Of a stretch of 64,000 nucleotides of DNA, positions 1 to 64,000 are shown in pieces (within the stretch, counting starts at the first letter, position 1; every line of letters begins with the position of its first letter). Source of the stretch: Metapseudomonas boanensis. Its GTDB lineage: Bacteria; Pseudomonadota; Gammaproteobacteria; Pseudomonadales; Pseudomonadaceae. Location of the stretch: NCBI RefSeq assembly GCF_018704125.1, contig NZ_JAGTIS010000003.1:248001-312000 (forward strand), read 5' to 3'. A program made the translations under genes and the position numbers. The notes beneath the pieces are model-generated. The model made no database searches and had not been told where the DNA came from. It saw nothing but the letters and a program-made list of their open reading frames with translations.

Positions 1-464
1 ATCCGACCCGTCGCCAGGATGTCGATTTCATTTTCCTCGCGGCGACGCCCCAGCAAGCCCAACAGATCAAGCCGACACTGGCCTTCCAATACGCGGGCGA
101 CGTTCCTGTCTATGCGACCTCGCATCTTTATGCTGCCGGCAGTGACCAGTCCCAGTACCTTGACCTGAATGGCATTCGCTTCTGCGAAACGCCGTGGCTG
201 CTGAACGGCAGCGACCCGCTACGCCAGCAAGTGGGAACCCAGTGGCCGCAAGCCGCCGGCAGCCTAGGCCGCCTCTACGCCATGGGTGCCGACGCATACC
301 GGCTTGCGCCACGCTTGACGCAACTCAAGGCTCTTCCGGAGAGCAAGATCGACGGCCTCTCTGGCACCTTGAGCCTGAACCCGGCGCAACGAATTGAACG
401 GCAACTCCCCTGGGCCGAATTCCGCGACGGCCAGGTACAACGCCTGGAAGACAGCGACTCTTGA
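1..464 (+). CDS. lpoA: LpoA penicillin-binding protein activator, 3' part
   Basis: Open at the left edge, read in the frame starting at base 3, with its TGA at 462-464; about 153 C-terminal residues are present. The segment has the periplasmic-binding-protein-like pattern of the LpoA/LppC C-terminal domain (DVDFIFLAAT, QYAGDVPVYATSHLY, then RLYAMGADAYRLAPRL). In this family the protein is an outer-membrane lipoprotein that stimulates the bifunctional peptidoglycan synthase PBP1A. The lipobox and N-terminal TPR domain lie outside the window. The downstream order yraN-gmhA-dolP is the usual gammaproteobacterial arrangement and supports the call. Confidence 0.9.
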   Translation, partial: PTRRQDVDFIFLAATPQQAQQIKPTLAFQYAGDVPVYATSHLYAAGSDQSQYLDLNGIRFCETPWLLNGSDPLRQQVGTQWPQAAGSLGRLYAMGADAYRLAPRLTQLKALPESKIDGLSGTLSLNPAQRIERQLPWAEFRDGQVQRLEDSDS

Positions 465-829
465 CTGAGAAACGCGCACGCGGGCAAGCGGCTGAATCGC
501 TTGCCCGCCGCCACCTTGAAGCAAATGGACTGCGTCTGCTGTCCCAAAACTGGCTGTGCCGTCGCGGAGAGCTCGATCTGGTCATGCTCGACGGCGATAC
601 AGTAGTATTCGCTGAAGTCCGCTACCGGCGACATGCTGGCTGGGGCGGCGCCCTCGAGAGCGTCGACGCCCGCAAGCGCGAAAAACTGGCATACGCCGCT
701 CAGCAGTTCCTCCAGCAGGAACCCCGCTGGGCAAGATACCCTTGTCGATTTGATGTGGTCGCCATCGACTCAATGGACGGCGACACACCCCCGCGACTGA
801 CCTGGCTGAAAAACGCCTTCGACACCTGA
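461..829 (+). CDS. yraN: YraN, UPF0102 endonuclease-like protein
   Basis: 122 residues, typical UPF0102 length. It starts with TTG at 461, sharing four bases (TTGA) with the lpoA stop, so translational coupling is likely. The restriction-endonuclease-like core is visible as RRGELDLVMLDGD followed by VVFAEVRYRR. The family usually has a Lys in the last motif (EVK), and here it is Arg. The biochemical role of YraN is not established; its fold suggests nucleic-acid binding or cleavage. It is probably co-transcribed with lpoA and gmhA. Family confidence is high, function confidence low. Confidence 0.88.
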   Translation: MTEKRARGQAAESLARRHLEANGLRLLSQNWLCRRGELDLVMLDGDTVVFAEVRYRRHAGWGGALESVDARKREKLAYAAQQFLQQEPRWARYPCRFDVVAIDSMDGDTPPRLTWLKNAFDT

Positions 830-845
830 TCGGTCGCCCCACTGA

Positions 846-1978
<1,133 letters not shown>

Positions 1979-1992
1979 TTGCTGGATCTAAC

Positions 1993-2024
1993 AAAAAAGG
2001 CGATCCCAAGGATCGCCTTTTTTG
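1993..2024. terminator. Bidirectional rho-independent terminator, dolP / sspB
   Basis: The stem GGCGATCC/GGATCGCC is flanked by six A on the left and six T on the right, so it can terminate both dolP (plus) and sspB (minus). It lies between the two convergent stop codons, two bases from the end of sspB. Confidence 0.92.
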
Positions 2025-2025
2025 T

Positions 2026-2448
2026 TTACTTGACCACCTTCAGGCTGGGTCGGCCAGTGGGACGGGATGGCTCACCACCACTCGGCTCACCGCCGGACGG
2101 GCCGCCATCCTCAGGGTCCGGATCATCATCAGGAATTGGCGGCTCGAGATCGAAGACCATGCCCTGACCGTTCTCCCTGGCGTAAATTGCCATCACAGCC
2201 GCCGAAGGAATATACAGATTGTGGGCAATGCCCCCGAAACGACCTTCGAAGCTCACCGCCTCGTTATCCATGTGCAAATGACGAACTGCAGTTGGGGAAA
2301 CGTTGAGCACAATCTGGCCATCGCTGGCATAGCCTGACGGAACCCGAACATCGGCATGCTCGGTGTTGACCAGGAGGTGCGGGGTGCAGTTGTTGTCCAC
2401 GATCCACTCGTAAAGTGCACGAACCAAGTAGGGACGACTGGAGTTCAT
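2026..2448 (-). CDS. sspB: SspB, ClpXP specificity-enhancing factor
   Basis: 140 residues. The N-terminal Sm-like ssrA-binding domain is recognisable from RPYLVRALYEWIVDNNCTPH and GQIVLNVSP. A Gly/Pro/Asp-rich flexible linker follows, and the last residues PSLKVVK form the C-terminal tail that docks on the ClpX zinc domain (compare RVVK in E. coli). SspB delivers ssrA-tagged and other substrates to ClpXP. The start has GAGGAG nearby. It lies 10 bp downstream of sspA on the same strand, the usual sspAB operon. Confidence 0.95.
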   Translation of the reverse strand: MNSSRPYLVRALYEWIVDNNCTPHLLVNTEHADVRVPSGYASDGQIVLNVSPTAVRHLHMDNEAVSFEGRFGGIAHNLYIPSAAVMAIYARENGQGMVFDLEPPIPDDDPDPEDGGPSGGEPSGGEPSRPTGRPSLKVVK

Positions 2449-2458
2449 CGGACTCTCC

Positions 2459-3076
2459 TCAGCGCATTTCGCGCTCTACAGCAGACAGGCTGGTCTGAAA
2501 ACTGTCTCGGGCGAACTGGCGCTCCATGTAGTCCAGCAACGGCTTGGCTGGGCGCGGCAGCTCGATACCCAGCACAGGCAAACGCCAAAGTATCGGCAGA
2601 AGACAGCAATCCACCAGACTGAAATCTTCACTCAAGAAGAAAGGCTTGTCCGCAAACAAGGGCGATACGCCCGTCAGACTCTCTCGCAATTCCTTGCGGG
2701 CAAGCGCCTTTTCCGCATCCTTGGTGCGCGGATCGAGGATCCGGTCCACCAGCGAGCACCAGTCACGCTGTACGCGATGAATCAGCAGACGACTGTTCGC
2801 TCGAGCCACCGGATAGACGGGCAGCAGCGGCGGATGAGGATAACGCTCATCCAGGTACTCCATGATGACCGTGGACTCATAGAGCGCCAGATCACGATCA
2901 ACCAAGGTCGGCACACTACCGTAAGGGTTGACCTCGGCGAGCTTCGGCGGGCAACGACCCTGTTCAACGTTGATGATCTCGGCGCTCACACCCTTCTCTG
3001 CGAGCACGATACGTACACGATGGGAATAGTGGTCGGCAGGGTCGGAGTAACAGGCCAGCCTGTTGATTGCGGCCAT
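2459..3076 (-). CDS. sspA: SspA, stringent starvation protein A
   Basis: 205 residues with a GST fold: N-terminal thioredoxin-like part ([48 protein letters not shown]) and an all-helical C-terminal part. SspA binds RNA polymerase holoenzyme and changes promoter choice during starvation; it lacks GST catalytic activity. The start at 3076 has GAGGAGGG seven bases upstream. The CDS lies downstream of the cytochrome bc1 genes with a strong hairpin between, so sspAB may have its own promoter or depend on read-through. Confidence 0.95.
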
Positions 3077-3111
3077 GGCACCCTCCTCACTTGGGGATAT
3101 TCAGGGGGCAG

Positions 3112-3145
3112 AAAGACGCGCGCGCCCACTAAGGGGCGCGCGCTT
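3112..3145 (-). terminator. GC-only hairpin after petC
   Basis: A perfect 10-bp stem (3118-3127 with 3134-3143) made only of G and C, with loop ACTAAG, begins 24 bp past the petC stop. On the minus strand it is followed by a weak T-rich run (GTCTTTCTG). It probably ends or attenuates the pet transcript before sspA; the poor T run makes full termination uncertain. Confidence 0.7.
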
Positions 3146-3166
3146 AAACAACGCTGCAGCAACTGA

Positions 3167-3949
3167 TCAGTGAACGTCCTTCCAGTACTCACGCTTGAGC
3201 AGGTAGGCGAACACGAAGAAGAAGGCCAGGAAGAGCAGTACATAGGTACCAACGCGCTGACTTTCCAACTTGACCGGGTTGGCCGAGTAAGCGAGGAAGG
3301 TCACCAGGTTCTGGATCTTCTCGTCGAACTCAGCCTCAGTCAGCTTGCCGGTTTTCGGCAGGACAGTCAGCTGATCGCATGCTTCGTGAGTGATCGGAGC
3401 ACCGGTCAGCGGATCGAACTGCTTCTTGCCACCATCAACCACCTGAACCTGCTTGCAACCTACAACCTGACGCCCCTGCAGGCCGACCAGCACGTTGGGC
3501 ATGCCCACGTTCGGGAAGACCTTGTTGTTCACACCCCAGGGACGGGTCGGATCTTCATAGAAAGCACGCAGGTAGCTGTAGAGCCAGTCGGTGCCACGCA
3601 CACGAGCCACCAGGGTCAGATCGGGCGGAGCAGCGCCGAACCAGGCCTTGGCGTCATTGGGTTGCATGCCGACCTTCATGTGATCGCCAATCTTGGCACC
3701 GGTCAAAACCAGGTTCTCCAACATCAGCTCTTCGGAGATACCCAGGTCCTTGCCCACCCGCTCATAACGCTGGAACTTGGCGCTATGGCAGCCCATGCAA
3801 TAGTTCGCGAAGGTACGCGCTCCGTCCTGCATGGCAGCCTTGTCGGTCAGGTCGATGTCGACCTTGTCCAGATGCACTTCTCCACCGCCGGAGGCAAAGG
3901 AAAGAACCGGCAGAGCGGCAATCACAAATGCAGCAAATAGCTTTTTCAT
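3167..3949 (-). CDS. petC: Ubiquinol-cytochrome c reductase, cytochrome c1
   Basis: 260 residues, starting at the ATG that overlaps the petB stop (ATGA at 3946-3949). An N-terminal signal (MKKLFAAFVIAALPVLSFA) is followed by the haem c attachment motif CMGCH near residue 50, an MPNVLVGLQG segment, and a C-terminal membrane anchor (TYVLLFLAFFFVFAYLL) with a positive tail. It passes electrons from the Rieske centre to soluble cytochrome c on the periplasmic side. The open frame extends upstream inside petB, but that part is antisense-like noise. Third gene of petABC. Confidence 0.97.
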   Translation of the reverse strand: MKKLFAAFVIAALPVLSFASGGGEVHLDKVDIDLTDKAAMQDGARTFANYCMGCHSAKFQRYERVGKDLGISEELMLENLVLTGAKIGDHMKVGMQPNDAKAWFGAAPPDLTLVARVRGTDWLYSYLRAFYEDPTRPWGVNNKVFPNVGMPNVLVGLQGRQVVGCKQVQVVDGGKKQFDPLTGAPITHEACDQLTVLPKTGKLTEAEFDEKIQNLVTFLAYSANPVKLESQRVGTYVLLFLAFFFVFAYLLKREYWKDVH

Positions 3950-5160
3950 CAGCCCGTCACCCTTTCCGGAACCGGTTTGGTTTTTTCCATCCTGGTGTAG
4001 AACGGCATCAGGATGAAGTACGCGAAGTACAGGATGGTGCACACCTGCGACAGCAACGTACGGCCCGGGGTCGGCGCCAGAACACCCAGCACGCCAAGGA
4101 TGACGAAGGAGATGCAGAATACCACCAGCCAGATACGGCTCAGCCAGCCCTTGTAGCGCATGGACTTGACCGGACTGCGGTCCAGCCACGGCAGTACGAA
4201 CAGAATGGCGATGGCGGCGCCCATGGCGATAACGCCCATCAGCTTGTCCGGAACAGCACGAAGGATTGCGTAGAAGGGAGTGAAGTACCACACCGGCGCA
4301 ATGTGTTCAGGCGTCTTGAAGGGGTTGGCCTGTTCAAAGTTCGGCTTCTCGAGGAAGTAACCGCCCATTTCCGGGAAGAAGAACACCACAAAGCAGAACA
4401 CGAAGAGGAATACTACGACGCCGACGATATCCTTGACGGTGTAGTACGGATGGAACGCGATGCCATCCAGCGGGATGCCGTTCTCGTCCTTCTTCTTCTT
4501 GATGTCCACGCCGTCAGGGTTGTTGGAACCCACTTCGTGCAGGGCAAGAATGTGCAGAACAACCAGGCCGAGCAAGACGATTGGCAGCGCAATTACGTGC
4601 AGAGCGAAGAAGCGGTTCAGGGTAATACCAGAGATCAGGTAGTCACCACGGATCCACTGGGTCAGGTCTTCACCTACTACCGGAATCGCACCAAACAGCG
4701 AGATGATCACCTGCGCACCCCAGTAGGACATCTGGCCCCACGGCAGCAGGTAACCCATGAAGGCTTCAGCCATTAGTGCAAGGTAGATCAGCATGCCGAA
4801 GATCCACACCAGTTCACGAGGCTTCTGGTAGGAGCCGTAGAGCAGGCCGCGGAACATGTGCAGGTAGACCACGATGAAGAATGCCGATGCACCGGTGGAG
4901 TGCAGGTAGCGAATGATCCAGCCGTACTCCACGTCGCGCATGATGTATTCGACGGAGGCAAAAGCCTCCTCAGCGGACGGAGTGAAGCTCATGGTCAACC
5001 AGATACCGGTCAGGATCTGATTGACCAGCACCAGCAGTGCGAGAGAGCCGAAAAAGTAGAAGAAGTTGAAGTTCTTCGGAGCGTAATACTTGCTCAGATG
5101 GTCTTCCCACATCTTGGTCGCGGGGAAGCGCGCATCGACCCATTCCATGAATTTGCTCAT
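3949..5160 (-). CDS. petB: Ubiquinol-cytochrome c reductase, cytochrome b
   Basis: 403 residues, normal for a proteobacterial bc1 cytochrome b. Eight or so hydrophobic helices are visible. The paired haem-ligand histidines fall in helices around RYLHSTGASAFFIVVYLHMF and RFFALHVIALPIVLLGLVVLHI, and the Qo-site PEWY-type motif appears as APVWYFTPFYAILRAVP. It carries both quinone-binding sites and pumps protons through the Q cycle. The stop overlaps petC and the start overlaps the petA stop, so the three subunits are translationally coupled. Confidence 0.98.
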   Translation of the reverse strand: MSKFMEWVDARFPATKMWEDHLSKYYAPKNFNFFYFFGSLALLVLVNQILTGIWLTMSFTPSAEEAFASVEYIMRDVEYGWIIRYLHSTGASAFFIVVYLHMFRGLLYGSYQKPRELVWIFGMLIYLALMAEAFMGYLLPWGQMSYWGAQVIISLFGAIPVVGEDLTQWIRGDYLISGITLNRFFALHVIALPIVLLGLVVLHILALHEVGSNNPDGVDIKKKKDENGIPLDGIAFHPYYTVKDIVGVVVFLFVFCFVVFFFPEMGGYFLEKPNFEQANPFKTPEHIAPVWYFTPFYAILRAVPDKLMGVIAMGAAIAILFVLPWLDRSPVKSMRYKGWLSRIWLVVFCISFVILGVLGVLAPTPGRTLLSQVCTILYFAYFILMPFYTRMEKTKPVPERVTG

Positions 5161-5753
5161 TACGCCTTCTCCTGGTCCACACCGACGACGATGACGTCAT
5201 CCGACTCGTACGAGTAAGGCGGCACCGGCAGGTTCATCGGGGCTGGCTGCGCCTTGTAGACGCGACCGGCGAGATCGTAGCGAGAGCCGTGGCAAGGGCA
5301 GAAATAACCCCCCACCCACTCAGCACCCAGATCAGCCGGCGCAACTTCCGGACGGAACGACGGCGAGCAACCCAGGTGAGTGCAAATACCAACCAACACC
5401 AGGACCTCTGGCTTGATCGAGCGAGTTACTGGATCCACGTACGCCGGTTGCACCGAAGCCTTGGACTCCGGGTCCGCCATGCTGTCATGGATCTTGCCGA
5501 GATTCGCCAGGATTTCCTCGGTACGACGCATGATAAATACCGGTTGACCACGCCATTCAGCAACGATCTGCTGGCCAGCTTCGATCTTGCCAATACTCAC
5601 CTTGACCGGTGCACCGGCGGCCTTGGCCTTGGCACTGGGCAGCCATGACCCCACGAACGGGACCGCAGCCCCCACCGCTCCCGCCGCACCAACCACGGAT
5701 GTGGCCGCTACGAGGAAGCGACGCCGGCCTGCATTCACGCCGTCATTGCTCAT
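5160..5753 (-). CDS. petA: Ubiquinol-cytochrome c reductase, Rieske iron-sulfur subunit
   Basis: 197 residues. A twin-arginine signal (GRRRFLVAATSVVGAAG) doubles as the membrane anchor. The [2Fe-2S] ligands are in CTHLGC and CPCHGSRYD, and the C-terminal YSYESDDVIVVG closes the fold. It takes the first electron from ubiquinol. The start has GGGAG eight bases upstream. First gene of petABC; a small hairpin lies in its leader. Confidence 0.97.
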   Translation of the reverse strand: MSNDGVNAGRRRFLVAATSVVGAAGAVGAAVPFVGSWLPSAKAKAAGAPVKVSIGKIEAGQQIVAEWRGQPVFIMRRTEEILANLGKIHDSMADPESKASVQPAYVDPVTRSIKPEVLVLVGICTHLGCSPSFRPEVAPADLGAEWVGGYFCPCHGSRYDLAGRVYKAQPAPMNLPVPPYSYESDDVIVVGVDQEKA

Positions 5754-5778
5754 TCAGTCGTCTCCCATCAGCTTTATT

Positions 5779-5795
5779 GGCCTGTTTTCCAGGCC
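5779..5795 (-). promoter_or_regulatory. Hairpin in petA leader
   Basis: Perfect inverted repeat GGCCTG/CAGGCC with a 5-base loop, about 25 bases upstream of the petA start and upstream of its ribosome site. The rest of the 5754-5955 gap is AT-rich and must carry the petABC promoter, but I could not pick one convincingly. The role of the hairpin is unknown. Confidence 0.45.
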
Positions 5796-5955
5796 TCTAC
5801 TAAGTAAAAATCGAGCCGCGCAAAAAATTCGCCAAATGGTAAAGAAAACCCCCCCTGCTGACAAGGTAATAGCCGGATACAAATATGGCGAAACCCTTGA
5901 TTGGCGGGGCATTTGGACATGCGACATGCTGTCGCAGCTAATAATTATCCGCGCA

Positions 5956-5989
5956 TAAAAAAACGCCCAGCTGATAACAGGCTGGGCGT
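5956..5989 (-). terminator. Terminator of rplM-rpsI
   Basis: Stem ACGCCCAGC/GCTGGGCGT with loop TGATAACAG. On the minus strand it is followed by seven T. It starts 17 bp after the rpsI stop and separates the ribosomal operon from petABC. Confidence 0.93.
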
Positions 5990-6006
5990 TTTCTTGTAAG
6001 CGCAAA

Positions 6007-6399
6007 TTAACGCTTGGAGTACTGCGGACGCTTACGCGCTTTACGCAGACCGACTTTCTTACGTTCAACTTCACGAGCATCGCGAGTTACGTAGCCGGCC
6101 TTACGCAGCGGGCTGCGCAGGGTCTCGTCGTACTCGATCAGAGCGCGGGTGATACCGTGACGGATAGCACCAGCTTGACCACTTACACCACCACCGACAA
6201 CGGTGACGTAGATGTCAAACTTCTCGACGGTCTCAGTCAGCTCAAGAGGCTGACGCACGACCATGCGAGCGGTCTCGCGGCCGAAGAACTGATCCAGGCT
6301 GCGGTTGTTGATGGAAATCTTGCCAGTACCCGGACGCAGGAAGACGCGAGCGGTAGCAGTCTTACGACGGCCAGTGCCGTAGTTTTGAGTCGCCGACAT
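6007..6399 (-). CDS. rpsI: 30S ribosomal protein S9
   Basis: 130 residues from the ATG at 6399 ([19 protein letters not shown]). A TTG two codons upstream would add two residues, but the family start and the GGGATAAG ribosome site favour 6399. Conserved S9 features are the [11 protein letters not shown]-terminus, [19 protein letters not shown] and the basic C-terminal tail [11 protein letters not shown], which reaches the P-site tRNA. Second gene of rplM-rpsI. Confidence 0.98.
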
Positions 6400-6414
6400 A
6401 ATCAACTTATCCCG

Positions 6415-6843
6415 TTAAATCTTCAGTTCTTGGGGCTGCTGAGCGGTGTGCGGGTGAACAGCACCCTTGTACACCTTCAGCTTGCGATACATGTCGCGGC
6501 CCAGCGGATTCTTCGGCAGCATGCCTTTGACCGCGGTCTCGATCACGCGCTCAGGGGCCTTGGCAATCAGCTTCTCGAAGTTGATTTCCTTGATACCACC
6601 CGGGAAGCCGGAGTGCGAGTAGTACATCTTGTCGGTAGTCTTGGCACCGGTCACACGCACTTGCTCAGCGTTGATGACGACGATGTAGTCGCCAGTATCA
6701 ACATGCGGAGTGTATTCCGGCTTGTGCTTGCCACGCAGACGGCTGGCAATTTCAGTGGCCAGACGACCCAGGGTCTGACCTGCAGCGTCGACGACATACC
6801 AGTCGCGCTTAACAGTTTCCGGTTTTGCAGTAAAAGTCTTCAT
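6415..6843 (-). CDS. rplM: 50S ribosomal protein L13
   Basis: 142 residues, the standard length. Family motifs are [38 protein letters not shown] and [10 protein letters not shown]13 is an early-assembly 23S rRNA-binding protein. In E. coli it represses its own operon through the leader mRNA. A hairpin overlapping the ribosome site here fits such control. A good sigma-70 promoter lies just upstream. Confidence 0.98.
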
Positions 6844-6854
6844 TCGCTATAGCC

Positions 6855-6870
6855 TCAGGGGCCGCCCTGA
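6855..6870 (-). promoter_or_regulatory. rplM leader hairpin over the ribosome site
   Basis: Perfect inverted repeat TCAGGG/CCCTGA with a tetraloop between the rplM promoter and start codon. On the mRNA its 3' arm runs directly into the only Shine-Dalgarno-like sequence (TGAGG), so folding would mask initiation. L13 autoregulation is known in E. coli; that this element performs it here is inferred. Confidence 0.55.
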
Positions 6871-6884
6871 AAATAAGACGGCGG

Positions 6885-6913
6885 ATCTTACTGAATAGTG
6901 CTCGCCTTGACAA
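6885..6913 (-). promoter_or_regulatory. Candidate sigma-70 promoter of rplM-rpsI
   Basis: On the minus strand TTGTCA (6908-6913) is followed after exactly 17 bp by TAAGAT (6885-6890), close to the -35/-10 consensus. It would give a leader of about 35 bases before the rplM ATG. Confidence 0.65.
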
Positions 6914-6986
6914 GGTCAAGACAGCCGGAAACAGACGCTATCGGGGGCTCGGGTCAGCGCGTCCGCTACGGCAGGGGTTTCGGTGG

Positions 6987-7029
6987 GCTAGGCATCCCCA
7001 CCTTCTTCCTTCGCGAGCTAGGCATCCCC
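6987..7029 (+). repeat. 13-bp direct repeat upstream of the aldo-keto reductase
   Basis: GCTAGGCATCCCC occurs at 6987-6999 and again at 7017-7029, a 30-bp period (about three helical turns). It is in the 271-bp gap between divergent rplM and the reductase gene. It may be a regulator site or a small duplication; I see no other gene in the gap. Confidence 0.5.
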
Positions 7030-7114
7030 GCAAAGAAAGCCGCCGAATTATGCCGATTGCAGGAAAAATATCAACCTGATTTGATGCGTCCTTCAACGAT
7101 GCAAGGAGGTACTT

Positions 7115-8152
7115 ATGGAATTTCGCCAACTCGGACGCACCGAACTGAAGGTCAGCAGCCTTTGCCTGGGCACCATGACCTGGGGGGAGCAGAACAGCGA
7201 AGCAGAAGCCTTTGCGCAGATTGCACGCGCCAAGTCTTACGGCATCAACTTCATGGATACCGCCGAAATGTACCCCGTGCCGCCACGCAGCGAAACCTAT
7301 GGCGCCACCGAGACGATCATTGGCAACTGGTTCGCCAGACACCGAGACCGGGCCGACTGGGTTCTCGCCAGCAAGGTTGCCGGCCCCGGCAATGGTATAA
7401 GCCATATTCGCAACGGTGCCCTGAAGCACAACCGGCAGCACATCGTCGCAGCGCTGGATGCTAGCCTGAAGCGCCTCCAAACCGACTGGATCGATCTGTA
7501 TCAACTGCACTGGCCAGAACGCAGCACCAACTTCTTCGGCCAACTCGGTTACCAGCATCAGGAGCAGGAATTCACCCCGCTGCAGGAAACGCTCGAAGTT
7601 CTGGCCGAACAGATCAAAGCAGGAAAGATCCGCCACATCGGTCTATCCAACGAGACGCCCTGGGGCGCGATGAAATTCCTCCAACTGGCCGAACAGCTAG
7701 ACCTACCCAAAGCGGTATCGATTCAGAATCCATACAACTTGCTCAACCGCACCTTCGAAATTGGCCTGGCCGAGGTCGCGATCCGCGAGCGATGCGGCCT
7801 GCTCGCTTACTCGCCGATGGCATTCGGCATGCTCTCCGGAAAGTACGAAAACGGCGCCCGCCCGGCGAATGCACGGATCACCCTATTCAGCCGTTTCACC
7901 CGCTACACCAATCCGCAAGCGCAGTCGGCCTGCTCTCGCTATGTCCAATTGGCCCACGAACACGGGCTCGACCCGGCGCAGATGGCCCTGGCGTTCGTCT
8001 CCACCCAGCCTTTCGTGACCAGCAACATCATCGGCGCCACCTCCCTCGAACAACTGGAAGACAACCTCCGAAGCAGCGAGCTGAAGCTTTCGGACGCCGT
8101 GCTAGAAGGTATCTCAGCCATTCACAAGGCGCAGCCGAACCCCGCCCCCTGA
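7115..8152 (+). CDS. tas: NADP(H)-dependent aldo-keto reductase, Tas type
   Basis: 345 residues with a complete (beta/alpha)8 aldo-keto reductase pattern. The catalytic tetrad can be read as Asp48 and Tyr53 (FMDTAEMYP), Lys in WVLASKVAG and His in LYQLHWPER. The C-terminal NIIGATSLEQLEDNL binds the cofactor phosphate. Length and the YGATETIIGNWF insert match the Tas subfamily, whose substrates are uncertain. The ribosome site AAGGAGG is strong. It ends at a terminator shared with the convergent acyl-CoA dehydrogenase gene. Confidence 0.88.
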   Translation: MEFRQLGRTELKVSSLCLGTMTWGEQNSEAEAFAQIARAKSYGINFMDTAEMYPVPPRSETYGATETIIGNWFARHRDRADWVLASKVAGPGNGISHIRNGALKHNRQHIVAALDASLKRLQTDWIDLYQLHWPERSTNFFGQLGYQHQEQEFTPLQETLEVLAEQIKAGKIRHIGLSNETPWGAMKFLQLAEQLDLPKAVSIQNPYNLLNRTFEIGLAEVAIRERCGLLAYSPMAFGMLSGKYENGARPANARITLFSRFTRYTNPQAQSACSRYVQLAHEHGLDPAQMALAFVSTQPFVTSNIIGATSLEQLEDNLRSSELKLSDAVLEGISAIHKAQPNPAP

Positions 8153-8156
8153 ATGA

Positions 8157-8185
8157 AAAGACCCGGCGATTGCCGGGCCTTTTTG
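8157..8185. terminator. Terminator between tas and acyl-CoA dehydrogenase
   Basis: Stem CCCGGC/GCCGGG with loop GATT, preceded by AAAAG and followed by five T. It is placed between two convergent stops and probably acts mainly on tas, with weaker action on the minus strand. Confidence 0.85.
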
Positions 8186-8197
8186 GGCTCACCCCGC

Positions 8198-9334
8198 CTA
8201 GAGCGAACGAGCGATGATTTCCTTCATGATTTCGTTGGTACCGGCGTAAATACGCTGCACTCGCGCATCAGCCCAGGCACGGGCCACTGGGTATTCCCAC
8301 ATGTACCCATAACCACCGTGAAGCTGCACGCACTCGTCGAGCACCTTGCACTGCAGGTCAGTCCCCCAGTACTTGAGCATCGCCGCAGTCGGCACATCCA
8401 GCTTGCCCTGCAAATGCAGCTCCAGGCAACGATCAACGAAGACCCGACCGACCTGGATTTCGGTCGCCATTTCCGCCAGCTTGAAGCGGGTGTTCTGGAA
8501 CTCGGCGACAGCCTTGCCAAATGCCTTGCGCTCCCGCGTGTAATCCAGCGTCCACTGAAGCGCCGCCTCAGCCGAGGCCAAAGCCCCGACGCCCACAGTC
8601 AGGCGCTCCTGAGGCAGCTCCTGCATCAGATAAGCGAAGCCCATGCCAGCCTGGCCCAGCAGGTTCTCCTTAGGCACACGTACATCCTGGAAGAACAGTT
8701 CAGAGGTGTCCTGGGCTTTCATGCCCACCTTTTCCAGGCGCTTGCCCTTGGCAAAACCTGGCATCCCAGCGTCCACCAGGAACAGGCTGGTGCCCTTGGC
8801 CCCTGCCTTGGGGTCTGTCTTGGCGACCACGATCACCAGGTCAGCCAGGAATCCGTTGGTGATGAAGGTCTTGGAACCGTTGATGACGTATTCGTCGCCA
8901 TCCAGCACCGCCGTGGTTTTCACACCCTGGAGATCCGATCCGGCCCCTGGTTCGGTCATCGCAATGGCGGTGACCAGCTCGCCACTCACAAGCTTGGGCA
9001 GGTACTTCTGCTTCTGCGCCTCAGAACCGTAATGAAGGATGTAAGGCGCGACGATATCGGAGTGCAACGAGAAGCCAATGCCGGTCAGGCCGAGCCGGCC
9101 GATCTCCTCGATCACCACGGTGCTGTAGAGAAAGTCTGCGCCCATTCCGCCATAGGCTTCGGGGATGTGCGAGCAGAGCATGCCTGCTTCACCAGCCTTG
9201 TTCCACAGTTGGCGATCGATATGGCCGTCCTTCTCCCACTGGTGGTGGTAGGGAACTGCTTCCTGCTCGAGAAATTTGCGCACGCTATCGCGGAAGAGTT
9301 CATGGTCGGAGCTGAACAGGGTTCTCGGAATCAT
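8198..9334 (-). CDS. Acyl-CoA dehydrogenase, long-chain type
   Basis: 378 residues from the ATG at 9334, which has AAGGTGG nearby; the frame is open further upstream but without family similarity. It is a flavin-dependent dehydrogenase forming a trans-2-enoyl-CoA. FAD/substrate motifs are AIAMTEPGAGSDLQG, VINGSKTFITNG and LHGGYGYMWEYPVARAWADARV. The usual catalytic Glu in IYEGT is Ala here (IYAGTNEIM), while MQELPQERL carries the Glu used by mitochondrial LCAD, so the enzyme is of the long-chain/IVD lineage. It is divergent from a GlxA-type regulator, which may control it. Confidence 0.9.
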   Translation of the reverse strand: MIPRTLFSSDHELFRDSVRKFLEQEAVPYHHQWEKDGHIDRQLWNKAGEAGMLCSHIPEAYGGMGADFLYSTVVIEEIGRLGLTGIGFSLHSDIVAPYILHYGSEAQKQKYLPKLVSGELVTAIAMTEPGAGSDLQGVKTTAVLDGDEYVINGSKTFITNGFLADLVIVVAKTDPKAGAKGTSLFLVDAGMPGFAKGKRLEKVGMKAQDTSELFFQDVRVPKENLLGQAGMGFAYLMQELPQERLTVGVGALASAEAALQWTLDYTRERKAFGKAVAEFQNTRFKLAEMATEIQVGRVFVDRCLELHLQGKLDVPTAAMLKYWGTDLQCKVLDECVQLHGGYGYMWEYPVARAWADARVQRIYAGTNEIMKEIIARSL

Positions 9335-9480
9335 AGCGCCACCTTCGATGGACAGGAGTTGAGTGAGTGGGAAGGCCAAGACTCTAGGCCAGTCATCTCT
9401 CACTCACACTGGACACTTAGGACAAAAAATAAGACGATCCAGCCGCAAAATGACCGTTTTCCCCTAACAAGAATAATCCC

Positions 9481-10479
9481 ATGACCAATCAGCAGCCCCC
9501 CACCCTCAGGCGGGTGAGCATCCTCGCCCTCGACGGCGTATTTGCCTCTACCCTGATGCAAGCCAAGGATTTCTTCCATATGGCTAGCCTGCGCTTCGGC
9601 AAGCTGCAAGGCCAAGGCCTGACGCCCGCGTTCGAGACCCGCCTGGTCAGTCCCGATGGCCAACCCGTACAAAGTTTCAGCGACGTACGACTACCGGTCG
9701 ATGGCGACCTGGACCAGGCCGACATCATCATTCTTCCCGCCTTTTGGGGCGACTTCGACGCTCTAAATGCCCGCTACCCGCAGGTCAGCGAGTGGCTGCG
9801 CCAGCGCCATGCCGCAGGCACCGCCATTTGCGGCGAGGCCACCGGGGTTTTCTGGATGGCCCAGGCTGGCCTGCTCGACGGCAAGGAAGCGACTACCTAC
9901 TGGCGCTTCTTTCGCGAGTTCGCGGAACGCTTCCCCAATGTGCTCCTTAACCAGGAGAAGCACCTTTCCGATGCTGATAACCTTTACTGCGCGGGCGGGG
10001 TTACCTCGGCCTGCGACCTCTACATCTACCTGATCGAACGCTTCTGCGGCGCCAACGTCGCCCAAGCCGTCGCGCGGGACATTCTCTATGAGGTTCAGCG
10101 CAACTACATTCCCGGACGCATCGGTTTCGGAGGCCAGAAGCTACACCACGACATGACCATCCTGCAGATCCAGCAGTGGCTGGAAGAGCATTTCGCCGAC
10201 AAGTTCCGCTTCGAGGATGTGGCAAGGGAGCATGGCATGAGCATCCGCAACTTCATGCGGCGCTTCCAGGCTGCGACAGGCGACAAGCCGCTGCATTACC
10301 TGCAAAGGTTACGCATCGAAACAGCGAAGGGGCTGCTCTCGGCAACGCGAAAGAGCATCAAGACCATCAGTTACGAAGTGGGCTACGACGACGCCAGCTT
10401 CTTCGCACGACTGTTTCGCCAGCACACTCAGCTATCGCCAAACCAGTATCGTCGCCAGTTCCAGCACAAAAGGGATTGA
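9481..10479 (+). CDS. GlxA-family transcriptional regulator (DJ-1/PfpI + AraC)
   Basis: 332 residues in two parts. Residues about 10-185 are a class I glutamine amidotransferase-like domain (ADIIILPAFWGDF, AICGEATGVFWMAQAGLLDG) with the elbow region retained as GEATG rather than a Cys nucleophile. Residues about 225-325 are an AraC-type double helix-turn-helix (RFEDVAREHGMSIRNFMRRFQ, TISYEVGYDDASFFARLFRQ). Such regulators sense small metabolites such as carnitine or glycine betaine derivatives; the ligand here is unknown. Divergence from the acyl-CoA dehydrogenase suggests that gene as a target. Confidence 0.88.
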   Translation: MTNQQPPTLRRVSILALDGVFASTLMQAKDFFHMASLRFGKLQGQGLTPAFETRLVSPDGQPVQSFSDVRLPVDGDLDQADIIILPAFWGDFDALNARYPQVSEWLRQRHAAGTAICGEATGVFWMAQAGLLDGKEATTYWRFFREFAERFPNVLLNQEKHLSDADNLYCAGGVTSACDLYIYLIERFCGANVAQAVARDILYEVQRNYIPGRIGFGGQKLHHDMTILQIQQWLEEHFADKFRFEDVAREHGMSIRNFMRRFQAATGDKPLHYLQRLRIETAKGLLSATRKSIKTISYEVGYDDASFFARLFRQHTQLSPNQYRRQFQHKRD

Positions 10480-10569
10480 TACCGCTATCCCAACGGAGTA
10501 CGCCCGGACGGGCCACCCCGGCCCCACGCCAGCCCGGCGCGAGGGACCAACAAGGAAAGGTCCATCACC

Positions 10570-10699
10570 ATGCGCGCTATCTCATTGCCCTGCTGACCGT
10601 CTGCAGCCTGACCGCTGCGGCGGACGACACCTGGAAACCCTGTCCCTTCGATCAGAGCACCCAAATGAAAAAGACCGCCCAAGGGCAGTCTTTTTCGCA
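10570..10699 (+). pseudogene. Possible frameshifted small exported protein
   Basis: AAGGAAAGG is correctly spaced before ATG at 10570, but the frame stops after eight codons. The neighbouring frame from 10575 reads RYLIALLTVCSLTAAADD followed by TWKPCPFDQST, which looks like a signal peptide and a short mature start, with no start codon of its own. A two-base insertion after the ATG would explain this. The reading runs into the terminator at 10667-10696, so the gene is also short or truncated. I do not recognise the family. Chance similarity to a signal peptide is possible. Confidence 0.35.
10667..10696. terminator. Terminator after zapE
   Basis: GAAAAAGAC-c-GCCC pairs with GGGC-a-GTCTTTTTC with one internal mismatch. 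A T run on each strand makes it bidirectional. It lies 11 bp past the zapE stop. Confidence 0.82.
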
Positions 10700-10707
10700 T
10701 GCACATC

Positions 10708-11802
10708 TCAGGGCCTGTGCGGTCTGGAGAGGAACTCGTGGGACTGCATTTCCAGCAGGCGACTCAACGTCCGCTGGAACTCGAAGTTCAACCGACCACC
10801 GCTGTAGAGATCCTTCAACTCCACTTCGGCGGAAATGATCAGCTTCACGTTGCGGTCGTAAAACTCATCCACCAGGTTGATGAAACGACGCGCCATGTCA
10901 TCCTTGGCAACGCCCATCTGCTCGACGTTGGCGAGGATCACCGCATGGAATATCTTGCCCAGTTCGATGTAGTCGTTCTGGCTGCGCGGGCCGTCGCAGA
11001 GTTCGCGGAATTCGAACCAGGCCACGTCCTCACAAACGCGCACAGCACGAATCTCGCGATTCTCGATCATCAGGGCTTCGTTTTCCTGAGCCATGGTGCA
11101 ATCCGGCAGCAGGCTCTTGAAGCTCTTGCTCAGGCTGGCTTCGGCCTCAGTGTCCAGCGGCCAATGGAACAACTCTGCCTGTTCCAGGGCGCGCAGGCGA
11201 TAGTCCACGCCGCTGTCGACGTTGACGATCTCGGTGTGCTCCTTGAGCAAGGCAATGGCCGGCAGGAAGCGCGCACGCTGCAAGCCATCCTTGTAGAGAC
11301 CGTCCGGGACGATGTTTGAGGTCGCCACCAGGCTGACGCCGTTCTTGAACAACTCCTCCAGTAGCGTCGCCAGAATCATGGCGTCGGTGATATCGGAGAC
11401 GAAGAATTCGTCGAAGCAGATGACCCGGGCCTCATCGGCAAAGCGCTTGCCAATGATGGTCAGCGGGTTCTTCTCGCCCTTGAGGGTTTTCATCTCCTCG
11501 TGGACGCGCTTCATGAACCGGTGGAAGTGCGTGCGCATCTTCTGCTTGAAGGGCAGCGCATCGAAGAAGGTGTCCACCAGGTAAGTCTTGCCACGGCCAA
11601 CGCCGCCCCAGAAGTACAGGCCCTTGACTGGCCCCTGGCGCTTCTTGCCGAACAGGCTGCCGAGCAGGCCGGGCTTGTTGCGGTCATCGGAGATCAGGTC
11701 GTCGTACAGGCGCTGCAAATGGCGGACGGCAGTTTCCTGCGCGGCATCGTGAAAAAAGTCCGGCCGCTTGAGATCGGCCTGGTAGCGCTCGAGGGGAGTC
11801 AT
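10708..11802 (-). CDS. zapE: Cell division ATPase ZapE (AFG1-like)
   Basis: 364 residues from the ATG at 11802 (MTPLERYQADLKRPDFFHD). The frame is open for another 67 codons upstream, but that stretch has no family similarity. The Walker A is LYFWGGVGRGKTYLVD and the Walker B is VICFDEFFVSDI; the sensor region is LVATSNIVP. ZapE is a peripheral ATPase that acts on FtsZ rings during constriction in E. coli and is related to mitochondrial AFG1/LACE1. The start has no clear Shine-Dalgarno (TTGCTACCGATC precedes it), which is unusual beside its neighbours. Confidence 0.93.
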   Translation of the reverse strand: MTPLERYQADLKRPDFFHDAAQETAVRHLQRLYDDLISDDRNKPGLLGSLFGKKRQGPVKGLYFWGGVGRGKTYLVDTFFDALPFKQKMRTHFHRFMKRVHEEMKTLKGEKNPLTIIGKRFADEARVICFDEFFVSDITDAMILATLLEELFKNGVSLVATSNIVPDGLYKDGLQRARFLPAIALLKEHTEIVNVDSGVDYRLRALEQAELFHWPLDTEAEASLSKSFKSLLPDCTMAQENEALMIENREIRAVRVCEDVAWFEFRELCDGPRSQNDYIELGKIFHAVILANVEQMGVAKDDMARRFINLVDEFYDRNVKLIISAEVELKDLYSGGRLNFEFQRTLSRLLEMQSHEFLSRPHRP

Positions 11803-11897
11803 GATCGGTAGCAAGGCAACGAAAAACGGGGCCGTCACTTTAGCGACGCCCCCTCGGATTGGCAATCGGCCAGCGTCGCCGGCCGTACGAAAGACAG

Positions 11898-13244
11898 TTA
11901 TTCCTGGGGTGCAAGGACCATGTGCAGGCGCTGGATGGCTGCATCGCGCTCCGCCGGGTCGGCGAAGGATGGGCTCAGCGCCACCTGCTCGCCGTCCAGC
12001 CACAGGCCGAAAGCATCGCCCTCGACACGCAGATCCAGCTCGGAATCCGCTTGCAGGCGCTTGCTGACCTGGCCGGCCGCCTTGCCATCGGCAAATCCCT
12101 TGGACAGCAGCAGCTGCTCGCCATCCGCATCCAGCAGACGGAAGCGGAAGCTGCCATCGTCCTCGCGGAAGCTGACGAAACGCGCGCTCTTGACCGCCTT
12201 TTTCTTACCAGTCTCAGCGCTCTGCACGCTGGAGCGGAACGAGCGCAACCCAACGGCCTCACGCAGTTCGCCAAGGAAGGGCGTGGCGATCTTGCGGGCC
12301 TTGGCTGCGCCGGCGAGCAGGATGTCTTCCAGGTCTGCAGGACGCTCGATCAGCGCGCGATAGCGCTCGCGCGCTTCGCCCAACTCATTGTCGAGCAGTT
12401 GGAACAAGCGCTGCTTGGCTTCGCCCCAAGCCAGGCCGCCCAGCAACTCGGCTCGGAACTCCGCGAGCTGCGCAGGGGTTGCGAAGGCCTGGTACAGGGT
12501 GAACAAGTGCGAGTTGTCCGGATCCTTGGGCTCGCCGGGCGCGCGCGAGTCGGTGACGATGCGGGCGATGGAATCCTTCAACTGCTTGGCATTGCCAAAC
12601 AGCGGGATGGTGTTGTCGTAGCTCTTGGACATCTTGCGACCGTCCAGACCCGGCAAGGTCGCCACTTCTTCTTCGATCACCGCCTCGGGCAGAGTGAAGA
12701 ACTCACGCCCAGCCCCGAACAGGTGGTTGAAGCGCTGACCGATATCGCGGGCCATTTCCACGTGCTGGATCTGGTCACGCCCTACCGGCACCTTGTGCGC
12801 ATTGAACATCAGGATGTCTGCCGCCATCAGCACCGGGTAGCTGTAGAGGCCCATGGTGACGCCTGCATCCGGGTCTTCGCCATTCTCCAGGTTCTTGTCC
12901 ACCGACGCCTTGTAGGCGTGCGCCCGGTTCAGCAGCCCCTTGGCGCTGACGCAGGTGAGCAGCCAGGTCAGTTCGGGGATCTCCGGGATGTCGGACTGAC
13001 GGTAGAAGGTCGCCTTGTCGGTATCCAGCCCGCAGGCCAACCACGTGGCGGCGATCTCCAGGCGCGAACGCTGGATGCGCAACGGGTCGTCGCACTTGAT
13101 CAGCGCATGGTAATCAGCGAGGAAATAGAAGGAATCGACGTCGTTGGAACGACTGGCAACGATGGCCGGACGGATCGCGCCCGCATAGTTGCCGAGGTGT
13201 GGCGTACCGGTGGTGGTGATGCCAGTGAGGATACGAGTAGTCAT
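11898..13244 (-). CDS. trpS: Tryptophanyl-tRNA synthetase with C-terminal extension
   Basis: 448 residues from the ATG at 13244 ([20 protein letters not shown]). The class I signatures are TPHLGNY (HIGH) and KMSKSYDNT (KMSKS), with [14 protein letters not shown] between. The catalytic and anticodon parts end near residue 335. About 110 further residues follow, absent from the 334-residue E. coli enzyme. That extension ([20 protein letters not shown], then [15 protein letters not shown], and a second weaker copy) resembles YegP/DUF1508 repeats. The charging function is certain; the extension's role is not known to me. Confidence 0.97.
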
Positions 13245-13273
13245 GGTGTTCGCTTGTCGGACTGCAATCGGAA

Positions 13274-13903
13274 TCAGAGGCGTGGCAGGACCAGATCCTT
13301 GAGATCGGTCAGCTTGCCATGAAAGAAGTGCCCGCATTCTGCCACTTTCAGAAGCTCATGGGGACGAGCCAGGCTCGCAGACCAGTCGTAGACAGCCTGC
13401 GGACTGACAACCTCGTCGGCATCGGGCTGAATCACCGCCAGTTCGCCTCGTTCAGGCAAGGGATGGTCGCCATTCAGGCGCATGACCGCCGGTGCCACCA
13501 TGAATAGCTGCGGCACCTCGACGCCTTGCTGCTCCAGGCGTCCGGCCAGGCTGGCAGCGACAAATCCCCCGAAGGAAAAGCCGAACAGGATTAATGGCAG
13601 TTCTGGACGCCGGGCGCGGAGCCAATGGGCGGCTGCCTCCGCGTCGTCTACCTCGCCAGTGCCCATGTCATGACTCCCCGCACTGGTCCCGACTCCCCGG
13701 TAATTGAAGCGCAGGGTGCTATAACCAGCGTCACGGGCGGTACGCTGCAAGGTGGAAACCACCTTGTTGAGCATAGTTCCGCCCTGCACCGGGTTAGGAT
13801 GGCAGATCAGAGCCAGGCCCTTGGCCTCGGACAGATCGAGATGCAATGCTTCGAGTTGGCCACAGGGACCATCGAGCAAAATAGGATTTTCGCGGATCAA
13901 CAA
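13274..13903 (-). CDS. Alpha/beta hydrolase, small esterase-like
   Basis: 209 residues, starting with TTG at 13903, six bases after CGGAG. The pattern is that of the YqiA/COG2945 alpha/beta hydrolases: [10 protein letters not shown] (oxyanion region), nucleophile elbow [11 protein letters not shown], acid residue in IQPDADEVV, and terminal His in CGHFFHGKL. The substrate is unknown. It is 29 bp upstream of trpS on the same strand and may share its transcript. Confidence 0.85.
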
Positions 13904-14029
13904 CGGTTACTCCGTGACCCCGGTCCGGGTCGACTCGTCTTGGATTAGCACAACAGGGCTTGCGTCGCGGTATACAGCGCGGACTCGAGCCGTTAACGTA
14001 AAGCAAAGCCGCTTATAGAGGAAGGACTC

Positions 14030-14470
14030 GTGGAACAGTCGCTCACCGTCTGGTTGTTACCAGCCTTCGCCCTGCTCGCCGGTATCGGCATCGGATTCCT
14101 GATCGCCCGCCTGGCGCCCAACGCTGCCCCGACAAGGACGCAACGTCAGCTGGATGAACTGCAGGAACGCTTCGATACCTACCAGAGTGAGGTGGTCACC
14201 CACTTCAACACCACCGCCAGCCTGGTCAAGAAACTTACTCAGAGCTACCAGGACGTACAGGAGCACCTCTCCGAGGGCGCAACTCGCCTGGCCCTGGACG
14301 AACTGACCCGTCAACGCCTGCTGGCCGCCCTGCACGCCGACGAGGCCGCCAGCCCGCGCGAGCGACTGACCCCACCCAAGAGCAACGAGGCGCCGAAGGA
14401 CTATGCGCCCAAAGCTCCGGACACCCCCGGCACCCTGGACGAAACCTTCGGCCTCAAAGGCAAGTACTGA
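14030..14470 (+). CDS. zapG: ZapG (YhcB, DUF1043) inner-membrane protein
   Basis: 146 residues with GTG start and GAAGGA just upstream. An N-terminal membrane helix (LLPAFALLAGIGIGFLIARL) is followed by a coiled-coil-prone segment (QRQLDELQERFDTYQSEVVTHFNTTASLVKKL) and a disordered Pro/Lys-rich tail. The DUF1043 core SYQDVQEHLSEGA is present. In E. coli the protein contacts the elongasome and divisome. It is monocistronic, with a strong terminator 50 bp downstream. Confidence 0.88.
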   Translation: MEQSLTVWLLPAFALLAGIGIGFLIARLAPNAAPTRTQRQLDELQERFDTYQSEVVTHFNTTASLVKKLTQSYQDVQEHLSEGATRLALDELTRQRLLAALHADEAASPRERLTPPKSNEAPKDYAPKAPDTPGTLDETFGLKGKY

Positions 14471-14519
14471 ATCCCAGGTGGCGAAGACGGCTTGCCGGAA
14501 CCACCAACCTGAAGCCCAA

Positions 14520-14550
14520 CAAAAAGCCCCGCAAACGCGGGGCTTTTTAC
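14520..14550. terminator. Terminator between zapG and cysNC
   Basis: AAAAAGCCCCGC / GCGGGGCTTTTT with loop AAAC is nearly perfect and symmetrical. It can end zapG on the plus strand and cysNC on the minus strand. Confidence 0.95.
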
Positions 14551-14561
14551 TGCCTTGCCGT

Positions 14562-16463
14562 TTAGATCGCGCCACGCGTGCGGAGCAGGTCCAGCACCTG
14601 TTTGACGCCCTCTTCCACCGAAGTGGATTGGGTGTCGATCACCAGGTCGGCATCCAGCGGGACATCGTAGGGGAAGGACTCGCCAGGGATGTTGTCCTGG
14701 CCAGCCGCATAGAGCCCCTGCGGGTCACGTTCACGGCAAGCCTGCGGCGACGCCTGGACATAGACGGTAATCAAGCGCTCGGCACCGAGCAGCGCCTTGG
14801 CCTGCTCCCGCCCCTCAGCATCCGGAGCGACAAAGGCTGCCAGCGTCAGAAGGCCAGCTTCATTGAACTGACGGGCGACATGAGCGGCGCGGCGCCAGTT
14901 CTCAGTACGTCCAGTACGATCCTGTGGCAAGCCCTTGTTCAGGTCATGGCGCAGGTTCTGACCGTCAAGAACGTAGACCGCACGGCCCATGTCGAACAGC
15001 TTGCGCTCGACCGCGTAGGCCAGCGTGCTCTTGCCTGCACCAGAGAGACCGCTGAACAGCACGGTGGCAGGCTGCTGGCCGAAGCGGGCAGCGCGCTCGT
15101 CGCGGGACACGTGGGCTAGCTTGCCGTGGTGGCCACTGACATTACGCCCGGCCAGCGGATCAGCAATGATCATGCCGGCGCCGACGGTACCATTGGTCAG
15201 GCGATCGATGACGATGAAGGCACCGGTTGTGCGGTTCTGCTCGTAGCCATCGAGGGCGATGGGCGCATCCAGGCTGACCTTGACCTTGGCGATCTCGTTC
15301 AGCTGTAGGTTGCTAGCCGAAGTCTCCTCCAGGGTGTTCACATCCACCTTGTGAGCAATGCTCGGGATGGAACCCGGCACGTAGCTGGTGGCGCGCTTGA
15401 TGTCGTATTTCTTGCCCGGCAGCATCGGCTCCTCGGACATCCACACCAGCATGGCCTCGAAACCATCGGTAACCACTGGGAGGTTGTCGGCGTGCACCAG
15501 CATGTCGCCACGGGAAACGTCGATCTCGTCTTCCAGGGTCAGAGTGATGGCCTGGCCCGGGCCGGCCTGCTCAAGCTCTCCATCGAAGGTGACGATGGAC
15601 TTGACCCGACTGCTCTTGCCCGAAGGCAGCGCCACGACTTCGTCGCCCTTGTGCACGATGCCGCTGGCAAGAGTGCCGGCGAACCCGCGGAAGTTGAGGT
15701 TCGGCCGGTTTACGTACTGCACAGGGAAGCGCATGTCGTTGAAATTGCGATCGCCGGCGATCTCGACGGTCTCGAGGATCTCCATTAACGGCTTACCGTC
15801 GTACCAGGGCGCACGCTCGCTGCGATTGACCACGTTGTCGCCCTTGAGGGCAGACATCGGCACGAAATGAATCGAGGTCGGAGCCAGCTTGATGCGGTCG
15901 GCGAACTTCAGGTAGTCGGCCTTGATCTGCTCGAAGACGCCCTGATCGAAATCCATCAGGTCCATCTTGTTCACCGCCACGACGATGTGACGGATACCCA
16001 GCAGGGAAGCGATGAAGCTGTGGCGGCGGGTTTGCGTCTGCACACCGTAGCGGGCATCGATCAGGATGATTGCAAGATCGCAGGTGGAGGCGCCAGTCGC
16101 CATGTTGCGGGTGTACTGCTCATGACCGGGGGTGTCGGCGATGATGAATTTGCGTTTGGCGGTGCTGAAATAGCGGTAGGCCACGTCGATGGTGATGCCC
16201 TGCTCACGTTCGGCTTGCAGACCGTCTACCAGCAGCGCCAGGTCGACGTCGTCGCCGGTGGTGCCGACCTTCTTCGAGTCGCGGGTAATGGCTTCCAGGT
16301 GATCTTCATAGATCATCTTGGAGTCGTGCAGCAGGCGCCCGATCAGGGTGCTCTTGCCGTCGTCAACGTTGCCGCAGGTAAGGAAGCGCAAGAGTTCCTT
16401 GCGCTCGTGCTGGGCCAGGTAAGCGAGGATGTCCTGGCTGATCAGATCGGATTGATGGCTCAT
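14562..16463 (-). CDS. cysNC: Bifunctional sulfate adenylyltransferase subunit 1 / APS kinase
   Basis: 633 residues, a fusion usual in Pseudomonas. Residues about 1-440 are the CysN GTPase: [17 protein letters not shown] (G1), [12 protein letters not shown] (G3), [10 protein letters not shown] (G4), then EF-Tu-like beta barrels. Residues about 455-630 are adenylylsulfate kinase with P-loop [12 protein letters not shown] and [12 protein letters not shown]. CysN uses GTP hydrolysis to drive APS formation by CysD, and the kinase domain makes PAPS. It lies 12 bp downstream of cysD. Confidence 0.97.
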
Positions 16464-16475
16464 GGTGCGGAATCC

Positions 16476-17393
16476 TTAGAAATAACCCTGACGTTTCTTC
16501 TCTTCCATCGAACCGGCCTGGTCGTGGTCGATGACACGGCCTTGGCGTTCGGATGTGCGGGTCAGGAGCATTTCCTGGATGATTTCCGGGAGCGTGGTAG
16601 CGCTGGACTCCACCGCGCCGGTCAGCGGGTAGCAGCCCAGGGTACGGAAACGCACCATCTTCTTCTGGATGCCGGCCTTCTGCTCGTCGCTGAGGTGCTC
16701 GAGAATGCGCTCGTCATCGATCATGATCAACGCGCCATTCATCTCGATGACTTCCCGCTCGGCTGCGAAGTAGAGCGGCACGATCGGGATGCTTTCCAGG
16801 TAGATGTATTGCCAGATGTCCAGCTCGGTCCAGTTGGACAGGGGGAAGACGCGGATCGACTCGCCCTTCTTCACCTTGCCGTTGTAGACGTTCCACAGCT
16901 CCGGACGCTGGTTCTTCGGGTCCCAGCGGTGCTTGCTGTCCCGGAAAGAGTAGACGCGCTCCTTGGCACGGGATTTCTCCTCGTCACGACGGGCGCCACC
17001 AAATGCTGCATCGAAGCCGTACTTGTCGAGCGCCTGCTTCAGACCCTCGGTCTTCATGACGTCAGTGTGCTTCGCGCTGCCATGGGTGAAAGGGTTGATG
17101 CCTTGGGCGACGCCTTCCGGATTAACGTGGGTAATCAGGTCAAGACCCATTTCGCTGACCATCTTGTCGCGAAAACGGTACATCTCCTGGAACTTCCACT
17201 GGGTGTCGACATGCATGACCGGGAACGGCAGCTTGCCTGGAAAGAACGCCTTGCGTGCCAGGTGCAGCATGACGGCGGAGTCTTTACCGATGGAATAGAG
17301 CATCACCGGGTTGTCGAATTCGGCGGCCACTTCACGGATGATGTGGATGCTCTCCGCCTCCAGCTGTTTCAGGTGCGTCAGTTTATCGAGCAT
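16476..17393 (-). CDS. cysD: Sulfate adenylyltransferase subunit 2
   Basis: 305 residues, PP-loop ATP pyrophosphatase family. The PP-loop reads [18 protein letters not shown], and [21 protein letters not shown] and [15 protein letters not shown] are typical of CysD. It transfers AMP from ATP to sulfate in complex with CysN. Forms an operon with cysNC. The 147-bp gap upstream holds a hairpin and presumably a CysB-dependent promoter, which I cannot delimit. Confidence 0.97.
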
Positions 17394-17459
17394 GGCTACT
17401 CACGAAGTCTTTCTGATACGACGGCCGGCGGGCCGTGGACGAAGCGGCACTCTAGCACA

Positions 17460-17481
17460 GCCCCTCCTTCTATTGAGGGGC
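17460..17481. repeat. Hairpin upstream of cysD
   Basis: GCCCCTC/GAGGGGC, 7-bp stem with an 8-base loop, in the gap between cysD and the Nif3-like gene. There is no T run in either direction, so it is not a standard terminator. It could be in the cysD leader. Confidence 0.4.
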
Positions 17482-17540
17482 CGATTTAGAACGAAAAGAT
17501 CTAGTGATATGCCGGCCGGATAGAAGCCTGCCGGCAGCCG

Positions 17541-18299
17541 CTACACAGGATTCGGACAGTCGATGAAGAGGTGTTCAAGAGCGAAACGTCGGGCCAGATA
17601 ATCGCCCAACGCCTGAATGCCGTAGCGCTCGGTAGCATGATGGCCCGCGGCGATGAAGCTGATGCCATTCTCCCGTGCGCTGTGAAACGTCTGCTCCGAC
17701 GCCTCACCAGTCAGGTACAGGTCGACGCCCGCGGCAATCGCCTGATCGATGTAGCTCTGGCCACCGCCCGTGCACCAACCGACCCGACGGATCATCTGCG
17801 GCCCTTCCACCAGGAGCGGCTCCCTGCCCAAGACAATCCGCACCTTGCGGGCAAAGTCGCTTGCCGTCATCGGCTCGACCAGCGACCCGACAAGACCGAC
17901 CGTGCGCGGGTTTTCTGGATCCAGCGGCCCTTCGACGACGATGTCCAATTGGCGCGCCAACTGCACGTTGTTACCCACCTCGGGATGCACGTCCAGCGGC
18001 AGATGGTAGGCCAGCAGGCTGATGTCATGGCTGAGCAGCGTCTTCAAGCGACGCTGTTTCATCCCCACCACCCGCGGGTCCTCGCCCTTCCAGAAATAGC
18101 CATGGTGCACCAGCACCACATCAGCCTCCGCCTCGACTGCGGCATCCAGCAGGGCCTGACTGGCCGTGACGCCGGAAACGATGCGACTGACCTGCGGTCG
18201 CCCCTCGACCTGGAGTCCATTGGGGCAGTAATCCTGGATACGCGAAGCGTTGAGATAGCGCTCGGCTTCCTCCACCAGGGTGTTCAGGGCGATGGCCAT
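17541..18299 (-). CDS. Nif3-like dinuclear metal protein (YbgI family)
   Basis: 252 residues from the ATG at 18299; a GTG two codons upstream is possible. Metal-binding motifs are VLVHHGYFWKG (paired His), LLAYHLPLDVHPEVGNN and, near the C-terminus, FIAAGHHATERYG. These place two metals in the YbgI/Nif3 toroid. The family is described as a GTP cyclohydrolase I type 2 homologue, but the true activity is unsettled. Divergent from algW. Confidence 0.9.
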   Translation of the reverse strand: MAIALNTLVEEAERYLNASRIQDYCPNGLQVEGRPQVSRIVSGVTASQALLDAAVEAEADVVLVHHGYFWKGEDPRVVGMKQRRLKTLLSHDISLLAYHLPLDVHPEVGNNVQLARQLDIVVEGPLDPENPRTVGLVGSLVEPMTASDFARKVRIVLGREPLLVEGPQMIRRVGWCTGGGQSYIDQAIAAGVDLYLTGEASEQTFHSARENGISFIAAGHHATERYGIQALGDYLARRFALEHLFIDCPNPV

Positions 18300-18351
18300 G
18301 CACATTCCTCACAAGCTATTACTGGCGTCTGCTTTTTGGCAGGCGCCTCCG

Positions 18352-18357
18352 TATAAT
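18352..18357 (+). promoter_or_regulatory. Candidate -10 element of algW
   Basis: Perfect TATAAT about 55 bp before the algW ATG. No good -35 is found at 16-18 bp, so an activator-dependent or extended promoter is possible. A small GGGGC/GCCCC hairpin follows in the leader (18371-18387). Confidence 0.5.
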
Positions 18358-18411
18358 GGCGCCACCTTAAGGGGCACCTCGGCCCCTCGCAACCCTCAGG
18401 ACTCTTCCCCG

Positions 18412-19563
18412 ATGCTCAAGGCCCTGCGTTTTCTTGGCTGGCCCCTGCTTGTCGGCGTGCTGGTGGCACTGCTGATCATCCAGAAGTACCCGCAATGGGT
18501 CGGCCTGCCCACCCAGGAAGTGCACGTACAGGAAGCCCCCAGCTTCAGATTCAACCGACAAGGCCCTGCCTCCTATGCGGACGCGGTGAAAAGCGCCTCT
18601 CCCGCCGTTGCAAACCTCTACACGACCAAGATGGTGAGCAAGCCGGCTCACCCCTTGTTCGAGGACCCACAGTTCCGCCGTTTCTTCGGCGATAACCTGC
18701 CACGCCAACGACGCATGGAGAGCAGCCTCGGCTCGGCTGTGATCATGAGCCCGGAAGGCTACCTGCTGACCAACAACCATGTCACCGCGGGAGCCGACCA
18801 GATCGTGGTCGCACTCAAGGACGGGCGCGAAACTTTGGCTCACCTCGTTGGCAGCGACCCAGAAACCGATCTGGCCGTACTCAAGATTGACCTCAAGGAC
18901 CTGCCCTCGATCACCCTTGGCCGCTCCGATGACATCCGCATCGGCGATGTCGCCCTGGCCATTGGCAACCCCTTTGGCGTTGGCCAGACGGTGACCATGG
19001 GCATCATCAGCGCCACCGGACGCAACCAGCTTGGCCTGAACACCTACGAAGACTTCATCCAGACCGATGCCGCCATCAACCCAGGCAACTCCGGCGGTGC
19101 CCTGGTCGATGCCAACGGTGACCTGATTGGGATCAATACCGCCATCTTCTCCAAGTCCGGCGGCTCCCAGGGCATCGGCTTCGCAATTCCGACCAAGCTG
19201 GCACTGGAGGTGATGAAAGCCATCGTCGAGCACGGCCAGGTCATTCGTGGCTGGCTGGGCATCGAAGTACAACCGCTGACGCCCGAACTCGCGGAGTCGT
19301 TCGGACTGGAAGGCCGTCCCGGCATCGTGGTGGCTGGCATCTACCGCGACAGCCCTGCACAGCGGGCCAACCTGCAGCCAGGCGATATCATCCTGAGCAT
19401 CGACGGCGAACCTGCCGGAGATGGACGCCGCTCCATGAACCAGGTCGCACGAACCAGGCCCGGCGAGCAGGTCAACATCCTGGTCATGAGAAATGGCAAA
19501 GAGCTCGAACTTGCAGCCGAAGTCGGCGTGAGACCCCCACCGAGCAGTAACGGCGGCAACTGA
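18412..19563 (+). CDS. algW: Periplasmic serine protease AlgW (DegS-like)
   Basis: 383 residues from the ATG at 18412. One N-terminal membrane anchor (LGWPLLVGVLVALLIIQ), a trypsin-like domain with catalytic His in LTNNHVTAGAD, Asp in PETDLAVLKID and Ser in INPGNSGGALVD, then a single PDZ domain (about residues 285-375). In P. aeruginosa AlgW senses misfolded outer-membrane proteins through its PDZ domain and cleaves MucA, releasing AlgU (sigma-22) for alginate and envelope-stress genes. Length and the single PDZ match AlgW rather than MucD. Confidence 0.95.
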   Translation: MLKALRFLGWPLLVGVLVALLIIQKYPQWVGLPTQEVHVQEAPSFRFNRQGPASYADAVKSASPAVANLYTTKMVSKPAHPLFEDPQFRRFFGDNLPRQRRMESSLGSAVIMSPEGYLLTNNHVTAGADQIVVALKDGRETLAHLVGSDPETDLAVLKIDLKDLPSITLGRSDDIRIGDVALAIGNPFGVGQTVTMGIISATGRNQLGLNTYEDFIQTDAAINPGNSGGALVDANGDLIGINTAIFSKSGGSQGIGFAIPTKLALEVMKAIVEHGQVIRGWLGIEVQPLTPELAESFGLEGRPGIVVAGIYRDSPAQRANLQPGDIILSIDGEPAGDGRRSMNQVARTRPGEQVNILVMRNGKELELAAEVGVRPPPSSNGGN

Positions 19564-19566
19564 CAT

Positions 19567-20017
19567 TCTGAAACGGGCCCTGGCCTCAGTTCGCCGACAA
19601 GCAGTGCATCAACAAGGGGCAGTCCCAGGTGCCGGATGCCGTAACCTCGATTCACACCTGGAAGTACAGCCTGGCCACCTACCAGCCAGGCTGCCGCAGT
19701 TCAGCAAGCTGCGGCTAGTGCTCCTGCCGGAAGTCGACCCGCTCGATGTGGGTCCGGGCGAACCACTACCGGCCAGGGCGCTACGGAACGGCAAGCCTGC
19801 GGCCGACATCGAGTTGATCGGAGACTATCGCTGCGAAGCTGACACGGACAGTGCCAAGGCTGATGAGCAATGACGCACCAGGATCCTGGCGCGCAATGCG
19901 AACCTCAATATCATCGCCACTCAAGTCGCCACCCCGGACACGCCAAAAGGCGAGAACGTGTGCGAGCAAAGCCTGTTCAGCTCTCTGGCCTTCCTCGGGG
20001 CTCCGCACCACGAGTAA
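19567..20017 (+). pseudogene. Decayed DUF4198-family gene
   Basis: The 520 bp between algW and hisC have no intact gene but retain recognisable protein fragments. Frame 0 reads QFADKQCINKGQSQV and SIHTWKYSLATYQPGC, ending at a stop near 19717. The frame of base 19604 then reads LPEVDPLDVGPGEPLPARAL and NGKPAADIELIGDY, meets an in-frame TGA at 19871-19873, and continues in the same frame with NANLNIIATQVATPD to TAA at 20015-20017. The order and wording match the C-terminal half of DUF4198 periplasmic proteins. So there is one frameshift, one nonsense codon and a missing N-terminal half. DUF4198 assignment is from memory of the family pattern. Confidence 0.6.
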
Positions 20018-20030
20018 TGGGACACGGGAA

Positions 20031-20065
20031 AAGAAAAAGCCGAGGCGGTAACCCGCACTCGGCTT
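20031..20065 (-). terminator. Terminator after hisC
   Basis: AAGCCGAG/CTCGGCTT outer stem with inner CGG/CCG. On the minus strand it is followed by TTTTTCTT. It lies 19 bp past the hisC stop. Confidence 0.85.
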
Positions 20066-20083
20066 CTCTTACTCCTGTCACAC

Positions 20084-21136
20084 TTATCGCGTGGCCAACG
20101 CATCCAGCAGCGCCTGGTTCTGCTCGGGCGTTCCGATGGTGATGCGCAAGAACTGGGCAATACGCTCCTGCTTGAAGTGGCGGACGATCACGCCCTGCTC
20201 CCGCAATCCGGCAGCGATACCGGCTGCATCTTTCTGCGGGTGTCGGGCGAAGATGAAGTTGGCAGCCGATGGCAGCACCTCGAAGCCCAATTTGCCGAGC
20301 TCTGCAATCAGGTGTTCACGGCTGTCGATGACCTTGCGGCAGGTGGCGTCGAAGTAGACCTTGTCCTCGAACGCAGCTGCAGCTCCGACGATGGCCATGC
20401 GATCCAGCGGATAGGAGTTGAAGCTGTTCTTGATGCGCTCCAAGGCCTCGATCAGGTCCGCGTGCCCCACCGCCAGACCTACGCGCAGGCCCGCAAGGGA
20501 GCGCGACTTGGACAACGTCTGAGTCACCAGCAGGTTCGGATAACGATCCACCAGGCAGATTGCGCTCACACCGCCGAAGTCGATGTAGGCCTCATCCACG
20601 ACCACCACCGAGTCGGGGTTGGCTTGCAGCAGCTTCTCGATGGCCTCGAGCGGCAGCAAGCAACCGGTTGGGGCGTTCGGGTTGGGGAAGATAATCCCGC
20701 CATTGGGACGCTCATAATCCTCGACGCGGATCTGGAACTGCTCGTCCAGCGGCATCGCCTCGAAGGGGATGCCGTACAGACCGCAGTAGACCGGATAGAA
20801 GCTGTAGGTCACGTCGGGGAACAACAGCGGCCGGCCGTGCTGGAACAGGCCGTAAAAAGCATGGGCCAACACCTCGTCGGAACCGTTACCGACGAACACC
20901 TGACTCGGCTGCACGCCGTAATAGTCGGCGACCGCGTGCTTGAGGCGGTCGCTGTTCGGGTCCGGATAGAGGCGGAGGCTCTCGCCCACTTCCGCCTGCA
21001 TGGCGGCAATCGCCTTGGGCGAAGGTCCGTAGGGGTTCTCGTTGGTGTTCAGCTTGACCAGGTTGGCGATCTTGGGTTGTTCGCCAGGTACGTAGGGCAC
21101 CAGGTCCTTGACGAAGGGACTCCAGAACTTGCTCAT
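20084..21136 (-). CDS. hisC: Histidinol-phosphate aminotransferase
   Basis: 350 residues from the ATG at 21136. GGGGGAG is properly spaced for this ATG and too close to the GTG at 21142. PLP fold-type I aminotransferase: [13 protein letters not shown] at the N-terminus, [17 protein letters not shown], and the Schiff-base Lys in [14 protein letters not shown]. It converts imidazole acetol phosphate to histidinol phosphate. The start lies two bases after the hisD stop. Confidence 0.95.
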
Positions 21137-21138
21137 GT

Positions 21139-22452
21139 TCACTCCCCCTTGATCCGGTATTCGGCGCTGCGCGCGTGAGCGGTCAGCGACTCGCCACGCG
21201 CCAGTACCGAAGCAGTCTTGCCCAACTCGGACGCACCATCGGCCGAGCAGAAAATGATCGACGAGCGCTTCTGGAAGTCATACACGCCCAGCGGCGAGGA
21301 GAAGCGCGCAGTGCCGGACGTCGGCAACACGTGGTTGGGCCCAGCACAGTAATCGCCCAGCGCCTCGGCAGTGTAGCGGCCCATGAAGATGGCACCGGCA
21401 TGGCGAATCTGCGGCAGCCACGCTTGCGGATCGGCTACCGACAACTCCAGGTGCTCGGGGGCGATGCGGTTGGCCACTTGGCAAGCCTGGGCCTGGTCAG
21501 CCACTTGGATCAGCGCGCCACGATTCTGCAGCGAAGTGCGAATGATCGCCTCGCGCTCCATGGTCGGCAGGAGCTTGTCGATGCTGGCGGCAACCCGATC
21601 AAGGAAAGCTGCGTCCGAGCTGACCAGGATCGCTTGGGCATCTTCGTCGTGCTCGGCCTGGGAGAACAGGTCCATGGCGATCCAGTCCGGATCGGTCTGG
21701 CCGTCGCAAACCACGAGGATCTCCGACGGGCCGGCAATCATGTCGATACCCACCTGGCCGAACACATGGCGCTTGGCGGTGGCGACATAGATGTTGCCTG
21801 GTCCGACGACCTTGTCCACCTGCGGCACGCTCTCGGTGCCATAGGCCAGCGCAGCCACGGCCTGAGCGCCACCGATGGTGAAGACGCGATCGACGCCTGC
21901 TACACAGGCAGCGGCCAGGACGATCTCGTTGATCTCCCCACGCGGCGTCGGCACCACCATTACCACTTCAGCAACACCAGCAACCTTGGCCGGGATCGCG
22001 TTCATCAGCACGGAGGACGGATAGGAAGCTTTCCCGCCCGGCACATAAAGGCCAGCGCGGTCCAGCGGCGTGACCTGCTGGCCCAGCACGGTGCCGTCGG
22101 CTTCCGTGTAAGTCCAGGAGTCCTGCTTCTGCTTTTCGTGGTAGCTGCGCACCCGTGCAGCAGCAGTTTCCAGCGCCTTGCGCTGCTCGACGGTGATGCG
22201 CGTCAGGGCAAGCTCAAGGCGCTCGCGGGGCAGGATCAGGTCGGCCATCGAAGTCGCTTCGACACCATCGAAACGCTGGGTGAACTCGACCACGGCGGCA
22301 TCGCCACGCTCGCGGACGGCCTGAATGATCTCGAGCACACGCTGGTTGACGGCTTCATCGGATACGCTTTCCCAGCTCAGCAGATGATCCAGGTGTCGAG
22401 CGAAGTCCGGATCAGCGGCATTGAGTCGGCGAATAGCGATAGGAGCGGTCAT
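21139..22452 (-). CDS. hisD: Histidinol dehydrogenase
   Basis: 437 residues from the ATG at 22452 ([20 protein letters not shown]), with GAGG upstream. Family signatures include [51 protein letters not shown] and [13 protein letters not shown] (zinc ligand region). It performs the last two oxidations to histidine with NAD. It sits 123 bp downstream of hisG on the same strand; a GTGCGGC/GCCGCAC hairpin is in that gap (22549-22567). Confidence 0.97.
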
Positions 22453-22548
22453 AGCGGGCCTCATGAATGGCAAATACTCGGGCGCCGCTAGAGTAGCAAG
22501 CCCACCGTGCGGGCACCCGAGAATATTGGCTATGACACGGATAGGCGC

Positions 22549-22567
22549 GTGCGGCTCAGGGCCGCAC
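22549..22567. repeat. Hairpin between hisG and hisD
   Basis: GTGCGGC/GCCGCAC stem with a five-base loop, directly after the hisG stop. No T run follows on the minus strand, so it more likely stabilises or pauses the transcript than ends it. Confidence 0.45.
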
Positions 22568-22575
22568 TTATTGTG

Positions 22576-23211
22576 TCAGCTGGGGTGTCGAGACTCGACT
22601 GCGCCGCGCAGGACATCGATCAGCGCCTGGATGCGCGCGTGCTGCATCTTCATCGAAGCCTTGTTGACGATCAGTCGCGAACTGATGGTGGCGATCAGCT
22701 CCTGCGGCTCCAGACCGTTAGCGCGCAGGGTGTTGCCGGTATCGACGACGTCGATGATCTTGTCGGCCAGACCGACCAATGGCGCCAACTCCATGGAGCC
22801 ATAAAGCTTGATCACATCAACCTGGCGCCCTTGCTCGGCGTAGTAGCGCTTGGCGATATTGACGAACTTGGTGGCCACGCGCAGGCGCCCCTTGGGCTCG
22901 GAAGCTCCGATAGCACCCGCTGTCATCAGCTTGCATTGGGCGATTTGCAGGTCCAGCGGCTCATAAAGACCCTGACCGCCGTATTCCATCAGCACGTCCT
23001 TGCCGGCAACGCCAAGGTCGGCCGCACCATGTTCGACGTAGGTGGGAACATCGGTGGCACGAACGATCAACAGCCGGACATCCTCCTGAGTGGTGGGGAT
23101 GATCAGCTTGCGGCTCTTGTCCGGATTCTCGGTCGGCACGATGCCGGCTTCGGCCAGCAACGGCAGGGTGTCGTCGAGAATACGGCCCTTGGACAACGCG
23201 ATGGTGAGCAT
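22576..23211 (-). CDS. hisG: ATP phosphoribosyltransferase, short form
   Basis: 211 residues, the short HisG type that lacks the C-terminal regulatory domain and needs HisZ as partner. Motifs: [36 protein letters not shown], and [13 protein letters not shown] (PRPP-binding). First committed step of histidine synthesis. hisZ is not in this window. hisG, hisD and hisC run in order downstream of murA. Confidence 0.97.
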
Positions 23212-23308
23212 GGAACTGGATATCCTTGGCTACGGCCCGATTCGGGCCTGATGCAGAGGCGACATGGCTGGCCTGACCCGATAAGCCTAGGCCAGGCCTG
23301 CGGCCACC

Positions 23309-24834
<1,526 letters not shown>

Positions 24835-24880
24835 GCTCAACCTCAATCGGCGCCCAACGCGCGCGGGTCGGCCATGATAC

Positions 24881-24931
24881 AAAAAAGCCCTCCACCTGCG
24901 AACCCCGTACAAACGGGGTCAGACGGAGGGC
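24881..24931 (-). terminator. Nested-hairpin terminator after mlaB
   Basis: Outer stem GCCCTCC/GGAGGGC encloses a second perfect hairpin ACCCCGT-ACAA-ACGGGGT. On the minus strand six T follow. It lies 12 bp past the mlaB stop and separates the mla operon from ibaG-murA. Confidence 0.85.
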
Positions 24932-24943
24932 TGCAAGACTTGT

Positions 24944-25252
24944 TCAGGCCTCTAACGGCAGAAGCTCGGTCAAATTCGAAACTTCAGCGATCTGCCGCAT
25001 GTCGTCGGGCAGGCCGCGAAAGGCAAGCGTCTTGCCGGCAGCCTGAGCATCGCGCATGAATGCCAGCAGCAAAGCCAACCCAACGCTGCTGCTCTTCTCC
25101 ACGCCCGAGAGGTCCACCAGTACGCGATCACCGGTGCTTGCGCCGATCAACTTTCCGCCCGCCTCACGCAACTGCGGGCCGGTATTGAAGTCGAGGACGC
25201 CCGCCAGGCGAAGCTCGCCTGGCGCGACCTGATCGATCCGGGCCTCACTCAT
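24944..25252 (-). CDS. mlaB: MlaB, STAS-domain subunit of the Mla transporter
   Basis: 102 residues from the ATG at 25252, which overlaps the mlaC end by 8 bases. The STAS pattern is LRLAGVLDFNTGPQL and VLVDLSGVEKSSSVGLALLL, with the Ser-Ser pair at the usual phospho-site position of anti-sigma antagonists. MlaB binds MlaF and is needed for assembly and activity of the MlaFEDB complex. Last gene of mlaFEDCB. Confidence 0.92.
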   Translation of the reverse strand: MSEARIDQVAPGELRLAGVLDFNTGPQLREAGGKLIGASTGDRVLVDLSGVEKSSSVGLALLLAFMRDAQAAGKTLAFRGLPDDMRQIAEVSNLTELLPLEA

Positions 25253-25916
25253 TACTTTTGCCCACTGCTCGCTGGGCTTCTTCGGTTTCCTTGGCTTTGG
25301 CGACCACGTTGGCCCAGCCATCGATGGTCTTGTCCAGGTTGTTGCCATTCTTCTGCATGCTATCGGCGAACTGATCGCGGAACAGCTTGCCGATGTTGAT
25401 GCCGTTGATGATGACGTTGCGCACCATCCACTGCCCCTGGATGCTCACCATGGTGTAGGAAACTGGGTAGATGGCACCGCTACGCCCGGTAACTTCCATG
25501 CCAACGCTTGCGCGCCCGGCATCATCCTCCCGGACATTGAGGACGCGGATATTCTGGTTGTCGTACTCCAGCAAGGCATTGCCATAGAACTGGATCAAGC
25601 TGCGCTTGAAGTTTTCCTGGAAACGCGCCATCTGCTCAGGAGTGGCATTACGCGAGTATTTCACGGTCATGATGCTGCGCGAGATGCCGTCGGCATCCAC
25701 CACTGGCCCAAGGATTCGATTGAGCGAGTCGTAGAAGGCGTCTGGATTGCCGCGGTATTGCTCCTTGTTGGCCTTGAGGTCAGCCAGCAATTGCTCGGTG
25801 GTTTCCTGAACCACATCGCGCGGACCAGCAGAGGCGGTCGCGATCAAGGGGAGCGCTGCCAGCAGGACCAGCAGGCCGTTTCGCAGGGCTTTGAACAACA
25901 TAGGTGTAATCCTCAT
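25245..25916 (-). CDS. mlaC: MlaC, periplasmic phospholipid carrier
   Basis: 223 residues. Signal peptide (LLVLLAALPLIATASA), then the MlaC/Ttg2D fold: TTEQLLADLKANKE, FKRSLIQFYGNALLEYDNQNI, YTMVSIQGQWMVRNVIINGI. It carries phospholipid between the outer-membrane MlaA-porin complex and MlaFEDB. An alternative start at the sixth codon (MLFKAL) is possible. The start overlaps the mlaD stop (ATGA). Confidence 0.94.
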   Translation of the reverse strand: MRITPMLFKALRNGLLVLLAALPLIATASAGPRDVVQETTEQLLADLKANKEQYRGNPDAFYDSLNRILGPVVDADGISRSIMTVKYSRNATPEQMARFQENFKRSLIQFYGNALLEYDNQNIRVLNVREDDAGRASVGMEVTGRSGAIYPVSYTMVSIQGQWMVRNVIINGINIGKLFRDQFADSMQKNGNNLDKTIDGWANVVAKAKETEEAQRAVGKSNE

Positions 25917-26380
25917 TTGCTTTCTTTGTTGACCGTGTTCAGCAGGAACTTACCAATCAGATCCTCTAGCACCAGCGCCGACTGGGTGTCACGGATGGTT
26001 CCACCGTCCTTGAGCAACTCCTCATCGCCGCCGACGCTGAGGCCGATGTACTTCTCACCGAGCAGCCCGGCCGTCAGGATGGATGCCGTGGAGTCCGTCG
26101 GCAGATTGTCGACGCGCTTTTCGACCTCCATGGTGACCCGACCGGTATAGCTGTCGCGATCCAGGTCGATGGCCGTGACCTTGCCAATCGTTACACCGGC
26201 CATGGTGACCTTGGCTCTGACAGTCAAGCCGGCAATATTGTCAAAATGCGCATAAAGCTTGTAGGTATCGTCACTGGCGCCATAAGACAGGCCACTGACT
26301 CGCAGAGCCAGCAACATCAGGGCCAACATCCCAGCCAGAATGAAAAGGCCGACACCAATTTCCAAGGTGCGGATTTGCAT
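25913..26380 (-). CDS. mlaD: MlaD, MCE-domain substrate-binding subunit
   Basis: 155 residues. One N-terminal membrane helix (GVGLFILAGMLALMLLALRV) and one MCE domain (TYKLYAHFDNIAGLTVRAKVTMAGVTIGKV). TAGLLGEKYIGLSVGG is the family's pore-loop region. MlaD forms the hexameric lipid-binding ring on top of MlaE. Coupled by overlaps with mlaE and mlaC. Confidence 0.95.
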   Translation of the reverse strand: MQIRTLEIGVGLFILAGMLALMLLALRVSGLSYGASDDTYKLYAHFDNIAGLTVRAKVTMAGVTIGKVTAIDLDRDSYTGRVTMEVEKRVDNLPTDSTASILTAGLLGEKYIGLSVGGDEELLKDGGTIRDTQSALVLEDLIGKFLLNTVNKESK

Positions 26381-27177
26381 CAGAAATCTCCAAACATCAA
26401 AGCAGTCAGGATGAAGTCGAGCCCCAGCACGGCCAGCGAGGCATAGACCACGGTTTTAGTCGTCGCGCGGCTGATCCCTTCCGAGGTCGGCTCGCAGTCA
26501 TAGCCCTGGAACACGGCGATCCAGGTCACCACGAAGGCGAATACGACGCTCTTGATCACGCCATTCAGCACATCCTCGGTGAATTCGACACTGTTCTGCA
26601 TGTTGGACCAGAAAGAGCCTTCATAGACTCCCAGCCAGTCCACCGCCACCATCGCCCCACCCCAGATTCCCACCACGCTGAAAATCATCGCCAGCAGCGG
26701 CATCGAAATGAACCCAGCCCACAAACGTGGCGCGATGATGTACTTCAGCGGGTCCACGCCAATCATTTCGAGACTGGAAAGCTGCTCCGTGGACTTCATG
26801 TTGCCGATCTCGGCGGTTAATGCAGAACCGGCGCGCCCCGCGAAAAGCAGCGCAGTCACCACCGGTCCCAGCTCACGCAGCAACGTCAGCGCCACCATCT
26901 GGCCAACGGCCTGCTCCGAGCCGTAGTCCACCAGGATGTTGTAGCCCTGCAGCGCCAGCACCATGCCGATGAAGACACCCGAGACGATGATGATTGCCAG
27001 CGACATCACGCCAACGGAAAAGAGCTGCTTGACCAGCAACTGGAACCCATTGCCAACACCAGTACGACCAAACAAGGCATGCAGCAGGAACAAGGTCGAG
27101 CGACCCAGTGCTTCCAGCACATCCAGGCCAGAGCGCCCAAGCAGGCCTATGCGCTCGAGTTGAGATTTCTTGCGCAT
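26380..27177 (-). CDS. mlaE: MlaE, permease subunit
   Basis: 265 residues. Characteristic MlaE motifs are [51 protein letters not shown] and the late helices [14 protein letters not shown]. Five to six membrane segments are visible. It is the integral membrane part of the MlaFEDB ABC complex that returns or moves phospholipid between membranes. Start and stop both overlap neighbours. Confidence 0.95.
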
Positions 27178-27986
27178 CAGCGCCCCCCCAACAGATCGGA
27201 ACGATAATCCGGCGCCGGGAAGTGGAAAGGCACTGGACCGTCCGGGATTCCCTTCATGAACTGCCGGACACGCGGGTTTTCGGAATTCATAAGTTCGTCT
27301 GGCGTACCCTGACCCAGCACCTCGGCATCCCCCACCAGGTAGATGTAGTCAGCGATGCTGGCCGTCTCGGCCAGGTCATGGGAGACCACGATACTGGTAA
27401 TGCCCAGGGCGTCGTTGAGCAATCGAATGAGGCGAACCAGCACACCCATGGCGATCGGGTCCTGGCCTACGAAAGGCTCGTCGTACATGAGGATCTGCGG
27501 GTCGAGCGCGATAGCACGTGCCAAGGCCACCCGACGTTTCATGCCTCCGGACAATTCATCGGGCATCAGCTCGAATGCGCCCCGCAGGCCAACGGCCTGG
27601 AGCTTCATCAGCACGATGTCGCGAATCATCTCCGCGGGCAGGTGCGTGTGGACCCGCAAAGGGAACGCCACGTTCTCGAACACATCGAGATCAGTGAACA
27701 GGGCGCCGCTCTGGAACAGCACACCGAACTGCTTGCGCATGTCGAACAGCTCCGCCCGCGATAGCGTGGGCAGGTTCCGACCATTGACCCAGACTTCGCC
27801 GCTGGACGGCTTCAACTGGGCGGCGATCAAGCGCAACAGCGTGGTCTTGCCGCAGCCGGACGGCCCCATGATGCCGGTCACTTTGCCGCGCGGGATGCGG
27901 ATATCGACATCTTGAAATATGCTGCGCGTGCCGCGCTTGAAGGTTACGCCCTTCAGCTCAACGGCATAGGCACTCTCGGCGCTCAT
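27177..27986 (-). CDS. mlaF: MlaF, ATP-binding subunit
   Basis: 269 residues from the ATG at 27986 ([19 protein letters not shown]) with AAGGAG upstream; the longer open frame upstream crosses the promoter and is rejected. Walker [13 protein letters not shown]-loop [11 protein letters not shown], signature [12 protein letters not shown], Walker B ILMYDEPF and switch VVSHDL are complete. It powers lipid transport by the Mla complex. First gene of mlaFEDCB. Confidence 0.96.
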
Positions 27987-28073
27987 CTGGACTCCTTGCG
28001 ATACAGCCTCCCGGTCAGACGCCGCATCCCACCGCAAGGACACTGCGCCCACGACGGGCCGAATAAGGCGTGA

Positions 28074-28103
28074 ACTATACCATCGCAGCAGTGCCCCTCC
28101 CAA
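28074..28103 (-). promoter_or_regulatory. Candidate sigma-70 promoter of the mla operon
   Basis: On the minus strand TTGGGA (28098-28103), an 18-bp spacer and TATAGT (28074-28079). It would give a leader of about 80 bases before mlaF. Confidence 0.5.
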
Positions 28104-28177
28104 GGCTGCTTGCGGTCTCCCTCGGCTTTGCGACGAGCTCGACGGCATTGGTGCGTGAGCAAAGCCGCCTTTGCCGC

Positions 28178-28183
28178 TATAAT
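28178..28183 (+). promoter_or_regulatory. Candidate -10 element of the kdsD-lpt operon
   Basis: Perfect TATAAT 34 bp before the kdsD ATG; no convincing -35 at standard spacing. It is divergent from the mla promoter about 80 bp away. Confidence 0.5.
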
Positions 28184-28217
28184 CCCGACCTTTTCCTTCG
28201 GCAACCGCACGCCCTAC

Positions 28218-29192
28218 ATGACCCAGTCCAGCGATCTGATCAAGTCCGCACAACGCACCATCCGACTCGAACGAGAGGCTATCGACGCCCTCCTCCCGCG
28301 AATCGACGCCGATTTCATCCGCGCATGTGAACTGATCCTCTCCTGCAAAGGCCGCGTCGTCGTCGTCGGCATGGGCAAGTCAGGTCACGTCGGAAACAAG
28401 ATCGCCGCCACGCTTGCCAGCACCGGCACGCCGGCTTTCTTCGTCCACCCTGCCGAGGCCAGCCATGGCGACATGGGCATGATCACCACCGACGATGTGG
28501 TGCTCGCCCTCTCCAACTCGGGCTCCACCGCCGAGATCGTTACGCTATTGCCGCTGATCAAGCGTCTCGGGATCACGCTCATCAGCATGACCGGCAACCC
28601 CGACTCCCCACTGGCCAAGGCCGCCGCCGCCAAACTGGATGCGCGGGTAGCGCAGGAAGCGTGCCCACTCAACCTGGCGCCGACCTCATCCACCACCGCA
28701 TCACTGGTGCTGGGCGATGCGCTGGCGATCGCCCTACTGGAAGCCCGCGGCTTCACCGCCGAGGACTTCGCGTTTTCGCACCCCGGCGGCGCACTTGGCC
28801 GTCGTCTCCTGCTCAAGGTAGAGAACATAATGCATGCAGGTGAAAGCCTGCCCCGCGTCGCCCGCGGCACCCCCTTGCGCGAGGCTCTGCTGGAAATGAC
28901 CCGCAAGGGACTGGGTATGACTGCAGTTCTGGAAAGCGATGGCACGCTCGCCGGCATTTTCACTGACGGCGACCTGCGCCGAACCCTGGACAAAGGCATC
29001 GACGTGCGCCAGGCCAGTATCGATGAGGTCATGACTGTTCACGGCAAAACCGTACGCCCGGAGATGCTGGCCGCCGAAGCCCTGAAGATCATGGATGACC
29101 ACAAGATCAACGTCCTGGTGGTGGTCGATGACTCCGACCGACCGACCGGAGCCCTGCACATCCACGACCTGACCCGCGCCGGGGTGATCTGA
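28218..29192 (+). CDS. kdsD: D-arabinose-5-phosphate isomerase
   Basis: 324 residues from the ATG at 28218. An SIS domain (VVVVGMGKSGHVGNKIAATLAST, LALSNSGSTAEIV) is followed by two CBS domains (about residues 205-320; IMHAGESLPRVA, VLVVVDDSDRPTGALHIHDLTRAGVI). It interconverts ribulose 5-phosphate and arabinose 5-phosphate, the precursor of Kdo in lipopolysaccharide. The stop overlaps the kdsC start by one base. Confidence 0.96.
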   Translation: MTQSSDLIKSAQRTIRLEREAIDALLPRIDADFIRACELILSCKGRVVVVGMGKSGHVGNKIAATLASTGTPAFFVHPAEASHGDMGMITTDDVVLALSNSGSTAEIVTLLPLIKRLGITLISMTGNPDSPLAKAAAAKLDARVAQEACPLNLAPTSSTTASLVLGDALAIALLEARGFTAEDFAFSHPGGALGRRLLLKVENIMHAGESLPRVARGTPLREALLEMTRKGLGMTAVLESDGTLAGIFTDGDLRRTLDKGIDVRQASIDEVMTVHGKTVRPEMLAAEALKIMDDHKINVLVVVDDSDRPTGALHIHDLTRAGVI

Positions 29193-29716
29193 TGAACAAC
29201 CAGCTCCTGCAACGCGCCAAGGCTATCCGCCTGGCCGTTTTCGACGTCGATGGCGTGCTCACCGACGGACGTCTTTACTTCCTGCCAGATGGCGGCGAGT
29301 TCAAGACCTTCAATACCCTGGATGGTCATGGCATCAAGATGCTGATCAATTCGGGCGTGCGCACCGCCATCATCAGCGGCCGCAAGTCCCCGGTCGTCGA
29401 GCGACGCGCCCAGAACCTGGGTATCCAGCACCTCTATCAGGGCCGCGAAGACAAACTGGTCGTCCTGGACGAACTGCTTGCCGAACTGGGCTTGAGCTAT
29501 GAACAAGTGGCCTATCTGGGCGATGACCTGCCCGACCTGCCAGTGATCCGCCGCGTCGGCCTCGGCATGGCCGTGGCCAGCGCGGACAGCTTCGTGCGCC
29601 AGCATGCCCACGGCGTGACCCAAGCCCGCGGTGGGGACGGTGCCGCCCGCGAGTTCTGCGAGCTGATCATGCGCGCCCAAGACAGCCTGGAAGCAGCCCA
29701 AGCCGCTTACCTCTGA
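29192..29716 (+). CDS. kdsC: KDO-8-phosphate phosphatase
   Basis: 174 residues, HAD superfamily C0 type. Catalytic Asp18 and Asp20 in FDVDGVLTDG, motif II in TAIISGR, Lys and Asp residues in YQGREDKLVVLDEL and YLGDDLPDLPV. It releases phosphate from Kdo-8-P to give free Kdo. Tightly coupled to kdsD. Confidence 0.97.
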   Translation: MNNQLLQRAKAIRLAVFDVDGVLTDGRLYFLPDGGEFKTFNTLDGHGIKMLINSGVRTAIISGRKSPVVERRAQNLGIQHLYQGREDKLVVLDELLAELGLSYEQVAYLGDDLPDLPVIRRVGLGMAVASADSFVRQHAHGVTQARGGDGAAREFCELIMRAQDSLEAAQAAYL

Positions 29717-29726
29717 GGCCACACCC

Positions 29727-30296
29727 ATGTCCAAGAACCTTCGCCTCACCCTGATCCTGGCGCCCATTGCCGCGCTGCTGATCGCCTTGGGCTACTGGAA
29801 CATCCGCCCCGAGAGCTTCATGGACAGAACGCCCAGCCCAACCGATGCAAACGCTATCGACTTCTATGTCGAAAACGGCAAGAGCACCCAGTTCCAGGCT
29901 GACGGCAAGCTCCACTACGAACTGACCAGCAAACGCCTCGAACATATCAAGGCGACTGATGTCACATTGCTGACCCAGCCTGATCTGCAGCTGTATCGCG
30001 GCACCGCCTATCCCTGGCATGTGCAGAGCGAGCGCGGCGAAGTCTCCCCTGGCGGTAGCCAGGTCGAACTGATCGATAGCGTCAGGATTGCACGCACTGA
30101 CGCCAAGGGCCGCCCCACTATTCTCACCACCAGCCGACTGACCGTGTTCCCGGATGAGGAATTTGCGCAGACTCAGCAAGCCGTTAAAATCGAAGCGGCT
30201 AACGGGGTCACTACGGCGCAAGGAATGAAAGCGTACTTGAATGACGGCAGGATGCTCCTGCAGTCCAACGTAAGAGGCCAGCATGAGGTTCGTTAA
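29727..30296 (+). CDS. lptC: LptC, LPS transport bridge protein
   Basis: 189 residues. A single N-terminal membrane helix (LRLTLILAPIAALLIALGYW) anchors a periplasmic beta-jellyroll typical of LptC (NAIDFYVENGKSTQFQADGKLHYEL, GSQVELIDSVRIART, EEFAQTQQAVKI). It takes LPS from LptBFG and passes it to LptA. It overlaps lptA by 14 bases. Confidence 0.93.
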   Translation: MSKNLRLTLILAPIAALLIALGYWNIRPESFMDRTPSPTDANAIDFYVENGKSTQFQADGKLHYELTSKRLEHIKATDVTLLTQPDLQLYRGTAYPWHVQSERGEVSPGGSQVELIDSVRIARTDAKGRPTILTTSRLTVFPDEEFAQTQQAVKIEAANGVTTAQGMKAYLNDGRMLLQSNVRGQHEVR

Positions 30297-30828
30297 TACC
30301 CTCCCCCTACTGCTCAGCCTGGGTGCCGCACTCGGAAGTGCCGCTGCCTGGGCCCTGCCGACGGACCGCGACCAGCCCATCCGGGTCCAGGCCGACAGTG
30401 CCGAACTGGACGACAAGCAGGGCGTCGCGGTTTACCGCGGCGACGTCATCATCACCCAAGGTACCCTGAAGATCACCGGCGACACGGTGACCATCACCCA
30501 GGACTCCAACGGCGACATCCAGGTCTTCACGTCGGTCGGCAAGCCTGCCTATTACGAGCAGAAGCCGGCCGTCGACAAGGAGATCGTCAAGGCTTACGGC
30601 ATGACCATCCAGTACTTTGCCAGCAATGAGCGCATCGTACTGATCGACCAGGCCAAGGTAATCCAGGAAGGCAATACTTTCGAAGGCGAGAAGATCGTCT
30701 ATGACACCCAGCGTCAGATCGTGAATGCAGGGCGGGCCACCGGCACCAACGTCAGCACGCCGCGCCCGCGGATCGACATGGTCATCCAGCCCAAGAAAAA
30801 AGAGCAGAACGCGGGACAAGCACAGTAA
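30283..30828 (+). CDS. lptA: LptA, periplasmic LPS transport protein
   Basis: 181 residues. Signal peptide ([18 protein letters not shown]), then an OstA-like beta-jellyroll: [32 protein letters not shown] (split family motif) and [16 protein letters not shown]. LptA polymers bridge the periplasm between LptC and LptD. Its TAA overlaps the lptB ATG by one base. Confidence 0.95.
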
Positions 30829-31553
30829 TGGCGACCCTCAAAGCCCAGCATCTGGCCAAAAGCTACAAGAACCGGCAGGTGGTACGCGACGTCAGCGTCT
30901 CGATCGATAGCGGCCAGATCGTTGGCCTGCTTGGCCCCAACGGTGCGGGCAAGACCACGTGCTTCTACATGATCGTGGGCTTGGTCAAAGCCGACCAGGG
31001 CCGGGTGCTGATTGACCATCAGGACGTCACCCACCAGCCCATGCACGGCCGCGCCCGCGCCGGTATTGGCTACCTGCCGCAGGAAGCCTCGATCTTCCGC
31101 AAGCTGAGCGTTGCCGACAACATCATGGCAATCCTGGAAACCCGCAAGGACCTGGACCGCGCCTCCCGTCGCAAGGAACTGGAGAGCCTGCTCCAGGAAT
31201 TCCACATCAGCCATATCCGCGACAATCTTGGGATGAGCTTGTCCGGCGGTGAGCGACGCCGGGTGGAAATCGCCCGAGCGCTGGCCACGGCCCCGAAGTT
31301 CATCTTGCTGGACGAGCCCTTCGCGGGGGTCGACCCAATCTCAGTGGGTGACATCAAGCAGATCATCCACCACCTCAAGGCCAAGGGAATTGGTGTGCTC
31401 ATCACGGATCACAATGTCCGCGAGACTCTGGATATCTGCGAGACTGCGTATATCGTCAGCGATGGCCAGCTGATCGCCGAGGGTGATGCCGAAGCAATCC
31501 TGGCCAACCAGTTGGTGAAGGAAGTCTACCTGGGCCATGAATTCCGTCTGTAG
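30828..31553 (+). CDS. lptB: LptB, LPS export ATPase
   Basis: 241 residues. Walker [15 protein letters not shown]-loop [12 protein letters not shown], signature [15 protein letters not shown], Walker [14 protein letters not shown], switch His in [12 protein letters not shown]. All typical for LptB, the motor of LptB2FG. It is followed by rpoN, an arrangement conserved in proteobacteria. Confidence 0.97.
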
Positions 31554-31614
31554 CCCGACAACCGATCTGTAAGGACGGGTTGCGAGAGCTAGGAAAATCC
31601 TTCAAGGTCAGGCA

Positions 31615-31671
31615 TATAATTTGCTTCCTGGTGGCGCTTCGGCGCCCTGTAGTGGATGGCGCGTGAGCGCC
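31615..31671 (+). promoter_or_regulatory. TATAAT and twin tetraloop hairpins in the rpoN leader
   Basis: TATAAT at 31615-31620 is a possible -10. Two small hairpins follow: GGCGC-TTCG-GCGCC (31633-31646) and GGCGC-GTGA-GCGCC (31658-31671). They share the same stem and have UUCG and GNRA-type loops, both unusually stable. Because the stems are identical, alternative pairing between them is also possible. They sit 28-66 bases upstream of the rpoN ATG. Confidence 0.5.
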
Positions 31672-31698
31672 GGCGAATAAGGTGCTAAGCCCCCTGCC

Positions 31699-33195
31699 AT
31701 GAAACCATCGCTAGTCCTAAAGATGGGCCAGCAGCTGACGATGACTCCGCAGCTGCAACAGGCCATCCGCCTACTCCAACTGTCCACCCTCGATCTGCAG
31801 CAGGAGATCCAGGAGGCACTGGAATCCAATCCCATGCTGGAACGACAGGAGGATGGCGAAGATTTCGACACCTCCGACCCCATGGCTGAAGGCGAGCAAC
31901 TGACCAACACCTCCACCCAGGAGTCCAGCTTCCAGGAATCCAGCGTCGAGGCTAATGCCGAAGCTCTGGAAGACGGCGAATGGCATGAACGCATCCCGAG
32001 CGAACTGCCAGTCGACACTGCCTGGGAAGACGTCTACCAAACCAGCGCGAGCAGCCTGCCTAGTAACGACGACGATGAGTGGGACTTCACCTCCCGCACG
32101 TCTGTCGGCGAAAGCCTGCAAAGCCATTTGCTGTGGCAGCTGAACCTCGCTCCGATGTCGGATACCGACCGGCTGATCGCCGTCACGCTCATCGACTGCA
32201 TCAACAACGATGGCTACCTGGAAGAGTCGCTTGCGGACATTGCCGAAGCCTTCGACCCGGAACTCGAGATCGAGCTCGACGAGATCGAAGTGGTGCTGCA
32301 CCGCATCCAGCAGTTCGAGCCCGCCGGCATCGGTGCCCGCGACCTGCGCGAATGCCTGCTGCTGCAACTGCGCCAACTGCCGGTGAAAACCCCCTGGCTG
32401 AGCGAAGCGCAACGCCTTGCGGGCGACTACCTGGACCTGCTGGGCAATCGCGACTACAGCCAGCTGATGCGCCGCATGAAGGTCAAAGAGGATGAGCTGC
32501 GCCAGATCATCGAATTGATCCAGGGGCTCAACCCGCGCCCAGGCTCGCAGATCGAGGCCAGCGAACCGGAATACGTCGTTCCCGACGTCATCGTGCGCAA
32601 GCACAACGAGCGCTGGTTGGTGGAGTTGAACCAGGAAGCCGTGCCACGCCTGCGGGTCAACCCCCATTACGCAGGTTTCGTCCGCCGCGCAGACTCCAGC
32701 GCCGACAATACCTTCATGCGCAACCAGCTTCAGGAAGCCCGGTGGTTCATCAAGAGCCTGCAGAGCCGGAACGAAACCCTGATGAAGGTCGCCACGCAGA
32801 TTGTCGAGCATCAGCGTGGGTTCCTCGAATACGGTGACGAGGCAATGAAGCCACTCGTGCTGCACGACATCGCCGAGGCGGTAGGGATGCACGAGTCGAC
32901 GATCTCCCGGGTAACCACCCAGAAATACATGCACACACCGCGCGGAATCTACGAGCTGAAGTACTTCTTCTCCAGCCACGTAAGTACTTCCGAAGGCGGT
33001 GAGTGCTCATCCACAGCGATCCGCGCGATCCTCAAAAAGCTGGTCGCAGCGGAAAATCCGAAAAAGCCGTTGAGTGACAGCAAGATCGCTGGTTTACTGG
33101 AAGCACAGGGTATCCAAGTGGCGCGTCGCACAGTCGCCAAGTACCGCGAATCCCTTGGGATCGCGCCTTCCAGCGAACGGAAGCGACTGATGTGA
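31699..33195 (+). CDS. rpoN: RNA polymerase sigma-54 factor
   Basis: 498 residues. Region I is Gln/Leu-rich ([29 protein letters not shown]), the acidic region II spans about residues 50-125, then the core-binding domain, an HTH ([20 protein letters not shown]) and the RpoN box [12 protein letters not shown] near the C-terminus. It directs polymerase to -24/-12 promoters with enhancer-binding activators, for nitrogen use, motility and many transport genes. Leads rpoN-hpf-ptsN-rapZ-ptsO. Confidence 0.98.
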
Positions 33196-33278
33196 AGCAG
33201 AATTGAGCCACGCCAAAGTGTTCCGGTGGCAGGCCCGTTAGCCTGTCTCATATACACGGGCAATAAGGAGAAAGCGGT

Positions 33279-33587
33279 ATGCAAGTCAACATCAGTGGAC
33301 ATCAACTGGATGTGACCGACGCCCTGCGCAACTATGTTGTCGAGAAGTTCGAACGACTGGAGCGCCACTTTGACCGCATCACCAATGTTCAGGTGATCAT
33401 GCAGGTGGAGAAACTCAAGCAACAAATTGAAGCTACCCTTCACGTTGCCGGCGGCGAAGTCGTTGCCAACGCGGAGCACGAAGACATGTACGCCGCCATA
33501 GACCTGCTCACTGACAAACTTGATCGCCAACTGATCAAACACAAGGAAAAGCAGCTTCACCGCCAGCAGGGCGCCACGGCCCGCTGA
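33279..33587 (+). CDS. hpf: Ribosome hibernation promoting factor, short form
   Basis: 102 residues, S30AE fold of the short HPF type (MQVNISGHQLDVTDALRNYV, RHFDRITNVQVIMQVEK, AEHEDMYAAIDLLTDKLDRQL). It binds the 30S decoding region in stationary phase. AAGGAG lies 8 bases before the ATG. The 83-bp gap from rpoN suggests a possible internal promoter. Confidence 0.95.
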   Translation: MQVNISGHQLDVTDALRNYVVEKFERLERHFDRITNVQVIMQVEKLKQQIEATLHVAGGEVVANAEHEDMYAAIDLLTDKLDRQLIKHKEKQLHRQQGATAR

Positions 33588-33596
33588 CCCTCCCCT

Positions 33597-34061
33597 ATGA
33601 TCCGACTTGAGCAAATCCTGACCCCCGGCCGTTCCCTCGTGAACGTGCCGGGCGGCAGCAAGAAACGCGTCCTCGAACAGATTGCCAACCTGGTCGCTCG
33701 CGACCTTCCCGAACTCGATGGTCAGGACATCTTCGAAAGCCTGGTATCGCGGGAAAAGCTCGGCTCCACGGGCTTTGGTAACGGTATCGCCATCCCCCAT
33801 TGTCGGCTGACCGGCTGCAACTCGCCGATCAGCGCAGTGTTGCGCCTGGACGCCCCTGTAGACTTCGACGCCATCGACGGCGCGCCGGTGGACCTGCTGT
33901 TCGTATTGCTGGTTCCAGAAGCCGCTACCGATGAACACCTTGAATTGCTACGCCAGATCGCCAGCATGCTGGACCGCAGCGATGTTCGCGATCGCCTGCG
34001 CCATGCAACGGACAGCGCCGACCTGTACAAGGTAGTCGTGGACGTCCAGAGCGGACGCTAG
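33597..34061 (+). CDS. ptsN: PTS IIA-Ntr protein
   Basis: 154 residues, EIIA-fructose/mannitol type fold. The phospho-acceptor His68 lies in NGIAIPHCRL. It ends the PtsP-PtsO-PtsN phosphorelay and signals nitrogen/carbon state through protein interactions, not sugar transport. It is 9 bp after hpf and 9 bp before rapZ. Confidence 0.96.
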   Translation: MIRLEQILTPGRSLVNVPGGSKKRVLEQIANLVARDLPELDGQDIFESLVSREKLGSTGFGNGIAIPHCRLTGCNSPISAVLRLDAPVDFDAIDGAPVDLLFVLLVPEAATDEHLELLRQIASMLDRSDVRDRLRHATDSADLYKVVVDVQSGR

Positions 34062-34070
34062 GACTGTGCA

Positions 34071-34928
34071 ATGCGCCTGATCATCGTCAGCGGCCGCTCC
34101 GGCTCGGGGAAGAGCACGGCTCTCCACGTGCTCGAAGACAACGGCTTTTATTGCATCGACAACCTGCCGGCAGGCCTCCTGCCCGAGCTTGCTGAGCGGG
34201 CGTTTCTGCACACTGAGCTGCTCGAGCCGAAAGTCGCCGTCTCGATCGATGCCCGCAACCTGCCGAGCCAGCTGAAACGCTTCCCCGAGTTGCTCGCTGA
34301 AGTCCGGTCGCGCTATATCCAGTGCGATGTTCTCTACCTAGACGCCGAAGACGAGGTACTGCTCAACCGGTTCTCTGAGACGCGCAGGCGCCACCCACTG
34401 ACCGACGACAACCGCTCCCTGGCCGAAGCGATAGGTGACGAGACAACGTTGCTCGCCCCAATTGCTGACCTAGCAGACCTGCGCATCGACACCACCCGGC
34501 TCAACCTCTATCAGCTACGGGACAGCCTGAAGCTACGCCTGCTGAACCAGCCAGAACCGGGTACCGCCTTCCTGGTCGAGTCGTTCGGTTTCAAGCGCGG
34601 CATGCCAGTAGATGCAGACCTGGTGTTCGACGTGCGCTGTTTGCCGAACCCCTATTGGAAGCCGGAACTACGCGACCACTCTGGCCTGGAACAGCCTGTG
34701 GCCGATTACCTCGCAGCGCAGCCGGATGTCGAGGAAATGTACCAGGACATCCTTGCGTACCTGAACAAATGGCTGCCGCGTTTTGCCGCCAGCAACCGGG
34801 CTTATGTCACCATCGCCATTGGTTGCACGGGCGGCCATCATCGCTCGGTCTATGTTGCCGAACGTTTGGGCGCAGCCTTGAAGCCTACCTTGAAGAACGT
34901 CCAGGTTCGCCACCGCGACCTCAGCTAG
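34071..34928 (+). CDS. rapZ: RNase adapter protein RapZ
   Basis: 285 residues. Walker [27 protein letters not shown] and Walker B-like [24 protein letters not shown] in the N-terminal part, and the C-terminal domain with [18 protein letters not shown] and [19 protein letters not shown]. In E. coli RapZ binds glucosamine 6-phosphate and targets GlmZ RNA to RNase E. The target RNA in Pseudomonas is not evident from this window. Confidence 0.95.
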
Positions 34929-34944
34929 AAGGATGAACGCCGCG

Positions 34945-35217
34945 ATGCCCGCCTGTGAAATCACCATCATCAACAAACTGGGTCTGCACGCCCGAGCGGC
35001 CGCCAAGTTCGTTGGAGTTGCCGGGCGGTTTCCCTGCCAGATCCGCGTTGGCCGCTCACCGGAAAGCCTGGTTGATGGCAAGAGCATCATGGCCGTAATG
35101 ATGCTGGCCGCGGGCAAGGGCACCCCGATCCACCTCCACACCGAAGGCGAGCAGGATCATGACGCCCTGGACGCGCTGGTGGAGTTGATCAACAACAGGT
35201 TCGACGAAGGGGAATAG
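34945..35217 (+). CDS. ptsO: NPr, HPr-like phosphocarrier of the nitrogen PTS
   Basis: 90 residues from the ATG at 34945; the ATG at 34933 directly abuts AGAAGG and is less likely. HPr fold with phospho-His15 in INKLGLHARAAAKF and the conserved DGKSIMAVMMLAAGKG. It passes phosphate from PtsP to PtsN. Last gene of the rpoN cluster. Confidence 0.95.
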   Translation: MPACEITIINKLGLHARAAAKFVGVAGRFPCQIRVGRSPESLVDGKSIMAVMMLAAGKGTPIHLHTEGEQDHDALDALVELINNRFDEGE

Positions 35218-35264
35218 GAAGCGAAAGCCGGCAAACCTTCGCCCCCTGCAATCAGTGGTACACG

Positions 35265-36611
35265 CTAGCTACCCGCTACCGTCATTCGCTCGATCAGTAC
35301 CGAGCCAGTGCGAATGTTCCCGCGCAACTCCAGATCATTCCCCACAGCCACAATCTGGCGGAACATGTCCTTCAGGTTGCCAGCAATGGTGACTTCCTGC
35401 ACCGGGAACTGAATCTCTCCGTTCTCCACCCAATAGCCGGCAGCACCGCGCGAGTAGTCGCCGGTGACCATGTTCAAGCCTTGCCCCATCAGCTCGGTCA
35501 CCAACAGGCCCCGCCCCATGCGACGCAGCAGCGATGCCTGGTCTTCCTGGCCGTGGCTGACAAAGAGGTTATGCACGCCACCTGAGTTAGCGGTGCTCGG
35601 CAGGCCCAGCTTCCGGCCGGAATAGGTCCCCAGGATGTAGGACACCAGTTCGCCCTTTTCGACGAAGGGTTTGGCATAGGTGGCCAGCCCGTCATTATCG
35701 AAAGCTGCACTGGCCATGGCGCGCGGGATGTGCGGACGCTCATCCAGGATCAGCCACTCGGGGAACAGGCGCTGTCCGAGCGCGCCCTCGAGGAAAGACG
35801 ACTTGCGATAGAGGTTTCCGCCAGAAATCGCCGAGAGGAAGCTCCCGAACAATCCCGTGGCCAACTCCGCCGCGAACAACACGGGCACTTCGCAAGTCGG
35901 TACCGGGCGGGCGCCCAAACGGCTCACAGTGCGTTCCGCAGCGCGGCGACCAATACTGGCAGGGTCCGCGAGCAGGGTACCCAGGCGATTGACGTCGTAC
36001 CAGTAGTCGCGCTGCATCTGACCTTGGTTCTCTGCGATCATGACGCAGCTCAGACTATGTCGCGTGCTGGCATAGCCACCGACAAAACCATGACTATTAC
36101 CATAGACGCGACAACCTTGATGGGTATTCAGAGTCGTGCCGTCTGCATTGCTGATCCGCGAGTCAGCCTCGAAAGCTGCCGTTTCGCAGATTAGCGCCTG
36201 CTCGACTGCCTGCTCCGGACTAATGGACCAGGGGTGATAAAGATCGAGGTCCGGGAGGTCACGCGCCATCAGCGCGGCGTCCGCCAAACCGGCGCACTCG
36301 TCCTCGGACGCATGCTTGGCAATGGCCAGGGCTGCGGCGACTGTCTCGCGAATCGCGTCTTCGCCGCTGGCCGAAGTGCTGGCCGAGCCCTTGCGCTGCC
36401 CGACATAGAGGGTGATGCCGAATCCCTGGTCACGATTGAACTCGACTGTTTCCACTTCACCCTGGCGAACCGTCGTGGAAAGTCCCTGTTCCACCGAAAC
36501 AGCCACCTCGCACTCGCTGGCACCCTGGCGCCGAGCCTCGGCAAGAATACGCTCGACCCGTGCCTGCAGTTCCGGCAAGGCCTCTGGGCCGACCACTTCT
36601 ACTTCACTCAT
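35265..36611 (-). CDS. pmbA: TldE/PmbA metalloprotease subunit
   Basis: 448 residues from the ATG at 36611, with GGAG five bases upstream; a GTG two codons earlier is possible. Family core: GYWVENGEIQFPVQEVTIAGNLKDMF and the TNSGGVHNLFVS-type segment. It lacks the HExxxH zinc motif, as expected for the inactive partner of TldD. The TldD/E heterodimer trims peptides such as microcin B17 and CcdA. darP and tldD follow on the other side. Confidence 0.95.
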   Translation of the reverse strand: MSEVEVVGPEALPELQARVERILAEARRQGASECEVAVSVEQGLSTTVRQGEVETVEFNRDQGFGITLYVGQRKGSASTSASGEDAIRETVAAALAIAKHASEDECAGLADAALMARDLPDLDLYHPWSISPEQAVEQALICETAAFEADSRISNADGTTLNTHQGCRVYGNSHGFVGGYASTRHSLSCVMIAENQGQMQRDYWYDVNRLGTLLADPASIGRRAAERTVSRLGARPVPTCEVPVLFAAELATGLFGSFLSAISGGNLYRKSSFLEGALGQRLFPEWLILDERPHIPRAMASAAFDNDGLATYAKPFVEKGELVSYILGTYSGRKLGLPSTANSGGVHNLFVSHGQEDQASLLRRMGRGLLVTELMGQGLNMVTGDYSRGAAGYWVENGEIQFPVQEVTIAGNLKDMFRQIVAVGNDLELRGNIRTGSVLIERMTVAGS

Positions 36612-36753
36612 AGCCACTCCAGTTCACAAAATCTTTTAAGCGAGGGGCGCACAAGCGCGTCCCCGCGATTTCCGCCCACAGGCGGCGCCAGTCGGGCCGG
36701 ACAACGGGCGTCCGACTGGTTATCATGGCGGCGTTTCCCATTGGACCACCCCC

Positions 36754-37275
36754 ATGTCTGAATTCTTTGACGACGACTTCTCCGGAGAGAAGAGTAAATC
36801 CCAGATCAAGCGCGAGCTGCATGCCCTGCAGGATCTCGGCGAGCGCCTGACCACCCTCAAGCCGGACGTACTGGCCAAGCTACCGCTGACCGACGCCTTG
36901 CAGAAGGCTCTGGCGGAAGCGCCCAAGCACAAGGCCCACATTGCCCGCAAACGGCACATCCAGTACATCGGCAAGCTGATGCGCGAACAGGACATCGATG
37001 CCATCGTCGGCCTGATCGACCAGCTCGACAGCTCCACTCGCCAGTACAACGAGCGTTTCCATGGCCTGGAGCGCTGGCGCGATCGACTGATCGAGGGTGG
37101 TGACGCGGCGCTTGAAAGCTTCGTCGCCGAATACCCCGAGACCGATAGACAGCACCTGCGCGGCCTGATCCGTCATGCCCAGCACGAAGCGGCCCACAAC
37201 AAACCACCGGCAGCCGCGCGCAAAGTGTTCAAGTACATTCGCGACCTGGACGAAGCCAAGCGCGGACTGCGTTAA
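36754..37275 (+). CDS. darP: Ribosome-associated protein DarP (YjgA)
   Basis: 173 residues, DUF615 family ([75 protein letters not shown]). DarP binds late 50S assembly intermediates near the peptidyl-transferase centre. It stands between convergent tldD and divergent pmbA, an arrangement conserved in Pseudomonas. The ribosome site is weak. An 8-bp inverted repeat CCAGTCGG/CCGACTGG lies in the leader region. Confidence 0.92.
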
Positions 37276-37293
37276 ACCCATCAGGGGCCTTCA

Positions 37294-38736
37294 TCAGGCC
37301 CCCGTCCCTCCTACCGTGATCGCATCGATCTTCAGCGTAGGCTGCCCTACGCCCACAGGTACCGACTGCCCATCCTTGCCGCAGGTACCAACGCCGCTAT
37401 CCAGCGCCAGGTCATTGCCGACCATGGAGACTCGGCTCATCGCCTCAGGACCATTGCCGATCAAGGTCGCGCCTTTCACGGGTGTAGTGATGCGACCGTT
37501 CTCGATCAGATAGGCCTCGCTGGTGGAAAACACGAACTTGCCGCTGGTGATATCCACCTGGCCTCCACCGAGGTTGGCGCAGTAGATGCCCCGCTCCACC
37601 GATGCGATGATTTCTTGTGGATCGCTCTCACCGGCCAACATGTAGGTATTGGTCATACGCGGCATCGGCAAGTGCGCGTAGGACTCCCGACGGCCGTTGC
37701 CCGTGCGAGCCACACCCATCAGCCGGGCATTGAGTTTGTCCTGCATGTAGCCTTTGAGCACACCGTTTTCGATCAGCGTAGTGCACTGGGTAGGGGTGCC
37801 TTCATCATCCATGCTCAGCGAGCCGCGGCGGAATGCCAGGGTGCCGTCGTCGACGATGGTGCAGAGGCTCGAAGCCACCTTCTCGCCAATTCGTCCGCTA
37901 TAGGCCGAGCTTCCCTTGCGGTTGAAATCACCTTCCAAGCCATGGCCGACCGCTTCGTGAAGCAGCACGCCAGACCAGCCGGCGCCCATGACCACAGGCA
38001 AGGTACCCGCCGGTGCGGGAACGGCTTCCAGGTTCACCAGCGCCTGGCGAAGAGCTTCGCGTGCGTAGCCCATGGCCCGGTCCTCCTGAAGGAAGTAGCG
38101 ATAATCGGTGCGACCGCCGCCGCCATGACCACCGCGCTCGCGTCGACCATTCTGCTCGACGATGACGCTGACGTTGAATCGAACCAGTGGTCGTATATCG
38201 GCCCCCAGACTGCCGTCACTGGCGGCGATCAGGATTCGTTCCCAGACCCCGGCCATGCTGACGGTGACCTGCTTGATGCGAGGATCCAGAGCACGGGTCG
38301 CTGCGTCTACGTTCTTCAGCAGCTCTACTTTTTCCGCGCGACTGATGACCTCCAGCGGGCTGCTGGAATCGTACAAACGAGTCACCTGCGGCGTAGCGAA
38401 CGCCTGAACCCGGCCCTCCTGGCCAGCCCGAGAGATCGAGCGGGCCGCCCGCGCAGCTTGGCGCAGCGCCTCGGCAGTGATCGCGTTGCTGTAAGCAAAA
38501 CCGGTCTTCTCACCGGACTGGGCACGCACGCCCACACCTTGATCAAGGTGGAAACTGCCCTCTTTGACGATGCCGTCCTCCAGCACCCAGGATTCGGACA
38601 CCTGCCCCTGGAAGTACAGGTCGGCGGCATCGATGCCCGGCCCGGCCAACTCACCGAGGATCGCCGGCAACTGCTCGATGCTGAGGTCACCGGGCGCCAG
38701 CAAGTGAACGCTGACGGCTAACAGAAGGTCGCTCAT
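37294..38736 (-). CDS. tldD: TldD metalloprotease
   Basis: 480 residues. The zinc-binding motif [12 protein letters not shown] (HExxxH) is at about residue 260, preceded by [12 protein letters not shown]. The C-terminal part has [25 protein letters not shown]. It is the catalytic partner of PmbA. The start overlaps the end of the nitrilase-family gene (ATGA), so they are probably co-transcribed. Confidence 0.96.
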
Positions 38737-39587
38737 AACTTCTCCGTTCGCGCCGGCCCAGGAGTGGCCGGCGTCATGAATCGTCTATGGGTACTCACCG
38801 GCATGCGCTGACGTATCTCCGCCTGCTCCGCTGCATTCCGGCTGGCCAGCAGCACCGCCTCGCCCTGGGCCTGTTCGGCCAGTACCCGGCCCCAGGGATC
38901 AACGATGGCCGAATGGCCGAAGGTTTCACGTGGGCCGGGATGGACACCACCTTGCCCCGCTGCCAGCAGGTAGCACTGGGTTTCGATGGCCCGAGCTCGC
39001 ACCAGCACCTGCCAATGGGCCGCGCCAGTCACCGCAGTGAATGCTGAGGGCGCGCTGATCAGCTCAGCACCAGCCTCGCGCAGTGCGCTGTAGAGTTCGG
39101 GGAAACGCAGGTCATAGCAAACTGTCAGTCCCAGCCGTCCAACGGGCGTATCTGACACGACCACGTCCGCGCCATGGGCATAGTCGTCGGACTCTCGGTA
39201 ACGGCCCCGGTTATCGCTGACATCCACATCGAACAAGTGAATCTTGTCATAACGCGCAACCCGCTCCCCCTGCTCATCCACCAACAGGGAACAGGCGTTG
39301 GGTTTATCCTGCGGCCGCCGGTCAGGCGGCAAGGGCAGGGTTCCGGCCACTATCCACAGGCGCAGGTCCCGCGCCGCCTGCCTCAGCCAAGGCAGAATCG
39401 GCCCATGCCCTTCCGCTTCGGCCCGGCCCAGTTCGGTCAGGTCTCGTCGCCCCATGGCGCTGAAGTTCTCGGGCAATACCGCCAGGCGTGCACCACCTTC
39501 GGCGGCCTGCTCCAACAACCGGCGGGCACTGGCAAGGTTGGCCAGCACATCGTCCTGGCTGACCATTTGAATCACGGCAAGGGACAT
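38733..39587 (-). CDS. Carbon-nitrogen hydrolase (Nit1-like deaminated glutathione amidase)
   Basis: 284 residues from the ATG at 39587 with GGAG 8 bases upstream; ATGs further upstream lack a ribosome site. The Glu-Lys-Cys triad appears in [20 protein letters not shown] and [15 protein letters not shown]. This subgroup includes NIT1, which hydrolyses deaminated glutathione as a metabolite-repair step; that specific role is inferred from subgroup similarity. Between yhdP and tldD. Confidence 0.9.
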
Positions 39588-39643
39588 CGTGCGCTCCGAC
39601 TGGGACATAAAGGGCATGCTAACCCAAGCGGCGGCAGCTCGCT

Positions 39644-42600
39644 TCAACGAGCTTTTTCAAAAGGCTTGATGAAGGTGATTTTGGGGTCCTTCCACGAACC
39701 TTCAACCCTGTACTGAACGCTGGCAACGCGCGCCACCCTGTCGCCCAGCAATTTGTCCACAACGAACAACGCTCCCCCAATGGCTGGCGCACCGACGATC
39801 AGCGCGGCCAATGGCAGGTTGTTGGTCACGGGCAGGGTGACCAGCAGATTGGCGTCGATGCGGTCACTGGCCAGGTCCAGGGTGCCGTCCAGCTCCAGGC
39901 CGCTCGAGGGGCCTTCCAGAGTGATCGGATTGCGGGTCACGAAGCGCCCCTCGCTCCCCATCAGAAGCCCCTTGACCCGGTCGTAGGCGAGTCCCTTGCC
40001 GAGCAGGTCGGAAAAGTCCAGGCGCAATCTACGGCCGATCGAGTTGAAATTGAGCAAACCAAAAACCCGCAAGGCTTGGGCGCCACCTTCGACTTCGGCG
40101 AACTGCCCCTTGTGCAAGCTGGCATCCAATGAACCTGAGTAGCGCTTCAGACTGACCCAGGCGGGGGAGCCGGGCCAGCGCCCATCGGCATCAAGGCGGA
40201 AGCGCTCGCTGGTAGCCGTGGGTGCGAAGTTCCAGGCCTTGAGCACATCCGCCAGGTTCTTGCCCTCCAGGCGCCCCCGGTACCAGGAGCTGCTGGCCCC
40301 AACGGCACCTTCCCAGCCTGCCGCGCCAGTAATCCGCAGCCCTTTCAGTGAAAGATCCAACTCGTTGAAGGCAATCCCCTTCGGGTTCGGTCGGGCCTTG
40401 AACGACCAGGCACCGAGTACAGCATCACCCAGGATGACCTGATCGATGTGTACATCCAGCGACGGTACTCCGCGCGGGTCAACCGAGGCGAAGGGATCCG
40501 GTTTGGCCTCTGCTTCAGCTTCGCTTGCCGGCGGCTTAGGGAAGCTCAGGCGCCGCAGCCTGACGTCAATTGGGGCATCCTTGGCATCTGGGAGTTTGAT
40601 CTGCCCATCAAGCCTCGCACTGGCCAAGCCCAGCCGCCAGCCCTCGGGGTCCCGCGCCAAGTCAGCATTGAGGTCCTCCAGGATCAGGCCAAAGCCGCTG
40701 AACCGCCCAATTTCCAGCTCGGCACCACTCAACAGGCGGGCGGTGGAGGCCCCATCAGCCGGCGCATACTGCTTGGCCACCGCCATCCAGGCATCGGCAT
40801 CCAATTCATCCAGGCGCCCACGCACGCGCAGCCCCTTGCCCGTGGGCAGGCGCGCCGCTCCGCCGCCAAGACGCAAGACACCTCGAGAATCGTTGAACTT
40901 GCCGGGGGGGGCGGCCAGGACGAGGCTGGCGACGCCCGCGTAATCCAACCAGTAACGACGCTCATCGCCATCAAGCGTCATGCGCCACTGGGTGTCACGA
41001 ACCTCGTCAGCCGCCTTGCCCAAAGGAGCAGGCAGATCAATCGCCAAACCTTTGAGGGACGAGTCGATGCGTAGCTGGCTGTCCTTTCCATCAAGGCTCA
41101 GGTTGAGGCTGTAAGGCACGGCCCCCGAAGCAGGTAACGCTTGCGTGACCCCAAGCCAGGTCGTGAGGTCCTTCAGTGCGATCTGGCCATTGGCCAGGAT
41201 GCGCGTCCGCGCACGGCCGTTGGAACCCTCGGCCTGCGCCTTGGCGCGGACTTCACGGCCAAAAACCTGGGCACGAATATCTGAGGCACTCAGCCCGCTG
41301 GCGGTGTCGTAGCGGAAAGCCCCTCTCAGCTGGCTGAATGCCAGCTCAGGGCGCGCAATTTTCAATTGGGCATCACGCGTTTTCAGATCGACCACCACCC
41401 TGGGCGCCTGCCCTTTAGCCAAGGGAATGTCCAGCTTGAGCGTTCCGGACAGCGGCCCCTGGCCTTGCCAGCCGGAGAAAATCGGCGCGGTGCCGATGGG
41501 CGCGTCCTGGAGAACTTTCAACCCATCGGTGAAACTGCTCTCCAGTTCGGCATCCAGGTCGAGCCTCGGGACCTGTCCCGGCTCGACGTGGGGCACATTG
41601 GCTTCAGCATTGCTCACCCGGGTGTCGAGGATTCGCCCGGCTGGGAGCACGATCCGGACGCCGGTGTCTTCGATGAACACATTGCCCTTCGCCTCGCGCA
41701 AGACCGGCCAGCCAGGCTGGTAGGCCAACTCGGCGTCATGCACTTTGAAAAACAGGCTGAGAGAGCGTGCTTCCGGCTTTGCATCGCGCGACAGCGAGCC
41801 CTGGTATTGGAAGAATCCTTCGTCTACAGCACCGGAACGAATCGCCTCTTTCAGCCATTTGGCCAATGCCGGGCTGAGCCCGGGCGACAAGGTCGGCAAA
41901 TACTTCTCGGTATAAGTGGCGTCACCATCACGGAGCCCCACCCGCAAGTCCATGTAGTCCTCAGCGAGGGGGTCGCGCATCAGGCGGATCAGCATGTCCC
42001 CGGCGATGCGCCCCTCATCGCCGACCACTTGCATATAAGGGCTGGCCAGGGTGAAAGCTTCATCATCCAGATGCCACGTCAGACGCGCTCGAGCCTTCTG
42101 GTAACGCCAGGGTTTAGGAAACAGGTGATCAAGGTGCAAGGCGAAATCATTGGCGTCCAGGCGCAGTTCGCCTTGCTCCAGGTTTCCGCTGACGCTGCCA
42201 CTGACATTCTCGGCAGCCGGCGCACCACGGTAGGCGTCGACCCCCACCGCTGAAAGATTGCTGCTGAAGAGCAGACGCTCGGGTCCGACGACTTCGGGGC
42301 GATAGGTCAGGCTCAGGTTACGCAGCGACCCGCGGGGCTTGAGCCCGCCCAACGCAGCGGCGACCTGCTCGGGCAGAGGTGCAAGGGCGCTGATGACAGG
42401 CTGCAAGGGGATGAGATCCAGGCGGTCGGCTGCCACTTGCCACTCGGCCTGGGGCCCCGCCCTGTGTTGGAGGTTGACGTTGACCTCGCCCCAGCGCTGC
42501 TTGCCAACACTTACCGCGAGGGAGTCGAGCAGGACTTGGAAGCCCTCATCCGTGCGGGTGTAATAGGCATTCACGGCAAAGTTCTGCAAGGCCACCGCCT

Positions 42601-43462
42601 TGCGCTTGCCATAGGCGCCACGCAGTTCAGGAGCGTGGAGACGCGCAACCGCACGCTTTGGCCCGCCCTTCGACCAGTCGACCCACAACTCGCCTCCGGC
42701 CTGCAATTTCTCGACACGCCAATCACGCGTCAGGCTCGCGGGCAGCCATCGGGCCCAGTCACTCTGAGGCAGGCTCAGGTAGAGCTCAGCCTCACTGTCG
42801 AGCCAGGTGTCGGCATTCAATCGGGTGCGTAAGCGCATGGCCAAGGGCTGGCCGTCCGGCAGCATCAAACGCCCATCAAGTCGCTGGCGGCTGCCAAGAC
42901 TGCGCAGTGTGAAGCCGACATAGGTCAATGTGATCGGCTCATGGGCCTGCGGCTCCAGGGTGAGCTGGCTGTTGATCAGAGACACTTGGCTGACCAGGCC
43001 CATCATCGCTTCGAGCTGGCGCGGCCCGAAAGGCGGCTGCCCGTCTTTGACGGCAAATCCTTCGACGGACCACTTGCCGCTTTTGTCCTGCAGCAGGCCA
43101 AGCTGCAAGCCATCCAGCTCCAGACGCTCGATACGCAGTTGGCGCGCCAGCAGGCTGCCAAGCATATTTGGTACGACCCGCAGTTGGTCCAGGCGGATGG
43201 CGCTATCGCCCTCTCCGAGCAGCACATCGTGGGCGATCAGCAGAGGAGCCATCGCCTCCCAGCGTCCCTCGATGCTGCCGATCTTGACCGGCTGGCCGAG
43301 TGCCGCGCTGGCCTGTGCCTCGGCCTCCGCCTGGTATGCGGCAACGAAGGGTACCAGTTCGCGGCCCAGGCTGACGTAAAGGGCAGCTAACACCAGCCCG
43401 AGTGCGCAGAACGCCAGTAACATGCGCAGGGCGGACACCAGGGCTCGTGCCAGGCGCTCCAT
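39644..43462 (-). CDS. yhdP: YhdP, giant AsmA-like lipid transport protein
   Basis: 1272 residues. One N-terminal membrane helix (about residues 12-32) and a very long periplasmic beta-rich region (DUF3971 in the middle, AsmA-like C-terminal part: FGLLNFNSIGRRLRLDFSDLLGKGLAYDRVKG). YhdP, with TamB and YdbH, carries phospholipid from inner to outer membrane in E. coli by a groove along the protein. No frameshift is visible through the full length. It is 14 bp downstream of rng. Confidence 0.93.
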   Translation of the reverse strand: MERLARALVSALRMLLAFCALGLVLAALYVSLGRELVPFVAAYQAEAEAQASAALGQPVKIGSIEGRWEAMAPLLIAHDVLLGEGDSAIRLDQLRVVPNMLGSLLARQLRIERLELDGLQLGLLQDKSGKWSVEGFAVKDGQPPFGPRQLEAMMGLVSQVSLINSQLTLEPQAHEPITLTYVGFTLRSLGSRQRLDGRLMLPDGQPLAMRLRTRLNADTWLDSEAELYLSLPQSDWARWLPASLTRDWRVEKLQAGGELWVDWSKGGPKRAVARLHAPELRGAYGKRKAVALQNFAVNAYYTRTDEGFQVLLDSLAVSVGKQRWGEVNVNLQHRAGPQAEWQVAADRLDLIPLQPVISALAPLPEQVAAALGGLKPRGSLRNLSLTYRPEVVGPERLLFSSNLSAVGVDAYRGAPAAENVSGSVSGNLEQGELRLDANDFALHLDHLFPKPWRYQKARARLTWHLDDEAFTLASPYMQVVGDEGRIAGDMLIRLMRDPLAEDYMDLRVGLRDGDATYTEKYLPTLSPGLSPALAKWLKEAIRSGAVDEGFFQYQGSLSRDAKPEARSLSLFFKVHDAELAYQPGWPVLREAKGNVFIEDTGVRIVLPAGRILDTRVSNAEANVPHVEPGQVPRLDLDAELESSFTDGLKVLQDAPIGTAPIFSGWQGQGPLSGTLKLDIPLAKGQAPRVVVDLKTRDAQLKIARPELAFSQLRGAFRYDTASGLSASDIRAQVFGREVRAKAQAEGSNGRARTRILANGQIALKDLTTWLGVTQALPASGAVPYSLNLSLDGKDSQLRIDSSLKGLAIDLPAPLGKAADEVRDTQWRMTLDGDERRYWLDYAGVASLVLAAPPGKFNDSRGVLRLGGGAARLPTGKGLRVRGRLDELDADAWMAVAKQYAPADGASTARLLSGAELEIGRFSGFGLILEDLNADLARDPEGWRLGLASARLDGQIKLPDAKDAPIDVRLRRLSFPKPPASEAEAEAKPDPFASVDPRGVPSLDVHIDQVILGDAVLGAWSFKARPNPKGIAFNELDLSLKGLRITGAAGWEGAVGASSSWYRGRLEGKNLADVLKAWNFAPTATSERFRLDADGRWPGSPAWVSLKRYSGSLDASLHKGQFAEVEGGAQALRVFGLLNFNSIGRRLRLDFSDLLGKGLAYDRVKGLLMGSEGRFVTRNPITLEGPSSGLELDGTLDLASDRIDANLLVTLPVTNNLPLAALIVGAPAIGGALFVVDKLLGDRVARVASVQYRVEGSWKDPKITFIKPFEKAR

Positions 43463-43476
43463 GTCAGTTCATGTCC

Positions 43477-44934
43477 TCAGAGCAGTACCACATCGTACTG
43501 TTCCTGGGAGTACATGGTTTCCACCTGGAACTTGATGGGCCGACCGATGAAAGCTTCGAGATCGGCGACGTTACCCGACTCTTCGTCCAGCAGGCGGTCG
43601 ACCACCTTCTGGTTGGCCAGCACCAGGTAGCCTTCTGCCTGGTAGGCGCGGGCTTCGCGGAGGATCTCGCGGAATATCTCGTAGCAGATAGTCTCGGCGG
43701 TTTTCAGCAGTCCTCGTCCCTGGCAGCAGGAGCAGGGCTCGCACAACACCTGGATCAGGCTTTCACGAGTACGTTTGCGGGTCATCTGCACCAGGCCCAG
43801 CTCGGTGATGCCGATGATGTTGGTCTTGGCGTGGTCGCGCTCGAGCTGCTTCTCCAGGGTTCGCAGTACCTGCCGCTGATGCTCCTCATCTTCCATGTCG
43901 ATGAAGTCGATGATGATGATCCCACCCAGATTGCGCAGGCGCAGCTGGCGAGCAATGGCGGTCGAGGCTTCGAGATTGGTCTTGAAGATGGTCTCTTCGA
44001 GGGTGCGGTGGCCGACGAAGGCGCCCGTGTTGACGTCGATGGTGGTCATCGCTTCCGTCGGGTCAATGATCAGGTAGCCGCCCGACTTCAGCAGCACCTT
44101 GCGTTCCAGGGCCTTCTGGATCTCATCTTCGACGCCATACAGATCGAAAATAGGCCGCTCGCCCGGATAGTGTTCCAGGCGGTCGGCGATTTCCGGCATC
44201 AATTCGTCAACGAACAGGGTGACCTTCTGGAAGGTTTCCCGCGAGTCGATACGGATCTTCTCGATACGGGGATTGACCAGGTCGCGCAGGGTGCGCAGCG
44301 CCAGGCTCAAGTCCTCATAGATGACCGAAGGCGCAGGGGCGGTCTGCATCTGCGCGGAAATCTGCTCCCAAAGGCGTCGCAGGTAACGGATGTCGACCAG
44401 GATCTCGTCCGCCCTGGCGCCATCGGCTGCGGTACGCAGGATGAAACCGCCCGCCTCCTCGATGCCTTCTGCGGCAATGCAGTCGGCCACCACCTGCTTG
44501 AGGCGATCACGTTCCGCTTCGTCCTCGATCTTCAGGGAAATGCCCACATGGCAGGTGCGGGGCATATAAACGAGGTAACGCGACGGGATCGACAGCTGAG
44601 TGGTCAGCCGTGCGCCTTTGCTACCGATCGGGTCCTTGGTGACCTGCACCACCAGGCTCTGCCCCTCATGGACCAGCGCGCTGATGCTTTCCACCGCACT
44701 GCCCTCGCGATTACTGATCTCCGAGGCATGGATGAAGGCGGCACGGTCAAGGCCGATATCGACGAAGGCCGCCTGCATGCCAGGCAACACGCGCACGACC
44801 TTGCCCTTGTAGATGTTCCCGACGATACCGCGGCGCTGGGTGCGCTCGACATGCACCTCTTGCAGGACGCCGTTCTCGACGACTGCCACGCGCGATTCCA
44901 TCGGCGTGATGTTGATCAGAATTTCTTCGCTCAT
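43477..44934 (-). CDS. rng: Ribonuclease G
   Basis: 485 residues. An S1 domain near the N-terminus (GIVGNIYKGKVVRVLPGMQAAFVDIG), catalytic Asp residues in TTIDVNTGAFVGHR and IIIIDFIDMEDEEHQ, and a zinc-link Cys cluster CEPCSCCQGRG. It lacks the long RNase E tail, so it is RNase G (CafA), active in 16S 5'-end maturation and mRNA decay. Follows maf by 9 bp. Confidence 0.97.
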   Translation of the reverse strand: MSEEILINITPMESRVAVVENGVLQEVHVERTQRRGIVGNIYKGKVVRVLPGMQAAFVDIGLDRAAFIHASEISNREGSAVESISALVHEGQSLVVQVTKDPIGSKGARLTTQLSIPSRYLVYMPRTCHVGISLKIEDEAERDRLKQVVADCIAAEGIEEAGGFILRTAADGARADEILVDIRYLRRLWEQISAQMQTAPAPSVIYEDLSLALRTLRDLVNPRIEKIRIDSRETFQKVTLFVDELMPEIADRLEHYPGERPIFDLYGVEDEIQKALERKVLLKSGGYLIIDPTEAMTTIDVNTGAFVGHRTLEETIFKTNLEASTAIARQLRLRNLGGIIIIDFIDMEDEEHQRQVLRTLEKQLERDHAKTNIIGITELGLVQMTRKRTRESLIQVLCEPCSCCQGRGLLKTAETICYEIFREILREARAYQAEGYLVLANQKVVDRLLDEESGNVADLEAFIGRPIKFQVETMYSQEQYDVVLL

Positions 44935-44943
44935 GCTGAGAAC

Positions 44944-45534
44944 CTATCGCAGGTGCTGCCAACAGGGAATACCGAAATCGGCGAGCAACTGCGCCGTCTC
45001 CAGCAGCGGTAGCCCCACTACCGCCGAGTAACTGCCTTGTAGATCACTGACGAAAACCGCGCCCAAGCCCTGGATAGCGTAGCTGCCTGCCTTGTCGGCT
45101 GGTTCGCCACTGGCCCAATAGGCTTCGCGTTCAGCAGGGGGGATTGGACGAAAGCGCACTCGACTGCTCACGACCCGAGTCAGGCAACGCTGCGAGTCGG
45201 CCACTGCCACGGCGGTGAGCACTTCGTGCTCGCGGCCGGACAGGCGCTTCAGCATCGCGAGGCAGTCTTCGCGGTCAAGCGGCTTGCCGAGGATCAGGCC
45301 GTCCAGCACCACGGCGGTGTCTGCACCGAGAACGCAGGCAGCACCGGGCTCTGCAAGACTGGCCAGGCCGGCCAGCGCCTTTTCCCGGGCCAGGCGCTCC
45401 ACATAAGCGAGCGCGGGTTCACCGGGCAGGGCAGTTTCATCGATGGTGGCGATCAGGGGAGTGTGGGGAATGCCGATCTGCGCCAGCAACTCACGCCGGC
45501 GGGGCGACCCCGAAGCCAGGTACAACGTGGCCAT
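44944..45534 (-). CDS. maf: Maf-family nucleotide pyrophosphatase
   Basis: 196 residues. Maf signature [16 protein letters not shown] at the N-terminus, [10 protein letters not shown] and [30 protein letters not shown] at the C-terminal end. Maf proteins hydrolyse dTTP/UTP or modified nucleotides. It sits between mreD and rng, the typical mreBCD-maf-rng order. GGGAGAAG precedes the ATG. Confidence 0.95.
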
Positions 45535-45585
45535 GCAGACTTCTCCCTGTCGAGGACAGAGGCTTGCGACATGGCCGCAAGCCGA

Positions 45586-46077
45586 TCAATTGACGTTGAG
45601 GCGGCGACTTGTGCCGCGCAATGCGGCATATACCCAGGGCCAGAGCAGTGCGCTTACGAGCGCAGGGAGCAGGAACACCAAGGTAGGTGGGCGGTTGCCC
45701 GTGAGGGCATTGAGCCACAGCTGGACCAGTTGGGCCAAACCGAAAACCACGAGTAGCACAAGACACTGCTGCCATACGGGGAACATACGCAGACGCTGAT
45801 GCAATGTCAGCACCAGAAAGGTGATCAGGGCCAGGATCAGCGCGTTTTGCCCCAGCAACGAGCCATACAGCACATCCTCGGCCAACCCCAGCATCCAGGC
45901 AGTAGTCATACCCACCCGATGTGGCAGCGCCAGGGTCCAGTAGGTGAGAAACAGCGCTAGCCAGAGCGGACGGCCGATCTCCATGAAGCTGGGCATCGGC
46001 CCGATGCTGAGCAGCAAGGCCAGGAGCAGGCTGAGCCAGATCACCCAACCGTTGTTCGAGCGCACCCCAACCATCAA
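45586..46077 (-). CDS. mreD: Rod-shape-determining protein MreD
   Basis: 163 residues with five or six membrane helices (WVIWLSLLLALLLSIGP, LALFLTYWTLALPHRVGM, LLGQNALILALITFLVL, CLVLLVVFGLAQLVQLWL). The MreD core GMTTAWMLGLAEDVLYGSLLGQNAL is present. It links MreB and MreC to the wall-synthesis complex. The start overlaps the mreC stop. Confidence 0.94.
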   Translation of the reverse strand: MMVGVRSNNGWVIWLSLLLALLLSIGPMPSFMEIGRPLWLALFLTYWTLALPHRVGMTTAWMLGLAEDVLYGSLLGQNALILALITFLVLTLHQRLRMFPVWQQCLVLLVVFGLAQLVQLWLNALTGNRPPTLVFLLPALVSALLWPWVYAALRGTSRRLNVN

Positions 46078-47090
46078 CGACTCTCCTGATTGCTCTGGGC
46101 TGCCTGGGGCTTGGCGGGCGTTGCCGCTGCCGCTGGCGGGCTCGCTGGAGCCACTGTGGCTGGCTGTGTTGCCGCTTCGGGGGCTGCGCCTGGCAGTGCC
46201 GGCTTGGCGGCCTCGCGATCAGCCGCTTCCTGGGCGACGGCCGCATCATTGGCACGCTGCTCCGGACTGCGGGTATCGGAGAACACCAGGAGCATGTAAC
46301 GGCTGCGGTTCAAGGCAGCCGTCGGGACGGCCCGCACAATGGCAAAGGGCTGGCCGGAGTCGTGGATGACCTCTTTCACCGTCGCAACCGGGTAACCGGC
46401 CGGGAAGCGCTGCCCAAGACCGGAACTCACCAACAGGTCACCTTCCTTGATGTCGGCGGTATCCGCTACATGGCGCAACTCCAGACGTTCCGGGTTGCCG
46501 GTACCGCTGGCGATGGCACGCAGACCGTTGCGGTTGACCTGCACAGGAATGCTATGGGTCGTGTCGGTCAGCAACAGCACGCGGGCGGTGTAGGGCATCA
46601 CTTCGACCACCTGCCCCATCAGGCCTCGCGCATCGAGCACCGGCTGACCGAGGAACACACCATCCTTCTCGCCCTTGTCGATCAGGATACGGTGGGTGAA
46701 CGGGTTGGGATCGACGCCGATCAACTCACCCACCAGGACCTTTTCATCCACCAGTGCGGAGGAGTTGAGCAATTCGCGCAGGCGCACGTTCTGCTCGGTC
46801 AGGGTGGCCAGCTTCTGCAGGCGACGCTGCATCAAAAGCGCTTCGGCCTTGAGCTTCTCGTTTTCGGCAACCAGGGCGGTGCGACTGCTGAACTGGTCAC
46901 TGACCCCATCCCAAGCCCTGATCGGCAGGTCTGCCAGCCAGTAGAAGGGGGTCAGCACCAAGCCCATCTGGCTGCGCAGAGGCTTGAGGGTTTCGAAGCG
47001 GGCATCGACCACCATCAGCGCAGCCGATAGCACGGCGAACACCAACAGGCGCACGCCGAGCGAAGGTCCCTTGGTAAATAGCGGCTTGAT
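46074..47090 (-). CDS. mreC: Rod-shape-determining protein MreC, apparent AUC start
   Basis: Proposed 338 residues. The first canonical start in frame is GTG at 47054, but the 12 codons before it read [I]KPLFTKGPSLG, matching the N-terminus of E. coli MreC (MKPIFSRGPSL). The matching initiator position is an ATC at 47088-47090, with AGGAG six bases upstream and an in-frame TAG just before that. A membrane helix (LLVFAVLSAALMVV), a coiled coil (about residues 70-115), the MreC beta domains and a Pro/Ala-rich tail follow. MreC is the periplasmic scaffold of the elongasome. If GTG is used instead the protein has 326 residues. Confidence 0.93.
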   Translation of the reverse strand: MKPLFTKGPSLGVRLLVFAVLSAALMVVDARFETLKPLRSQMGLVLTPFYWLADLPIRAWDGVSDQFSSRTALVAENEKLKAEALLMQRRLQKLATLTEQNVRLRELLNSSALVDEKVLVGELIGVDPNPFTHRILIDKGEKDGVFLGQPVLDARGLMGQVVEVMPYTARVLLLTDTTHSIPVQVNRNGLRAIASGTGNPERLELRHVADTADIKEGDLLVSSGLGQRFPAGYPVATVKEVIHDSGQPFAIVRAVPTAALNRSRYMLLVFSDTRSPEQRANDAAVAQEAADREAAKPALPGAAPEAATQPATVAPASPPAAAATPAKPQAAQSNQESR

Positions 47091-47123
47091 GGCCCGCTCC
47101 TATGGCTGAGTAGCTCCCCGACC

Positions 47124-48173
<1,050 letters not shown>

Positions 48174-48380
48174 CTAGGCAACGCGTGGGTAAAAAAGTGC
48201 GGCAAACTCTAACAACCACGGGGATTTTGGGCAAGGCGCCGATATGTTAGATTGCCTGTTTTTCCGGGCCGACAAGGCCCATCAACGCGGCCTTTGACCG
48301 CCTGTTCGCGGCACCGTTCCCCGCTCGCTTCCCGTTCGGCCGGCAGCCCGCGCTGGCCGCATCTAAGTTGGAGACCCCCG

Positions 48381-48668
48381 ATGGCGCTTGAACGCTCCGA
48401 CGTGGAAAAAATCGCCCATCTCGCCCGACTGGGCCTGAACGAGGCCGATATCCCGCGTACCACCGAGACCCTGAACAATATCCTCGGCCTGATCGATGCG
48501 ATGCAGGCCGTGGACACCGACGGAATCGAACCCCTGGCCCACCCGCTGGAAGCCACCCAGCGCCTGCGTGCCGACCGGGTCACCGAGGAGAACCACCGCG
48601 ATGCCTACCAGGCCATCGCGCCGGCCGTCGAAAACGGTCTTTACCTCGTGCCCAAAGTCATCGAATAA
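48381..48668 (+). CDS. gatC: Glutamyl-tRNA(Gln)/Asp-tRNA(Asn) amidotransferase subunit C
   Basis: 95 residues from the ATG at 48381 with GGAG six bases upstream. Family pattern [46 protein letters not shown] and RADRVTEEN. It is the small belt-like subunit stabilising GatA-GatB. First gene of gatCAB. Confidence 0.96.
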
Positions 48669-48683
48669 AGGAAAGGGTTCCCC

Positions 48684-50135
48684 ATGCATCAATTGACCCT
48701 GGCCGAGATCGCCCGCAGCCTCAACGCCAAAGATTTCTCCGCCGAAGAGCTGACCCGAACGCTGCTGGCGCGCATCCAGCAGCTCGATCCGCAACTGAAC
48801 AGCTTCATCAGCGTCACGGAAGAACAGGCCATCGCCCAGGCCAAGGCCGCCGACGCCCGTCGTGCCACTGGTGAGGCTGGCGCGCTGCTCGGCGCTCCCA
48901 TCGCCCACAAGGACCTGTTCTGCACCCTGGACGTCCGCACCAGCTGCGGCTCGAAGATCCTCGACAACTTCAAGGCGCCCTACGACGCCACCGTCGTTGC
49001 CAAGCTCCAGGCCGCCGGCGCAGTCAGCCTCGGCAAGCTGAACATGGACGAGTTCGCCATGGGTTCGTCCAACGAATCCAGCTATTACGGCGCCGTGAAG
49101 AACCCCTGGAATCTCGAGCGCGTGCCTGGCGGATCCAGCGGCGGCTCCGCCGCTGCCGTCGCCGCCCGCCTGATACCGGCCGCAACCGGTACCGACACCG
49201 GCGGCTCGATCCGCCAGCCGGCAGCCCTCACCAACCTTACCGGCATCAAGCCCACCTATGGCCGCGTGTCGCGCTGGGGCATGATCGCCTACGCCTCCAG
49301 CCTCGACCAGGGCGGCCCGCTGGCCCGCACTGCCGAGGATTGCGCCCTGTTGCTGGGCGGCATGGCCGGCTTCGACCCGAAAGACTCCACCTGCGTCGAC
49401 CAGCCCGTGGACGACTACCTGGCTGGCCTGAACCAGCCGTTGGCCGGGCTGCGCATCGGTCTGCCAAAGGAATATTTCGGCGCTGGCCTCGATTCGCGCA
49501 TTGCCGACGCCGTGCTGGCAGTGGTCGAAGAGCTGAAGAAGCTTGGCGCCACCGTCAAGGACATCAGCCTGCCGAACATGCAGCATGCGATCCCGGCCTA
49601 TTACGTGATCGCCCCGGCGGAAGCCTCCTCCAACCTGTCGCGCTTCGATGGCGTACGCTTCGGCTACCGCTGCGAGAACCCGCAGAATCTGGAAGACCTG
49701 TACAAGCGCTCGCGTGCCGAAGGCTTCGGTGCCGAAGTGAAGCGCCGCATCATGGTTGGTGCCTATGCCCTTTCCGCCGGCTACTACGACGCGTACTACC
49801 TGAAGGCACAGAAAATCCGCCGCCTGATCAAGAACGACTTCATGGCCGCCTTCGGCGAAGTCGACGTGATCCTCGGGCCGACCACGCCCAACCCGGCCTG
49901 GAAGCTCGGCGAGAAGAACAACGACCCGGTCGCGCAGTACCTGGAAGACATCTACACGATCACCGCCAACCTTGCCGGTATCCCGGGCCTGTCCATGCCG
50001 GCCGGTTTTGTCGACGGTCTGCCGGTGGGTGTTCAGCTGCTCGCTCCCTACTTCCAGGAAGGCCGCCTGCTCAACGTCGCGCATCAGTATCAGCAGGCCA
50101 CCGACTGGCATAAACAAGCTCCGGCCGGCTTCTAA
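48684..50135 (+). CDS. gatA: Amidotransferase subunit A
   Basis: 483 residues, amidase signature family. The Ser-cisSer-Lys triad is in APIAHKDLF (Lys), [14 protein letters not shown] and [12 protein letters not shown]. It releases ammonia from glutamine and feeds it to GatB, which amidates mischarged Glu-tRNA(Gln) or Asp-tRNA(Asn). Follows gatC by 15 bp. Confidence 0.98.
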
Positions 50136-50161
50136 GCCTTGGCCCAGCCAGACATCCCCTC

Positions 50162-50208
50162 CCCCTCTCCCTTCATGGAGAGGATGGCCCAAAGGGCCGG
50201 GAGAGGGG
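50162..50208. repeat. Nested inverted repeat between gatA and gatB
   Basis: A perfect 10-bp stem CCCCTCTCCC/GGGAGAGGGG encloses a smaller GGCCC-AAA-GGGCC hairpin. It is in the 107-bp gatA-gatB gap, while the other gat genes are only 15 bp apart. It resembles a dispersed REP-type element inserted in the operon; no T run follows. Confidence 0.65.
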
Positions 50209-50242
50209 CTGCGCTGGCACCGCAGGATTGAGGAACACCACA

Positions 50243-51688
50243 ATGCAATGGGAAACCGTGATCGGGCTGGAAATCCACGCACAGCTCACCACCCAATCGA
50301 AGATTTTCTCCGGCAGTGCCACCACCTTCGGTGCAGAGCCGAACACCCAGGCCAGCCTGGTTGACCTCGGCATGCCCGGCACCCTGCCAGTACTGAACGA
50401 GGAAGCGGTGCGCATGGCCTGCAAGTTCGGCCTGGCCATCGACGCCGAGATCGCCGAACAGAACATCTTCGCTCGCAAGAACTACTTCTATCCGGACCTG
50501 CCCAAGGGCTACCAGACCAGCCAGTTCGAGCATCCGATCGTTGGCAAGGGCCATCTGGACGTCACCCTTGACGACGGCACGGTCAAGCGCATCGGCATCA
50601 CCCGCGCGCATCTGGAAGAAGACGCCGGCAAGAGCCTGCACGAAGACTTCCACGGCATGACCGGCATTGACCTCAATCGCGCCGGCACCCCGCTGCTGGA
50701 GATCGTCTCCGAGCCGGACATCCGCAGTGCCAAGGAGGCCGTGGCCTACGTCAAGGCCATCCACGCCCTCGTGCGCTACCTCGGCATCTGCGACGGCAAC
50801 ATGGCCGAAGGCTCGCTGCGTTGCGACTGCAACGTTTCCGTGCGCCCGAAAGGCCAGGAAGCCTTCGGCACCCGCGCCGAGATCAAGAACGTCAACTCCT
50901 TCCGCTTCATCGAGAAGGCGATCAACCATGAGATCCAGCGCCAGATCGAACTGATCGAGGACGGTGGCAAGGTCGTCCAGGAAACCCGCCTGTACGACCC
51001 GAACAAGGACGAAACCCGCTCCATGCGCGGCAAGGAAGAAGCCAACGACTACCGTTACTTCCCCTGCCCCGATCTGCTGCCGGTGGTCATCGAACGTAGC
51101 TTCCTCGACGACGTGCGCGCCAGCCTGCCGGAACTCCCGCCGCAGAAGCGCGAGCGCTTCCAGAACGAGTTCGGCCTATCTACCTACGACGCCAGCGTGC
51201 TCTCCGCCAGCCGCGAAGTGGCCGACTACTTCGAAGCGGTGTTCAAGGCCTGCGGCGATGCCAAGCTGGCGGCCAACTGGGTCATGGTCGAGCTGTCCAG
51301 CCTACTCAACAAGGAAGGCCTGGAGATCGACCAGTCGCCGGTCTCCGCCGAACAACTGGGCGGCATGATCCTGCGCATCAAGGACAACACCATCTCCGGC
51401 AAGATCGCCAAGATGGTCTTCGAAGCCATGGCTGCCGGTGAGGGCAGCGCCGACGAGATCATCGAGAAAAAGGGCCTCAAGCAGGTTACCGACTCCGGCG
51501 CCATCGAGGCGATGCTCGACGAAGTCCTGGCCGCCAACGCCGCCCAGGTCGAGCAGTACCGTGCCAGCGATGAAGCCAAGCGCGGCAAGATGTTCGGCTT
51601 CTTCGTCGGCCAGGCCATGAAAGCCTCCAAGGGCAAGGCCAACCCGGGCCAAGTGAACGATTTGCTGAAGAAAAAGCTCGAAGACTGA
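50243..51688 (+). CDS. gatB: Amidotransferase subunit B
   Basis: 481 residues from the ATG at 50243 ([15 protein letters not shown]); a TTG five codons upstream is possible but not family-like. Conserved are [57 protein letters not shown] and the C-terminal tRNA-binding YqeY-like tail (residues about 330-481). It holds the kinase/transamidase site. A 28-bp palindrome lies 35 bp downstream. Confidence 0.98.
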
Positions 51689-51722
51689 ACCGGGCCAATT
51701 GTCAGCGGACAGCCGATGAGTC

Positions 51723-51750
51723 TGTAGGAGCGAGCTTGCTCGCTCCTACA
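51723..51750. repeat. REP palindrome after gatB
   Basis: Perfect inverted repeat TGTAGGAGCGAGC-TT-GCTCGCTCCTACA. The GTAGGAGCGAGC core is the familiar Pseudomonas extragenic palindrome type. Its position just after gatB and before the next gene's ribosome site suits a transcript-end or gyrase/integration element. Confidence 0.8.
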
Positions 51751-51787
51751 AGGGGTGGCCCTATCCCGGTACAAAGGAGCCTTCGTC

Positions 51788-52171
51788 ATGCAGCGCCTGC
51801 TTTGCATCCTCGCCTTCACCGGCCTGCTCGCCGGCTGCGCCTACAACCCTTTTGGCCAAGGAAGCGGCACGCCTGGTGACTACCGTGCCGAAGGCAAGGC
51901 CTCCTACTACGGCGCCCGGCACCACGGCAAACGCACCGCCAGCGGTGAACGCTTCAACCAGAACTCGCTGACCGCCGCACATCGTACCCTGTCGTTTGGC
52001 ACCCGGGTAAGGGTGACCAACCTCAGGAACGACCGCTCGGTGGTGGTTCGCATCAACGACCGTGGGCCTTATTCACGCAGCCGCATCATCGACGTCTCGC
52101 GCAAGGCCGCAGAGAGCCTCGGCATGCTGCGTGCCGGCGTCGTGCCGGTGCGGGTGGAGAGCCTCGACTGA
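51788..52171 (+). CDS. Small RlpA-like lipoprotein
   Basis: 127 residues from the ATG at 51788 with AAGGAG upstream. The lipobox LLAGC puts the lipidated Cys at about residue 17. The rest is one double-psi beta-barrel domain of the RlpA type (GKASYYGARHHGKRTASGERFNQNSLTAAHRTLSFGTRVRVTN, INDRGPYSRSRIIDVSRKAAESLG) with the His and Asp used by RlpA lytic transglycosylases. No SPOR domain is present. Probably a wall-acting or OM-anchored protein. Confidence 0.9.
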   Translation: MQRLLCILAFTGLLAGCAYNPFGQGSGTPGDYRAEGKASYYGARHHGKRTASGERFNQNSLTAAHRTLSFGTRVRVTNLRNDRSVVVRINDRGPYSRSRIIDVSRKAAESLGMLRAGVVPVRVESLD

Positions 52172-52184
52172 CAGGAGAACGACA

Positions 52185-52562
52185 ATGAACGATGAACAAC
52201 AGCGGGGCCTGCAGGTGCGCCGCGAAGTCATGGGCGATGCCTTCGTCGACCGAGCCATGGGCAACGCCACCGACTTCACCCAACCGTTGCAAGACTTCGT
52301 CAACGAACACGCCTGGGGCGCGGTCTGGGCCCGCGAAGGGCTGCCGCGCAAGACCCGCAGCCTGATCACTCTCGCCGCGCTGACTGCGCTGAAATGCCCG
52401 CAAGAACTCAAAGGTCATGTACGCGGCGCACTGAACAACGGCTGCACGGTGGAGGAAATTCGCGAAGCGCTGCTGCACTGTGCAGTTTATGCCGGCGTCC
52501 CCGCCGCCATCGATGCCTTCCGCGCCGCCCAGGAAGTGATCGACGACTATCAGAAGGGCTGA
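52185..52562 (+). CDS. Carboxymuconolactone decarboxylase-family protein
   Basis: 125 residues, PcaC-like length. The CMD fold is shown by EGLPRKTRSLITLAALTAL and VEEIREALLHCAVYAGVPAAIDAFRAA. The CxxC pair of the AhpD branch is absent, so a peroxidase role is unlikely. No protocatechuate-pathway genes are nearby, so decarboxylase function is not supported by context. 13 bp after the lipoprotein gene. Confidence 0.85.
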   Translation: MNDEQQRGLQVRREVMGDAFVDRAMGNATDFTQPLQDFVNEHAWGAVWAREGLPRKTRSLITLAALTALKCPQELKGHVRGALNNGCTVEEIREALLHCAVYAGVPAAIDAFRAAQEVIDDYQKG

Positions 52563-52584
52563 GTCGACCCAGCCCCGGAGGACT

Positions 52585-53526
52585 TCAGATCCATCCGGCC
52601 CACTGCAGGACGAATAGCCCAAGGTTGGTCGTCACCACCGCCGCCAGGGTGGTGATCACGATAATCGCCGCCGCCAGTTCATGGTTGCCGTTCACCGCCC
52701 GCGCCATCACGAAGCTCGCTGCGGCGGTTGGGCTGGCGAAATAGAGGAAGAGAATGGCCAACTCTGCATTGCGGAAGCCGCAGAGCCAGGCTCCGAAGGT
52801 CGCCAGTAATGGCAGCCAGAACACTTTCATCAGGCTGGCGCTGATGGCCATACGACTGCTTTCCCGCAGCGAAGTCAGCGACAGCGTTCCGCCGATGCAG
52901 ATCAACGCCAGGGGTAGCGTCATCTGGGCGAAGTATTCGCCGGAGGTGATCAGCCAGGCCGGCAGCTGTAGCTGGAAGTAGGCCACCGGGATCGCCGCCA
53001 GCACCCCGATGATCAGTGGATTGGTGATGATGCTCTTGGCGATGCTCCAGGGGTCGGTCTTGGCGTTTGGGCTATAGATCGCCAGGACGATGGCGGACAA
53101 GGTGTTGTAGCTGAGGATGACGACGCCACCGAGGATGCCGCCCACCGAGAGACCATAGGCCCCGTACATGCTGGTCGCCAGCGCCAGGCCGATGATGCCG
53201 TTGTTGCCGCGAAACGCCCCCTGGGTATAAATGCCCCGATCCGTCACAGGGCAGCGCAGGATCGCCCAGCCCCACCCCACCAGAAAGCACACCACGGTCG
53301 CAGCCAGGAAATAGCCGATCAGTCCCGGCTGCAGCGCCGTGCGCAGGTCTGCCTGGACGATCCCGAGAAACAGCAAGGTGGGCATGGTGCCCTTGAACAC
53401 CAGTTCCGATGCGGTATTGATGAAGGCCGTGTCGATCCACCCCAGGCGTTTGAGGGCCACGCCGACGAACAGCATGGAGAACACCGGCGCAGTGATACCG
53501 AGGGTTTGCTGGACGACGGCAAGCAT
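52585..53526 (-). CDS. AEC-family (auxin efflux carrier type) transporter
   Basis: 313 residues, about ten membrane helices. Family features: N-terminal FSMLFVGVALKRLGWID, GNNGIIGLALATSMYG, ITNPLIIGVLAAIPVAYF, TLPLALICIGGTLSL, FASPTAAASFVMARAVNG. AEC proteins export or import organic anions such as malate; the substrate is unknown. It converges on the CMD-family gene. Confidence 0.9.
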   Translation of the reverse strand: MLAVVQQTLGITAPVFSMLFVGVALKRLGWIDTAFINTASELVFKGTMPTLLFLGIVQADLRTALQPGLIGYFLAATVVCFLVGWGWAILRCPVTDRGIYTQGAFRGNNGIIGLALATSMYGAYGLSVGGILGGVVILSYNTLSAIVLAIYSPNAKTDPWSIAKSIITNPLIIGVLAAIPVAYFQLQLPAWLITSGEYFAQMTLPLALICIGGTLSLTSLRESSRMAISASLMKVFWLPLLATFGAWLCGFRNAELAILFLYFASPTAAASFVMARAVNGNHELAAAIIVITTLAAVVTTNLGLFVLQWAGWI

Positions 53527-53629
53527 GGACAGACCTCGGCACCTGGGCGAATTGATAGGGCGCTAAGGATACCAAGGGGCAGGGGGAAAAGGCTTTCGTC
53601 GGGTCTTCAGAAGGAAGGCAAATCACCTT

Positions 53630-53724
53630 GTGGGGGCGAATTCATTCGCTAAGCAGGCCGCAGGCCTGCCCGATGGACCGTTGGGGGACACTGCGTATCC
53701 CTTAGCGAATGAATTCGCCCCCAC
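53630..53724. repeat. Long palindromic repeat, copy A
   Basis: A perfect 24-bp inverted repeat (53630-53653 with 53701-53724; key core GGCGAATTCATTCGC) flanks a 47-bp loop. The first part of the loop holds a GCAGGCC/GGCCTGC hairpin (53653-53669). It lies 103 bp from the start of the AEC gene and 28 bp past the roxR stop. Related copies are at 55691 and 60208. Confidence 0.85.
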
Positions 53725-53751
53725 GAAGAGCAGGCAGCACGCGCAGAGGAA

Positions 53752-54312
53752 TCAGCGCCGCACAGGCCGCTTCTGCAATTTGCGTTGCAAGGTGCGGCGA
53801 TGCATGCCCAGTGCACGCGCCGTGGCCGAGATATTGCCATCGTGCTCGGCGAGCACGCGCTGGATGTGCTCCCACTGCAGGCGGTCCACCGACATGGGGT
53901 TGTCCGGCACCAGGCTGTCCAGGTCGGCATGCTCGGAGAGCAGCGCAGTCAGCACATCGTCGGCATCCGCCGGCTTGCACAGGTAGTTGGTGGCGCCGCG
54001 CTTGATCGCCTCGACAGCCGTGGCGATGCTGGAGTACCCGGTGAGGATCACCACACGCATCTCGGCGTCGAGCTCCAGCAGCTTGGGCAACAGCACAAGC
54101 CCAGAGTCGCCGTCCATCTTCAGGTCCAGCACGGCGTAGTCCGGCAGGTCCTCCTTGGCCATCAGCAGGCCTTCCTCGGCCGAACCGGCGACCGACACAC
54201 GCAGCCCGCGGCGGCTCATCGCACGCGCCATGACACGGGTGAAGGTGGCGTCATCGTCCACGAGCAGCAAGTGCGGGTGCTCTTCGCCTTCGATCAGGGG
54301 TTCGTCAGTCAT
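53752..54312 (-). CDS. roxR: Response regulator RoxR (RegA/ActR family)
   Basis: 186 residues. Receiver domain with acidic DDD at 19-21, phospho-Asp63 in YAVLDLKMDGDSG, Thr in VVILTGYSS and Lys in NYLCKPADADD. The C-terminal Fis-type HTH is ISATARALGMHRRTLQRKLQ. Partner of RoxS. In Pseudomonas RoxSR controls terminal oxidases and redox/cyanide-tolerance genes. 21 bp downstream of roxS. Confidence 0.94.
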   Translation of the reverse strand: MTDEPLIEGEEHPHLLLVDDDATFTRVMARAMSRRGLRVSVAGSAEEGLLMAKEDLPDYAVLDLKMDGDSGLVLLPKLLELDAEMRVVILTGYSSIATAVEAIKRGATNYLCKPADADDVLTALLSEHADLDSLVPDNPMSVDRLQWEHIQRVLAEHDGNISATARALGMHRRTLQRKLQKRPVRR

Positions 54313-54333
54313 CTCGCTTCCTCGTCAAGGCAC

Positions 54334-55590
54334 TCAGGCGACCCCGTAAGCACGCGGCAAGCGCAGCTCGGTCAGGGTACCGCCCTCCTCATGGTTATAG
54401 AGTTTAACCGTGCCGCCGGCACGGGTGACGCTGGCCTGGCTGAGAAACAGCCCCAGTCCGAAGCCCTTGCCCTTTGTGGTGAAGAAGGGCCGACCCAGCT
54501 GTTCGGCGATGGCCAGGGGCACACCCGCGCCATGGTCGCGGATGCTCAGCACCATCCATTGGTGATCCCAGTTGAGGCGAATGTCCAGCTTCTCCGGGCA
54601 GGCGTCGGCCGCGTTGTTCAACAAATTCAGCAAGGCCTGGGTCAGATCCGCCGGAGGTTTCAGCCTGGGCGCTACGCCTGTGCCCAGACTCTGGAAGCGA
54701 TACGTTGCCTCGGGGCGCATCAGGTGCCAGCGGTTGAGGGCCGTCTCCAGCCACTCCACCACCGATTGCTCCACCACTGCCTGACGACGATCCGCCTCGG
54801 CGGCACGCACCAGGTGCTGCAAGGTGTCCTTGCAGAGCATGACCTGCTCTTGCAGCAGCGCCAAGTCGTCCTGCAAGCCCGGTTTGTCACGGTACTCCTG
54901 GCGCAACTCTTTGAGCAGCACGCTCATGGTGGCCAGCGGCGTGCCCAGTTCGTGGGCAGCGCCCGCTGCCTGGGTCGCCACTGCCAGCAGTTGCTGGTCA
55001 CGCATGCTTTCTTCACGACGCACCGCTTGCAACTGGTCCTGCCGACGCAGTTCCTCGGCCATCCGCGCGACGAAGAAGGTGATCAACGCCGCTGCCAGCG
55101 CAAAACTCAGCCACATGCCATAGATCAACAGCGACTCGCGCTGCCCCGTGGGCATTTCCAACGGGTGGAACAGCATCAGCAGCAGCGTGTAGGCGGCCAA
55201 TGCCAGACCGGCCAGCGTAATGGTGTAGAGCCAGGGCAAGGTGGCCGCGGCGATGGTCAGCGGCACCAGGTAATAGGACACGAAGGGGTTGGTAGACCCT
55301 CCTGAGTAATAAAGCAGCACGCTGTGGATGATCAGGTCGCACCCCAACTGCACTGAATACTCCAACTCGGTCACCGGCCAGGGGCCGCGCAGGCGCAACG
55401 CTGTGCCCAGGCAGAGCACCAGCGACACACCCAGCGTCAGGCTCAGGGCGAGCCAGGACAGTTGCAGCAGTTGAGCCTTGTAGGCGAGGCCGACCGAGCC
55501 AGCCTGGGCGGCAAGGACGAGGATGCGGATCAGCGTCAGACGCAGGAGGTTCTGACGGCTGGCAGACAAGAGTTGTACGGGTTCTAGCAT
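54334..55590 (-). CDS. roxS: Sensor histidine kinase RoxS (RegB/PrrB family)
   Basis: 418 residues from the ATG at 55590. Six membrane helices, with the RegB quinone-site motif GGSTNPF in the second half of the membrane part. The H-box is AGAAHELGTPLATMS near residue 220, then VMLCKDTLQ with a Cys in the redox-box position, N-box LLNLLNNAADACPE and G-box GKGFGLGLFLSQ. It senses respiratory redox state and phosphorylates RoxR. The frame upstream of 55590 is not family-like. Confidence 0.94.
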   Translation of the reverse strand: MLEPVQLLSASRQNLLRLTLIRILVLAAQAGSVGLAYKAQLLQLSWLALSLTLGVSLVLCLGTALRLRGPWPVTELEYSVQLGCDLIIHSVLLYYSGGSTNPFVSYYLVPLTIAAATLPWLYTITLAGLALAAYTLLLMLFHPLEMPTGQRESLLIYGMWLSFALAAALITFFVARMAEELRRQDQLQAVRREESMRDQQLLAVATQAAGAAHELGTPLATMSVLLKELRQEYRDKPGLQDDLALLQEQVMLCKDTLQHLVRAAEADRRQAVVEQSVVEWLETALNRWHLMRPEATYRFQSLGTGVAPRLKPPADLTQALLNLLNNAADACPEKLDIRLNWDHQWMVLSIRDHGAGVPLAIAEQLGRPFFTTKGKGFGLGLFLSQASVTRAGGTVKLYNHEEGGTLTELRLPRAYGVA

Positions 55591-55690
55591 GGGTACTCCC
55601 AAAGTTGGCCGGAGTATAACCAAGGCTCGCCCCGCCCCGCCTGACTGCGGCAACTCGCCGCAGCGAACAAACTGAGGCTTGCACGAACCC

Positions 55691-55787
55691 TGTGAGGGCG
55701 AATTCATTGGCCAAGCGGGCCGAAGGTCTGCCGTTGGAATCAGCGAGAGAAGCTGCATGTCCCTTCGCGAAGGAGTTCGCCCCTACA
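55691..55787. repeat. Long palindromic repeat, copy B (degenerate)
   Basis: Arms starting TGTGAGGGCGAATTCATT and ending AGGAGTTCGCCCCTACA form an imperfect inverted repeat of the same type as the 53630 element. The 332-bp gap 55591-55922 contains this element, a possible minus-strand -10 for roxS (TATACT, 55613-55618), and the leader of the next gene; I see no other gene in it. Confidence 0.65.
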
Positions 55788-55922
55788 AAGCCCTGGCCTT
55801 TCTGGAACATTCGTCCAGATTACGGGTCAATTGCGCCAGTTAACCCGAATGGGCGGCTACCCTCGTCCAATACGGAGAATCACCACGCAACCCGCGCAAC
55901 AACAGTCCCACAAGGAGTCTTC

Positions 55923-56642
55923 ATGACCGCATATCCCCGCCTCGCCGCCGCCCTCGCCCTCTGCGCCGCCAGCCTTGGCAGCGTCAATGCACAGGCCAGC
56001 GATGAACTCCACTACAACCAGGTGGCGGTGCGCGCTGAAGTCAGCCAGGAAGTCGCCCACGACCTGATGCACGTCACGCTCTACAGCGAGTCGCAGAACA
56101 CTGACCCGGCCAAGCTCGCCGAAGAAACCACCCGCGCCCTCAATGCGGCCGTCGAAAAAGCCCGCCAAGCCAAGGGCGTGACTGTGAGCCTCGGTAGCCG
56201 CAGCAGTTTCCCGGTCTACGACGACAAGGGACAGAAGATCACCGCCTGGCGCGAACGCGCCGAATTGCGGCTGGAAAGCGCCGACTTCGCCGCCCTGTCG
56301 CAACTCAGCGCCGACCTGCTGGGCAGCCTGAAAATGGCCGGAATGAACTTCAGCATCGCCGAGAAGACCCGCAAGCAACATGAAGACGCACTGATCAAGC
56401 AGGCGGTCGATGCCTTCAAGGCACGTGCCCAACTGGCCACCGATGCCCTGGGCGGCAAGGGTTACAAGCTGGTCAACCTGAACCTCAACAGCGCCGGCTT
56501 CCAACCGCAGCCAATCATGATGCGTGGCATGGCGGCCAAGGCAGCGATGTATGCAGATAGCGGCGCGAGCCCGGAGATCGAGGCCGGTACCAGCCGCGTC
56601 GTCGTCAGTGCTGATGGCACCATCGAGGTGCAACAACCTTGA
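55923..56642 (+). CDS. SIMPL-domain (DUF541) periplasmic protein
   Basis: 239 residues from the ATG at 55923, with AAGGAG upstream. Signal peptide (AALALCAASLGSVNAQA), then the SIMPL domain (NQVAVRAEVSQEVAHDLMHVTLYS, TRALNAAVEKARQAKGVTVSLGS, KQAVDAFKARAQLATDALGGKGYKLVNLNL). Bacterial family members include BP26 and E. coli YggE, linked to oxidative stress; no biochemical function is settled. Placed between roxS and dpp. Confidence 0.88.
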   Translation: MTAYPRLAAALALCAASLGSVNAQASDELHYNQVAVRAEVSQEVAHDLMHVTLYSESQNTDPAKLAEETTRALNAAVEKARQAKGVTVSLGSRSSFPVYDDKGQKITAWRERAELRLESADFAALSQLSADLLGSLKMAGMNFSIAEKTRKQHEDALIKQAVDAFKARAQLATDALGGKGYKLVNLNLNSAGFQPQPIMMRGMAAKAAMYADSGASPEIEAGTSRVVVSADGTIEVQQP

Positions 56643-56790
56643 TTGCGATCGGGGGTCTGCCGACGCCCCACCTCCTGTGCCGGCTCGAACTTGCAGAAAT
56701 GCGACAAGCCCTTACAGCTTTATTCCGCCAACTACACTCTTTCCCGGCTGGCTATTGCGCCAGGCATATGCCGTGCATAGCTTCTCGCAA

Positions 56791-56807
56791 GGCCCCCACA
56801 AGGGGCC
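56791..56807 (+). promoter_or_regulatory. Hairpin in the first dppA leader
   Basis: GGCCCC-CACAA-GGGGCC about 36 bp before the dppA ATG. No T run follows. The sequence after it (ACAAACACAACAAACATGAGG) is an A/C-rich translation leader that reappears before the small ORF at 62433. Confidence 0.5.
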
Positions 56808-56843
56808 CCTCTAGATGACAAACACAACAAACATGAGGTCAAC

Positions 56844-58445
56844 ATGCGTAAAAACGCCGTCATCCAGGCACTCCTGGCCGCTGGGCTGATCGCCAGCGCC
56901 CCCTTCGCCAGTGCCGCCAGCAACCTGGTGTTCTGCTCCGAAGGCAGCCCTGCAGGCTTCGACCCGGGCCAATACACCACCGGCACCGATTTCGATGCCT
57001 CGGCGGAAACCATCTTCAACCGCCTGACCCAGTTCGAGCGTGGCGGTACCGCGGTTATCCCCGGCCTGGCGGAAAAATGGGACGTCTCTCCTGACGGCCT
57101 GACCTACACCTTCCACCTGCGCAAGGGCGTGAAGTTCCACACCACCGAGTACTTCAAGCCGAGTCGCGAGTTCAACGCCGACGACGTGCTGTTCACCTTC
57201 CAGCGCATGCTCGACAAGGAGCATCCGTTCCGTAAGGCCTACCCCACCGAATTCCCCTACTTCACCGACATGGGCATGGACGCCAACATCGCCAAGGTGG
57301 AGAAGGTTGACGCCCAGACCGTCAAGTTCACCCTGAACGGCGTCGATGCCGCCTTCATCCAGAACCTGGCGATGAGTTTCGCCTCCATCCAGTCGGCCGA
57401 GTACGCCGACCAGTTGCTGAAGGCCGGCAAGGCCGCCGACATCAACCAGAAACCTGTCGGCACCGGTCCGTTCGTATTCAAGCGCTACCAGAAGGACGCG
57501 CAGATCCGTTTCACCGGCAACAAGGACTACTGGCAGCCGCAGGACGTGAAGATCGACAACCTGATCTTCGCCATCAACACCGACGCCTCGGTGCGTATGC
57601 AGAAGCTCAAGGCCGGCGAATGCCAGGTCACCCTTTTCCCGCGTCCCGCCGACCTGGAGTCGCTGAAGAAAGACCCGAACCTGAATATGCCGTCGCAGCC
57701 CGGCTTCAACCTTGGCTACATCGCCTATAACGTCACCCACAAGCCGTTCGACAAGCTTGAAGTACGTGAAGCGCTGGACATGGCGGTGAACAAGAAAGCC
57801 ATCATCGATGCCGTCTACCAGGGCGCGGGCCAGCTGGCCGTGAATGGTATGCCGCCGACCCAATGGTCCTACGACGAGACCATCAAGGGCACCGAGTACA
57901 ACCCGGAGAAAGCCAAGGAGCTACTGAAGGCTGCCGGTGTTGCCGAAGGCACCGAAATCACCCTCTGGGCCATGCCCGTTCAGCGCCCCTACAACCCCAA
58001 CGCCAAGTTGATGGCCGAGATGCTCCAGTCCGACTGGGCCAAGGTCGGCATCAAGGCCAAGATCGTGACCTACGAGTGGGGCGAGTACATCAAGCGCTCG
58101 AAGGCGGGTGAACATGATGCCATGCTGATTGGCTGGAGCGGCGATAACGGCGACCCGGACAACTGGCTGGGCACCCTGTACGGCTGCGACGCGATCAACG
58201 GCAACAACTTCTCCAAGTGGTGCGATGCCAGCTACGACAAGCTGGTCAAGCAGGCCAAGGCCACGCCTGACCAGGCCAAACGCATCGACCTGTACAAGCA
58301 GGCCCAGCAGATCCTCAAGCAACAAGTGCCGATCACCCCGATCGCTCACTCCACTGTCTACCAACCGATGCGCAAGAACGTGCAGGACTTCAAGATCAGC
58401 CCGTTCGCGCTCAACTCCTTCTATGGTGTGAGCGTCGGCAAGTAA
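56844..58445 (+). CDS. dppA1: Dipeptide-binding protein DppA, first copy
   Basis: 533 residues, SBP_bac_5 family. Signal peptide (AVIQALLAAGLIASAPFASA), then NLVFCSEGSPAGFDPGQYTTGTDFDASAETIFNRL, GLAEKWDVSPDGLTYTFHLRKGVKFH and IGWSGDNGDPDNWLGTLYGCDAINGNNFSKW. The WSGDNGDPDN motif near the end is diagnostic of dipeptide-type binding proteins. It delivers peptides to the DppBCDF ABC importer. A tandem paralogue follows. Confidence 0.93.
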   Translation: MRKNAVIQALLAAGLIASAPFASAASNLVFCSEGSPAGFDPGQYTTGTDFDASAETIFNRLTQFERGGTAVIPGLAEKWDVSPDGLTYTFHLRKGVKFHTTEYFKPSREFNADDVLFTFQRMLDKEHPFRKAYPTEFPYFTDMGMDANIAKVEKVDAQTVKFTLNGVDAAFIQNLAMSFASIQSAEYADQLLKAGKAADINQKPVGTGPFVFKRYQKDAQIRFTGNKDYWQPQDVKIDNLIFAINTDASVRMQKLKAGECQVTLFPRPADLESLKKDPNLNMPSQPGFNLGYIAYNVTHKPFDKLEVREALDMAVNKKAIIDAVYQGAGQLAVNGMPPTQWSYDETIKGTEYNPEKAKELLKAAGVAEGTEITLWAMPVQRPYNPNAKLMAEMLQSDWAKVGIKAKIVTYEWGEYIKRSKAGEHDAMLIGWSGDNGDPDNWLGTLYGCDAINGNNFSKWCDASYDKLVKQAKATPDQAKRIDLYKQAQQILKQQVPITPIAHSTVYQPMRKNVQDFKISPFALNSFYGVSVGK

Positions 58446-58454
58446 GCCGGCCTG

Positions 58455-58474
58455 GCGGGGCCTCCGGGCCCCGC
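58455..58474 (+). repeat. Stem-loop between the two dppA genes
   Basis: GCGGGGCC-TCCG-GGCCCCGC, 8-bp perfect stem with a tetraloop, 9 bp after the first dppA stop. Such stems commonly protect the 3' end of a binding-protein mRNA so that it is made in excess. No T run follows. Confidence 0.65.
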
Positions 58475-58496
58475 TCTCCTCAGCGAAGGAAATTCC

Positions 58497-60083
58497 ATGC
58501 GTCGAAGTCTGCTTTCGCTCGCCCTGAGTCTTCCCCTGTACGCCACCGCCAGCCAATCCTTGGTGGTCTGCACCGAGGCCAGCCCGGAAGGCTTTGACAT
58601 CGTCCAATACACCGCCGCCACCACCGCCGATGCCTCGGCCGAAACAGTCTTCGACCGTCTGGTGAGATTCGCCCCCGGCACCACCCGGCTACAGCCGGGT
58701 CTGGCGGAGAGTTGGAGCATCAGCCAGGCCGGACTGGTCTACGAGTTCCAGCTGCGGCGTGGCGTGAAATTCCATGAAACGGCCGGATTCAAGCCGACCC
58801 GAGCCTTCAATGCAGACGACGTGCTCTGGAGTTTTCAGCGCCAACTCGACGACGCTCACCCCTGGCACAAGTTATCCCCACGTGGCTTCCCCTATGCTGA
58901 ATCCATGGCCCTTGGGCAGTTGATCGAGCGCATCGACAAGCTTGACGATTACCGCGTGCGCTTCACCCTGACCCACCCCGAGGCGCCCTTTCTGGCCAAC
59001 CTGGCCATGGGCTTCGCCTCCATCTATTCCGCCGAGTACGCCGGGCAGTTGCTGGCGGCCGGCACACCGGACCTGCTCAATCGCCAACCGGTGGGCACCG
59101 GCCCGTTCATCTTCGAGCGCTACCGCAAGGACGCGCAGATCCGCTTCCGCGCCAACCCCGACTACTGGGCCGGCGCGCCCAAAGTCGACCGTCTGCTGTT
59201 CGCCATCACGCCTGACCCGAATGTGCGCCTGCAGCAACTCAAGGCCGGGGCCTGCCAGGTGGCGGTCTACCCGCGTCCGACCGACATCGCTTCGCTGCGC
59301 GACGACCCAAGGCTGAGCATTCTTGAACTCGACTCGCTGCTCACCGCTTACGTCGGCATCAATACCCGCCATGCGCCCTTGGACGATGTCCGCGTGCGCC
59401 AGGCAATCAACCTCGCCTTCGACAAGAAAGCCTACTTGCGTGCGCAGTACGGCGAAGGCAATGCCAGCGCCGCAGTCGCGCCCTACCCGGCCACGCTGCT
59501 GGGCTACAACGACAAACTGGAACCCTGGCCCCATGACCCCGAGCGGGCGCGCGAGCTGCTGGCCGAGGCGGGCCATCCGGACGGCTTCAAGCTTTCCATC
59601 TGGACGCGTCCAGGCGGCGGCCCGACCAACCCGAATCCTGGCATCGGCGCGCAAATGCTGCAGGCCGACCTCGCCGCCATTGGTATCAAGGCCGACATTC
59701 GTGTCTATGAATGGGGAGAGCTGATCAAGCGCGCGAAGAACGGCGAACACGATCTGATATTCATGGGCTGGGCGGGCGACAACGGCGACCCGGACAACTT
59801 CCTCACGCCCAACCTCTCCTGCGCGGCGGCCAAGTCAGGCGAGAACCAGGCGGGCTGGTGCAATGCGGCCTTTGATGGCCTGATCCAGCAGGCGCGGGCT
59901 GTGAACGACCCCACAAAGCGTGCCGAACTCTACCGTCAGGCGCTGGCGATCTTCCACGAGCAGGCGCCATGGATCCCCCTCGCCCACCCGAAGCAATTCA
60001 GCGTGGTGCGCAAGGGTGTCGAGGGTTTCGTGCTCAATCCGCTGGGGTCGAACAACTTCTCGCGGGTGTGGATCAAGCCGTAG
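58497..60083 (+). CDS. dppA2: Dipeptide-binding protein DppA, second copy
   Basis: 528 residues, SBP_bac_5 family, close paralogue of the gene before it: SLVVCTEASPEGFDIVQYTAATTADASAETVFDRL, LQPGLAESWSISQAGLVYEFQLRRGVKFHE, FMGWAGDNGDPDNFLTPNLSCAAAKSGENQAGW. AAGGAA precedes the ATG. Differences concentrate in the ligand-facing loops (for example TPNLSCAAAKSG against TLYGCDAINGNN), suggesting different peptide preference. It is followed by REP-type elements and the convergent peptidase gene. Confidence 0.93.
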   Translation: MRRSLLSLALSLPLYATASQSLVVCTEASPEGFDIVQYTAATTADASAETVFDRLVRFAPGTTRLQPGLAESWSISQAGLVYEFQLRRGVKFHETAGFKPTRAFNADDVLWSFQRQLDDAHPWHKLSPRGFPYAESMALGQLIERIDKLDDYRVRFTLTHPEAPFLANLAMGFASIYSAEYAGQLLAAGTPDLLNRQPVGTGPFIFERYRKDAQIRFRANPDYWAGAPKVDRLLFAITPDPNVRLQQLKAGACQVAVYPRPTDIASLRDDPRLSILELDSLLTAYVGINTRHAPLDDVRVRQAINLAFDKKAYLRAQYGEGNASAAVAPYPATLLGYNDKLEPWPHDPERARELLAEAGHPDGFKLSIWTRPGGGPTNPNPGIGAQMLQADLAAIGIKADIRVYEWGELIKRAKNGEHDLIFMGWAGDNGDPDNFLTPNLSCAAAKSGENQAGWCNAAFDGLIQQARAVNDPTKRAELYRQALAIFHEQAPWIPLAHPKQFSVVRKGVEGFVLNPLGSNNFSRVWIKP

Positions 60084-60125
60084 CGGCATGCCTGCCACCC
60101 GGAGGAGCGGAGGGACGCCGAGTTC

Positions 60126-60156
60126 TTGCTCGCGAACCGGACCCTTTCGCGAGCAA
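60126..60156. repeat. REP-type hairpin after dppA2
   Basis: TTGCTCGCGAA/TTCGCGAGCAA perfect 11-bp stem, followed by GCTTGCTCCTGCAAG, the same GAGCAAGCTTGCTCC core as common Pseudomonas REPs. It lies 42 bp past the dppA2 stop. Confidence 0.7.
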
Positions 60157-60207
60157 GCTTGCTCCTGCAAGAGATGCAGTCACTTGCAACACTTAACGCG
60201 GACAGAG

Positions 60208-60240
60208 CCAATTCATTCGCAAAGCAGGCCGGAGGCCTGC
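60208..60240. repeat. Long palindromic repeat, copy C (half element)
   Basis: CCAATTCATTCGCAAA followed by GCAGGCC-GGA-GGCCTGC matches the left arm and inner hairpin of the element at 53630. The right arm is absent. It abuts the end of the peptidase gene. Confidence 0.65.
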
Positions 60241-60243
60241 TGG

Positions 60244-61473
60244 TCAGACATTGAGCCCAAACGGATCGTCGATGGAGTGGCTGGGCTGGGTAAACCAGCG
60301 CGGACCTTCAGCGGTCATGTAGAAGTGATCCTCCAGGCGAATGCCGAACTCGCCTGGCACGCAGATCATCGGCTCGTTGCTGAAGCACATACCCTCGGCC
60401 AGTGGTGTCCCGTCGCCACGCACCAGGTAAGGCCCCTCATGGATATCCAGGCCGATGCCATGACCGGTGCGGTGCGGCAGGCCCGGCAGTTGGTACTCCG
60501 GCCCCAGGCCTGCAGCCTCCAGGCAGCGACGTGCTGCGGCATCCACCACCTGGCAAGGCGCACCGAGGCGCGCCGCCTCGAACGCCGCCTGCTGCGCCGC
60601 CTTCTCGGTATTCCAGAAGGAGCGCTGGCGCTCGCTCGGCGTACCGAATACATAGCTACGAGTGATATCCGACTGGTAGCCATGGAGCTGGCAGCCCGTG
60701 TCGATCAGCACCATGTCGCCATCCTTGAGCACCTGGGCATGCTTCACACCGTGGGGGAAGGCGCTCGCCTCGCCGAACAGCACGATGCAGAAGGTCGAAC
60801 CCGGCGCTCCCACCTTGCGATGGGCCTGGTGGATGAACTCGGCCACCTCCAGGGTGCTGATGCCTTCACGCAGGATGCTGGCAGCCGCCTTGTGCACTTC
60901 CAGCGTCATGTCCTTGGCCTGCTGCATCAGGGCAAGTTCAGTGGCTGACTTGTGGAAGCGGCAAGGATCGATGACCGCGGCGGCATCGATGAAGTCATAG
61001 CCCTGGGCCAGGCGGCGAATGCCGTCGAACATGAAGAACGCCATCGACGGGCACAGGCCCACGACCGGCGGCGCAACAGGGTCGGCCTCCACACCGAGGC
61101 CCTGGAGGATGTCCAGCAGTAAGCGGTAGGGGCTCTCATGCTCCTGCCAGCTGTGGATAACCCCCTCGACCTCGCGAAAATCACGGATGGTGCCTTCCTC
61201 GAAGGCCGGTGCGATGTACGCCAGCGCGCCCTTGGCAGGCAGTATCGCCCCGACCATCCGCTCGCTCGGGCTCCACTTCACCCCGGTGAAGTAGCGCAGG
61301 TTGCTGCCGGCGTTAAGGTAGATCGCCGCAACGCCACGCTCGCACATCAGCGCCTGGGCCTTGGCGATACGCGCCTGGTATTCGCCAAGACCAATAGGTT
61401 CGGCACGCGCGGTCATGTTCGCCAGGCGTGCCAGTGCCTGCTCGGGGGTACTGCCGCCCACTCCCAGTGCCAT
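60244..61473 (-). CDS. mdpA: M24-family metallopeptidase (Xaa-Pro aminopeptidase type, MdpA)
   Basis: 409 residues. Creatinase N-terminal domain, then pita-bread fold with metal ligands Asp (VLIDTGCQL), Asp (YQSDITRSY), His (HRTGHGIGLDIHEGP), Glu (CFSNEPMI) and Glu (IRLEDHFYM). GAGGAG precedes the ATG. In P. aeruginosa the homologue next to psdR (mdpA) processes dipeptides and is repressed by PsdR. The divergent position here and shared operator region fit that. Confidence 0.9.
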   Translation of the reverse strand: MALGVGGSTPEQALARLANMTARAEPIGLGEYQARIAKAQALMCERGVAAIYLNAGSNLRYFTGVKWSPSERMVGAILPAKGALAYIAPAFEEGTIRDFREVEGVIHSWQEHESPYRLLLDILQGLGVEADPVAPPVVGLCPSMAFFMFDGIRRLAQGYDFIDAAAVIDPCRFHKSATELALMQQAKDMTLEVHKAAASILREGISTLEVAEFIHQAHRKVGAPGSTFCIVLFGEASAFPHGVKHAQVLKDGDMVLIDTGCQLHGYQSDITRSYVFGTPSERQRSFWNTEKAAQQAAFEAARLGAPCQVVDAAARRCLEAAGLGPEYQLPGLPHRTGHGIGLDIHEGPYLVRGDGTPLAEGMCFSNEPMICVPGEFGIRLEDHFYMTAEGPRWFTQPSHSIDDPFGLNV

Positions 61474-61516
61474 GTTGTTCTCCTCTTCTTGGTCCGGTGA
61501 CGTTATCGTCCGCGAA

Positions 61517-61570
61517 ATTTAAGTGCAGCTTAAATACACGTCAAAGTAAATTTTCAGCCCCACTTAATTT
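61517..61570. promoter_or_regulatory. Candidate PsdR operators between mdpA and psdR
   Basis: A perfect inverted repeat ATTTAAG-TGCAG-CTTAAAT (61517-61535) is followed by a weaker pair, AAGTAAATT and ACTTAATTT (ending 61570). They lie in the divergent gap upstream of both genes; a TATACT psdR -10 is at 61610-61615. The same motif recurs at 62236-62272. Confidence 0.6.
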
Positions 61571-61636
61571 CAGGAACGCGACAAACCTTTCCCAAAAAGC
61601 GCCGGCCGGTATACTGGCCACCTCACAAGAAGAGCC

Positions 61637-62206
61637 ATGCCCATGACCGTAGATCGCATCGGCGAGCGCCTGCGCCGCTATCGCCGAGCCGCCAACAAGA
61701 CCCTCAACGAAGTGGCCGCCGAATCCGGCCTCACGGCCAGCTTCCTGTCCCAGGCGGAGCGCAATCTGACGGGCGTCTCGATCACCTCCCTGGCGAATAT
61801 CGCCAAGTCCCTCGGTATTCCTCTCAACGCACTGTTCGACCAGCCCAGCCAGCACCAGCCCGACTCGCACCACGGCCAGCGCGTGCGCTACACCATCGGT
61901 GGCCAGCCGCTGGCCTATGAGCGCCTGTCGAGCAACTTCCCCGGCAACCTGATCAACGCGGTGAAGATGAGCATGCCGGTGGGCTACCAATCGGAACTCA
62001 TTTCCCACGAGGGGGCGGAATTCGCCTTTGTCCTGTCCGGGCAGATCACCTACACCATCGAAGGCCGCAGCTATCCGCTGGGGGCCGGCGATTCGGTGCA
62101 CTTCGACGCCGGCAAACCACATTGCCTGGCCAATGTCGGTGACGAAGTGGCCGAGGTCCTCACCGTCACCACAATGGGCTTGTTCGACGACCGTCCCACC
62201 GCCTGA
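61637..62206 (+). CDS. psdR: Transcriptional repressor PsdR (XRE-cupin)
   Basis: 189 residues from the ATG at 61637 (a second ATG at 61643 is possible). Residues about 5-65 are an XRE-type HTH (IGERLRRYRRAANKTLNEVAAESGLTASFLSQAERNLTGVS), residues about 110-180 a cupin (HEGAEFAFVLSGQITYTIEGRSYPLGAGDSVHFDAGKPH). In P. aeruginosa PsdR represses the dpp genes and mdpA, and its loss improves growth on peptides and cheating in quorum-sensing cultures. Palindromic sites on both sides of the gene support autoregulation. Confidence 0.9.
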   Translation: MPMTVDRIGERLRRYRRAANKTLNEVAAESGLTASFLSQAERNLTGVSITSLANIAKSLGIPLNALFDQPSQHQPDSHHGQRVRYTIGGQPLAYERLSSNFPGNLINAVKMSMPVGYQSELISHEGAEFAFVLSGQITYTIEGRSYPLGAGDSVHFDAGKPHCLANVGDEVAEVLTVTTMGLFDDRPTA

Positions 62207-62235
62207 CTGCCTAGCGACTGGAAGTAAGCGCCACT

Positions 62236-62273
62236 GAATTTAAGTTGACCTTAATTTCAGCATGACTTAAGTT
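62236..62273 (+). promoter_or_regulatory. Candidate PsdR operators upstream of dppBC
   Basis: AATTTAAG-TTGAC-CTTAATTT (arms match in 7 of 8 positions) followed by ACTTAAGT. It shares the TTAAG/CTTAA core with the site at 61517. It begins 30 bp after the psdR stop and precedes the dpp transport genes. Confidence 0.55.
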
Positions 62274-62432
62274 CGGCCACGGCCGGCGAATGCGAAACCA
62301 CCCCGCGCATGCCGCCGTCACCGACCGCCCGGGACCGCCAGAATGTGACCCCGGCATGCGATTGTCAGGCAGCGTGCGCGGCCCACAAGGCCGCCGAAGT
62401 GCCGCCCTCAAAACAACAACAACGAGGTTTGC

Positions 62433-62543
62433 ATGCGTCAGAACTACCAAACCCAGAGTGTGCTCTCCAGCAGCCGGATCCCCGGCACCGGCTCCGACGC
62501 GCCCTCGCCCCTCGTTCAATACCCGGCGCGACCTGAACGCTAG
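62433..62543 (+). CDS. 36-codon ORF with dppA-like leader, function unknown
   Basis: ATG at 62433, TAG at 62541, 36 codons (MRQNYQTQSVLSSSR..). The upstream AACAACAACAACGAGGTTTGC and the ATGCGT start resemble the leader and first codons of the first dppA (CAACAAACATGAGGTCAAC, ATGCGTAAAAAC). The encoded peptide is Ser/Pro-rich and has no signal peptide or known domain. It may be the scar of a deleted binding-protein gene or a leader peptide. The surrounding gap 62207-62729 holds operators, this ORF and a stem-loop, and no other gene that I can support. Confidence 0.35.
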   Translation: MRQNYQTQSVLSSSRIPGTGSDAPSPLVQYPARPER

Positions 62544-62679
62544 GCATTCGAACCCGGCAGGCCGCCGCCTGCATCCTCCAACCGGCGCCAGACCGGACGA
62601 GGCCTATCTCACCTGCCCAGAACAGCCGCCCGAAGCCGGGAAAACGCCTTCACCCATGCGACCTAAACTGCAGGGAACG

Positions 62680-62698
62680 GCCGGCCGCGCTGGCCGGC
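62680..62698 (+). repeat. Stem-loop upstream of dppB
   Basis: GCCGGCC-GCGCT-GGCCGGC, 7-bp perfect stem, 32 bp before the dppB ATG. Stem-loops like this usually stand between a binding-protein gene and its permease gene; here no binding-protein gene precedes it. Confidence 0.6.
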
Positions 62699-62729
62699 AT
62701 GAACAAGAAATGAGGAGTGACTCGCCAAG

Positions 62730-63740
62730 ATGCTCAGTTTCATTGCACGCCGACTGGGGTTATTGATCCCCACCTTCTTCGGCGTCACCCTGCTGACCTT
62801 CGCCCTGATTCGCCTGATCCCCGGCGACCCGGTCGAAGTGATGATGGGTGAACGTCGGGTCGACCCGGAAATGCACGCCCAGGCCATGGAGCGCCTCGGT
62901 CTCAACAAGCCGCTGCCGGAACAGTACCTGGACTATGTCGGCAAGCTGGCCCAAGGCGACCTGGGCGAATCCCTGCGCACCCGCGAAGGCGTCTGGCACG
63001 AGTTCCTCACCCTGTTCCCCGCCACTCTGGAGCTCTCCATCGCGGCCCTGATATTCGCCGGCACGCTGGGCCTGCTGGCCGGGGTGATCGCCGCACTCAA
63101 GCGCGGCTCGTTGTTCGACCACGGAGTGATGGGCATCTCGCTGGCGGGCTACTCCATGCCGATTTTCTGGTGGGGCCTCCTGCTGATCATGTTCTTCTCG
63201 GTGTGGTTGGGCTGGACGCCGGTCTCCGGGCGCATCGACCTGCTTTATGACATCGAGCCGGTCACCGGCTTCATGCTCATCGACACCCTGCTCAGCGAAG
63301 AAGAAGGCGCCTTCGTCGACGCCCTGCGCCACCTGATCCTGCCCGCCATCGTTCTCGGCACCATCCCGCTGGCGGTGATCGCGCGCATGACCCGCTCGGC
63401 CATGCTCGAAGTGTTGCGCGAGGACTATGTGCGCACCGCCCGTGCCAAGGGCCTGTCGCCGGCTCGCGTGGTCTTCGTCCACGGCCTGCGCAATGCGCTG
63501 ATTCCAGTACTCACCGTGTTCGGCCTGCAGGTGGGCACCCTGCTCGCCGGCGCGGTGCTGACCGAAACCATCTTCTCCTGGCCCGGCATCGGCAAATGGC
63601 TGATCGAGGCCATTGGCGCGCGGGACTACCCGGTGGTGCAGAACGGCATCCTGCTGATCGCCTGCCTGGTGATCCTGGTCAACTTCGTCGTGGACGTCCT
63701 CTACGGCTTCGTCAACCCGCGCATCCGCCATCAACGCTGA
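62730..63740 (+). CDS. dppB: Dipeptide ABC transporter permease DppB
   Basis: 336 residues. Six membrane helices, the N-terminal segment FIARRLGLLIPTFFGVTLLTFALIRLIPGDPVEVMMGER typical of DppB/OppB, and the ABC-coupling EAA loop VLREDYVRTARAKGLSPARVVFVHGLRNALIPVLT. It forms the channel with DppC. GAGGAG precedes the ATG. The gene is 12 bp before dppC. Confidence 0.96.
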   Translation: MLSFIARRLGLLIPTFFGVTLLTFALIRLIPGDPVEVMMGERRVDPEMHAQAMERLGLNKPLPEQYLDYVGKLAQGDLGESLRTREGVWHEFLTLFPATLELSIAALIFAGTLGLLAGVIAALKRGSLFDHGVMGISLAGYSMPIFWWGLLLIMFFSVWLGWTPVSGRIDLLYDIEPVTGFMLIDTLLSEEEGAFVDALRHLILPAIVLGTIPLAVIARMTRSAMLEVLREDYVRTARAKGLSPARVVFVHGLRNALIPVLTVFGLQVGTLLAGAVLTETIFSWPGIGKWLIEAIGARDYPVVQNGILLIACLVILVNFVVDVLYGFVNPRIRHQR

Positions 63741-63751
63741 GGAGACCTGAC

Positions 63752-64000
63752 GTGACCAATCTGCAGCAGACCCAGGTCGACCCGAGCATCCTTTACCCCT
63801 CGCCACTGAAGGAGTTCTGGAAGGCCTTTTCCCATAACAAGGGCGCCGTCGGCGGCCTCGTGTTCATGATCCTCGTGGTTTTCTGTGCGCTGTTCGCACC
63901 CTGGGTGGCGCCCCATGATCCGAGCGAGCAGTTCCGCGACTTCCTGCTGGCGCCTCCCGCCTGGCTGGAAGGCGGCCAGATCCAGTTCATCCTCGGCACC
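63752..64000 (+). CDS. dppC: Dipeptide ABC transporter permease DppC, 5' part
   Basis: GTG start at 63752 with GAGGAG upstream. 83 codons are present and the frame is open at the right edge. SPLKEFWKAFSHNKGAVGGL and the first membrane helix VFMILVVFCALFAPWVAPHDP are typical of DppC. Partner of DppB. Confidence 0.93.
   Translation, partial: MTNLQQTQVDPSILYPSPLKEFWKAFSHNKGAVGGLVFMILVVFCALFAPWVAPHDPSEQFRDFLLAPPAWLEGGQIQFILGT

Follow-up and report, generated by a model that had tools for sequence, protein, structure and literature searches.

The mreC gene of Metapseudomonas boanensis appears to begin at an AUC codon, a start position that is strongly supported by comparison with relatives: the slot occupied by this codon is conserved, the Shine–Dalgarno sequence is positioned for it, in-frame stops lie upstream and substitution downstream is of the coding type. 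The window, that is, the whole stretch of 64,000 nt that was analysed (NZ_JAGTIS010000003.1, assembly GCF_018704125.1, positions 248,001–312,000), had previously been read without reference to other genomes. This sequence-only reading proposed the AUC start and took it as a feature of mreC here, whereas the class to which the codon belongs, AUU, AUC or AUA (AUH; ATH in the DNA), is family-wide in the Pseudomonadaceae and extends over much of the sampled Gammaproteobacteria. Taking the explanation as a whole, we consider it highly probable that mreC would be initiated with fMet at an AUH codon, that this start has been maintained in the relatives and that it keeps MreC low relative to MreB. The alternative that survives best, although we regard it as unlikely, is that AUH is used without regulatory meaning, as an ancestral quirk kept by drift, with a strong Shine–Dalgarno sequence giving enough MreC. 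Gene calls limited to ATG, GTG and TTG would shorten MreC, in the window by 12 residues. A core cell-shape gene with an AUH start over a family and much of a class would make the purpose of non-canonical starts directly testable.

The mreB–mreC junction and the position of the mreC start

The gene order mreB–mreC–mreD is present in the window, with mreB as the cistron upstream of mreC on the minus strand (Table 1). This order was read from the open reading frames, supplemented by protein models for mreB and mreC and by position and likeness for mreD. Both models that recognise the window MreC do so above their cut-offs (92.75 bits for TIGR00219 and 28 bits for PF04085). In an open reading frame list allowing only ATG, GTG and TTG, mreC is counted from the GTG at 47054 and has 326 aa.

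Table 1. Features of the mreB–mreC–mreD region, in window coordinates
Feature	Position	Strand	Remarks
mreB	47124..48161	-	ATG start, TGA stop 47126-47124; NF010539 547.4 bits, TIGR00904 534.6 bits
In-frame TAG	47100..47102	-	Four codons before the ATC; overlaps AGGAG; read from the sequence
Shine–Dalgarno AGGAG	47097..47101	-	6 nt to the ATC; energy of pairing with the 16S tail -6.9
ATC, proposed mreC start codon	47088..47090	-	Sequence and comparison with relatives
GTG, first canonical codon downstream of the ATC	47052..47054	-	Codon 13 of the proposed protein
mreC from the ATC	46074..47090	-	338 aa; TIGR00219 225.2 bits, PF04085 147.9 bits
mreD	45586..46077	-	Identity by position and likeness; canonical start ATG, TTG directly before

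Translation of the mreC frame from the TAG through the ATC gives, after the stop, ERAIKPLFTKGPSLGVR, and the codons that follow the ATC are AAG CCG CTA TTT ACC AAG GGA CCT TCG CTC GGC, then the GTG. The sequence-only reading had placed the ATC at the position of the E. coli initiator Met, with an AGGAG six bases ahead of it, an in-frame TAG just upstream that bars a longer MreC, and a first canonical codon, the GTG, twelve codons past the ATC. Each of these points is borne out when the minus strand is read, and the window ATC frame and the MreC chain 7eft_A (367 residues) align from the first residue of each. The resemblance that it had seen between the N-terminal block and the N-terminus of E. 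coli MreC also stands; the E. coli gene begins ATGAAGCCAATTTTTAGC.

Junctions between mreB and mreC were read in 357 loci (184 from the family, 85 from the order and 88 from the class), and removal of identical stretches left 296 distinct junctions (123, 85 and 88, respectively). The codon aligned with the window ATC, hereafter called the slot, is ATH in 268 of the 296, canonical (ATG, GTG or TTG) in 23 and not called in five. For 21 rows the mreC start was placed by eye, the ungapped alignment there being off by one to six codons.

An exact Shine–Dalgarno core of at least 4 nt is found within 22 bases upstream of the slot in 221 of the 268 ATH junctions, and in 219 of these 221 it lies 4–10 nt before the slot; an exact 4-nt core is absent in the other 47. 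The mean energy of the duplex formed with the 16S tail is -7.5 at the slot (n=268), compared with -2.1 at the next canonical codon (n=266) and -4.9 for shuffled sequence. Among the family junctions, per-site diversity falls to 0.29, 0.11 and 0.08 at positions -11, -10 and -9, as against 0.55–0.74 from -30 to -13, a dip that lies over the Shine–Dalgarno core in register with the slot. Downstream, the mean diversity of codons 2–12 in the 123 family sequences is 0.18, 0.09 and 0.50 at the first, second and third codon positions. Since the variation is mainly at the third position, these codons are evidently translated.

These data bear on the alternative that translation starts at the first downstream canonical codon (the GTG at 47054 in the window) and that the ATC block is an untranslated leader. 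Such a start is the one given by an open reading frame list restricted to ATG, GTG and TTG, and published numbering of Pseudomonas aeruginosa MreC fits a start at GTG codon 17. In the window, moreover, an AAGGGA lies 12 nt before the GTG, a weak and distant Shine–Dalgarno-like match with an energy of -5.0; with -6.9 at the ATC, the contrast between the slot and the downstream codon is therefore smaller in the window than the average over relatives. However, substitutions in the block between the slot and the GTG follow a codon-like pattern, this block matches the N-terminus of E. coli MreC, and the canonical codon is not conserved in place: the first one downstream lies from 2 to 67 codons past the slot, varying over the relatives, and on average lacks a Shine–Dalgarno sequence. 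In P. aeruginosa, a start at codon 17 would, judging from the sequence, leave a very short membrane segment. We consider a downstream start improbable.

The P. aeruginosa numbering itself appears to reflect such a shortened protein. PDB chain 6zlv, which we take to be P. aeruginosa MreC, is matched at 100% by the MreC of one genome (G130), which is hence taken as P. aeruginosa; the slot of its mreC (L393) is ATC behind TAGGAG. The P. aeruginosa MreC structure paper names Pro114, Phe115, Arg175, Glu188 and Arg190 (PMC8137920). When offsets of 8–21 were tried, offset 16 alone brought all five residues into agreement with the G130 protein; it places the start at GTG codon 17, and this fit is a further ground for the species assignment. 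The same paper has the first 14 residues hold both the cytoplasmic part and the membrane region (PMC8137920); 14 residues cannot accommodate both, which is what a numbering that begins within the membrane helix would produce. The lengths differ, being 330 in the construct names of that paper and 328 from GTG codon 17 in G130, which we tentatively ascribe to variation between strains in the Ala-Pro-rich tail. In the published P. aeruginosa structure, the numbering probably omits the first 16 residues.

Less probable still is that the Ile codon is internal and that translation comes from a canonical codon farther upstream. An in-frame ATG, GTG or TTG ahead of the slot could be scored in 50 ATH rows, and P. 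oleovorans and its neighbours have a GTG seven codons up. The Shine–Dalgarno sequence of the slot is stronger than that of the upstream codon in 45 of these 50 rows and weaker in five. Against an upstream start, the reading frame is closed by a stop ahead of the slot in 216 of the 268 ATH junctions, where ATG, GTG and TTG are all missing from the interval between stop and slot, and the Shine–Dalgarno core generally stands 4–10 nt before the slot, as given above. In 50 of the 268 the upstream in-frame stop lies no more than four codons from the slot. For the window itself, where the TAG is four codons before the ATC, an upstream start is refuted.

Two forms of coupling between mreC and its upstream neighbour were considered and dropped. 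A 76-aa open reading frame in another frame (46897-47127, minus strand) overlaps the mreC start and has its GTG start at 47127, over the mreB stop. It was rejected as a coupling leader for mreC since its GTG is lost in relatives that end mreB with TAA. Tight coupling of mreC to mreB by a short spacer was rejected as well: between 23 and 296 nt separate the slot from the end of mreB in 88 family loci, so that a fixed mreB–mreC overlap is not general.

Distribution of the slot codon among relatives

Within the genus, mreC was found in 17 of 18 genomes, the window genome included, and the slot is ATC, ATT or ATA in all 17. A search of 398 Pseudomonadaceae genomes gave an MreC match in 395. In this search the match was absent in G007, G041 and G111, two of which are rated 99–100% complete; contig breaks are the likely cause. 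The same genomes were searched with a pattern for the mreC N-terminus (ATG AAR CCN NTN TTY NNN AAR GGN CC, encoding KPxF.KGP) and with a version in which the slot codon is swapped for ATH. The ATG form occurs in none of the 398 genomes and the ATH form in 352, with no occurrence in a backward control. Among the 46 genomes that lack the ATH pattern are the three without an MreC match and lineages with differing early residues; the IKLLF and IKSLF lineages have early residues that depart from the pattern, yet carry ATH at the slot.

The comparison of mreB–mreC junctions across relatives that the sequence-only reading had proposed gave ATH at the slot in all 123 distinct Pseudomonadaceae junctions (61 ATC, 56 ATT, 6 ATA and no canonical codon). 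ATH was read in P. resinovorans, P. alcaliphila, P. syringae, P. fluorescens, Azotobacter chroococcum and Stutzerimonas stutzeri. Although one base turns ATC into ATG, a single-base sequencing or assembly error in the window ATC is refuted by the sharing of ATH with relatives (17 of 17 genus genomes having mreC and 123 of 123 distinct family junctions), which makes ATG in the reads very unlikely, and we give such an error practically no weight.

Since the rows from the order (85 of the genomes matched, which were 142 of 145, five of the 142 coming from the family itself) and from the class (88 of 207 matched among 229 genomes) are mostly better-scoring, the AUH share outside the family is biased upward in the counts obtained there: in the order (85 junctions), ATT 41, ATC 29, ATA 5, ATG 6, GTG 1, TTG 1 and two not called; in the class (88 junctions), ATC 35, ATT 21, ATA 14, ATG 10, GTG 4, TTG 1 and three not called. 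ATG makes up 16 of the 23 canonical junctions. When the best 30 of 58 lower-scoring class loci were read by eye, 17 had ATG, four had AUH (L372, L381, L384 and L389) and nine were unclear or had another codon. The start of E. coli K-12 mreC (L359) is ATG. The presence of ATG in E. coli, in 16 of the 23 canonical junctions and in 17 of these 30 lower-scoring loci indicates that AUH is dispensable for mreC function in general. The AUH start is not universal among Gammaproteobacteria.

Two further observations concern individual loci. In L062 and L139, the latter from P. matsuisoli, an ATG is found three codons past the ATC (ATC AAA CCG ATG CTG TTC), and this inserted codon may represent an intermediate on the way to a canonical start. 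In E. coli K-12, mreC has its ATG together with a weak Shine–Dalgarno sequence (-3.0), the opposite combination to that of most AUH relatives.

Maintenance of the non-AUG state and its possible role

Changes at the slot were counted on a quick FastTree tree of the MreC protein from which the slot had been left out; the counts are minima and do not distinguish gain from loss. Across 89 family loci, a minimum of 15 changes was counted at the third base of the slot; all were among C, T and A, and none led to G. The third base of the next codon (AAA/AAG) switched at least 11 times over these 89 loci, and this switching beside the slot indicates that G can be reached there. Assuming equal odds for the other bases, the chance of never reaching G can be roughly estimated at (2/3)^15, or ~0.002. 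Ten sets of shuffled labels needed 31–37 changes, compared with at least 15 for the real slot codons, indicating that the state of the slot codon is inherited but mobile. Over all 141 tree loci, four of which are canonical, the ATH/canonical state changes at least four times. An unconstrained start codon would be expected to reach AUG. A third base without G is, taken alone, something that would also fit an internal Ile codon, which is excluded in most rows by the upstream stops. We conclude that maintenance of the non-AUG state at the mreC slot is supported by the distribution and by the tree count, and this suggests that weak initiation of mreC has been preserved over a very long period.

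Two neighbouring genes served as controls. For mreB, 116 of 130 distinct loci carry ATG or TTG at the aligned slot, and inspection by eye showed an ATG in frame, one to three codons farther upstream, in the other 14. For mreD, where the test is a loose one, a canonical codon lies no more than eight codons from the aligned start in 139 of 139 loci. ATH-type starts like that of mreC were not seen in these 130 mreB and 139 mreD loci.

MreB is needed as a polymer, and MreC as a membrane activator of the elongation machinery. In the mechanism that we propose, the AGGAG would guide the ribosome to the mreC AUC, which would be read by the initiator fMet-tRNA. The product would be an MreC of 338 residues, with (M)KPLFTKGPSLGVR forming the N-terminal stretch ahead of the membrane helix. 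This initiation site would then exemplify an ancient AUU/AUC/AUA start that has been maintained in the Pseudomonadaceae and much of the Gammaproteobacteria, the feature kept at the slot being that its third base is not G. AUG, GUG and UUG are canonical for IF3, and other starts, including AUU, AUC and AUA, are discriminated against (PMC4611024). Given this discrimination, the likely function of the AUH start would be to make the shared operon yield less MreC than MreB, and MreC output might vary with the level of IF3. A lower mreC yield and dependence on IF3 are what we infer by analogy; the suggestion of the sequence-only reading that mreC translation is low or IF3-linked is plausible.

The reading in which AUH is an ancestral quirk kept by drift draws on the occurrence of ATG in several relatives without evident harm and on the good Shine–Dalgarno sequence that is usual at the slot. 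It is opposed by the 15 or more third-base changes in the family, none of them to G, AUG being normally favoured at starts. It is also opposed by the weaker Shine–Dalgarno sequences of canonical mreC starts, whose mean energy is -4.8 (n=23) compared with -7.5 for ATH (n=268; Mann–Whitney p ~1e-4, kinship ignored). The mean of the canonical starts is no better than that of shuffled sequence (-4.9), and some of them have a strong Shine–Dalgarno sequence (-9.5 and -10.0). The weaker sequences at canonical starts are consistent with a balance of total strength. Returning to the maintained, IF3-discriminated start, a wider version of it can be offered as a tentative possibility: the AUH start of mreC may be an old gammaproteobacterial device that, via IF3, ties the supply of MreC, and so cell-wall elongation, to translation capacity, lineages with AUG (E. 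coli seemingly among them) having weakened the Shine–Dalgarno sequence instead.

Comparison with known non-canonical starts

To our knowledge, few bacterial genes have an AUU, AUC or AUA start, the IF3 gene being the standard one, and mreC would be the most widespread such case known to us next to infC. By comparison, mreC has the traits of genes with IF3-discriminated starts: a non-canonical codon at the initiator position, its conservation and a properly spaced Shine–Dalgarno sequence. Conserved non-canonical starts are known as a kind (infC, pcnB, sigR, cvfC1 and ccpN), to which mreC would be a new addition with presumed IF3 discrimination. A PMC search, in which titles and the openings of abstracts were compared among the matches listed and in which subscription journals are little covered, returned no report of a non-canonical mreC start.

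The AUU start of E. coli pcnB reportedly limits its expression (Binns and Masters 2002), and this codon is of the same class as the AUH of mreC. The window genome, unlike E. coli, has no AUU at the start of pcnB. The gene (L391, G000:C22) was tried there as a second AUU gene and rejected, having a GTG and an ATG near its start, soon after an in-frame TAA.

In E. coli the infC start is AUU (PMC5472188, PMC9410913). In the window genome, infC (L360, G000:C34) reads GGAGTAATCACT-ATT-AAG, with a GGAG that overlaps the thrS stop. Both infC and mreC thus have an AUH-class start behind a Shine–Dalgarno sequence, followed by a Lys codon. They differ in that infC autoregulates IF3 itself, whereas mreC is a cell-shape gene within an operon and its control by IF3 is putative.

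In Streptomyces, one study gives the sigR start as GTC in 32 of 34 species and GTT in two, and reports that IF3 represses initiation at the GTC, so that SigR stays less abundant than its partner RsrA (PMC5472188). The sigR gene resembles mreC in a start that is kept across a genus, in a strong ribosome-binding site, in having been misannotated in genomes and, as proposed for mreC, in holding one protein of an operon below its partner. The sigR start is GUC or GUU rather than AUH and concerns one genus, and its regulation is experimental, whereas that of mreC is proposed by analogy. In Staphylococcus aureus, cvfC1 (AUU) and ccpN (AUA) are likewise reported as conserved and as having an extended Shine–Dalgarno sequence (PMC13009471). 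These two starts come from start-site ribosome profiling and belong to other genes, in another phylum, than mreC (PMC13009471). Beside these cases, mreC is unusual in its breadth and in the free change of its start codon among AUU, AUC and AUA.
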